From positions 1-39,262 of the forward strand of contig JACDAN010000239.1 of assembly GCA_013695385.1 (NCBI GenBank): a stretch of 39,262 nt of DNA, in the 5' to 3' direction. Positions 1 to 39,262 of the stretch are shown here, in pieces; position 1 is the first letter of the stretch, and each line of letters begins with the position of its first letter. The translations under genes were made by a program, and so were the position numbers. The notes under the pieces are model-generated. The model was not told the DNA's origin, did not search any database, and saw only the letters and a list, made by a program, of their open reading frames with translations. The DNA comes from Actinomycetota bacterium. Its GTDB lineage: Bacteria > Actinomycetota > Thermoleophilia > Gaiellales > Gaiellaceae.

Positions 1-1383
1 GGCCTGAACCGCCTGGCCCCCCTCTTCCGGCTCGCCCTCGGCCTCGGTCTCGGGTTCGGGCTCGGGTTCGGGCTCGGCTCCGGCCACCGGGACGGCCTCC
101 TGGACGAGCTCCCCGCGAGCCTCGCGCGCGGCGAGCTCGATGTGGGCCGGGATGCCGCAGAAGCGCGTGCTGGGCAGCGCGGCGTTCGGGCAGCGCTTGC
201 CATTCGAAAGGATCGCGGCGCAGCGCCCGGAGAAGTCCTCACCGGCTTCCCCACCGGCAAAGGCGGCTTCGGCCTCCGACGCGGCGAACTCGGCTTCGGA
301 TTGGATGTCGACCTTCCACCCGGTGAGACGCGCGGCGAGGCGGGCGTTCAGGCCCTCCTTGCCGATCGCGAGTGCCAGCTGGTCCTCGGGGACGATGACC
401 GTGGCCTCCTTCGTGTCATCGTCGATGTAGACCTCGCGAACCCTGGCCGGCGAGAGTGCCTTCGCGAGGAAGCGGGCCGGCTCCGTGTTCCACGGGATGA
501 TGTCGATCTTCTCGCCGCGGAGCTCTGACACCACCATGCGGACGCGGGAGCCTCGAGGCCCGACGCAGGCGCCGACAGGATCGACTCCCTGGGCATGCGA
601 GACCACGGCGATCTTCGAGCGGTAGCCCGGCTCGCGTGCAACGCCGCGGATCTCGACGAGGCCGTCGGCGATCTCGGGCACCTCGAGCTCGAACAGCGTC
701 TTGATCAGCTCGGGGTCCCGGCGCGAAAGGATGACCTGAGGCCCCTTCGTTCCCGAGCGGACCTCGGTGATCACCGCCTTGATGCGACTTCCCTGCTCGT
801 AACGCTCCCCGTCGACCTGCTCCGAACGGGGAAGCAGCGCCTCGACCCGCCCGAGGTCGACCAGGATGTTGTTGCGGTCGCCCGCCTGTTGAACGATCCC
901 GGTCACGACCTCCGTGACGCGATCGACGTACTCCTCGTACATGATCAGGCGCTCGGCCTCGCGAATCCGCTGCTGGATCACCTGCTTTGCGGTCTGGGCC
1001 GCAATGCGGCCGAAGTTCTCCGGCGTGACGTCCTCGCGCTCGACCTCGTTCTCGGGCACCTGCTCCCAGTCGATCTCGAGGTCGTCGTCGGTGACGAGCG
1101 TGTGCTGCTTCTCTCCCGTCTCCTCCTCGATCTTCTCGAGGTCGTCGTAGGCCTTCTCACGCGCCTCCTCGAGAAGCCGCTCCTCGAGGTCCTTCGCGAT
1201 GTGAATCGCGAACACGCGGAAGTCGCCCTCGTCGTCGATCTCGACCGTGGCATGCCGGAACGAGCCCGGCGTTTTCTTGTAGGCGGCAAGCAGTCCGTCG
1301 CGGAGGGCGTCGACGAGGATCCCGCCCTCGAGATTCTTGTCGCGCTCCAGCTCCCGAACTGCCTCGACGATCTCGCGGCTCAT
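1..1383 (-). CDS. nusA: Transcription termination/antitermination factor NusA (C-terminus runs off the window edge)
   Basis: Minus-frame translation from ATG at 1383: MSREIVEAVRELERDKNLEGGILVDALRDGLLAAYKKTPGSFRHATVEIDDEGDFRVFAI..., a NusA N-terminus; directly downstream of rimP. No stop before position 1. Confidence 0.93.
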   Translation of the reverse strand, partial: MSREIVEAVRELERDKNLEGGILVDALRDGLLAAYKKTPGSFRHATVEIDDEGDFRVFAIHIAKDLEERLLEEAREKAYDDLEKIEEETGEKQHTLVTDDDLEIDWEQVPENEVEREDVTPENFGRIAAQTAKQVIQQRIREAERLIMYEEYVDRVTEVVTGIVQQAGDRNNILVDLGRVEALLPRSEQVDGERYEQGSRIKAVITEVRSGTKGPQVILSRRDPELIKTLFELEVPEIADGLVEIRGVAREPGYRSKIAVVSHAQGVDPVGACVGPRGSRVRMVVSELRGEKIDIIPWNTEPARFLAKALSPARVREVYIDDDTKEATVIVPEDQLALAIGKEGLNARLAARLTGWKVDIQSEAEFAASEAEAAFAGGEAGEDFSGRCAAILSNGKRCPNAALPSTRFCGIPAHIELAAREARGELVQEAVPVAGAEPEPEPEPETEAEGEPEEGGQAVQA

Positions 1384-1827
1384 CTACACCCTCTCCTCGG
1401 TCAGGTTTCCCCGGACGATGGCGTCGTACGGGATCTCGAACTCGTCTCCGTCCGTGGACACGCGGATTGCGGCCGGGTCAGCGGCGACGATCTCTCCCTT
1501 GAACCTCTTGCGGCCGGCGATGTCGATGGCCGTCCGCACCGAGACACGCCGGCCGACGGCACGCTCGAAATGCGCCGGGGTGCGAACAGGGCGCTCGATT
1601 CCCGGGGACGAGACCTCGATCGCGTACTCACGAAGGTAGTCGCGGAGCACGTCGGTCACCCGCTCGCAGAGCGCGTGGTCGACTCCCTGCGGGTGGTCGA
1701 TGAAGACGGTGAAGCGCTCCGGTCCGGAGAGCTCGAGCGCCAGCACCTCGACACCCGGAATCGCGCCTTCGACCTTGGCGCCGATCTCCCGGAAGAGCGT
1801 CTTCTCCTTCGTATGGATGTTGGTCAT
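1384..1827 (-). CDS. rimP: Ribosome maturation factor RimP
   Basis: 147 aa ORF with RimP-like sequence (VSSPGIERPVRTPAHFERAVGRRVSV); rimP-nusA order is conserved. Confidence 0.94.
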   Translation of the reverse strand: MTNIHTKEKTLFREIGAKVEGAIPGVEVLALELSGPERFTVFIDHPQGVDHALCERVTDVLRDYLREYAIEVSSPGIERPVRTPAHFERAVGRRVSVRTAIDIAGRKRFKGEIVAADPAAIRVSTDGDEFEIPYDAIVRGNLTEERV

Positions 1828-1843
1828 CTGGGCCCTCTCGCAA

Positions 1844-1868
1844 GAAATGGGCGCCTCGCGCCCATTTC
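1844..1868 (-). promoter_or_regulatory. Perfect 10-bp stem / 5-nt loop hairpin directly upstream of the rimP SD
   Basis: gaaatgggcg-cctcg-cgcccatttc, ending about 16 nt before the rimP ATG. Confidence 0.6.
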
Positions 1869-1920
1869 GTCCTGCAACTCGGAAATGTGGTGTTTCGAGG
1901 ATAGCAAGGGCCTTTCAGCA

Positions 1921-2358
1921 TCACGACTCGATCACGATCGTGACCGGGCCGTCGTTCACGAGCTCCACGGCCATCCGGGCACCGAAGCGGCCAGTCGCCA
2001 CCTCCACGCCGAGCTCGCGAAGGGCGGCGCAGAACGCCTCGTAGTGGCGCTCGGCCGGCTCGGGCTGCGCCGCCCCGGAGAAGCTCGGGCGGTTGCCCTT
2101 GGCCGTGTCTGCGATGAGCGTGAACTGGCTGACGACGAGGGCCTCGCCGCCGACGTCCAGAACCGAACGGTCGAAGCGGCCTTCGCCGTTCTCGAAGATC
2201 CGTAACCGGGCGACCCGGTCGGCGAGTCGCGCAGCATCCTCCACGGTGTCCTCCCGCGCCACGCCGAGCAGGACGCACAGGCCAGGCCCGACCTCCCCGA
2301 CCGTCTCGTCGCCAACCGCCACCCGGGCCGACACAACCCGTTGCACGAGGGCTTTCAC
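1921..2358 (-). CDS. dtd: D-aminoacyl-tRNA deacylase (Dtd), GTG start
   Basis: VKALVQRVVSARVAVGDETVGEVGPGLCVLLGVAREDT...VVSQFTLIADTAKGNRPSFSGAA...: Dtd SQFTL and NRPSF motifs. Confidence 0.95.
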   Translation of the reverse strand: MKALVQRVVSARVAVGDETVGEVGPGLCVLLGVAREDTVEDAARLADRVARLRIFENGEGRFDRSVLDVGGEALVVSQFTLIADTAKGNRPSFSGAAQPEPAERHYEAFCAALRELGVEVATGRFGARMAVELVNDGPVTIVIES

Positions 2359-2371
2359 CGTAGTGGGGGGT

Positions 2372-2722
2372 CTAGCCGAGCTCCCGGATCCGGGCGGAGT
2401 ACTGCTCGCTGTCCGGGTTGAGCGAGCTCGCAAGCTTGTAGTGGCCGTTCGCCTCGGCCGCCCTGCCGAGCTTCTCGAGGCAGCGCCCGAGCGCGTAATG
2501 CGCGTAATCGTCGGCCGGAGAGAGCTCCAGGAGCGCCCGAAACTCCGATTCGGCCTCCTCCCAACGCCTGATCCGAAAGTACGCGATGCCCAGTGCCTCG
2601 CGGATCGAGGCCTTGTCGGGCTCTCGGCGCTTCGCCTTCTCGAGGGCCACCGTGGCCTGGGCCGCAAGGCCCTTCCGGAGGTGCGCTCGCCCTTGCTGGA
2701 AGAGGTCGTAGGTGTCACTCAT
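2372..2722 (-). CDS. Tetratricopeptide-repeat protein
   Basis: MSDTYDLFQQGRAHLRKGLAAQATVALEKAKRREPDKASIREALGIAYFRIRRWEEAESEFRALLELSP...: TPR-type repeats. Confidence 0.75.
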   Translation of the reverse strand: MSDTYDLFQQGRAHLRKGLAAQATVALEKAKRREPDKASIREALGIAYFRIRRWEEAESEFRALLELSPADDYAHYALGRCLEKLGRAAEANGHYKLASSLNPDSEQYSARIRELG

Positions 2723-2763
2723 GGCGCTCCGGCTCAAGGTAGCCGACGCCGCCGGGCGAGTTC

Positions 2764-5040
2764 TCAGCCGAGGCCGTACGAGCGGAGCGAGACGAGCCCG
2801 CGGAGCCGGTCCCTCGCACGCAGCCGCTTACGAACGGCGCGGAGCACGCGGCGGAGCTCACGATGTGCGTCTCTGGCGGCCGCATCGGCCTCGGACGCCG
2901 GGCCGAAGCGGGCGGCTCCCAGCGCGCCGGCCAACGCGTCACCGTCGACCCGGAGCCGATCCCTGAGGCGTCTGCTCAGATCGCTCGGGGTCGCGCTCGC
3001 AGGCAGGGCGACTCCCTGGTCGGCGAGATACTCCGTGAGCTCGGATCGAACGGCCGAGGCGACCTGGCGCGGGTCCTGCGTGACATAACGGGCACGCCGA
3101 CGACCTGTCTTCGCGAGCCAGAGGAGTGAGAGCAGACCGAGGACGATCAGCAACAGCGCCCCGAGGATCGGGAGCCCTCCTCGCCCGTTCTCGGACGATC
3201 CATCTCCCCCGCCTCCGGCGACTGCCCCGCCCGGACCCCGTTCGGCGCCGCGGGGCCGGTCGTCGGGCGACCCGGTACCGAGCCTCGAGCGCAGCACATC
3301 GAGGCCGAGGGCGGCCGCCGCAGCCCCGGCGAATGCCGCAGTAGCACCGCTCGCGTCGAAGAAGAGCGAGGAGGCGGTGTACGACCCCCGCAGCCGTCCC
3401 CGGCCGGGCGTTGGGTCGAACGGCAGCCAGCCATAGCCCTCGAACCACACCTCGACCCATGTGTGGGCGTCGGTGTCCGCGACCGTCCACTCACCCGTGG
3501 TCTCGTCGAACCGCCCGGTCGTGAAGCCGGCGGCGACCCGCGCGGGGATCCCGAGATAGCGGAGCATCAGCGCCATCGAGCCGGCGAACTGCTGGCAGTA
3601 GCCGCGTCTGTGGCCCGTTACGAAAGCGACGAGCGGCGGCGCCGCAGCCCGGACGGGCGGGTGCTCGTCGTACCGGAAGTCACCGCCGGTGCGGAACCAC
3701 GCCTCGAGCGCCACAGCCGCGGCGTAGGGATTTCGAGGACTCCCGACGACTCTTCGCGCCTGGCGGTACAGGGGCTCGTACGCGGCGAGATCGGGATTCT
3801 CGGCGAAGAGCTGTTCAACGAGGCCCTCGCGGGCTGTCGCCCCGAAAGGCGGAGCGTCGACGAAGCGCTCGACGCTGAGGAACGGGCTGGACTGGACGAG
3901 CTCGTCGGGGTAGGTCGGCTGCGAGCGGGCAAGCTGCGAGGGAGTCGGCTGGGCGGCAAAGCTCCAGACCGAGTACTTTTGCCCGCGCTCGAGCCGGCCG
4001 ACGTATGCGATGCCTGACCCGTAGGCGCCGGCGAAGCCTCGCTGAAACGCTACCGGCACGCTCGCCCCGACGAGATGCGTGTCCTGGAGTGCCTCCACGG
4101 TGACGTCCTGCCGCAGCCAGTTCCGAGGCTCGAACCCACGCCTAGGCACCAGCGGATCTCCGTCGAGGATGTCGCGGTCGCCGTCGGCGAGCGTCTCGAT
4201 CGCGCCTGAATCCTCCAGCCACAGGTCGTCCACGAAGACGTCGAGCGTGGTCGCCCGCCAGTACGGCGAGCGGCGCGGCGCCTTGATCTTCAGCACCGTC
4301 GTCGGCGTCTTCGGGAAGTCGATCCCGTCGTAGTCCGAGTTCCAGACGTACTGGACGCTGACGGGTTTCGCATCGCGCGTGTACGGCTCCCACTGCTCCC
4401 AGGCGAGAAACCCTCCCTTGGCGACCGAAGGCGAGCCGACGGCGACGAGCGCGGCGAGGAGGACGCATCCGCCGACGACGGCGGCCTGACCTCCGGCCCG
4501 GCGTGCCCCCGGGCGGAGTGCAGCAAGCAGGAGCAAGGCGGTGGCGAGCATGAGCGCGCCGCGCGTCGTCGTCGCCGCCTCCGGTACGAGCGTCACGGGC
4601 CAGGCGGCTCCCGCGAAGGTGGCGGCGGCGGCGAGGATCGGCCGCCGGGCTGCGACGGCGAGCGACGCGAGCACCGTGAACGCGAAGACCGCAAGGACGA
4701 GGACGCCGTGCATCCGCTGCCGCTCGGGCTCGAAGGGGAGGGAGACCTCGTAGTAGTCGACGACCCCGTTCCCGAACCGCGACAGCGCAGGCCCGAAAAA
4801 GTCGGCGCCGTGGAACGGCCGGGCGTCGAGCAGCGAAAGGTCGAAGGCCATCGCGGTGACGACGAGGAGCGCGGCAATGCCAGAGAGCCAGCGGAGGCGC
4901 CCACCGGGAACGAGTGCGACGGCGATCGCCAGAGCAGCCGCGAGGAGAAGCTCGCCCCCCGCGGGCTGCGCCTCGAGCGTGCGCCACCCGTTTGCGATCA
5001 GGGCGGCCGGAAGGAGTGCCAGGAGGGCGGTCTTACGCAT
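2764..5040 (-). CDS. TgpA-like multi-TM protein with transglutaminase domain
   Basis: N-terminal hydrophobic region; GYCQQFAGSMALMLRYLGIPARVAAGF...DTDAHTWVEVWFEGYGWLPFDPTPG is a transglutaminase-like core (Cys/His/Asp). Confidence 0.88.
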   Translation of the reverse strand: MRKTALLALLPAALIANGWRTLEAQPAGGELLLAAALAIAVALVPGGRLRWLSGIAALLVVTAMAFDLSLLDARPFHGADFFGPALSRFGNGVVDYYEVSLPFEPERQRMHGVLVLAVFAFTVLASLAVAARRPILAAAATFAGAAWPVTLVPEAATTTRGALMLATALLLLAALRPGARRAGGQAAVVGGCVLLAALVAVGSPSVAKGGFLAWEQWEPYTRDAKPVSVQYVWNSDYDGIDFPKTPTTVLKIKAPRRSPYWRATTLDVFVDDLWLEDSGAIETLADGDRDILDGDPLVPRRGFEPRNWLRQDVTVEALQDTHLVGASVPVAFQRGFAGAYGSGIAYVGRLERGQKYSVWSFAAQPTPSQLARSQPTYPDELVQSSPFLSVERFVDAPPFGATAREGLVEQLFAENPDLAAYEPLYRQARRVVGSPRNPYAAAVALEAWFRTGGDFRYDEHPPVRAAAPPLVAFVTGHRRGYCQQFAGSMALMLRYLGIPARVAAGFTTGRFDETTGEWTVADTDAHTWVEVWFEGYGWLPFDPTPGRGRLRGSYTASSLFFDASGATAAFAGAAAAALGLDVLRSRLGTGSPDDRPRGAERGPGGAVAGGGGDGSSENGRGGLPILGALLLIVLGLLSLLWLAKTGRRRARYVTQDPRQVASAVRSELTEYLADQGVALPASATPSDLSRRLRDRLRVDGDALAGALGAARFGPASEADAAARDAHRELRRVLRAVRKRLRARDRLRGLVSLRSYGLG

Positions 5041-6250
5041 GGGCGACGTCCGTTCTTCCGGCTCCGAGGGCCGAGAGCAGATCAGTGCGCCGACGCAACA
5101 CGGCGACCGGGATTCCCAGCCCCTGCAGCCGCAGGACTGCTCCTTCGGCTCGGACCGCGGGACGCACGCCCGCGAAGCTCGATGCATCGACGAGCACGAC
5201 GGAAACGTGCTGCCGAGCAGCCGACCGGTCGATGAGCGTCTCGACGAGGCTGGGCCGGAGCGCCGCGGTGACCACGACGAGGTCGCGCGCATGCGCGGGG
5301 CCGCCGGCCTCGTGGTCGAGAACCGCCTCCACGGCCCGCACGCCCGTCTGCTCGGCCGCGGCCAGGGTCTCGAGCGCCCTCGGCCAGTCGCGCTCGTAGG
5401 ACCGAACGGAGAGCGTTTCCGGCTGCCGTCCGCTCGTCACGACCAGTTGCGCCGTTCGGCCTCGTCTGGCGTGCGCCCACAGGACGGATCCGGCCGCGCG
5501 CACCTGGGCATCGAAGCTCGAGTCCGGCGGGTCCCCCGTGCCGAAGCCCGCCTGTGCGTCGAGGACGACGGAGACCTCGTCCCGCGGTGAATCCTCGAGC
5601 TCCTTGACCATCAGCTGGCTCCGGCGGGCGGTCGTCGGCCAGTGCACCCGGCGTAGCGACTCGCCACTCTGGTACTCGCGCACGCTGTGCAGCTCGTAGC
5701 CGGCGGAGCGCCGAAGCAGCATTCGCCCCGCACCCTGGGAGCGCAGGCCCCGCTCGGAAAAGAGCGCGTTGATCCGGGCGAGGCGCGGGTACACGAGCAG
5801 CGCGCCGCTCGCCTCGAGGAATTGCTCGCGCCGGGCGAGGCCGAAGGGATCCTCGACGACTACGCGCGCTCCGGTCAGGCGATACCGGCCGCGGGGGACA
5901 CGTAGGAGACGGTCGACGGCCCGAAGGCGGCGCCCCTCGCGAGCCACGAGGAGCTCGCGGTCGCCGAGCGGGCCTGCCGGATCGTGGAGCACGGCCGTTG
6001 CCGGCAGGACTCCGCCGTCCGCTTCGAGCTCGACGCGGATGACGATGTCGTCACCCTCGGTCGGCTGCTCGCGGTCGACGCGCCGGTGAAGCTGGAGAGG
6101 CCGGGCGAGCATGTTCGTCCAGATCAGTGCCGCCCCGACGGCCAGCGAAAGGCCGACTGCCGGCGCGTACAGCGCCTGCGCCCCGAAGGCCCACGCGGCG
6201 AGGTACGTGCCGGCGCCCAGCAGGAGGGTCAGGCGGCCTCGGCTGGTCAC
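5033..6250 (-). CDS. DUF58 domain protein
   Basis: DPFGLARRE...SVREYQSGESLRRVHWPTTARRSQLMVKELED is the DUF58 signature; between MoxR and transglutaminase genes. Confidence 0.9.
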   Translation of the reverse strand: MTSRGRLTLLLGAGTYLAAWAFGAQALYAPAVGLSLAVGAALIWTNMLARPLQLHRRVDREQPTEGDDIVIRVELEADGGVLPATAVLHDPAGPLGDRELLVAREGRRLRAVDRLLRVPRGRYRLTGARVVVEDPFGLARREQFLEASGALLVYPRLARINALFSERGLRSQGAGRMLLRRSAGYELHSVREYQSGESLRRVHWPTTARRSQLMVKELEDSPRDEVSVVLDAQAGFGTGDPPDSSFDAQVRAAGSVLWAHARRGRTAQLVVTSGRQPETLSVRSYERDWPRALETLAAAEQTGVRAVEAVLDHEAGGPAHARDLVVVTAALRPSLVETLIDRSAARQHVSVVLVDASSFAGVRPAVRAEGAVLRLQGLGIPVAVLRRRTDLLSALGAGRTDVAHA

Positions 6251-6257
6251 GCGCCCG

Positions 6258-7229
6258 CTAGAGGGGAACCGGGGTGCGCTCGACGGCGTCCGCGATCAGC
6301 TCGGCGGCCCCTAGACCCCCCGCTCGCGCCTCCGGGCCTAGGATCAGCCTGTGGGCGAGGACGGGCTCCGCGACCGCCTTGACGTCGTCCGGGAGGACGT
6401 ACTCGCGGCCTTCGGCCAGCGCTCGCGCCTTGGCCACCCGCAGGAGGGCGATTCCCGCTCGAGGGCTCGCACCGAGATAGAGGCGCTCGTCGGCGCGTGT
6501 GTGCCGCAGGAGCGCGACGACGTAGCGGTTGACGCTCTCCTCGACGAAGACGCGCTTGGCGTCCTCCACCGCCTCGATGATGTCCGTGGCGCTCGAGACA
6601 GCCTCGAGCGTGTCGAGCGGCGGCGCGCTGGTCTGCTCGCTCAGCATCTTCGCCTCCTCGGCGAGCGGTGGATAGCCGATCGAGAGGCGCATCGTGAAGC
6701 GGTCGAGCTGCGCCTCGGGCAGCGGATAGGTGCCTTCGTACTCGATGGGGTTCTGCGTCGCCAGCACCATGAACGGACGCTCGAGCGGGTAGCTGAACCC
6801 GTCCACCGTCACCTGGTTCTCCTGCATGCACTCGAGGAGCGACGCCTGCGTCTTCGGAGAGGCACGGTTGATCTCGTCGACGAGGAGCAGATTCGCGAAG
6901 ACCGGCCCCGGGCGGAACTCGAATTCGTTCGTCCGCTGATCGAAGACATTGACGCCGGTGACGTCCGACGGGAGCAGGTCGGGCGTGAACTGGATCCGCG
7001 AGAAGGAACAGTCGAGGGAGCGGGCGAGCGCCTTGGCAAGCATCGTCTTCCCGACTCCCGGGAAGTCCTCGATGATCAGGTGGCCCTCGCTGATCAGGCA
7101 GAGGACGGCGAGGCGGAGTGTCTCCGCGGGGGCGTGGATTACCTGCCCGATGTTCTCGGTGACCCTGTCGAGGGCGCCGCCCGTGGTCGCGACCGACGCC
7201 GGTTGCTCAGCCGGACGCTCTGCCACCAT
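6258..7229 (-). CDS. MoxR-family AAA+ ATPase
   Basis: DFPGVGKTMLAKALA Walker A; LLVDEINRASPKTQASLLECMQE Walker B; ATQNPIEYEGTYPLPEAQLDRF. Confidence 0.94.
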   Translation of the reverse strand: MVAERPAEQPASVATTGGALDRVTENIGQVIHAPAETLRLAVLCLISEGHLIIEDFPGVGKTMLAKALARSLDCSFSRIQFTPDLLPSDVTGVNVFDQRTNEFEFRPGPVFANLLLVDEINRASPKTQASLLECMQENQVTVDGFSYPLERPFMVLATQNPIEYEGTYPLPEAQLDRFTMRLSIGYPPLAEEAKMLSEQTSAPPLDTLEAVSSATDIIEAVEDAKRVFVEESVNRYVVALLRHTRADERLYLGASPRAGIALLRVAKARALAEGREYVLPDDVKAVAEPVLAHRLILGPEARAGGLGAAELIADAVERTPVPL

Positions 7230-8385
7230 CGGTCTCCATCAGCCGCTCCACCTCGTCGAAGATCTCGGCTGCGATGCGTGCCTTCGGCGCCTTCTCCACC
7301 TTTCGCTCCCCCGCCTCGGAGATCAGGACGACCTCGTTGTCCGGCGATTCGAACCCGATGTCCTTCCGGGCCACATCGTTGTAGACGACGAGGTCGGCAT
7401 TCTTGCCGGTCCGCTTCGTCCTGGCGCGAGCGAGCCCGTCCTCGCCCGTCTCGGCCGCAAAGCCGACGAGGATGCGGCCGTTGGCCGACTGCCTGCCGAG
7501 GGCGCTCAGCACGTCGTCGTTCGGCTGCAGGTCGATGCGCCAGACCTCGCCGTCCTTCGGGCGCTTGTCCCCACGCGGCTCGCTCGGCCGATAGTCCCCG
7601 ACCGCGGCCGCCATCACGACGACGTCGGCGTCGCCGAGCGCCAGCGTCTCGCGCCGCAGGTCGGCGGCGGTTGATGCGTGGACGACGGGGACCCCACCGG
7701 GGGGCGCGACCGCGAGGTTCGAACCGATCAGCGTCACCTCCGCACCCCTGCGCCGGGCTTCTTCGGCGAGAGCGACGCCCATGCGGCCGGACGAGCGGTT
7801 TCCGACGAAACGAACCGCATCGATCGGCTCCCGGGTAGCACCGGCGGTGACAACGACCCTTCGGCCTTGTAACAGACTGTTACTTGGCCCGAGAAGGGCT
7901 TGGCATCGTGCGAAGATCTCTTCGGGCTCGGCCATTCGGCCCAGGCCCTGTCCGCCTTCGGCCAGGTCCCCCTCCGAGGGGCCTACGACCTTCACCCCGC
8001 GCGCAACGATCAACTCGAGGTTGGCCTGCGTGGCCGGATGGCGCCACATACGCGTGTTCGTGGCCGGCGCGACGAGGAGAGGGCCGTCGTGCGCCAGAGC
8101 CGCCTCGGTGACGAGGTTGTCTGCGAGACCGTGAGCGAGCTTCGCAAGCGTGTTCGCCGTGAGCGGTGAGATCACATAGAGATCGACCCGTTCCAGGTGG
8201 GGGTAGAGCGAAGTCTCCGGGTTCCTGCGTGCCAGTGCGTTGAACGTCTCGGCGCGAACGAACCGCTCCGCACCGGGCGTGACGAGGGGGATCACCTCGT
8301 GGCCGGCGCGAACAAGCAGCCGTACGAGCTCGCACGCCTTGTAGGCGGCGATCCCCCCGGTGACCCCGACGAGAACCCGCGCCAC
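7207..8385 (-). CDS. coaBC: Bifunctional phosphopantothenoylcysteine decarboxylase / phosphopantothenate-cysteine ligase
   Basis: MARVLVGVTGGIAAYKACELVRLL...VVTAGATREPIDAVRFVGNRSSGRMGVALAEEA: Dfp motifs. Confidence 0.95.
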   Translation of the reverse strand: MARVLVGVTGGIAAYKACELVRLLVRAGHEVIPLVTPGAERFVRAETFNALARRNPETSLYPHLERVDLYVISPLTANTLAKLAHGLADNLVTEAALAHDGPLLVAPATNTRMWRHPATQANLELIVARGVKVVGPSEGDLAEGGQGLGRMAEPEEIFARCQALLGPSNSLLQGRRVVVTAGATREPIDAVRFVGNRSSGRMGVALAEEARRRGAEVTLIGSNLAVAPPGGVPVVHASTAADLRRETLALGDADVVVMAAAVGDYRPSEPRGDKRPKDGEVWRIDLQPNDDVLSALGRQSANGRILVGFAAETGEDGLARARTKRTGKNADLVVYNDVARKDIGFESPDNEVVLISEAGERKVEKAPKARIAAEIFDEVERLMETDGGRASG

Positions 8386-8394
8386 GGGCGTTAC

Positions 8395-8625
8395 CTACCG
8401 CTTGTACTCGTGCTTGATCTTGCCCTCGGCGACTTCTTCGAGAGCGATCGTCAGGTAGTTCTTCGAGCGGGATTCGACGAGCGGCGGCGGAAAGTCCTCG
8501 AAGGTGCCCTCACCGAGCTGGTGGTGGTAGTTGTTGATCTGCCGCGCACGCTTGGCGGCGACGATCACGAGGCCATAGCGATCGGGCACGCTGGCCAGCA
8601 ACTTGTCGATTCGAGGATGGATCAC
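8395..8625 (-). CDS. rpoZ: RNA polymerase omega subunit (GTG start overlapping gmk stop)
   Basis: VIHPRIDKLLASVPDRYGLVIVAAKRARQINNYHHQL...ALEEVAEGKIKHEYKR; follows gmk. Confidence 0.9.
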   Translation of the reverse strand: MIHPRIDKLLASVPDRYGLVIVAAKRARQINNYHHQLGEGTFEDFPPPLVESRSKNYLTIALEEVAEGKIKHEYKR

Positions 8626-9221
8626 GAGGCGGACATGGTACCTGCGGCCGCGATTCGCCCGCGAACGATCTCCAGGACTTCCTCCGCGGCGCGATGCAGG
8701 TCGTCGTTCACGATCACGTGGTCGAACCGGTCGGAAAGCGCCAACTGCTGCCGTGCGAGGGCCAGCCGCTCCTCGATCTCGCCCGAGCTCTCGGTCGCCC
8801 GGGCGCGCAGGCGTCGCTCGAGCTCCTCGAACGTCGGGGCCGTGACGAAGATGGTGAGGGCCTCGGAGACTTTCTCCTGGACGTACATCGCGCCGTCCGT
8901 CTCGAGGTCGAGGAGGGGGATCCTGCCGGCGGCGCGAATCCGATCGATCTCGGATCTGAGCGTTCCCGACCGCTGACCCCACGGAAAGGTCACGTACTCC
9001 AGGAATTCCTTCTCGGCGAGCTTCCGGTCGAACTCCGCGGCGGGTAGGAACCAGTAGTGCTTGCCGTCCAGCTCGCTCGGACGGCGTTCGCGCGTCGTCG
9101 CCGAAACGGCGAGCTCGAGGTCGGGCATGCGCTCGAGGAGGATGCGCTCGATCGAGCCCTTGCCGGCGCCGGACGTGCCGGTGACGACGAGGACCGGCGA
9201 ACTAGCGGCGGAAGAGGCCAA
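8622..9221 (-). CDS. gmk: Guanylate kinase
   Basis: LVVTGTSGAGKGSIERILLERMPDLELAVSATTRERRPSELDGKHYWFL. Confidence 0.95.
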   Translation of the reverse strand: MASSAASSPVLVVTGTSGAGKGSIERILLERMPDLELAVSATTRERRPSELDGKHYWFLPAAEFDRKLAEKEFLEYVTFPWGQRSGTLRSEIDRIRAAGRIPLLDLETDGAMYVQEKVSEALTIFVTAPTFEELERRLRARATESSGEIEERLALARQQLALSDRFDHVIVNDDLHRAAEEVLEIVRGRIAAAGTMSAS

Positions 9222-9567
9222 TGAGCTCGGCCCGCTGACGGTCCGAGAGACCTCCCACCGTCTTCGACTGGCTGATGCGCGCCTGGGTGAGGAATCTTCC
9301 GGCCTTCACGCGTCCGAACTTCGGGACGGCCATCAGGATGTCGAAGACCTTCGCCGTGGCGACGTATTCGGGGGGCCTGCCGAGGATCTCTTCGATGTCG
9401 GCGAGCCCGTTCTTCAGGTCTCGCTTCAGCTGCGCCCGCTTCACGCGGATGTCGTTCGCGCGCTGGAGGGCCTCCATGCGCTGGTCGCGAGACCGCGCCG
9501 GCGCCTGGGCCTGGGTCTTGACGGAGGCCACGGCGCGGGATACTAACAGCTTGTCCAGAGCGATCAT
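9202..9567 (-). CDS. mihF: Actinobacterial integration host factor (mIHF); start uncertain, possibly Met at 9477
   Basis: MEALQRANDIRVKRAQLKRDLKNGLADIEEILGRPPEYVATAKVFDILMAVPKFGRVKAGRFLTQARISQSKTVGGLSDRQRAELIGLF; mihF-gmk-rpoZ order. Confidence 0.88.
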   Translation of the reverse strand: MIALDKLLVSRAVASVKTQAQAPARSRDQRMEALQRANDIRVKRAQLKRDLKNGLADIEEILGRPPEYVATAKVFDILMAVPKFGRVKAGRFLTQARISQSKTVGGLSDRQRAELIGLFRR

Positions 9568-10451
9568 TTGGCCGTATATGCAGGAGTTTTATTTGTTGTC
9601 CTTTTTGACAGCGCAAGTTGCGAGGCTGGCGCATGCGCGATCCCGCGGGCGGCGAGCGGATCCTCGAACCCGAGAGCTGCGGCTGCTTTGTACAGGTCGG
9701 CCCGGACACGGTGAGGGGCTCCGGGGTCGGTGAAGAGCGCGGTTCCGACAGCAACGGCGCTCGCTCCGGCGGCTATCAGCTCGAGCGCATCGCGTCCGGT
9801 CGAGACTCCTCCCATCCCGACGATGGGCAGTCCGGTGGCCCGGTAGCACACGTACACGGCGGCGAGAGCGATCGGCTTCAGCGCCGGTCCGGAGTAGCCA
9901 CCCGCGCCGCGGGCGAGGCGTGGGCGGAGAGTCTCGTCGTCGAGGGCCAGGCCCCGGATGGTGTTGACGAGCGAGAGGCCGTCGGCCCCCGCCGCCTGAG
10001 CCGCGCGGGCCACATCCGCGATGTCCGGCAGCGCCGGCGAGAGCTTTGCGTAGAGCGGAAGCGGCGTCTCGGCCCTGCACGCTGCGACGATCTCGGAGGC
10101 CGCTTCGGGCGCCTCGTCCACGTTCGGGCACGAGAGGTTGAGCTCGATCGTGACATCGGAGAGCCTGGAGCAGGTCTCTGCATACTCGTCGGCCGAAAAG
10201 CCGCCGACGGAGACCCAGATCGGCAAGCCCAGCCCGCGAAGCTGCGGGAGCACGACGGCGAGGAAGCGTTCCCGGCCGGGATTCTGGAGGCCGATCGAGT
10301 TCAGGAGGCCGTGGTCCGTCTCTGCGATCCGAGTCGGGTCGTTGCCCTCGCGTGGGAGCGGTGTCACCGTCTTGGTGACGAACGCGTCGAAGGCGCGGGC
10401 GACCTCGGGCGTTGCGAGGGCGTCGAGGCAGCCCGAGGCGTTCAGGAGCAC
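9564..10451 (-). CDS. pyrD: Dihydroorotate dehydrogenase, class IB catalytic subunit
   Basis: ELNLSCPNVDEAPEAASEIVAAC...PLYAKLSPALPDIADVARAAQAAGADGLSLVNTI...GGYSGPALKPIAL; next to pyrK. Confidence 0.93.
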   Translation of the reverse strand: MLLNASGCLDALATPEVARAFDAFVTKTVTPLPREGNDPTRIAETDHGLLNSIGLQNPGRERFLAVVLPQLRGLGLPIWVSVGGFSADEYAETCSRLSDVTIELNLSCPNVDEAPEAASEIVAACRAETPLPLYAKLSPALPDIADVARAAQAAGADGLSLVNTIRGLALDDETLRPRLARGAGGYSGPALKPIALAAVYVCYRATGLPIVGMGGVSTGRDALELIAAGASAVAVGTALFTDPGAPHRVRADLYKAAAALGFEDPLAARGIAHAPASQLALSKRTTNKTPAYTAK

Positions 10452-11113
10452 GCAGCCGCCTCCAGCACGGGACCCTCGACGCAGAGCCGCTTATACGTTC
10501 CGTCCAGGTCGACCGCGCACCCGTAACAGGCGCCGTATCCGCAGGCCATCGGCGCCTCCCAGGCGAGTTGCGCGCCGGGGAAGAGTGCGCCGACGGCCTG
10601 CAGCATCCGCTCCGGTCCGCAGGCGAGCACGTCATGGCCGGCAGGGAGGAGCTCTGTGACAAGCCCGGGCTCGACCGCGACCTCCGACCCCGGAAGGAGG
10701 GCGGCGGCCTCCGCGTGATGTGCCGTCCGGAAACCGAGCACGGCGGGTGGGCCGCCCAGCTTCTCGGAGAGATACGGAAGGGGCGCCATGCCGATGCCGC
10801 CCCCGACGAGGAGCGGCCGGTCGACGTCGAGCCGAAAGCCGTTTCCGAGCGGCCCGAGGATCGCCAGCTCGTCACCCGCTTCCAGCGCTGCGAGTGCGCG
10901 GGTGCCCCGCCCGACCGGCTCGAACAAGAAGTCGAGCTCTCCCGGTGGGGCGAGGCAGAGGCTCATCGGCCGTGGCAAGACCCGGCCGGGCGCCTCGAGC
11001 ATGAAGAACTGACCCGGGATTCCCGGTTCCGCCCGGCCCCGTTCCACGCGCAGGAGCCGATACGGGCCGACAGGCTCGTTGGCGAGGACGCTATGCCGTC
11101 CGCGGCTGAGCAT
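10442..11113 (-). CDS. pyrK: Dihydroorotate dehydrogenase electron transfer subunit
   Basis: [17 protein letters not shown]..., C-terminal [26 protein letters not shown] 2Fe-2S motif. Confidence 0.93.
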
Positions 11114-14100
11114 CGATGCGCTCCTGGAGGGAGAGGACGTCCTCGCCGCGGGCGTGTGCGATCGCGTGAACCGCTGCCGCGGCCCCGCTCGCCGTCGTGA
11201 TGCAGGGGATACGCGCGGCGAGTGCGGCCTCCCGGATGCGATATCCGTCCGTCCGGGCTCCCGATCCCTGCGGCGTGTTGATCACGAGATGGCAACGGCT
11301 GCGGCGGAGGAGATCGACGACGGTCGAGCCCTCCCCCGTCTCCGCAACCTTTCGAACGTGCTCGACCGCCAGGCCCGCGGCCGCGAGCGTCCGGGCGGTT
11401 CCGCTCGTCGCGGCGAGGGCGAAGCCGAGCCTCGAGAGCGCGGTGGCCACGGGCACCACCGCACGCTTGTCCTGGTCTCGCACCGAGAGAAACGCAGTGC
11501 CCGATGCCGGAAGTGGCCGGCCCGCCGCGCGCTCGGCCTTTGCAAGCGCGGTCGGGTAGTCGGCGGCAGACGCCATTACCTCGCCGGTGGAGCGCATCTC
11601 CGGGCCGAGAACGGCGTCCGACCCGGGAAAGCGCCTGAACGGGAAGACGGCCGCCTTGACACTGACCTGCTGCAGATCGTTCAAAGCGGGCAGGTGGAGG
11701 TCGGCCAACCGGGTACCGGCGGCCAGGCGGCAGGCGGCATCGACGAGGTTGAGGCCGATCGCCTTGCTCGCGAACGGCACGGTCCGTGAGGCGCGGGGAT
11801 TCGCCTCGAGGACGTAGACAGACCCGTCGAGAATCGCCAGCTGGACGTTCACGAGCCCGACGACGCCGAGCGCCGGAGCGAGCGTGGAGACGGTCTCCTC
11901 GATCTCGGCCCGCAGGGCGGCATCTAGCCCGGGAGGCGGAAGCACGCAACTGGAATCGCCCGAGTGGATGCCGGCTTCCTCCACATGCTGCATCACTGCG
12001 GCGACGAACGTCGTCGCCCCGTCGCAAAGCGCGTCGACGTCGATCTCCAGCGCGCCTTCCAGGAAACGGTCGACGAGGAAGCGGGAGCCCGGATGGACGT
12101 TCGCCGCGACGCCCTCCGGTTCGTAGCAGACCGCCATCTGCCGCCCTCCGAGCACGTAGGACGGTCGCACGAGCACCGGATACCCGATCTCCTCGGCCGC
12201 CGCGATCGCCTCGGACTGGGAGCTCGCCATGCGCCAGTCGGGCACCGCGATCCCGAGGTCGCGGCAGAGCGAGCCGAACCGCTCCCGGTCCTCCGCAAGG
12301 TCGACCGCGTCGAACGGGGTCCCGAGGATCGCGAAGCCCGCCGCCTCCAGCGCCCTGGCGAGCTTGAGCGGGGTCTGGCCGCCGAATTGGATGACGACCC
12401 CGACCGGGTGCTCCCGCTCGCAGACCGCCAGAACCTCCTCGATCCCTAGGGGCTCGAAGTACAGCCGGTCAGAGGTGTCGTAATCGGTGGAGACCGTCTC
12501 GGGGTTGCAGTTGACCATCACGGTCTCGAAGCCGAGCGCCCGAAAGCTCTGCGCCGCGTGGACGCAGCAATAGTCGAACTCGATCCCCTGACCGATGCGG
12601 TTCGGGCCAGAGCCGAGGATCACGACCACTCCCCGCTTCCCGGTCGTCTCGGGCGCCGCTGGGGGTGCGGGGCCGGAGGGGACAGTGCTGTGAGGCACGG
12701 CCCCGCAAGGCACCGTGCCGCCAGCGGTGTCAGGCAGTGGCGGAGCCGGGCTCTGCCCGGCGGGAGCGACTGCCGGCGAGACGGGCGGGGCTTCGTCCGC
12801 CTCGCCCCAGGTGGAGTAGTAGTAGGTGGAGGCAGCCTCGACCTCACCGGCGCAGGAGTCGACGCGGCGGAAGGCAGGGCGCACGCCCCACGCTCTCCTC
12901 CGCGCCCGGACGGCGTCCTCGGACGCGTCGCACGCCACGCCGATCTCGCGGTCGGACAACCCGAGCCGCTTCAGACGGAGGAAGTCGTCGGCGACGAGCG
13001 CGTCGAGCGAGTTGATCTCTTCGACCGCGCGCCCGACGCGCGCTAGTTCCGCTTCGAACCACGGGTGAAGGCCGGTGGGCTCCCAGGCGTCGTCGATCTC
13101 ACGCGCGCGGCGAGCCTTCAGGAAGGCCTCGGTGAACGTTCGCCCGATTCCCATCGTCTCGCCGACCGATTTCATCTGTGTCCCGAGCGTGCGGTCGGCG
13201 CCCGGGAACTTCTCGAAGGCGAAGCGTGGGAACTTGACGACGACGTAGTCGAGAGTGGGCTCGAAGCTCGCCGGCGTCGTCCCGGTCAGGTCGTTCGGGA
13301 TCTCGTCGAGCGTGTAGCCGACCGCGAGCTTCGCCGCCACCTTCGCGATCGGGTACCCGGTCGCCTTCGAAGCGAGCGCCGACGAGCGGGAGACGCGCGG
13401 GTTCATCTCGATCACGCGCAGGGCACCCGACTCCCGCTCGCGGGCGAACTGAATGTTGGCGCCGCCCGTCTCGACGCCCACGGCCCGGATGATCGCGGCG
13501 GCGGCGTCGCGGAGCTCCTGATACGCCTCGTCCGGGAGCGTCATCTGCGGCGCCACCGTCACGGAGTCGCCGGTGTGGACGCCCATCGGGTCGAGGTTCT
13601 CGATCGAGCAGACGACGATCACGTTGTCGTTCCGGTCGCGCATGAGCTCGAGCTCGAACTCGTCCCAGCCGAGCAGCGACTCTTCGACGAGCACCTGGCC
13701 GACCGGGCTCTCCGAGAGCGCCCGCTCGAGCATGCCCACGAACTCGTCTTCCGACCGGGCAGTGCCGCCGCCGTGACCTCCGAGCGTGAATGAAGGACGC
13801 AGGATCACGGGAAAGGTCAGCTCCCTCGGGACGTCGGCCCAGCCGTTGACGACCGTCGAGGACGGTACGCGGTGCCCCGCCAACCGTACGGTGTCCCGAA
13901 ACTGCTCGCGATCCTCGGCCCGGTGGATCACGTCGATTCCGGCCCCGATCAGCTCGACGCCCAGCTCGTTGAGGATCCCCGCCTCCGCCAGCTCAACGGC
14001 GAGATTGAGAGCAGTCTGGCCGCCCAGGGTCGGCAGCAGCGCGTCCGGCCGCTCCCGGGCCAGCACGCCCGCAACGCCCTCCAGGTCGAGGGGCTCGACG

Positions 14101-14294
14101 TAGGTGCGGTCGGCGAAACCGGGGTCGGTCATGATCGTCGCGGGGTTCGAGTTGACGACGATCGTGCGAAAGCCGTCTTCGCGGAGCACCTTCAGCGCCT
14201 GGCACCCGGCATAGTCGAACTCGCACGCCTGGCCGATGACGATCGGGCCGGAGCCGATCACGCAGATGGATCTGAGGTCAGGCCGCCTTGGCAA
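11091..14294 (-). CDS. carB: Carbamoyl-phosphate synthase large subunit
   Basis: 1067 aa; duplicated CPSase motifs ([20 protein letters not shown] and [22 protein letters not shown]). Confidence 0.97.
12640..12795 (-). repeat. In-frame palindrome-rich insertion encoding a Pro/Ala-rich CarB linker
   Basis: Protein [57 protein letters not shown] inverted repeats GGCACGG/CCGTGCC, GCCGGGC-TCT-GCCCGGC, CCGCCA/TGGCGG. Confidence 0.6.
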
Positions 14295-15327
14295 TGCCCG
14301 AGCACACCTCCTCGACCCACGTCTCGAGGAGCGGCCAGGCGTCGTGTGGGCCGGGACCCGCCTCCGGGTGGAACTGCACCGACCTCGCGTTCAGCTCGGG
14401 GAACTCGAGCCCTTCGACCGTGCCGTCGTAGAGCGAGACGTAGGCCGCTTCGCCGGCGGCCGACGGCCGCACTGCGAAGCCGTGGTTTTGAGCGGTGACG
14501 AGCACGCGGCCGGTCGCCTTCTCCAGCACGGGGTGGTTCGCGCCGCGGTGACCGAACGGCAGCTTGAACGTGTCGTGGCCCGTGGCGATGGCGAGCAGCT
14601 GATGGCCGAGGCAGATCCCGTAGACGGGAACCCGGCCGAGCAGGGCACGCACCGTGGCGATCTGGGCGCCGAGCGGCTCGGGATCTCCGGGCCCGTTGGA
14701 GAGAACGACGCCGTCGAAGCCGACCAGCTCCTCGGCCTCGGCCTGGTGCGGAAACACGGCAACCGCAGCGCCCGCCTTCGCGAGGCGGCGGAGGATCGAG
14801 CGCTTGCAGCCGTAGTCCACGACGGCTATTCGGGCCCTGCCGGCCTCCGAATAGTCGTACGGCCCGGGCGTCGAGACCGACTCGCAGAGCGCCCGTCCCA
14901 CCATCGTCGGCTGCTCCTGAATCGCCCGGAGGGTCTCTTCGACCGAGGCGTCGCCGGCGACGACCGCTGCGCGCATCGCGCCTCCCCGGCGCAGCTGCAG
15001 GACGAGCGACCGGGTGTCGATCCCCGACAGCGCAGGGAGCCCGCGTTCGAGGAGCCAGTCCGTCCAGGCCGGTCCTCGCACCTCGCGCATCACGACTCCC
15101 CGTGCATGAGCCCGGCCGGACTCCGACCGCTCGGAGGCGACGCCGTAGTTGCCCACCATCGGCGCCGAGAAGCAGACGATCTGTTCGGCGTAGCTCGGGT
15201 CGGTGACGACCTCCTGGTACCCCGTCATGGCCGTCGTGAACACCGCCTCGCCGAACGCGAATCCTGGCGCTCCGACCGACTCGCCGTGAAAGATCGCTCC
15301 GTCCTCGAGCGCGAGGAATCCGGTCAC
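14278..15327 (-). CDS. carA: Carbamoyl-phosphate synthase small subunit (GTG start)
   Basis: [51 protein letters not shown]...[14 protein letters not shown]...HRGANHPV. Confidence 0.96.
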
Positions 15328-16640
15328 GCTTCGAACACCGTCCTCCCGGCGGCAACCGTCATCCGCACCTTTCCGGTCAGGTGCCGGCCGAGGAGCCACG
15401 AGTTTGCCGACCGAGAGCGGAAGACGCCCTCGTCGACTCGCCAACCTGCGCGGGTGTCGAGCAGGACGAGGTTCGCGCGCTCGCCCACTGCGATCCTCGG
15501 CACCGGCAGGCCGTAGGCCGCGGCCGGTCCGGCCGACATGCGCTGGAGCAGCGCCTCGAGCCGGAGCAGTCCGGGCTCCACGAGGTACGTGTACAGCGCC
15601 GCGAACGCCGTCTCGAGCCCGGTGACGCCGAACGGCGCCGCTTCGAACGGAACGTCCTTCTCGTGCCGGGCGTGCGGGGCATGGTCGGTGGCGACCGCCT
15701 GGATCGTGCCGTCCCGAAGCCCCTCCAAGAGCGCTGCCCGGTCATCCGTCGAGCGCACCGGGGGGTTCATCTTCAGGTTCGGGTCGAGCGAGCGCAGCGC
15801 GTCGTCGGTCAGGCAGAGGTGGTGCGGAGTGACCTCGGCCGTGGCACCGACACCCGCTGTGCGCGCCGCGCGGAGGGCTTCGACCGACTCGCGTGCCGAG
15901 AGGTGGAGCAGGTGGACGGGCCGACCCTCGTAGGCAGCAAGGGAGAGATCGCGCTCGACCATCAGGCTCTCGGCGACCGAGGGGTAGCCGGCGAACCCGA
16001 GCTCGGCCGAGACGGCGCCCTCGTGCATCTGACCCGATCGTGAGAGCGTCGTCTCCTCGCAGTGGAGGGCAAGCGGACGCCCGCTGACGGCGCCGTACTG
16101 CAGCGCCCTTCGCATCAGTCCGGGGGTCGCAACCGGCTCTCCGTCGTCGGTGAAGCCTGCGGCGCCCGCCTCGGCGAGCGCGCCCATCTCCGTGAGCTCG
16201 GTCCCCTCCAGGCCTTTGCTGATCGCCGCCAGGAAGCCGACCGGAATCTCCGCGTCCGACGCGGCGGCCTCCACCAGCGACCCGAGCACCGCTGCGGAGT
16301 CGACCACCGGGTCGGTGTTCGGCATGGCGAGGATCGCGCAGTAGCCGCCGGCGGCAGCGGCCTGCGTGCCGCTTGCGATCGTCTCCTCGTCCTCGCGCCC
16401 CGGCGTCCGCAGGTGGACGTGCGGATCCACGAAGGCAGGTGCGAGCACCAGGCCCTCGCCGTCGACGACGCGGTGGGCGTTCGGATCGAGCCGCGCGCCG
16501 AGCTCGGCGATCGTCCCGGCGTCGATGCGGACGTCCATCACGCCGTCCACGTCCGCCCCCGGATCGAGGACGCGGGCCCCGCGAACGAGGAGGTTCTCGC
16601 CTGGGATGTCTTTTCCGAACAGGATGGACGGGGCTGCCAT
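15324..16640 (-). CDS. pyrC: Dihydroorotase
   Basis: LVLAPAFVDPHVHLRTPGREDEETIASG...ATDHAPH: cyclic amidohydrolase motifs. Confidence 0.96.
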   Translation of the reverse strand: MAAPSILFGKDIPGENLLVRGARVLDPGADVDGVMDVRIDAGTIAELGARLDPNAHRVVDGEGLVLAPAFVDPHVHLRTPGREDEETIASGTQAAAAGGYCAILAMPNTDPVVDSAAVLGSLVEAAASDAEIPVGFLAAISKGLEGTELTEMGALAEAGAAGFTDDGEPVATPGLMRRALQYGAVSGRPLALHCEETTLSRSGQMHEGAVSAELGFAGYPSVAESLMVERDLSLAAYEGRPVHLLHLSARESVEALRAARTAGVGATAEVTPHHLCLTDDALRSLDPNLKMNPPVRSTDDRAALLEGLRDGTIQAVATDHAPHARHEKDVPFEAAPFGVTGLETAFAALYTYLVEPGLLRLEALLQRMSAGPAAAYGLPVPRIAVGERANLVLLDTRAGWRVDEGVFRSRSANSWLLGRHLTGKVRMTVAAGRTVFEA

Positions 16641-17636
16641 CTACGCCACCTCCGTCAAGGCTGCGGCCTTCACGCCGACCGGCCCGGAGGTCAGGAGGTC
16701 GTAGAGCACCGCCATGCGGGTGACGAGCCCGGCGCGCACCTGGGTCTCGATCAGCGCGTCGGTCGCGTCGGCCACGCGCGCGTCGATCTCGACGCCGCGG
16801 TTCATCGGCCCGGGATGCATTACTTTCTGCCCCGGGCGGAGACGCTCCGGAGTGACGCCCCAGCGCTCGCTGTACTCCCTGAGGCTGGGGACGTAATTCG
16901 CACCTTCGAGCATCCGCTCCCGCTGCATCCGCAGCACGTAGACCACGTCGGCCGCGGCGATCGTCCCGATCTCCGTCGAGGTCGCGCAGCCCATGGCCTC
17001 GATCCCGCGCGGCAGGAGCGTCGGGGGTCCGACCAGCGTCGTGCGCGCACCGACGAGGTCCAGTGCCTGGACGAGCGAGCGCGCCACGCGCGAATGGAGG
17101 ACGTCGCCGACGATCGCGACGTGCAGCCCCTCGAGCCGGCCGAACTCCTCCTGGAGCGTGTAGAGGTCGAGCAGCGCCTGGGTCGGGTGCTGGTGCTTGC
17201 CGTCGCCGGCGTTCACGACGTGTGCGCCCGTCACCCCTGCAACGAGGTGCGCGCCGCCGATCTGCGGATGGCGGATGACGATGATGTCGGGGTCGTACGC
17301 CCCAAGCGTCAGCGCGGTGTCCTTCAGGGACTCGCCCTTGTCGACCGCCGAGCCTGAGGCCTTGATCGACATCGTGTCCGCCGAGAGCCGTTTCGCCGCC
17401 AGCTCGAAGCTCGACGAGGTGCGGGTGGAGGACTCGAAGAAGACGTTGACGACGAGCCGTCCGCGGAGTGTGGGCAGCTTCTTCATCTCGCGCTCGAGGG
17501 AGCGAGAGAAGTTGCGTGCGGTGCCGAGCAGGCGCTCGACATCCGCTCGGGTCAGGTCTGCGATCGACAGCAGGTGCCGGCGCTCGAGCGAGGGCGGCGG
17601 CAGCAGGTCGTCTCGCATGACGCGGATCTCAGCCAT
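16641..17636 (-). CDS. pyrB: Aspartate carbamoyltransferase catalytic subunit
   Basis: VVNVFFESSTRTSSSFELAAKRL...HPTQALLDLYT...MHPGPMNRGVEI. Confidence 0.96.
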   Translation of the reverse strand: MAEIRVMRDDLLPPPSLERRHLLSIADLTRADVERLLGTARNFSRSLEREMKKLPTLRGRLVVNVFFESSTRTSSSFELAAKRLSADTMSIKASGSAVDKGESLKDTALTLGAYDPDIIVIRHPQIGGAHLVAGVTGAHVVNAGDGKHQHPTQALLDLYTLQEEFGRLEGLHVAIVGDVLHSRVARSLVQALDLVGARTTLVGPPTLLPRGIEAMGCATSTEIGTIAAADVVYVLRMQRERMLEGANYVPSLREYSERWGVTPERLRPGQKVMHPGPMNRGVEIDARVADATDALIETQVRAGLVTRMAVLYDLLTSGPVGVKAAALTEVA

Positions 17637-18219
17637 GGCTCTCCTCTTCCGGGCTCGGGACGAGGAGGACACGGTCGACCTCGTCGACCTCGACGAGCTG
17701 GACCTGGACGCGCTCGCCGCGAGAAGTCGGCAGGTTCTTGCCGACGTAGTCGGGACGGATGGGAAGCTCCCTGTGACCACGGTCGGCGAGGCACGCCAGC
17801 TGCACGCGCGCAGGCCGCCCATAGTCGAAGAGGGCGTCGATCGCAGCCCTGATCGTCCGGCCCGTGTAGAGGACGTCGTCGACGAGCACGCACGTCATCC
17901 CCTCGAGCGCAAACTCGAGCCTCGTCGACCGGACGATCGGCTGGGCCTGCCGCGGCGGCTCGCCGCCGCGCACCTGGACGTCGTCTCTGTAGAAGGTGAT
18001 GTCGAGCGAACCGCTCGCCAGTTCCTCGCCGCTGAGCTCGTGGATCAGGCGCCGGACCCGCTGGGCGAGCGGGACGCCGCGGGTGTGGATGCCGATGAGC
18101 GCAACCCGCTCGAGCTCCGGGTTCGCCTCGATGATCTCGTGCGCGATCCGCGTCAGAGTCCGGGCGATCGCGGCTTCGTCCAGCAGGATCGTGGCCTTCG
18201 TCTGGGCAGGCAGCGTCAA
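17629..18219 (-). CDS. pyrR: Bifunctional pyr operon RNA-binding regulator / uracil phosphoribosyltransferase PyrR (TTG start)
   Basis: ALIGIHTRGVPLAQR...DITFYRDDVQVRG...VLVDDVLYTGRTIRAAIDAL; SD AAAGGAG upstream of TTG. Confidence 0.95.
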   Translation of the reverse strand: MTLPAQTKATILLDEAAIARTLTRIAHEIIEANPELERVALIGIHTRGVPLAQRVRRLIHELSGEELASGSLDITFYRDDVQVRGGEPPRQAQPIVRSTRLEFALEGMTCVLVDDVLYTGRTIRAAIDALFDYGRPARVQLACLADRGHRELPIRPDYVGKNLPTSRGERVQVQLVEVDEVDRVLLVPSPEEESHG

Positions 18220-18225
18220 CCGCTC

Positions 18226-18258
18226 TCCTTTCCGGCCTCTCCGGACCGAGTTAAAGGA
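18226..18258 (-). promoter_or_regulatory. PyrR-binding RNA element overlapping the pyrR SD
   Basis: Transcript UCCUUUAACUCGGUCCGGAGAGGCCGGAAAGGA: lower stem UCCUUU/AAAGGA, loop segment GGUCCGGAGAGGCC matching the PyrR-binding consensus ARUCCNGNGAGGYU with compensatory end pairs. Confidence 0.88.
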
Positions 18259-18276
18259 CGTGAAGCGAGGGGGAGG

Positions 18277-18892
<616 letters not shown>

Positions 18893-18994
18893 CTGCCGAC
18901 GAGGTCCGCCTCGCGGACAACGAGCTCGAACAGCTCCCACCAGCGATCGTCCTGCGGCCGGAGCTCGTCGTAGCTCGCGGCTACGAGTCCGAAA

Positions 18995-19228
18995 TCAGGG
19001 GTCCGTGATGATCTCTTCCGGATCGCTGAGCGATTCGATCGCGTGGATGGCGGCCTCGAGGGACGCCTCGGGGACGAGCACCTTCTGCGGGGCGTCTTCG
19101 ATCGAGCGCGGGTGATGATCGATCGCCGGTTCGAGCTGCGGGTCGATTCCCGCCGCCCGGAGCATCGACTCGATCTCCTCCGCCTCCGTGACGTCGCCGG
19201 CGACGGCGACCTGCACCATCCGGGTCAT
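18995..19228 (-). CDS. DUF2007-like small protein
   Basis: MTRMVQVAVAGDVTEAEEIESMLRAAGIDPQLEPAIDHH...KVLVPEASLEAAIHAIES. Confidence 0.7.
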   Translation of the reverse strand: MTRMVQVAVAGDVTEAEEIESMLRAAGIDPQLEPAIDHHPRSIEDAPQKVLVPEASLEAAIHAIESLSDPEEIITDP

Positions 19229-20235
19229 CGCGGGGCCTCCTCGACGGTGGGAACGGTTTCCGGCTTGGGAGCCGGAAGCACCTGCCTGTGCGTGGCTCCT
19301 CCCTTCACGAGCTCGGGCGCCCCCCGCTCCTGGAACGGGACGACGATGATATCGAGATCCCTCGGAACGACGGTGTCCGGGAACACGACCCGAGCCTCTC
19401 GCTCGATTTCCCCCCCGAAGTAGCGGTTCGAGAGATGGGTCAGGACGAGGAGCCCCACCTCCGCGTCGCGCGCAACCTCCGCAGCCTCCCGTGCGGTCGA
19501 GTGCAGCGTCTCGTGTGCGCGCTCCCGCTCGTCCTCGGCAAAGGTCGCCTCGTGGACGAGAACGTCCGCGCCACGCGCCGCATCGATAACGCCACGCGAG
19601 TACGCGGTATCCGCGGAGATCACGAGCTTGCGGCCCGGACGGCGCTCGCCGAGAACACCGTCCGGGGTGATCGTGCGCCCGTCGGCCAACGTCACGGACT
19701 TGCCGGCCTGAAGCGCTCCGCGCTCGGGCCCCTCGGGGATTCGGAGCGCATCCGCTGCCCCGGCGTCGAACCGCCCCGGCCGCGGGTGCTCGGTGAGCGC
19801 GTAACCGATCGCCGAGACGCCGTGGTCGACCTGGAACGTCGAGAGGTCGTACTCGCCGCGCTCGAGCACCTCGCCCGGCTCGAGCTCCACGAGCTCGTAG
19901 CGGTAGGTCAAGCGGCCGAAGATCCGGCGCAGGGCGTTGAAGAGGTCGCCGAGGCCTGGGGGGCCGTAGATCGTGATCGGTACCTCGCGACCCCTGAGCG
20001 CAAAGGTCTTCAGCATGCCGGGCAGCCCCAGGTAGTGATCGGCGTGGTAGTGCGTGAGGAAGATCTCGCGGAGCTCGATCAGCCCGACGCTCGATCGGAG
20101 CAGCTGCCGCTGCGTGCCTTCCGCGCAGTCGAACAGGAGTCGTTCGCCCCCGCGCCGAAGGAGCATCGCGGTCGGAGCCCGCTGCGCCGTCGGCATCGAG
20201 CCCGACGTTCCCAGGAACACGAGATCGAGATCCAC
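19225..20235 (-). CDS. rnz: Ribonuclease Z
   Basis: MDLDLVFLGTSGSMPTAQRAPTAMLLR...FLTHYHADHYLGLPGML: metallo-beta-lactamase HxHxDH; tRNase Z architecture. Confidence 0.93.
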   Translation of the reverse strand: MDLDLVFLGTSGSMPTAQRAPTAMLLRRGGERLLFDCAEGTQRQLLRSSVGLIELREIFLTHYHADHYLGLPGMLKTFALRGREVPITIYGPPGLGDLFNALRRIFGRLTYRYELVELEPGEVLERGEYDLSTFQVDHGVSAIGYALTEHPRPGRFDAGAADALRIPEGPERGALQAGKSVTLADGRTITPDGVLGERRPGRKLVISADTAYSRGVIDAARGADVLVHEATFAEDERERAHETLHSTAREAAEVARDAEVGLLVLTHLSNRYFGGEIEREARVVFPDTVVPRDLDIIVVPFQERGAPELVKGGATHRQVLPAPKPETVPTVEEAPR

Positions 20236-20279
20236 GCGCCGATTCTAGGGCCACCCATTTCGGGCGAAATCGAGGCCTC

Positions 20280-20522
20280 CTACGGCAACAGGAGGATCTG
20301 GCCGGGGGTCAGCTGCGCGTCGGCGAGGTCGTTTTCGCGCTGAATCGCCCAGACGCCTTGCCGCAGATCCCCGCCGTAGTGCTGCGAGGCGATCGTCCAG
20401 AGCGTGTCGCCTGCGTGCACGCGGTAGGGCTGGCCGGCGCCGGCTCCCTCGGAGACCCGGGTCAGGACGCTCCAGGCGAGAACGGTCGTCAGGAACGCGG
20501 TGAGGATGATCCGAACGAACAT
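20280..20522 (-). CDS. Single-TM LysM small protein; candidate SOS-induced division inhibitor (YneA/DivS/ChiZ-like architecture)
   Basis: MFVRIILTAFLTTVLAWSVLTRVSEGAGAGQPYRVHAGDTLWTIASQHYGGDLRQGVWAIQRENDLADAQLTPGQILLLP: N-terminal TM plus LysM; preceded by two LexA-type boxes. Confidence 0.85.
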   Translation of the reverse strand: MFVRIILTAFLTTVLAWSVLTRVSEGAGAGQPYRVHAGDTLWTIASQHYGGDLRQGVWAIQRENDLADAQLTPGQILLLP

Positions 20523-20561
20523 ACGTTCGCGATGCTACAGAACATATGTTCGCACTGTCAA
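20516..20561 (-). promoter_or_regulatory. SOS promoter: -35, -10 and two LexA boxes
   Basis: Box 1 CGAACATACGTTCG (20516-20529), box 2 GAACATATGTTC (20540-20551). Minus strand -35 TTGACA (20556-20561), 18-nt spacer containing box 2, -10 TAGCAT (20532-20537). Confidence 0.85.
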
Positions 20562-21020
20562 GTCATTCTCGACGATCTCGAGCTCGGCCATCGTGTGGCG
20601 AGGAGAGGACCGGCGCTCGGTGGGGCTCCCCGGGTTCAGGATCCAGGTCCCACCGACCCGGCTGGTGTCCGGGACATGCGTGTGCCCGTACACGACCACC
20701 GCACAGTCCGGGAACTCAGCGGTCAGGCGCTCCGCCCTCGCGGTCGACGGGCCCGCATCGTGAACCATCCCGACCCGCAGGCCCCCGACCTCGACGACGC
20801 GTCGCTCCGGCAAGAGCGTCCTCAGCTCGGCCTCGTCCATGTTCCCAACGATGCCCTCGACCGGCCCGAGCTCTCGCAGGTCCTCGAGCACCGCCGTGGT
20901 CGTGAAGTCGCCTGCGTGGAGAATCAGGTCGGCCGCTGCGAGTCGGCGGAGGCACTCCCGCGGCAGGCTCCTCTTCCCCCGGGGCATATGGGTGTCCGAG
21001 ATGACCGCGACGCGGATCAG
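20535..21020 (-). CDS. Calcineurin-like (YfcE/MJ0936-type) metallophosphoesterase; non-ATG start, exact start uncertain
   Basis: IRVAVISDTHMPRGKRSL...LILHAGDFTT...GNMDEAE...VVYGHTHVPDTSRVGGTWILNPGSPTERR. Confidence 0.88.
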   Translation of the reverse strand: MIRVAVISDTHMPRGKRSLPRECLRRLAAADLILHAGDFTTTAVLEDLRELGPVEGIVGNMDEAELRTLLPERRVVEVGGLRVGMVHDAGPSTARAERLTAEFPDCAVVVYGHTHVPDTSRVGGTWILNPGSPTERRSSPRHTMAELEIVENDLTVRTYVL

Positions 21021-22135
21021 CTGGAGAGAACGCCGGGGAGAAAGCGGCCGTCCCGGTAGACGAGGTCGCCGTCCGCGTACGCCTCTCCCCCGTGGCGCAG
21101 GTCGCAGACGATGTCCCAGTGCAGCCCCGACTGGTTGACGCCACCTGTGCCCGGCACCGATCGGCCCAGGGCCAGGTGGACGGTCCCGCCGATCTTCTCG
21201 TCGAGCAGGAGATTGCCCGTGTACTGACCGACGGCGTCGTTCATGCCGAACGCGAACTCCCCGACCCGCCGCGCGCCGTCGTCCAGGGCGATCATCTCTC
21301 GCAGGAAATCCTCGCCTCGCCGGGCAGTCGCCTCGACGACCTCCCCACCCTCGAAGCGCAGGCGGACTTCGTCGGCCTGCCGCCCGCGCCTCATCGCCGG
21401 AAAGGAGAACCGGATCGTGCCCTCGACGCTCTCCTCGACAGGGCCCGTGAAGACCTCTCCGTCCGGAAAGTTGCGCAGCCCCTTCGAGCGGATCCACGTC
21501 CGGCCCTGAACCTCCATCCGCAAATCGGTGTCCTCTCCGACGATTCGGAGCTCGCTGACGCCCTCCAGAAATGATCCCGCCTGCTCCAGGCGCTCAGCGA
21601 ACCGCTTCCACGCAGCAACGGGGTCGTCAGCGTCGAGGAACGCCGCCCGGTGAAGAACCTGCTCGAACTGCCGCAGCGACATGCCGGCGTCCTGAGCCGA
21701 TGCCTCGGTCGCATATCCGCAGATCAGCCAGCGGAACTGGCCTGCCGCCGACCGTTCGAGATAGCGGGACTGGAGCGGGCCCCTCGCCGTCAGCTGCTGC
21801 GCCATCCGCTCGGTGTCCACACCCGTCAGCCGTCTCGTGTTCGCGGGAGCGTCGATCACGATCCAGACGTCGCCGGTCGTGAGGTGCCGCTCCTGGTCGG
21901 GCGGGATCCACTCGACCTGGGCGGCCGTGCCCTCCTTGAGGACTATCTCGTCGACTTCGTCCACCGCAAGATGCACCGCAGGGTGACCGCCGGCGCGCAA
22001 CACCGAGGCGTACAGCTCTCGGGCGAGCGGTGACGCGCGACCGAATGGCTCGATCCTGACGACGTCGCCGGGCTGCACGGCGGTCGAGTAGCCGACGAGG
22101 ACGTCGGCCAGCCTCCGGTGCTCGGAGTCAGACAA
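21017..22135 (-). CDS. M29 family aminopeptidase, copy 1
   Basis: VQPGDVVRIEPFGRASPLARELYASVLRAGGHP...DEKIGGTVHLALGRSVPGTGGVNQSGLHWDIVCDLR. Confidence 0.9.
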   Translation of the reverse strand: MSDSEHRRLADVLVGYSTAVQPGDVVRIEPFGRASPLARELYASVLRAGGHPAVHLAVDEVDEIVLKEGTAAQVEWIPPDQERHLTTGDVWIVIDAPANTRRLTGVDTERMAQQLTARGPLQSRYLERSAAGQFRWLICGYATEASAQDAGMSLRQFEQVLHRAAFLDADDPVAAWKRFAERLEQAGSFLEGVSELRIVGEDTDLRMEVQGRTWIRSKGLRNFPDGEVFTGPVEESVEGTIRFSFPAMRRGRQADEVRLRFEGGEVVEATARRGEDFLREMIALDDGARRVGEFAFGMNDAVGQYTGNLLLDEKIGGTVHLALGRSVPGTGGVNQSGLHWDIVCDLRHGGEAYADGDLVYRDGRFLPGVLSS

Positions 22136-23255
22136 GATCCGCCGCCGGCTCGGTCACGAACGCGCCCGCCTTCCAGACGAGCTCGCCGTCCGCGTACACC
22201 TCGCCCTCGGCGCGCAGGTCGCAGATCAAGTCCCAGTGAAGATCCGACGTGTTCCGAGTACCCGCCTCGTCGAAGCCGGCTCCGACTGCGACGTGCATTG
22301 TCCCTCCGATCTTCTCGTCGAAGAGGATGTCCCGGGTGAATCGGTCGATTTCGTAGTTGAGGCCGAAGGCGACCTCGCCCAGGACGCGCGAGCCCGCATC
22401 CGTGTCGAGCAGGGAGCGGAGGTAATCCTGGCCCGAGGTCGCCTCTGCGTGCACGATCCGGCCCTCCTCGAAGCGAAGGCGCACGTTCTCGACCTCCCGG
22501 CCCTGGAAGATCGACGGGAAGGCGAAGAAGATCTCCCCAGCCGTTCCGGATTCCACGGGGCTCGTGAAAACCTCGCCGTCGGGCATGTTCTCCTTCCCGT
22601 CCCCGGGGACCCAGGAGCGTCCCTCCACGACGACACGCAGATCCGTGTCGGGGCCGGCGATCCGGAGCTCGCGAACGTTCTGGAGCTCGCGCGCTCTCGC
22701 GGCGAGTAGCTCCGACACCTCCTGCCAGTGGGCGACCGGCTCATCGCCTTCACGCGTATGGCACGCGGCGTGGACGAAGTCCTCGAACTCGCCCAATGAC
22801 ATCTCCGCGTCCTGCGCGTGGGCCTGCGTCGGGTAGAGCGTCCCGCACCAGGAGAGCGTCCCGGCGCTGATTCGCTTCCACCGTTCGGCGACCATCCGGT
22901 AGTGCGTGGCAATCTGGAGGCGGCGCCGCTCCGGATCGGCGCCGCTCAGCGCGCGCGTGTTGACCGTGCCCCAGATCGTGCACCAGGCATCCAGCTCGGC
23001 GGATGCGATGCGCTCGTCCTCGGGGATGTAGGCGAGCTGGTCGTCCGAGCCTTCCTCGAGAGCGATCTCCTCCAGGCCGGATGGTTCGACCCGCGTGTAC
23101 GCCAGAGCCCCTCTCCGTACGGCCGCGCGGTAGAGCTCGACGACAAGTGGAATCGCCACCTCCTCCGCGTCGATCCGGAAGGCCTGTCCTCCTTGAAGGC
23201 TGAGCGAGTAGCCAGCGATCAGCTCGGCGAGGTTCACGAGCCGCTGGTCTCGCAC
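22128..23255 (-). CDS. M29 family aminopeptidase, copy 2 (GTG start)
   Basis: VRDQRLVNLAELIAGYSLSLQGGQAFRIDAEEVAIPLVVELYRAAVRRGA...DEKIGGTMHVAVGAGFDEAGTRNTSDLHWDLICDLR; paralogue of the adjacent gene. Confidence 0.88.
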   Translation of the reverse strand: MRDQRLVNLAELIAGYSLSLQGGQAFRIDAEEVAIPLVVELYRAAVRRGALAYTRVEPSGLEEIALEEGSDDQLAYIPEDERIASAELDAWCTIWGTVNTRALSGADPERRRLQIATHYRMVAERWKRISAGTLSWCGTLYPTQAHAQDAEMSLGEFEDFVHAACHTREGDEPVAHWQEVSELLAARARELQNVRELRIAGPDTDLRVVVEGRSWVPGDGKENMPDGEVFTSPVESGTAGEIFFAFPSIFQGREVENVRLRFEEGRIVHAEATSGQDYLRSLLDTDAGSRVLGEVAFGLNYEIDRFTRDILFDEKIGGTMHVAVGAGFDEAGTRNTSDLHWDLICDLRAEGEVYADGELVWKAGAFVTEPAADLV

Positions 23256-24820
23256 TACGGCAGCTTGGCCTGAGGCGCTCCGACGGCAAATGGCCGACTC
23301 GCGAACGAGGCGGTTCGAAGTGGGTTCATCTCCGCCCGAAGCCGGACCGCGAACACGTAGTAGCCCGCAATGACCCGCTTGCGCTTGAGGCGGACGAACA
23401 TGCCCTGATGCGCGCGGATCTCCCCGCGCGCCCTGAAAACCGGCTTGGGCGCCCGCTTGATCCCGACCGCCCCGAGCAGACGCTTCCGCATGACGGCGGA
23501 AAGTCTTCGGCCTGGGAGTCGGTACATCGCACCCGTGAAGGTGCTTGCCTCCTCGGAGCTGGCGACGAACGTCCAGTTTGTGTCGGACGCCGAGCGCCTC
23601 CGCTCGCCGAACTTTGCCGAGGCTCCGAGGACACTGACGGTGTGGCGCCACCGGGTCGGCCGCCCGGTGCAGCGCGCAAGGCCCCGGGCGAGCACCGACT
23701 TCACCGCTCCGTACGACTGGCGCTTCGACCCGTCTGCGCGGAGCAGGCCCGCCTGCCAACGGTCGAGGTCGGGCTCGTCGATCAGGCCGTAGTAGAGCAT
23801 CGAGCGCACCGACGCGTCGCACGCGAAGTACGGGACGAGCGCGGAGTAGATGTCGGCCTGTGCGCGCTCATCGGCAAGTTTCGCAACCGACTCGCGACCG
23901 TAGTACGCGTGAAGAGAGCTCGAGGGAACTCCAACCTGCCAGCCGACCTCGTTCAGCCGTACGCGCAGGGGCGGGAGTGCCGCGCGCGACACGGGCTCGC
24001 CCGCCTCGGCGAAGGTCGGCTGCGCGGTGCCGCGGAAGGCATCCCAGATCGCCTGCTTGATCCGGCCGAGATTCGACGTCCCTGCGTTCGGCCAGCGGTA
24101 GCCGACCGTGTGATCGTCCGCGTAGGAGTTCGGATGCGGGTGGAACGCCATCTCGTCCATGATCGGACGCTTTCGCCCGCTGGCGCGATAGGAGAGACCG
24201 ACGTCCCGGATGCAGCGCACCGGGGAGGTGGACCCGTTCACAGCGGCAAGCGCGTTGTCGTTTCCCCGGGGCGAGAGGGAGATGCCGATCACCGTGATCG
24301 CGCTGTCGACCTCCTTCAGGGCGTCGTATGACTGCGCGAGGACTCGCTGATACGAGCTGCAAGCAAGCCCGGCGCCGCTTGCGCTGAACTGCGGCTGCCA
24401 GAACCGGGGCTGATTCGGCTCGTTGCCGACGCCGATGTCCTTGACCTGCGGATAGCTCCGTGCGACCTGGGCGGCGAAGCGGACGAACTGGCCGACCGCA
24501 GTGGTCGAGCCGGAGAGGGCCCGGGCCCGGCTCGGCGAGATGAGGATCACGACGCGGATCCCGTCGGCCGTGGCGTTCGCGATGTAGCGGTCGAGCTTGG
24601 CCCGATCCGGGATCGTGGTCGGCTCATCCGGATCCCAGGCGATCGTGAGACGATTCTCGGTCATCCCGATGTCGCGCATGCTCCCGAGGAAGAACTGTCC
24701 CCCGTCGTCGGCGATCCTGCCCCCGTCGTCTGCAACGCCGACCGTGAGGTCTGCGGCGGCCGAAGCGGCAAGCGAAAGCGCGCCCAGGGCGCAGACGGCT
24801 ATGGCAGCGAGTTGCTTCAG
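23255..24820 (-). CDS. Secreted glycoside-hydrolase-like (TIM-barrel type) protein; signal peptide appears to begin at a CTG
   Basis: In-frame upstream of the listed ORF: (CTG)KQLAAIAVCALGALSLAASAAADLTVGVADDGG...; VGNEPNQPRFWQPQ fits a cellulase-like acid/base region; basic C-terminal domain. Confidence 0.65.
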   Translation of the reverse strand: MKQLAAIAVCALGALSLAASAAADLTVGVADDGGRIADDGGQFFLGSMRDIGMTENRLTIAWDPDEPTTIPDRAKLDRYIANATADGIRVVILISPSRARALSGSTTAVGQFVRFAAQVARSYPQVKDIGVGNEPNQPRFWQPQFSASGAGLACSSYQRVLAQSYDALKEVDSAITVIGISLSPRGNDNALAAVNGSTSPVRCIRDVGLSYRASGRKRPIMDEMAFHPHPNSYADDHTVGYRWPNAGTSNLGRIKQAIWDAFRGTAQPTFAEAGEPVSRAALPPLRVRLNEVGWQVGVPSSSLHAYYGRESVAKLADERAQADIYSALVPYFACDASVRSMLYYGLIDEPDLDRWQAGLLRADGSKRQSYGAVKSVLARGLARCTGRPTRWRHTVSVLGASAKFGERRRSASDTNWTFVASSEEASTFTGAMYRLPGRRLSAVMRKRLLGAVGIKRAPKPVFRARGEIRAHQGMFVRLKRKRVIAGYYVFAVRLRAEMNPLRTASFASRPFAVGAPQAKLP

Positions 24821-24854
24821 TGAAAAAACCCCTTCAGTCCTCGGAAAACCCTCG

Positions 24855-25883
24855 TCATTCTGCCACGCGATCGAGAACCGCGTCCAGCAGCCGCTCGGCG
24901 CCGAGCCGCACAGGGTCGCCGGTGGGCAGCCCTGTCTCGTCCTCCACCGCGTGGATCGCGGCCCGGGCAGCGGCCTCGTCGAGGGAGCCCGTGTGAAGAG
25001 CGACGGCCGCGACGCGCGCAGGCCGGAGCCGCAACGAAGCGCGCTCGTGGAGCTCGATGAGCTCGCGAAGGGTGGGCAACGGATGGTCGGGGTAGCCCTC
25101 GACGTGCGTCGCCCCCGCCCTGTGGACGAGGACGTAGGCGTGCGGTGCGCTTCCGTGCATCAACCCCATCGTCACTCCGGAATACGCCGGGTGGGCCAGA
25201 GATCCCTGCCCCTCGACCCAGAGAAGCTCTCCGCCCCGCGCCGCACCCTCCACGACGAGCCGCTCGGCGGCGCCGGCGAGGAAGTCCGAGATGACGGCAT
25301 CGACCGCGATCCCCCAGCCGGCGATCGCGATCCCGGTCTGGCCGGTCGGAACGAAGACCGAGCGGAGCCCCCGGGCGCGCGCCGCCCGGTCGAGCTCGAC
25401 GGCCACCGTCTTCTTTCCGATCGCGCAGTCGGAGCCGACGGTGAGGACGATCTTGGCCGGCACCCGGAGGTTCTCGCCAGTCGGAACACTGAGGTCGTCA
25501 GGAGGCTTTCGAAGGTCGCGGAGCTCGACTCCGTGTCTCTGCGCCAGCTCGACGAGCTCCGGGTCCTCGGTGATGAACTCGTGCAGGCCGCTCTCGACGT
25601 CGAGCCCGGCGCGGATGCACGCCTTCAGGAGCTCTCGCCAGGCGGGCGGGAAGCGGCCGCCCTGCGTGGCCACGCCGACGGCGGCAACCGTCGGGCCGAG
25701 CGGCAGTGCCTCCTCGACGCTTCCGACGATCGGAACCTCGCGGTAGCTCTCGCCCGCCCGCATCGAGTCGAGAATCGCGACCACCGGGTCCGGCGCGTAG
25801 TCGACGATGCCGCGCATCGTCTTGCCGTAGTGGGCATCGCCCGAGTTGCCCTCAGCGAGGACTAGGTACTTCTTCGCGGACAC
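24855..25883 (-). CDS. DUF1611-family protein, DgcN-like (candidate D-glutamate N-acetyltransferase)
   Basis: YLVLAEGNSGDAHYGKTMRGIVDYAPDPVVAILDS...LTVGSDCAIGKKTVAVELDRAARARGLRSVFVPTGQTGIAIAGWGIAVDAVISDFLAGAAE. Confidence 0.85.
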   Translation of the reverse strand: MSAKKYLVLAEGNSGDAHYGKTMRGIVDYAPDPVVAILDSMRAGESYREVPIVGSVEEALPLGPTVAAVGVATQGGRFPPAWRELLKACIRAGLDVESGLHEFITEDPELVELAQRHGVELRDLRKPPDDLSVPTGENLRVPAKIVLTVGSDCAIGKKTVAVELDRAARARGLRSVFVPTGQTGIAIAGWGIAVDAVISDFLAGAAERLVVEGAARGGELLWVEGQGSLAHPAYSGVTMGLMHGSAPHAYVLVHRAGATHVEGYPDHPLPTLRELIELHERASLRLRPARVAAVALHTGSLDEAAARAAIHAVEDETGLPTGDPVRLGAERLLDAVLDRVAE

Positions 25884-26868
25884 CGAGCCCGGGTGAAGAG
25901 GAGGGAACCTGGACGCCGCAAGTGAGCTGAACGCCAGGCCACGGGTCTTCCCTGATCAGGAGGTTGCCGTCGAGGTCGACGTGATCGCAGAGGCTCGCGA
26001 TCGAGGCGCCTGCCGCGATCCCGAGGCCGGACTCGACCATGCAGCCGAGCATGACGCCGAGCCCGAGCGCGCGAGCGGCGTGCGCCATGCGCACCGCCTC
26101 GCGGATCCCGCCCGACTTCGCGAGCTTGATATTGATCCCGTGGGCTCGCTCGACGCAGGCCGCGACGTCCCGGAGCGTGTGGCAGTCCTCGTCGACGTAG
26201 ACGGGGAGCGGCGACTGTTTCTTGAGCGCCGCACCGTCGGGATGGCCAGCAGGCAGTGGCTGCTCGACGTATTCCACTCCGAGCTCGGCGAACTGTGGAA
26301 TCGCCTCTAGCGCTTCCGAGATTTCCCAGTATTCGTTGACGTCCACACGGATCGGCCCGGCCCAAACCCGTCGAACCGCGCTGACGCGGTCGACGTCCAG
26401 GCCGTCTTGACCCCCGAGCTTGAGTTTCAGCCCGCGGAAGCCGGACGCTTGCGCGGCCTTGCGAGCCATTTCGTCGGGGTCGGAGAGCCCGATCGTCCAC
26501 GACGTCGGCGGTCCCCCCTGGCGGAGTCCGAGCAGGCGCCAGACCGGAAGTCCGGTCAGCTTTCCGCACAGGTCATGCAGCGCGCCGTCGATCGCCGCAC
26601 GGGCGGCATACTCCCGCTTCGGCAGCGGATCGAGGACGTCGTCGAGCGCGAACGGATCGTCGCCGATCCAGCCGGTCACCTCCTCGACGTACGCGACCGC
26701 CGACTCGACCGATTCGCCGTAATGCTCGCTGGGCGCGGCCTCGCCGAAGCCACGTTCGCCCTCGTGCTCGATCTCGACCCAGACGACCTCCGCCTCGGTC
26801 GTCGTCTCGCGTGCGATCACGAACGGCTCGGCGAGCTGCAACCTCGCGATCCGGGCGTCGATCCGCAT
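25852..26868 (-). CDS. Enolase-superfamily epimerase, DgcA/dipeptide-epimerase-like
   Basis: LKLKLGG (KxK), RVDVNEYW, VEYVEQPLP, VDEDC, INIKLAKSGGI, LGCMVESGLGIAA: enolase-superfamily catalytic pattern. Confidence 0.9.
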   Translation of the reverse strand: MRIDARIARLQLAEPFVIARETTTEAEVVWVEIEHEGERGFGEAAPSEHYGESVESAVAYVEEVTGWIGDDPFALDDVLDPLPKREYAARAAIDGALHDLCGKLTGLPVWRLLGLRQGGPPTSWTIGLSDPDEMARKAAQASGFRGLKLKLGGQDGLDVDRVSAVRRVWAGPIRVDVNEYWEISEALEAIPQFAELGVEYVEQPLPAGHPDGAALKKQSPLPVYVDEDCHTLRDVAACVERAHGINIKLAKSGGIREAVRMAHAARALGLGVMLGCMVESGLGIAAGASIASLCDHVDLDGNLLIREDPWPGVQLTCGVQVPSSSPGLGVREEVPSPR

Positions 26869-26883
26869 CCTGGGAGACTGTAG

Positions 26884-26956
26884 TGCGCCTGGCAGGAATC
26901 GAACCTGCGACCTCGCGCTCCGGAGGCGCGCGCTCTATCCCCTGAGCTACAGACGC
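26884..26956 (-). tRNA. tRNA-Arg(CCG)
   Basis: GCGTCTGTAGCTCAGGGGATAGAGCGCGCGCCTCCGGAGCGCGAGGTCGCAGGTTCGATTCCTGCCAGGCGCA folds as a full cloverleaf with loop CTCCGGA (anticodon CCG); CCA not encoded. Confidence 0.95.
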
Positions 26957-27004
26957 GGAGAGGCGATTGTAGCGGTGGGTAGCGTTCTTTCCGGTTCGTT
27001 GCCC

Positions 27005-28264
27005 ATGCTTCGGTCGTACCTCCGCACGCTCAACCCGCCCCTTCCCGGCTCTGTCCGGAACCTGCAGCTGGGGGCGCTCGTGAATGCGCTCGGCAACGGG
27101 CTCGCCTACCCGTTCCTCTTCATCTACCTCCACAACGTCCGCGAGATCGACCTCGCCACAGCGGGCTTGATCGTGGGAACGAACTCCGCCGTCGGCCTCG
27201 TCGCCGGGCCTGTCGTTGGGTCGCTGATCGACCGGGTGGGTGGACGGTGGACGCTGGCGGTCTCGCTCTGGCTGATGGCGGTGGGCTTCGGCGGCTACGC
27301 GCTCGTCCAGGATCCCTGGCACGGCTTCCTCTTCAGCGCGATCGCGGGCGCCGGCAACGGCGGGTTCTGGCCGAGCCAGTCGTCGCTCATCGCCGGACTC
27401 ACTCCCCAGAGCCAGCGGCACCAAGCCTTCGCGATGCAGCGCGTGATGATGAACCTCGGCATCGGCCTGGGCGGACTCACGGGCGGCCTGATCGCGACGA
27501 CCAGCGATCCGGGCTCCTTCACCATCCTCTTCCTCGCCGACGCCGCAACCTTCGTCGTCTACTCCGTCTTCCTGACGCGCGTGCCCGAGCCCGGACGGAC
27601 GCCGCGGCCGGAAGGTCAGGAGGGCGGCGGCTACGGAGAGGTCCTGCGCAACCGCGTCTTCATGTCGGTCGTGACCCTCAACCTCGTGTTCATCGGGGCG
27701 GGGATGGCGCAACTCGAGACGCTGCCCGTCTACGCAAAGAACGAGGCCGGGATCGCCGAGCGTGGGATCGGGATCCTCTTCTTCCTGAACACGCTCGTCA
27801 TCGTCCTGGCGCAGCTCCCGGTGGCGCGGATCCTCGAGGGACACCGGCGGATGCGGACGCTGGCACTGCTCGGCGTCGTGTGGGCGACGGGGCTCCTGCT
27901 CGTCCCGCTGGCCGGGATGGCCGGCGGCTTCACCGCGGCCGCCGTGCTCGCCGCGACCTTCACGATCATCGCCGTCGGCGAGTGCCTGCACGGCACGGTG
28001 CAGGCGCCGCTCGTCTCCGATCTCGCCGACCACAGCCTGATCGGGAGATACATGGCCGCGTCGGCCTTCTCCTGGGGAGTCGGCTTCGCCCTCGGCCCGG
28101 CGCTGGGCGGCATCGTGTTGAACCACTCCCCGAATGCGCTCTGGCCGGCGGCTGCGGCGGTCTGCCTCTTCGCAAGCGTCGCGGCCCTCGCGCTGGAGCG
28201 CGCGATCCCCGGCCACGCCCGCCGCACGCCCGAACGCATCCAGACTGCTTTCGCCGGAGGCTAG
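27005..28264 (+). CDS. MFS transporter
   Basis: About 12 hydrophobic segments; GPVVGSLIDRVGGRWTLAVSLWL MFS loop motif. Confidence 0.9.
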   Translation: MLRSYLRTLNPPLPGSVRNLQLGALVNALGNGLAYPFLFIYLHNVREIDLATAGLIVGTNSAVGLVAGPVVGSLIDRVGGRWTLAVSLWLMAVGFGGYALVQDPWHGFLFSAIAGAGNGGFWPSQSSLIAGLTPQSQRHQAFAMQRVMMNLGIGLGGLTGGLIATTSDPGSFTILFLADAATFVVYSVFLTRVPEPGRTPRPEGQEGGGYGEVLRNRVFMSVVTLNLVFIGAGMAQLETLPVYAKNEAGIAERGIGILFFLNTLVIVLAQLPVARILEGHRRMRTLALLGVVWATGLLLVPLAGMAGGFTAAAVLAATFTIIAVGECLHGTVQAPLVSDLADHSLIGRYMAASAFSWGVGFALGPALGGIVLNHSPNALWPAAAAVCLFASVAALALERAIPGHARRTPERIQTAFAGG

Positions 28265-28325
28265 GAGACCCGAGCCGCGGCTAGAATTGCCGAGATGCCT
28301 TCCGTGGACGACCCGCTTAGTACCG

Positions 28326-29315
28326 ATGCCCAGCCTGCCCCGCATCCGGTCGCGCTCCCGCGACATCGCGCGCGACGTCGTCGCGCCGCCTGCGCGCGAG
28401 CCTGCTGAGCTCCGCGCAGAAGCCAGCGGCCTGACCTGGGTTCACCTCGACGCTCCCACCAAGGACGAGGCAACGACACTCGCCGGGCGCTTCGGCTGGC
28501 ACGCCCTCGACGTCGAGGACGTCCTCTCGAAGCGCCAGCGCCCGAAGATCGACGAGTACGACGACTACCGCTTCGTCGTCCTGCACTTCCCCGTGTACGA
28601 CAAGGCCGTTCACCGCCTGAACGCAGGTGAGCTCGACGTCTTCCTCGGCCACGGCTACCTCGTCACCCTCCCGACGGTCGAGCTTCTCCCCGTCACCCGG
28701 CTCTTCGGGCGCTGCTCGGACGATGACCAGCTCAGGGCCACCCTCTTCGGAAAGGGGTCGGGATACCTCCTCTACCACGTTCTCGACGACCTCTTCGACT
28801 ACTGCTTTCCGATCCTCGACAAGATCGGCCACAAGCTCGACGCGATCGAGGACGACATCGACGAGGGAGAGTCGCAGGAGATCGTCCGCGACATCTCCCG
28901 CGCGAAGCAGGAGATCATCAGCTACCGGAAGATCGTGAAGCCGCAGCGGCCGACGTTGCGCGTCCTGGAACGCCACATGGAGCGGTTCCTGCCCGAGGAC
29001 CTCGAGCTCTACTTCGACGACCTCGTGGACGCCTCGGAGCGGATCTGGGACCTCCTGGACAACTACAAGGAGGTCGTCGAGGCGCTCGAGGCGACGAACG
29101 AGTCGGCGATCTCGCACCGGCAGAACGACGTTCTCCGCCTCCTGACCGTCTTCAGCGCGGTCCTGCTGCCGCTGACCCTCGTGGCGAGCGTCTTCGGGAT
29201 GAACGTCCATTTCCCGGGCGAAGGGACGGCCGCGGCGTTCTGGGTCGTCGTCGGGACCCTGGTCGCAGTGTTCGCCGGCCTCGTAGCGTTCTTCCGCTGG
29301 AAGCGCTTCATCTAG
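28326..29315 (+). CDS. CorA-family divalent cation transporter
   Basis: C-terminal VASVFGMNVHFPGEG (GMN motif) followed by a TM and basic tail. Confidence 0.92.
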   Translation: MPSLPRIRSRSRDIARDVVAPPAREPAELRAEASGLTWVHLDAPTKDEATTLAGRFGWHALDVEDVLSKRQRPKIDEYDDYRFVVLHFPVYDKAVHRLNAGELDVFLGHGYLVTLPTVELLPVTRLFGRCSDDDQLRATLFGKGSGYLLYHVLDDLFDYCFPILDKIGHKLDAIEDDIDEGESQEIVRDISRAKQEIISYRKIVKPQRPTLRVLERHMERFLPEDLELYFDDLVDASERIWDLLDNYKEVVEALEATNESAISHRQNDVLRLLTVFSAVLLPLTLVASVFGMNVHFPGEGTAAAFWVVVGTLVAVFAGLVAFFRWKRFI

Positions 29316-29319
29316 CTCT

Positions 29320-29802
29320 GTGACCAAGCCCCTGTGGGCCCCGTGGCGGCTGGAGTACATTGAGCGGGCGGACGAGCTGCCCGGCTGCATCTTCTGCCGC
29401 GCGACGGAGCTCCCGGATGACGAGGCTCTCGTCGTCCACCGCGGAACCGGGGCGTTCGTCCTGCTGAACAAGTTTCCGTACGCCTCCGGTCACCTCATGG
29501 TCGCCCCGGTACGCCACTGCGGAGATTTCACCGAGCTGAGCGTCGAGGAGGTGACCGAGGTCCACCGTCTCGCCGGCCAGGGGATCGGGGCCCTCTCGCA
29601 GCTCTACGAGCCGCAGGGCTACAACCTCGGGTGGAACCTCGGGCGGATCGCCGGGGCGGGCGTGGTCGACCACGTCCACCTGCACGTCGTCCCACGGTGG
29701 GCCGGCGACACGAACTTCATGCCTGTGCTCGCGGACGTCAAGGTCCTGCCGGAGCACCTCGCCGAGACGCGGCGCCGAATCTCCGAGATCTGGCCGCATT
29801 AG
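29320..29802 (+). CDS. HIT family hydrolase/phosphorylase (GTG start)
   Basis: LWAPWRLEYIERADELPGCIFC...DHVHLHVVPRW: histidine triad HxHxHxx. Confidence 0.93.
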   Translation: MTKPLWAPWRLEYIERADELPGCIFCRATELPDDEALVVHRGTGAFVLLNKFPYASGHLMVAPVRHCGDFTELSVEEVTEVHRLAGQGIGALSQLYEPQGYNLGWNLGRIAGAGVVDHVHLHVVPRWAGDTNFMPVLADVKVLPEHLAETRRRISEIWPH

Positions 29803-29848
29803 GCGTCAAGGTCCGGCCGGTTCGTGCCGATGCGAGAGGAACCGCACC

Positions 29849-30583
29849 GTGGCCGCCCCGGACCCCGCACCTCTCGATCAGCCCGATTGGCCCTCACAGG
29901 GCTTTCGGCAACGCATCGGCAGCCGCATCGAGCGGCACGTCCTGCGAAACGCCGTCGACCTCCTCGACGAGCGCGGCACCGAGCTCGACACAGTCGAACG
30001 TGACTTGCTCGAACGGGAGCGCGATCTTCTCGAACGCATCTCCTTCGCAGACACCCAGGAGGCGGAGCTCGTCCATCGCGAGCAGCGGCTCGCGGAGGTC
30101 GGCGCCGGCGACCTCGATGCAGAACGCAAAATCGACCACTTGATCCGCCAGCTCGATCGCAGCGAGTCCGTGAGGGCCGAGATTCGGGCCGACGCAGAGC
30201 AGCGGGTCGCCTCAGCCGAGCAGCGCGCAAGGGAGCTCCAGGATCGCGTCAAGCAGCTGGAGGAAGCGGAGCATCGCGGAGTCTTGTCCGCAGCCGATAT
30301 CACCCGGCGGGAGTCGGCGCTGTCGACCAGAGAGCGCGAGCTGCGGGAGCAGGATGCGCGGATGAGAGAGCGCGAGCAGGCCGTCGGCGCCAAGCAGCAC
30401 GGGCTCTCTGCCCAGGAATGTCGGATCGAGGAGCGGCAGCGCCGTCTCGACGCCGGCGAGCAGGAGGCGCGCAAGCGCCTGGCCTCACTCGCTCGGCGCG
30501 AGCACGAGGCCGAGGAGCGCGAAGAAGGGCTCCGCGGCCGGGAGCGTAGCTGGTGGGGAGCCGACCCGGCCTCGACCCAGTAG
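29849..30583 (+). CDS. Predicted coiled-coil protein of unknown function
   Basis: Heptad-like E/R/Q-rich sequence (LVHREQRLAEV...RDAEQRVASAEQRARELQDRVKQLEEAE...). Confidence 0.65.
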   Translation: MAAPDPAPLDQPDWPSQGFRQRIGSRIERHVLRNAVDLLDERGTELDTVERDLLERERDLLERISFADTQEAELVHREQRLAEVGAGDLDAERKIDHLIRQLDRSESVRAEIRADAEQRVASAEQRARELQDRVKQLEEAEHRGVLSAADITRRESALSTRERELREQDARMREREQAVGAKQHGLSAQECRIEERQRRLDAGEQEARKRLASLARREHEAEEREEGLRGRERSWWGADPASTQ

Positions 30584-30622
30584 GGAGGGCTCCCGGGAAT
30601 AACCGAGCCGCCTGAGCGGTAA

Positions 30623-30645
30623 GGATCAGAGACACCCTCTGATCC
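30623..30645 (+). promoter_or_regulatory. 9-bp perfect inverted repeat upstream of the mhqO-like gene
   Basis: GGATCAGAG-ACACC-CTCTGATCC, directly followed by AAGGAG SD and GTG start. Confidence 0.55.
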
Positions 30646-30657
30646 AAGGAGCTCTTA

Positions 30658-31578
30658 GTGCCGCTCGAAGGGATTCACCACATCACGGCGATCACCGCCG
30701 ACGCTCCGGGCAACGTCGACTTCTACGCTCGCGTGCTCGGCCTCCGCCTCGTCAAGAAGACGGTCAACCAGGACGACCCGACCGTCTACCACCTCTTCTA
30801 CGCCGACGAGCGCGGGAGCTCCGGCAGCGACATCACGTTCTTCGAGTACCCGGGCGCCCGGCGCGGACGCGCCGGCGCGGGCATGGTGCACCGGATCGGC
30901 TGGCGCCTTGCGAGCGCCGAGGCGCTCGACTTCTGGGAGCGGCGCCTGCGCGACGAGGGCGTCCCGGTGGATCGCAGCGACGACCGCATGCGCCTCTTGG
31001 ATCCAGAGGGACTCGGCCTCGAGCTTGCCGTCGTCGACACGGCCGACGAGCCGCTCGCCGCCGAGCATCCCGACATCCCGCGGGAGGTGGCGCTCCAGGG
31101 CTTCGACTCGGTGCGTGCATACAGCTTCGACCTGGCGGCGAGCAGAGAGTTTCTGGAGGGCGCGCTCGAGTTCCGGGCAGCCGGCGAGAGCGGATACGAG
31201 GTGCGAGGCCGCGAACGCGGGTCGTTCTACGTCTACGACCAGGCGCACGAGGCCGGGGTCGGGGGCGCCGGAACCGTCCACCACGTCGCCTGGGCCTCCC
31301 CGATGGAGGAGCACGAGGCGTGGCGCGCGCGGGCGCAGGAAGGTGGCGCCAAGCCCACCCCGGTGATCGACCGGTTCTACTTCCGCTCGATCTACTTCCG
31401 CGAGCCGAGCGGCGTGCTCTTCGAGATCGCCACGATCGGTCCCGGCTTCACGGCTGACGAGCCGCTGGAGACGCTCGGCCAGCGGCTGTCGCTGCCGCCG
31501 AACTTCGAGCCTCTCCGCGAGCAGGTCGAGCGGACGCTGACGCCGCTGCCCGACCCGCGGGCGACGCCGGTCTCTTGA
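30658..31578 (+). CDS. VOC-family ring-cleaving dioxygenase, MhqO-like (GTG start)
   Basis: GIHHITAITADAPGNVDFYARVLGLRLVKKTVNQDDPTVYHLFYADERGSSGSDITFFEYP. Confidence 0.9.
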   Translation: MPLEGIHHITAITADAPGNVDFYARVLGLRLVKKTVNQDDPTVYHLFYADERGSSGSDITFFEYPGARRGRAGAGMVHRIGWRLASAEALDFWERRLRDEGVPVDRSDDRMRLLDPEGLGLELAVVDTADEPLAAEHPDIPREVALQGFDSVRAYSFDLAASREFLEGALEFRAAGESGYEVRGRERGSFYVYDQAHEAGVGGAGTVHHVAWASPMEEHEAWRARAQEGGAKPTPVIDRFYFRSIYFREPSGVLFEIATIGPGFTADEPLETLGQRLSLPPNFEPLREQVERTLTPLPDPRATPVS

Positions 31579-32249
31579 AGGACCTGGACAGCCTCGCGCA
31601 CCTGATCCGTCCCGCGGCGGGCGCGCCGGCCGGCGCACTCGTTCTCTTCCACGGCCGCGGGACGAGCGAGCATGACCTCTATCCGCTGATCGACGTCCTC
31701 GATCCCGAGCACCGTCTCGTGGGAGGAGCGCCCCGCGGACCGCTCGTGCTCCCACCGGGAGGCGCTCACTGGTACGTCGTACGCGACATCGGCTACCCCG
31801 ATCACGAGACCTTCACAGCCGCCTACGATCGCGCGGCCGCTTGGCTCGACGCCTTCTCGGCGGAGACCGGCGTGCCACCGGAGCAGACAGTGATCGGCGG
31901 CTTCTCGCAGGGCGCCGTGATGAGCTGGGCGCTGGGCCTCGGGCGAGGCCGGCCTCGGCCCGCCGGGATCATCGCCCTCTCCGGGTTCATCCCGACCGTC
32001 GGCGGGTTCGGGCTCGACCTGACACCGCCTCTGCCGCCGATCGGGATCGGGCACGGCACCGACGACCCGATCATCTCGGTCGACTGGGGCCGCCAGGCGA
32101 AGGAGCGAATGGAGAGCGCGGGCGGTGGTGTTCTCTATCGCGAGTCCCCCATGCCCCACTCCGTCGACCCGACGTTCCTCGCCGAGCTTCGGCCCTGGCT
32201 CGTCTCGACCATCGATTCGAGCGCTTCCGCCTCGCAATCGCGGAGCTAG
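31575..32249 (+). CDS. Phospholipase/carboxylesterase-type alpha/beta hydrolase, MhqD-like (TTG start)
   Basis: LVLFHGRGTSEHDLYPL...VIGGFSQGAVMSWALG (GFSQG nucleophile elbow)...HGTDDPIISV; overlaps the mhqO-like stop. Confidence 0.88.
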   Translation: MKDLDSLAHLIRPAAGAPAGALVLFHGRGTSEHDLYPLIDVLDPEHRLVGGAPRGPLVLPPGGAHWYVVRDIGYPDHETFTAAYDRAAAWLDAFSAETGVPPEQTVIGGFSQGAVMSWALGLGRGRPRPAGIIALSGFIPTVGGFGLDLTPPLPPIGIGHGTDDPIISVDWGRQAKERMESAGGGVLYRESPMPHSVDPTFLAELRPWLVSTIDSSASASQSRS

Positions 32250-32264
32250 ACCGGGTTCCCGGAG

Positions 32265-32306
32265 AGCGGACGATGGGTTTCGAACCCACGACCTTCGGCT
32301 TGGGAA
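32265..32306 (-). tRNA. 3' fragment of tRNA-Gly(CCC), candidate prophage attachment site (not a complete tRNA)
   Basis: TTCCCAA-GCCGA-AGGTC-GTGGG-TTCGAAA-CCCAT-CGTCCGC-T: anticodon loop to discriminator U, no D-arm or 5' acceptor strand; next to an integrase gene. Confidence 0.8.
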
Positions 32307-32391
32307 GCCCTCCGGGCGGGGTCGGGCTGGGCTGAATCCGCATGGTTTAGCGACGGAGGATCGGGCTGGTGCGATAAGATCAGGGTGTTCG

Positions 32392-32424
32392 GGGACACGG
32401 TTCGGGACACGGTTTTCGTGTCCG
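32392..32424. repeat. GGGACAC direct repeats and inverted copy between att fragment and integrase
   Basis: GGGACAC at 32392 and 32404 (12-bp spacing), inverted GTGTCCG at 32418; GGACACG-GTTTT-CGTGTCC perfect inverted repeat. Confidence 0.6.
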
Positions 32425-32511
32425 GGCCGGAAAGTAGAGTCGCCCGGATGGCAGGTAAATGCCCCCGCACCGCATCCACGGCCGGGGGCCGACACAGGAG
32501 GATCAGCTCCC

Positions 32512-33753
32512 GTGCAAAGTCAGAGTAGTTCGATCAGCGGCCACACCTACATGGTCCAGCGCAAGCGCGGCGACCAGTGGTATGCGAAGTGGCGCGGCCC
32601 GAAGCGTCTCACCGACGGCCGCACCGTCACCGAGCAGACCCAGCAGCGGCTCGGCCCCACCTGGAAAGGCAACGGCCGCCCGCCCGAGGGCTACTTCACG
32701 GCCAAGCTGGCGGAGGCGTGGCTGGCCGCGAAGCTGACGGATCTCCGTCGCGGCGAGGGAATTCCGACCGAGAGCAGCCGCGTCAGCTTCCGGATCGTCG
32801 CCGAGGACTGGTACAGCCACGGCGAGACGGTGCGCGGTTTGAAGGCGAGCACGCTTCGCGACTACCGCTCGGTGCTCGACTGCCATTTGCTCCCGGCCTT
32901 CGGCGAGACGCCGATCGACGCGATCACGAGTCGGATGATCGAGGCGTGGCGCTCACGCGGGATCGCCGACGGGTCGCTGACGCGCCGACCGGCGATCAAA
33001 GCCGTGATGGTGCTGCACGGGATCTTCGAGCGTGCCCGCCGCGCCTACGGGCTGGCGACGAACCCGGTTGCCGATGTCGAGCGGCTGCGAGACGAGTACG
33101 ACCCCGGGGAGTACGACTGGTTCAGCCCCGAGGAGGTGCGGGCACTCGTCCGCGCCGCCGCATCCGAACAGGACGCCGCGACCTTCCTCACCGCCGCCTT
33201 CACCGGCCAGCGGATGGGCGAGCTGCTCGCGCTCCGCTGGCGCGACATCGACTTCGACGCCGAGACGATCCGCGTCTTCGGCTCCGTCGACGAGCGGGCC
33301 GGGCGAACAGTGCCGAAATCGGGCCGCGGACGCTCGGTGCCGATGGTCGCCGACGTAGCCCAGACGCTCGCGAAGCTCGGGCAGCGGGAACGGTTCACCG
33401 GCCGCGACGACCTCGTCTTCCCGAACGCCGTCGGTCACTTCCTCGACAAGTCGGCGCTGCGGCGGCGCTACAAGGAGGCGATCACGACGGCCCGGCTGCG
33501 GCCGATCAAGTTCCACGAGCTCAGGCACACGTTCGGCTCGCTCGCGATCAACGCCGGGTCGATCGTCGAGGTTCAGCACTGGCTCGGGCACGCCGACACG
33601 CGCACGACGAGCCGCTACCTGCACCACAAGAGCCGCGGCGACGAGGCCCGACGGCTCGGCCCGGCCTTCGACGCTCCGACGCTGGCTGCGGACGCCTCGG
33701 CGGGGGCGGCAGAGCCGAGCCGAGCGGGCGGTGGCATCGTGAACGACGCGTAA
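32512..33753 (+). CDS. int: Tyrosine recombinase / phage integrase (GTG start)
   Basis: AGGAGG SD; AFTGQRMGELLALRWRDIDF (catalytic Arg), HELRHTFGSLAINAG (HxLR), WLGHADTRTTSRYLHH (Tyr). Confidence 0.95.
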   Translation: MQSQSSSISGHTYMVQRKRGDQWYAKWRGPKRLTDGRTVTEQTQQRLGPTWKGNGRPPEGYFTAKLAEAWLAAKLTDLRRGEGIPTESSRVSFRIVAEDWYSHGETVRGLKASTLRDYRSVLDCHLLPAFGETPIDAITSRMIEAWRSRGIADGSLTRRPAIKAVMVLHGIFERARRAYGLATNPVADVERLRDEYDPGEYDWFSPEEVRALVRAAASEQDAATFLTAAFTGQRMGELLALRWRDIDFDAETIRVFGSVDERAGRTVPKSGRGRSVPMVADVAQTLAKLGQRERFTGRDDLVFPNAVGHFLDKSALRRRYKEAITTARLRPIKFHELRHTFGSLAINAGSIVEVQHWLGHADTRTTSRYLHHKSRGDEARRLGPAFDAPTLAADASAGAAEPSRAGGGIVNDA

Positions 33754-33778
33754 AAAGCTCGGCTCCCGCTTCCGGCGT

Positions 33779-34537
33779 CTACGAGCCGTGGAGCCGCCTT
33801 ACGCTCGCCTCGACCCGACGGAGCCGGTCGGCGATCTCCGCGATTTCTCCGAGCACCTCTGCCTCTGCCGCGACGACCTCCTGCTCGACCTCCACAACCT
33901 CCTCCCGAATGGGTGCGACGAAACGCTCGGCTGCCGCCCCGATCAGCAGCGTTAGGAATCCGATCCCGACGGCCATCGTCGCGACCGCGATCATCCGGCC
34001 CGTGTCGGTGACAGGCGAAACGTCGCCGTAGCCGACGGTAGTCATGGTCGTGAACGCCCACCACAGGCCGTCCCATGTGTTGTCGACGTTTTTGTTCGAC
34101 CCCTCCTCGACGGCTGCGAACCCAGCACCACCGATGAAGAGGGTCAGGAGCGTCAGCAGCGCGGCCCACTGGAGACCCTCGGGCGAGAAGAGCCGCCGCG
34201 CCGCCTGGACGACGCGGAGCAGCCGAAGGAGCCGGAGCAGCCGGAAGACGCGGAGCGCCTGGAGGCTCGCAGGCAGGAACGGAGGCGTCAGGATCACGAT
34301 GGCCAGGTCGAGTGGGTTCGCTCGGATCCATCGCCACCTGTTCGGGACGATCGCGAGCATCACCACGACCTCGGCGAGGAAGACGAGCCAGATCGCCCAG
34401 TTTGTGACCGCCGCGAGCGTCGGCCACGGCTCGCCAGCGTCGGACTGCTCAACGGCGATGACGGGAATCACGAGCAGCGCGGCGATGAGGACAGGGACCT
34501 CGAACCGTCGCTGCCACCGTTCGGCGCGCTCGTTCAC
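33779..34537 (-). CDS. Voltage-gated K+ channel (6TM Kv type, GTG start)
   Basis: Selectivity filter TTMTTVGYGDVSPVT; S4-like ALRVFRLLRLLRLLRVVQAARRL; C-terminal coiled coil. Confidence 0.92.
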   Translation of the reverse strand: MNERAERWQRRFEVPVLIAALLVIPVIAVEQSDAGEPWPTLAAVTNWAIWLVFLAEVVVMLAIVPNRWRWIRANPLDLAIVILTPPFLPASLQALRVFRLLRLLRLLRVVQAARRLFSPEGLQWAALLTLLTLFIGGAGFAAVEEGSNKNVDNTWDGLWWAFTTMTTVGYGDVSPVTDTGRMIAVATMAVGIGFLTLLIGAAAERFVAPIREEVVEVEQEVVAAEAEVLGEIAEIADRLRRVEASVRRLHGS

Positions 34538-34578
34538 GTCGCCTTAGTTCGACGCGATCCCGGCGTGGCCTGTTGCCC

Positions 34579-34737
34579 TTACGTGAGCGCCAGCCAGATC
34601 AAAATCGCCGCGAGGAGCGCAGCGAGTAGCCACAACGCGATAGCCGGTGGAATGAACAGCCGTGGCCGACCCCACCGCCAGCTCGTCCAGACGAGCAGCA
34701 GCACGAGTGCGACGATGATCGCGAACACGGCCAGCAC
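34579..34737 (-). CDS. Small two-TM membrane protein (not in supplied ORF track)
   Basis: VLAVFAIIVALVLLLVWTSWRWGRPRLFIPPAIALWLLAALLAAILIWLALT*: two hydrophobic segments with a basic loop; directly upstream of the channel gene, same strand. Confidence 0.6.
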   Translation of the reverse strand: MLAVFAIIVALVLLLVWTSWRWGRPRLFIPPAIALWLLAALLAAILIWLALT

Positions 34738-34786
34738 GCCGGGAGCCTAGGCACCAACTGCACCGTTCAACCGGGGGGGCTAAGGC

Positions 34787-34805
34787 GGGACATGTCCCGG
34801 GACAC
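34787..34805. repeat. Perfect 12-bp palindrome GGGACATGTCCC followed by GGGACAC
   Basis: gggacatgtcccgggacac between the excisionase-like HTH gene and the two-TM gene. Confidence 0.6.
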
Positions 34806-34862
34806 TCACCCGTGAACCCCGCTCGCTGAGCGGAGAACCCTCGGCTCCTCCAGCCGACGCGC

Positions 34863-35123
34863 TCAGAAGTGGCCTCGGTCGAGCTGCTCCGCCGCCCAGT
34901 CGGCCAGCATCTCGCGTGTCCAGCGGATCGCTCGCGGACCTAGGCGCAGGCAGGGAAGGCGGCCCTGACGCACCCACTCGTACATCGTGCTCGCGGGAAC
35001 GCCGAGCAGGCTTCCTGCGGCTTTCGCGTCGAGCAGCGGCTCGGAGAGATCGACGCCACCCGTCCTCGGAGTACCGCCTTCACCGGCTGCCGAAGGTGCG
35101 CGCAGGGGTTCCTGGTCGGTCAT
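34863..35123 (-). CDS. Excisionase-like helix-turn-helix protein
   Basis: LLDAKAAGSLLGVPASTMYEWVRQGRLPCLRLGPRAIRWTREMLADWAAEQ: AlpA/Xis-type wHTH. Confidence 0.82.
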   Translation of the reverse strand: MTDQEPLRAPSAAGEGGTPRTGGVDLSEPLLDAKAAGSLLGVPASTMYEWVRQGRLPCLRLGPRAIRWTREMLADWAAEQLDRGHF

Positions 35124-35383
35124 CGTTGCTTTTGCTCGGGGTCGGATGTGACGAGTCGGACGGCTGTGATGTGGGTGCAGCGGTTTCGCCAGGCGGGGCA
35201 GGAGCACGACCAGCGGCCGCCTTGGAGTCGGGTCGTGTACGGCGCCGGGCTGCTGCCTTGGACTTGTGCTTCGACTCCGGCTGGGGTGACGGCTTTGACG
35301 GTGACGCGGCCTTCGGCGAGGTAGCGGACGGTTTTCTGCTCGATCGTCTCGCGGGCACGCGAAGACGGGCGCAGGTTGCTCAT
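35120..35383 (-). CDS. Small SWIM zinc-finger protein
   Basis: PYTTRLQGGRWSCSCPAWRNRCTHITAVRL: CxC...CxH SWIM motif. Confidence 0.8.
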   Translation of the reverse strand: MSNLRPSSRARETIEQKTVRYLAEGRVTVKAVTPAGVEAQVQGSSPAPYTTRLQGGRWSCSCPAWRNRCTHITAVRLVTSDPEQKQR

Positions 35384-35982
35384 CGCGTTTTCTCCGACTT
35401 CGGCCAGTGGCACTTGGGGCAGACGCCGAGGGTGTTGCCGTCGATGTGGACGGGGTTGTCGCAGCGTGGGCAGGGGACGGATTCGTCGGGGTTCAGTTGG
35501 GTGAACCCGCGAGGAGAGATAGCGTTAGCTATCTCTCCTACGTTTCTCTCTTCTCCGTTCTCTATTCGTCCCCGCTCCAGCGCGGGACTTCGAGCGGGAC
35601 TTTCAGCGGGACTTTCAGCGGGACTTTCTCCCGGTATCTCCCGCTCCTCGGCGGGACTTTCGCGGCTGGCTGCTAATGCCCGCTCCTCCGCGGGGCTTTC
35701 GAGTAGAAGTTCGTAATGACCGCGGTGCCCTCGCCCGCGCCCTTCGGGCGGGGTAAAGCGGATCAGGCCTTTCTCGACGAGGCCGTCGCGTGCCCGCGTG
35801 AAGCTTCGCCCGTGGGTCAGGCGTGACGTGCCCCGTAAAAGGTCCTCGCCGAGATGCTCGGCTGTTTTCTGCCACCCTAAGAGGCAGCGTACGAGCGCGA
35901 GCGCGAGCTGCCATTCCTGAGCCGTCAGCCCGGCCGCGAGCAGCCGGTCGAAGGCGTCGTTGTAGTCGCTCACCGCCGCCAA
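35380..35982 (-). CDS. Phage replication protein O-like (N-terminal wHTH, repetitive linker, C-terminal zinc ribbon)
   Basis: TAQEWQLALALVRCLLGWQKTAEHLGEDLLRGTSRLTHGRSFTRARDGLVEKGLIRF resembles the Rep_O wHTH; CPRCDNPVHIDGNTLGVCPKC. Confidence 0.7.
   Translation of the reverse strand: MAAVSDYNDAFDRLLAAGLTAQEWQLALALVRCLLGWQKTAEHLGEDLLRGTSRLTHGRSFTRARDGLVEKGLIRFTPPEGRGRGHRGHYELLLESPAEERALAASRESPAEEREIPGESPAESPAESPARSPALERGRIENGEERNVGEIANAISPRGFTQLNPDESVPCPRCDNPVHIDGNTLGVCPKCHWPKSEKTR
35512..35539. repeat. Perfect 12-bp inverted repeat, candidate origin element
   Basis: AGGAGAGATAGC-GTTA-GCTATCTCTCCT. Confidence 0.75.
35582..35700. repeat. Six iteron-like copies of GCGGGACTTTC
   Basis: 35582 (GCGGGACTT, shortened), 35594, 35606, 35618 (exact 12-bp period), 35651, 35690 (GCGGGGCTTTC). 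Confidence 0.75.
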
Positions 35983-36125
35983 ACCTCCCGCGGCAGGAAC
36001 AGCTCGGCCGGGGCTACGGCGCGATCGACAGCGTTCAGCATTGGATCTTCAGGCTCGCGAGTCCGGAGCTGGAGCAGCTCGTCCGTGAGCTTCGCTCCTC
36101 GCGGAGCGCCCGGCCGCTGCTCCCG

Positions 36126-36398
36126 CTAGCCTGAGTCATCCTCGCCGCCACTCCCGGCGGGATTAGCGACAGGCCCGGTACCCAGCCGGGCTGTCGTCTT
36201 TTCGGAGCCGTTCGAGCGCCGGTCAGCGATGAACTGGCGAAGCGTCTCCGGTTCGACCAGGACGCGCCCGCCGATCCGCACCGTCGGCAGCTCACCGGCC
36301 CAGACGAGTCGCCAGGCCGTCGCCCGGCTCAGACCCAGCACGCGGGCGGCGGAGGTCACCGAAAGCAGCGGCTCGAATACGGACTCGTTCCTGCTCAT
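36126..36398 (-). CDS. AlpA/excisionase-like helix-turn-helix protein
   Basis: MSRNESVFEPLLSVTSAARVLGLSRATAWRLVWAGELPTVRIGGRVLVEPETLRQFIADRR. Confidence 0.8.
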   Translation of the reverse strand: MSRNESVFEPLLSVTSAARVLGLSRATAWRLVWAGELPTVRIGGRVLVEPETLRQFIADRRSNGSEKTTARLGTGPVANPAGSGGEDDSG

Positions 36399-36576
36399 GC
36401 GTATTAAAGAATCGGCGCAAGTCTTCGCGACCCCTAGTCGGGAAACGCGAACTTCCGCAAAATGCGGCAATTTTCTTTCGCGATCGCTTTACCGAACGCG
36501 AAACCTCACTGCGGTCGATAAAGAACTATCGAATGATAGGATCTGCTTTACGGACGCGTTACCGGGGACGGACGCG
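36399..36576. promoter_or_regulatory. Prophage intergenic region with two palindromes, candidate operator/promoter region
   Basis: CCGCA-AAA-TGCGG (36455-36467), CTATC-GAAT-GATAG (36526-36539); locally AT-richer. Confidence 0.5.
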
Positions 36577-36804
36577 CTAGAGGGGGTCGGACTTCTCCAG
36601 GATCTCCCGCCGCAGTCTGGCGAGCTGCAGCCCAACTGAGGTCGGCGAGCAGCCGAGCTGCTTCGCGATCTGCTCGTGCGAGTAGCCCTGGAGCTGCGGA
36701 ATCGCGATCTCCACCATCATCCGGGCGGCGTCGTCGCTAAGCGACTCCCAATCCACCGAACCCGGGGACGGCGCCTTCCGCTCGCGGCCTACTTCGGAGG
36801 CCAC
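36577..36804 (-). CDS. Small sigma-70-region-4-like HTH phage protein (GTG start)
   Basis: VASEVGRERKAPSPGSVDWESLSDDAARMMVEIAIPQLQGYSHEQIAKQLGCSPTSVGLQLARLRREILEKSDPL. Confidence 0.65.
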   Translation of the reverse strand: MASEVGRERKAPSPGSVDWESLSDDAARMMVEIAIPQLQGYSHEQIAKQLGCSPTSVGLQLARLRREILEKSDPL

Positions 36805-36920
36805 GGCCTCGCCTCGGACATTGGTGCGCCCTCCACGCGGATCCGTCCGTTTTCGATCACGAAAACGTCGCCGGGTTTGCCTGGAGGGTGCGGACCGTCG
36901 ATCGGCCGGATCACGCTCAT
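36789..36920 (-). CDS. Small hypothetical phage ORF (43 aa, not in supplied track)
   Basis: MSVIRPIDGPHPPGKPGDVFVIENGRIRVEGAPMSEARPWPPK*; GGCGGGG upstream; overlaps the start of the next gene. Confidence 0.5.
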   Translation of the reverse strand: MSVIRPIDGPHPPGKPGDVFVIENGRIRVEGAPMSEARPWPPK

Positions 36921-37035
36921 CCCCGCCGATGGTATCCCGAACAGCCGTTCGTGCTGCCTCTCGGCGCGAGAGCGGCCCAGAAACGCTCCAGGTGGACCTC
37001 CGGTCCATCCGCCGATCGCAGGGCTTTAGACGGGC

Positions 37036-38481
37036 TCACAGCACGTCGCCATAACGGGCGGAATCGAACCGACCGAAAGCCTCGACGGCGACCGGCAACG
37101 GCGTCGCCGTCCTGAACGACGCACGGCTGTTCCCGCCCGCGCCGCCATGGTGGGAAACCGCGAGCGCGAGCGCCTGCGCGCAGTCGCCGTGGCTGCCGCC
37201 GACCCGAGGGTTCACGACGGCCGCACTTCCCGCGCTGTACCGGGTTCGGAGCCGCCGCAGCTCCGCGAGCAGCGTCGCCTCGTCGTACAGCTCCAGGCTC
37301 CCGGCGTTCAGCCGGGCGCGCAGCTCGGAGAACGCGACCGTCTTCGACGTGGCGGTCATCGGGACGGTGCGGACGTTCAGGCCGCGACGGCGGAGGTAAT
37401 CGACGATCTGCGGCGCGGCGTATTGATCCGTGACGACCTTCGCCCTGAAGCGGAGACAGACGGCCGCAACCTCCGCGAGCACCGTGTCCTCGACGGCCCG
37501 CCGATCCTCGAACGACCCGGGCTTCCGCCGTGACGGTTTCCACGCCCGGGCGAGGCCAAGCACGAGCCGCCCACGGTCGCCGGGGTCACGCCCGACGACC
37601 GCCAGGCCGAAGGGGTCGGAGCTGAACGCGGGATCCAGTCCGGCGACCCATCCGGTCGCCTGCTCCGGGAGCAGCTCGCCGGGGAGCACGACCGCCTCGG
37701 CGATCCGCTCCGGGTCGAGGAAGCTGTGCCCGCCGCCGACGAACTCGGCCAGGTACTCGCTGCGGAAGCTCTCGGGGTCACGGGCCTGCTCGCGGGCCAG
37801 GAATCCGGCGTCGATCGTCGGGTTCATTTCGGCGGTCGGGACACGGTGCGCCATCGCGTCCTCCAGCTCGCCGCTCGACGCCTGCTGGAAAAGCTGCGCG
37901 AACAAGCCGTCGCTCCCATAGGGCGTCGAGGCCAAGAGGACCACGGCGGCGTCGCCGAACTGCGCCGTCGAGGGAACGAGCGACGCGAAAACTCGCTCAG
38001 CCACGGCCGGGCCTTCCGTGTCGGAGATGAAGTGCGCGGCCTCATCGAGGAGCACCGTCGAGATCGGCCAGCCTCTCGCGCCGCGAGACGAGCACGGGAA
38101 CGCGCTGAGAGCGGTGCCGTTGCGGAACAGGATCTCGTCCTCGGTCGCCTGCTCGATCAGCTTCGAGAGCAGCGGACTCCGCTCAACGATCGAACGAGCT
38201 GCGGCCACGAACAGCCGCGCCTGCCGCAGATTCGTAGCGACGCAAACGACGTGCCGCCGCTCACCCGGACGCACCTTCTCGTCGAGGGCGGGACGGAGCA
38301 GGCAATCCCAGAGGCCGACGAGCGCCGCCATCGTTGTCTTGCCCGAGCGCCTCCCCAGCGCGAGAACGTGGAGTCGCGGGCCATCCTCGATCGCCGCCAG
38401 GATCTCCCGCTGCCGGGGCCAGAGGGGAAACCCGAGTAGGCGGCGGTTGTCGCAGGCTTCTACCAGGCCGCTAGTTGCCAT
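37036..38481 (-). CDS. terL: Phage terminase large subunit
   Basis: LHVLALGRRSGKTTMAALVGLWD Walker A; STVLLDEAAHF Walker B; nuclease-like AGLDPAF and VTDQYAAPQIVDYL segments. Confidence 0.92.
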   Translation of the reverse strand: MATSGLVEACDNRRLLGFPLWPRQREILAAIEDGPRLHVLALGRRSGKTTMAALVGLWDCLLRPALDEKVRPGERRHVVCVATNLRQARLFVAAARSIVERSPLLSKLIEQATEDEILFRNGTALSAFPCSSRGARGWPISTVLLDEAAHFISDTEGPAVAERVFASLVPSTAQFGDAAVVLLASTPYGSDGLFAQLFQQASSGELEDAMAHRVPTAEMNPTIDAGFLAREQARDPESFRSEYLAEFVGGGHSFLDPERIAEAVVLPGELLPEQATGWVAGLDPAFSSDPFGLAVVGRDPGDRGRLVLGLARAWKPSRRKPGSFEDRRAVEDTVLAEVAAVCLRFRAKVVTDQYAAPQIVDYLRRRGLNVRTVPMTATSKTVAFSELRARLNAGSLELYDEATLLAELRRLRTRYSAGSAAVVNPRVGGSHGDCAQALALAVSHHGGAGGNSRASFRTATPLPVAVEAFGRFDSARYGDVL

Positions 38482-38860
38482 TCGACTCGCGGTACTCCGC
38501 GTCGATGTAGTCCTGCAGCGCCGCAACCGGGTCGGCGTGACGGTCGCGGAGATGCTCCCGCAGCCGAACGGCGGCGAGCCGGGCGCAGTTGAGCGCCGTG
38601 AAGTAGATCTTCGCCGCCGGACGCGGCTCCCCGGATGCGTCGAGGAGGCCGTGCTCGTCGAAATACGCGTCGAGCAGCGCGACCTTCGCCTGCGCCCGAC
38701 TCCAGTTGTCGAGCAGCGCGAGCGCCACCCCGTCGAGGTCGGACGCCTTCAGTCCGACTTGGCGCAGAAAACGCCGCTTCTGGGCGCGAGCTGCGGGTCG
38801 GATTTGGGCCACGCTTTCGCCGCCGTGGACGAGCGCATTCCGGTTCCCCCGCTGTGACAT
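38471..38860 (-). CDS. Putative phage terminase small subunit
   Basis: MSQRGNRNALVHGGESVAQIRPAARAQKRRFLRQVGLKASDLDGVALALLDNWSRAQAKVALLDAYFDEHGLLDASGEPRPAAKIYFTALNCARLA; directly upstream of terL. Confidence 0.65.
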   Translation of the reverse strand: MSQRGNRNALVHGGESVAQIRPAARAQKRRFLRQVGLKASDLDGVALALLDNWSRAQAKVALLDAYFDEHGLLDASGEPRPAAKIYFTALNCARLAAVRLREHLRDRHADPVAALQDYIDAEYRESNGN

Positions 38861-38940
38861 TCGGCTAGCCGCCGAGGGCGACGCCCGCCGACACGACGAG
38901 GAGCGACGGGCGCCTCGACTGGCGGCCCTCGGACATTTGG

Positions 38941-39262
38941 TCAGCCTCGGATCCGGGAGATCCACCCGGGCCGCTGCGACGGGTCGTCGGCGACGGCAAC
39001 CCGGCGCTCGTCGGTCGCGACGACGACCTCGCCATCCACGATCACGCCTTCGCCGCGAGCGCGGGCACCTTCGAGCATCGCCTCGCGCCGGCTCTCCATG
39101 GCCTCAGGCGAGGACTTCTCGTCGAAGCGCGCCTGCGCGGCCGTGCGGAGCCGCTCGGGGAGGTTCGCGATCGCGCCCGGCCCCTGGCCCGCGGCCCACG
39201 CCACGACCTCCGAATCCTGGCGGTTTCTGTCGGAGATCTCCCGCTCGACCGTCTTGTCGTAT
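38941..39262 (-). CDS. Hypothetical phage protein (partial, 5' end beyond window)
   Basis: Open frame to the edge: YDKTVEREISDRNRQDSEVVAWAAGQGPGAIANLPERLRTAAQARFDEKSSPEAMESRREAMLEGARARGEG... Confidence 0.6.
   Translation of the reverse strand, partial: YDKTVEREISDRNRQDSEVVAWAAGQGPGAIANLPERLRTAAQARFDEKSSPEAMESRREAMLEGARARGEGVIVDGEVVVATDERRVAVADDPSQRPGWISRIRG

Follow-up and report, generated by a model that had tools for sequence, protein, structure and literature searches.

The origin of phage lambda lies within the gene of its own initiator (PMC3349717), where the O protein binds dyad iterons and an AT-rich region melts (PMC7466680, PMC3349717). The initiator of phage SPP1 (gene 38/oriL) binds direct repeats in its own gene, beside an AT-rich unwinding element (PMC6316719), and the N-terminal domain of the pSK41 initiator recognises Rep boxes located midway along the rep gene, the peptide encoded there being a dispensable linker (PMC5703833). 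A mycobacteriophage study weighed an in-gene origin for repA and found no repeats (PMC7157519); from the lactococcal replisome-organiser literature we relied on no in-gene origin. An origin inside the initiator gene is already known (lambda, SPP1, pSK41), and we found no earlier description for the actinobacterial lineage considered here.

We analysed a stretch of 39,262 nt (hereafter the window), contig JACDAN010000239.1 of assembly GCA_013695385.1, from an Actinomycetota bacterium (Gaiellaceae). Judged from its sequence, the segment 35512–35700 is very probably a lambda-like replication origin inside its own initiator gene, carried by an integrated phage-like element. The gene and the two folded parts of its product are as follows.

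35380–35982, minus strand: O-like initiator gene, 200 aa (open frame; relatives L002 and L003; PHROG match)
35713–35976, minus strand: winged-helix N-terminal domain, about aa 3–90 (AlphaFold model, fold matches, hhalign)
35392–35481, minus strand: C-terminal zinc ribbon (CPRC...CPKC), which replaces the C-terminal domain of L002 and L003

The initiator may start with TTG at 35982 or with GTG at 35973, the latter having the better ribosome-binding-site spacing. From N to C terminus the protein consists of the winged-helix domain, an ESPA-rich linker and the zinc ribbon. The AlphaFold model of the N-domain has the order H-H-(E)-H-H-E-E with pLDDT of 80–90 across most of it, and the linker is predicted to be disordered (pLDDT <50 over aa 109–164). 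The relative L002 shares 47% identity with the window initiator over aa 3–135, and L003 shares 49% over the N-domain; both relatives carry a further C-terminal domain. Matches of the window protein to O-family HMMs are each weak taken singly: the PHROG family 'replication initiation O-like' gives E 0.012 (L002 is also a weak match), and Pfam PF04492 (Phage_rep_O) gives 12.0 bits for the window protein and 22.3 bits (E 2e-4) for L002, both below the curated cut-off of 28.7. According to hhalign, the N-domain alignment matches lambda O over 68 columns (P=5.8e-4), and the best viral fold neighbours of the N-domain are lambda GpO N-terminal domain proteins, together with other replication proteins. 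Its fold neighbours in the PDB are generic winged helices, MarR-like ones included, all weak; a PDB sequence search gave no match, and the Pfam scans, read as far as E 1, showed no RepA_N domain in the window protein. The RepO-like N-terminal winged helix proposed in an earlier reading of this DNA (the sequence-only reading) is thus supported, by profile and modelled fold, as an O-like domain.

The same reading had described six copies of an 11-mer. Six sites are present, of which four are exact copies of GCGGGACTTTC (35594, 35606, 35618 and 35651, with none other in the 39 kb), one has a single mismatch (GCGGGGCTTTC at 35690) and one has two (GCGGGACTTCG at 35582). Three exact copies (35594, 35606 and 35618) stand in tandem at 12-bp spacing, as it had stated, within an array of period 12 at 35582–35628. 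All six sites share one reading frame, as expected if they code for E-S-P-A, which agrees with its view that the repeats encode the ESPA repeats, and no out-of-frame iteron copies are found in the window. The true repeat unit is a dyad, not the lone 11-mer: a second, inverted half-site lies within each of 35569–35592, 35638–35661 and 35677–35700 (GAAAGTCCCGC-CGAG-GAGCGGG), the full-dyad form on the coding strand being GAAAGTCCCGC-N4-GAGCGGG. The repeats resolve to three 18-bp hyphenated dyads (TCCCGC-N6-GCGGGA type) and three tandem 12-bp units, which are left half-sites placed between the second and third dyad. We found no further strong dyad sites at the initiator's own or neighbouring promoters. 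On the coding strand the iterons are followed by a purine-rich, least-stable tract and then by a 28-bp inverted repeat.

35677–35700, minus strand: iteron 1, full dyad GAAAGCCCCGCGGAGGAGCGGGCA, the window's top match to a matrix built from L002 only
35638–35661, minus strand: iteron 2, full dyad GAAAGTCCCGCCGAGGAGCGGGAG (dyad analysis)
35594–35628, minus strand: three tandem 12-bp half-site units GAAAGTCCCGC(T), at the three tandem exact 11-mers
35569–35592, minus strand: iteron 3, full dyad CGAAGTCCCGCGCTGGAGCGGGGA (dyad analysis)
35526–35565, no strand assigned: putative DNA unwinding tract, the gene's 40-bp stability minimum (rank 1/564)
35512–35539, no strand assigned: perfect inverted repeat, 12-4-12 bp, AGGAGAGATAGC-GTTA-GCTATCTCTCCT (stem search)

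The putative unwinding tract begins 5 bp past the last dyad; purines make up 82% of its coding strand, and 0.03% of window positions match it in instability. The slightly longer segment 35511–35570 is the lowest-stability 60 bp in the element part of the window, equalled at 5e-5 of all window positions. Between the 11-mers and the hairpin, the strand-asymmetric pyrimidine-rich tract of the sequence-only reading is present, with 89% pyrimidine on the plus strand over the best 36 bp, a bias that is reached on either strand at 5e-5 of window positions. The perfect 12-bp hairpin with its GTTA loop was also confirmed, at 42 bp from the nearest 11-mer (given earlier as about 45 bp). It overlaps the far side of the unstable tract and is the sole perfect stem of at least 12 bp (loop 3–8) in the window, with 0 in 20 simulated windows. 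A stem this long arises in 1.7% of synonymous recodings (p=0.017), so the hairpin is partly dictated by the amino-acid sequence. The unstable tract is weaker in the relatives (rank 28/768 in L002 and 9/699 in L003), neither of which keeps the perfect hairpin. The region 34700–37100 of the window contains six terminator-like hairpins (1.6 expected), five of them on the plus strand, opposite to the genes.

Conservation of the DNA beyond that of the protein was evaluated against a synonymous null in which codons were resampled with the protein held fixed, the codon usage being that of the longest ORFs of the window (a few of which may be spurious). Relatives were sought in overlapping searches that covered about 1,330 genomes in all; these gave two true relatives only (L002 and L003), so the conservation evidence rests on few sequences. 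In-frame 10-mer repetition exceeds the null in the window (p=0.0007), and it does so too in a control, the unrelated AEAPAEAP protein L004 (p=0.0002), which is without dyads. Since this control scores equally high, we discarded in-frame 10-mer repetition as evidence, and tandem ESPA repeats carry little weight by themselves. Nor do exact 6-bp dyad counts, taken alone, reach significance (p 0.47 in the window and 0.11 in L002).

The comparisons with the relatives are more specific. L002 holds three GAAACGCCCGCCCCNNAGCGGGCA-type units; the L002-only matrix scores 35.4 on the window linker (synonymous null 14.9±4.8; 0/5000), and in reverse the window matrix scores 41.1 on L002 (null 20.4±5.1; 0/5000). 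At identical residues the same codon is used in 11/13 cases in position-matched iterons, as compared to 20/45 in the winged helix (Fisher p=0.011). These comparative tests, which we call decisive, indicate that L002 keeps the DNA motif beyond the protein's requirement. L003 is without ESPA, and its linker repeats CCTCATGTCGCAGT and a dyad, TGTCGC-N6-GCGACA, whose copies are 37 and 23 bp apart and therefore fall in differing frames (HVAVARQ vs SCRSGG), i.e. one DNA motif is read in different frames. This two-frame repetition is reached in 0/20000 synonymous resamplings, and lambda O, used as a positive control, behaves like L003 in the synonymous test. The sequence-only reading had named relatives with ESPA kept and nucleotide repeats diverged as evidence that would speak against it; the retained motif of L002 and the other dyad of L003 support its interpretation instead.

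A distant winged-helix gene from another actinobacterial family (L024:739–1794, minus strand) has a QGGDTTPLS-repeat linker, the DNA of which contains inverted-repeat iterons of the CAGGGGGG-N8-CCCCCCTG type; going by sequence, it is likely the same arrangement in another lineage. No relatives of the initiator were found by single-protein scans of genome contigs and viral contigs, by the initiator alignment (A1) against viral contigs, or by the L002 protein against phages. A TerL bait had no match in viral contigs and retrieved distant terminases only in phages. Among the candidates found with a helicase bait (A2), L010 and L011 were rejected (helicase fused to a primase-like part, with no O-like gene after it), as was L012, a distant DnaB. 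L004, L015 and L017 were set aside as chance or low-complexity matches, L016 has stops inside its frame, and L021–L023 are weak matches.

The element around the initiator contains an integrase, two HTH_17 genes, a SWIM-like gene, the initiator, a sigma-region-4-like gene and a terminase large subunit, after which the contig ends. The features that define it are listed below.

36126–36470, minus strand: HTH_17 (excisionase/AlpA-like) gene, upstream of the initiator (Pfam HTH_17, E 7e-12)
37036–38526, minus strand: terminase large subunit (PHROG terminase large subunit, E 5e-29)
32125–33753, plus strand: tyrosine integrase (Pfam Phage_integrase, E 1e-27), its true start probably downstream of 32125
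32264–32309, minus strand: attachment-site copy, the displaced 46-bp 3' half of tRNA-Gly(CCC) (100% match)

By its terminase match, the element has a predicted phage packaging gene. The segment 32264–32309 is identical to contig C236:61–106 (L030) of the same genome, the 3' half of a tRNA-Gly(CCC) that is intact there and lies 60 bp from the end of that contig. These matches indicate that the element is integrated at tRNA-Gly(CCC), with the 46-bp repeat as the attachment site at its two ends, and contig C236 appears to hold the opposite junction. The neighbour of the integrase is an ion-channel gene (33779–34537, minus strand; Pfam Ion_trans and Ion_trans_2), an unusual cargo that falls on the element's side of the attachment site. 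A small gene directly downstream of the initiator (35120–35413, minus strand) matches the SWIM zinc finger weakly, with a score under the curated cut-off.

The L002 and L003 initiators are each directly downstream of a DnaB-family (DnaB_C) helicase gene, which in L002 stands between the HTH_17 gene and the initiator and which is absent from the window. We found no helicase or P-like loader gene adjoining the window initiator, in an element that is cut by the contig end, and the one helicase homologue that the window's genome contains is a frame of 468 aa with 28% identity, presumably the host DnaB. A tblastn search of the window found no remnant of the relatives' C-domain, frameshifted ones included. 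The helicase gene and the C-domain are lost together, which suggests that the C-domain of L002 and L003 contacts the helicase. The L002 element (G239 contig C22, L026:11381 to L028:5352) is at most about 13.5 kb, bounded by its own integrase and a homocysteine methyltransferase/MTHFR gene; it has two methylase genes inside and no virion protein among the ORFs scanned, and is probably a satellite or small integrative element. The 6.2-kb contig L027 encodes a terminase small subunit, a DnaB-like helicase, an O-like initiator, HTH_17 and an integrase, and its predicted gene layout is phage-satellite-like.

The repeats could reflect nothing but a low-complexity protein linker, ESPA having grown by slippage of a 12-bp unit with the DNA repeats as a side effect. 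All window copies are in frame and code for ESPA, none is out of frame, the tandem array repeats every 12 bp, its exact copies could have arisen by recent slippage, and L004 shows an in-frame excess as well (p=2e-4). We nevertheless consider this explanation improbable, because three copies are dispersed, each with an inverted half-site, the repeats border on the gene's stability minimum, the motif is shared by L002 to a degree that its protein does not require (0/5000 in each direction), and the L003 dyad is repeated in two frames while L004 has no dyads. It is very improbable that the dyads are operators, bound by a winged-helix regulator inside its own gene without origin function: such a role fits the weak MarR-like PDB neighbours, the HTH genes clustered around the initiator and the resemblance of the dyads to dimer sites, but it would leave the tract and the inverted repeat unexplained, strong sites are lacking at the promoters, the viral fold neighbours are replication proteins, and the relatives are paired with DnaB-family helicases. 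Self-repression and origin function of the initiator could be compatible.

A decayed origin would combine iterons inherited from a working lambda-like origin with the loss of the helicase and of a helicase-recruiting C-domain, replication proceeding by other means or not at all. L002 and L003 have both parts and the window has neither, which may mean that its origin is impaired or no longer works, and the presumed host DnaB is the genome's one helicase homologue; against decay, the open frame is unbroken, the shortened protein carries a complete zinc ribbon at its end, the iterons and tract of the window are better preserved than those of the relatives, and the remainder of the element, off the contig, could encode a helicase or loader. 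We judge decay to be unlikely. Concerning the hairpin alone, and not the iterons, a transcription terminator or an RNA structure unrelated to the origin is unlikely: the hairpin is flagged as terminator-like on the plus strand, one of the six in its region, but its tail (ACGTTTCTCT) is without a continuous T run, it would stop only antisense transcription in mid-gene, and lambda has the same 12-4-12 repeat in the same place.

The DNA of the window provides the gene, the dyads, the tract, the inverted repeat and the lambda-like order, with DNA-level conservation in relatives; for a lambda-like origin inside the initiator gene, we infer binding, melting and helicase loading by analogy with lambda. 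Dimers of the initiator N-domain would bind the 18-bp dyads where the gene encodes the linker, the tandem half-sites would contribute further, cooperative contacts, and wrapping or bending would strain the DNA so that the adjacent purine/pyrimidine-asymmetric tract melts. The replicative helicase, in this element that of the host, would be loaded at the melted tract, the 28-bp inverted repeat would mark the far edge of the origin, and the ESPA linker peptide would be mostly a by-product of the DNA sites. We infer that the short version in the window is still active, using the host helicase. A more specific proposal, which we regard as doubtful, is a minimal lambda-like initiator in which a zinc ribbon takes the place of the C-domain seen in relatives with their own helicase, so that the protein itself brings the helicase or primase of the host to an in-gene origin made of dyads and a tandem half-site array.

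If so read, the locus adds mobile elements from a GC-rich lineage of uncultured actinobacteria to the carriers of a lambda-type in-gene origin, a lineage in which repeat-rich linkers could pass for mere protein repeats. Dyads scored against a synonymous null, out-of-frame copies and an adjacent stability minimum provide a computable test for phage origins elsewhere, and the missing helicase gene and C-domain raise the question of how a short initiator loads a helicase.

Among described systems, RepA_N plasmids (pSK41 rep) resemble the arrangement proposed for the window in having the origin inside the initiator gene, in its linker-coding part, with a different initiator family. SPP1 gene 38/oriL shares in-gene repeats beside an unwinding element, whereas SPP1 encodes a helicase (gp40) and a loader (gp39) of its own and possesses a further origin, oriR. 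With the lambda O gene and its origin (NC_001416, 39034–39160) the window shares a winged-helix N-domain of the O-like kind, hyphenated dyads of 18 bp in the DNA that codes for the linker, an adjacent unstable tract rich in purines on the coding strand, and a 12-4-12 inverted repeat beyond it. The lambda record has four annotated iterons, each an 18-bp hyphenated dyad (the first reads ATCCCTCAAAACGAGGGA); the 40-bp stability minimum of its O gene begins 2 bp past the last iteron (rank 1/861, 70% purine on the coding strand), and its inverted repeat is 92% complementary, in the same relative place as that of the window. The differences are the iteron sequence and spacing, the extra tandem half-sites of the window, the several frames of the lambda iterons as compared to one, the zinc ribbon where lambda O has its C-domain, and a window without a neighbouring P-like loader or helicase gene. 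The single unusual feature is that the initiator is shortened and has no helicase of its own beside it. The lambda O/ori arrangement put forward in the sequence-only reading is supported on the lambda record by order and geometry, tandem ESPA 12-mers alone not being diagnostic (L004): the order of the parts, the strand asymmetry and the inverted-repeat geometry of the window agree with those of the lambda origin.
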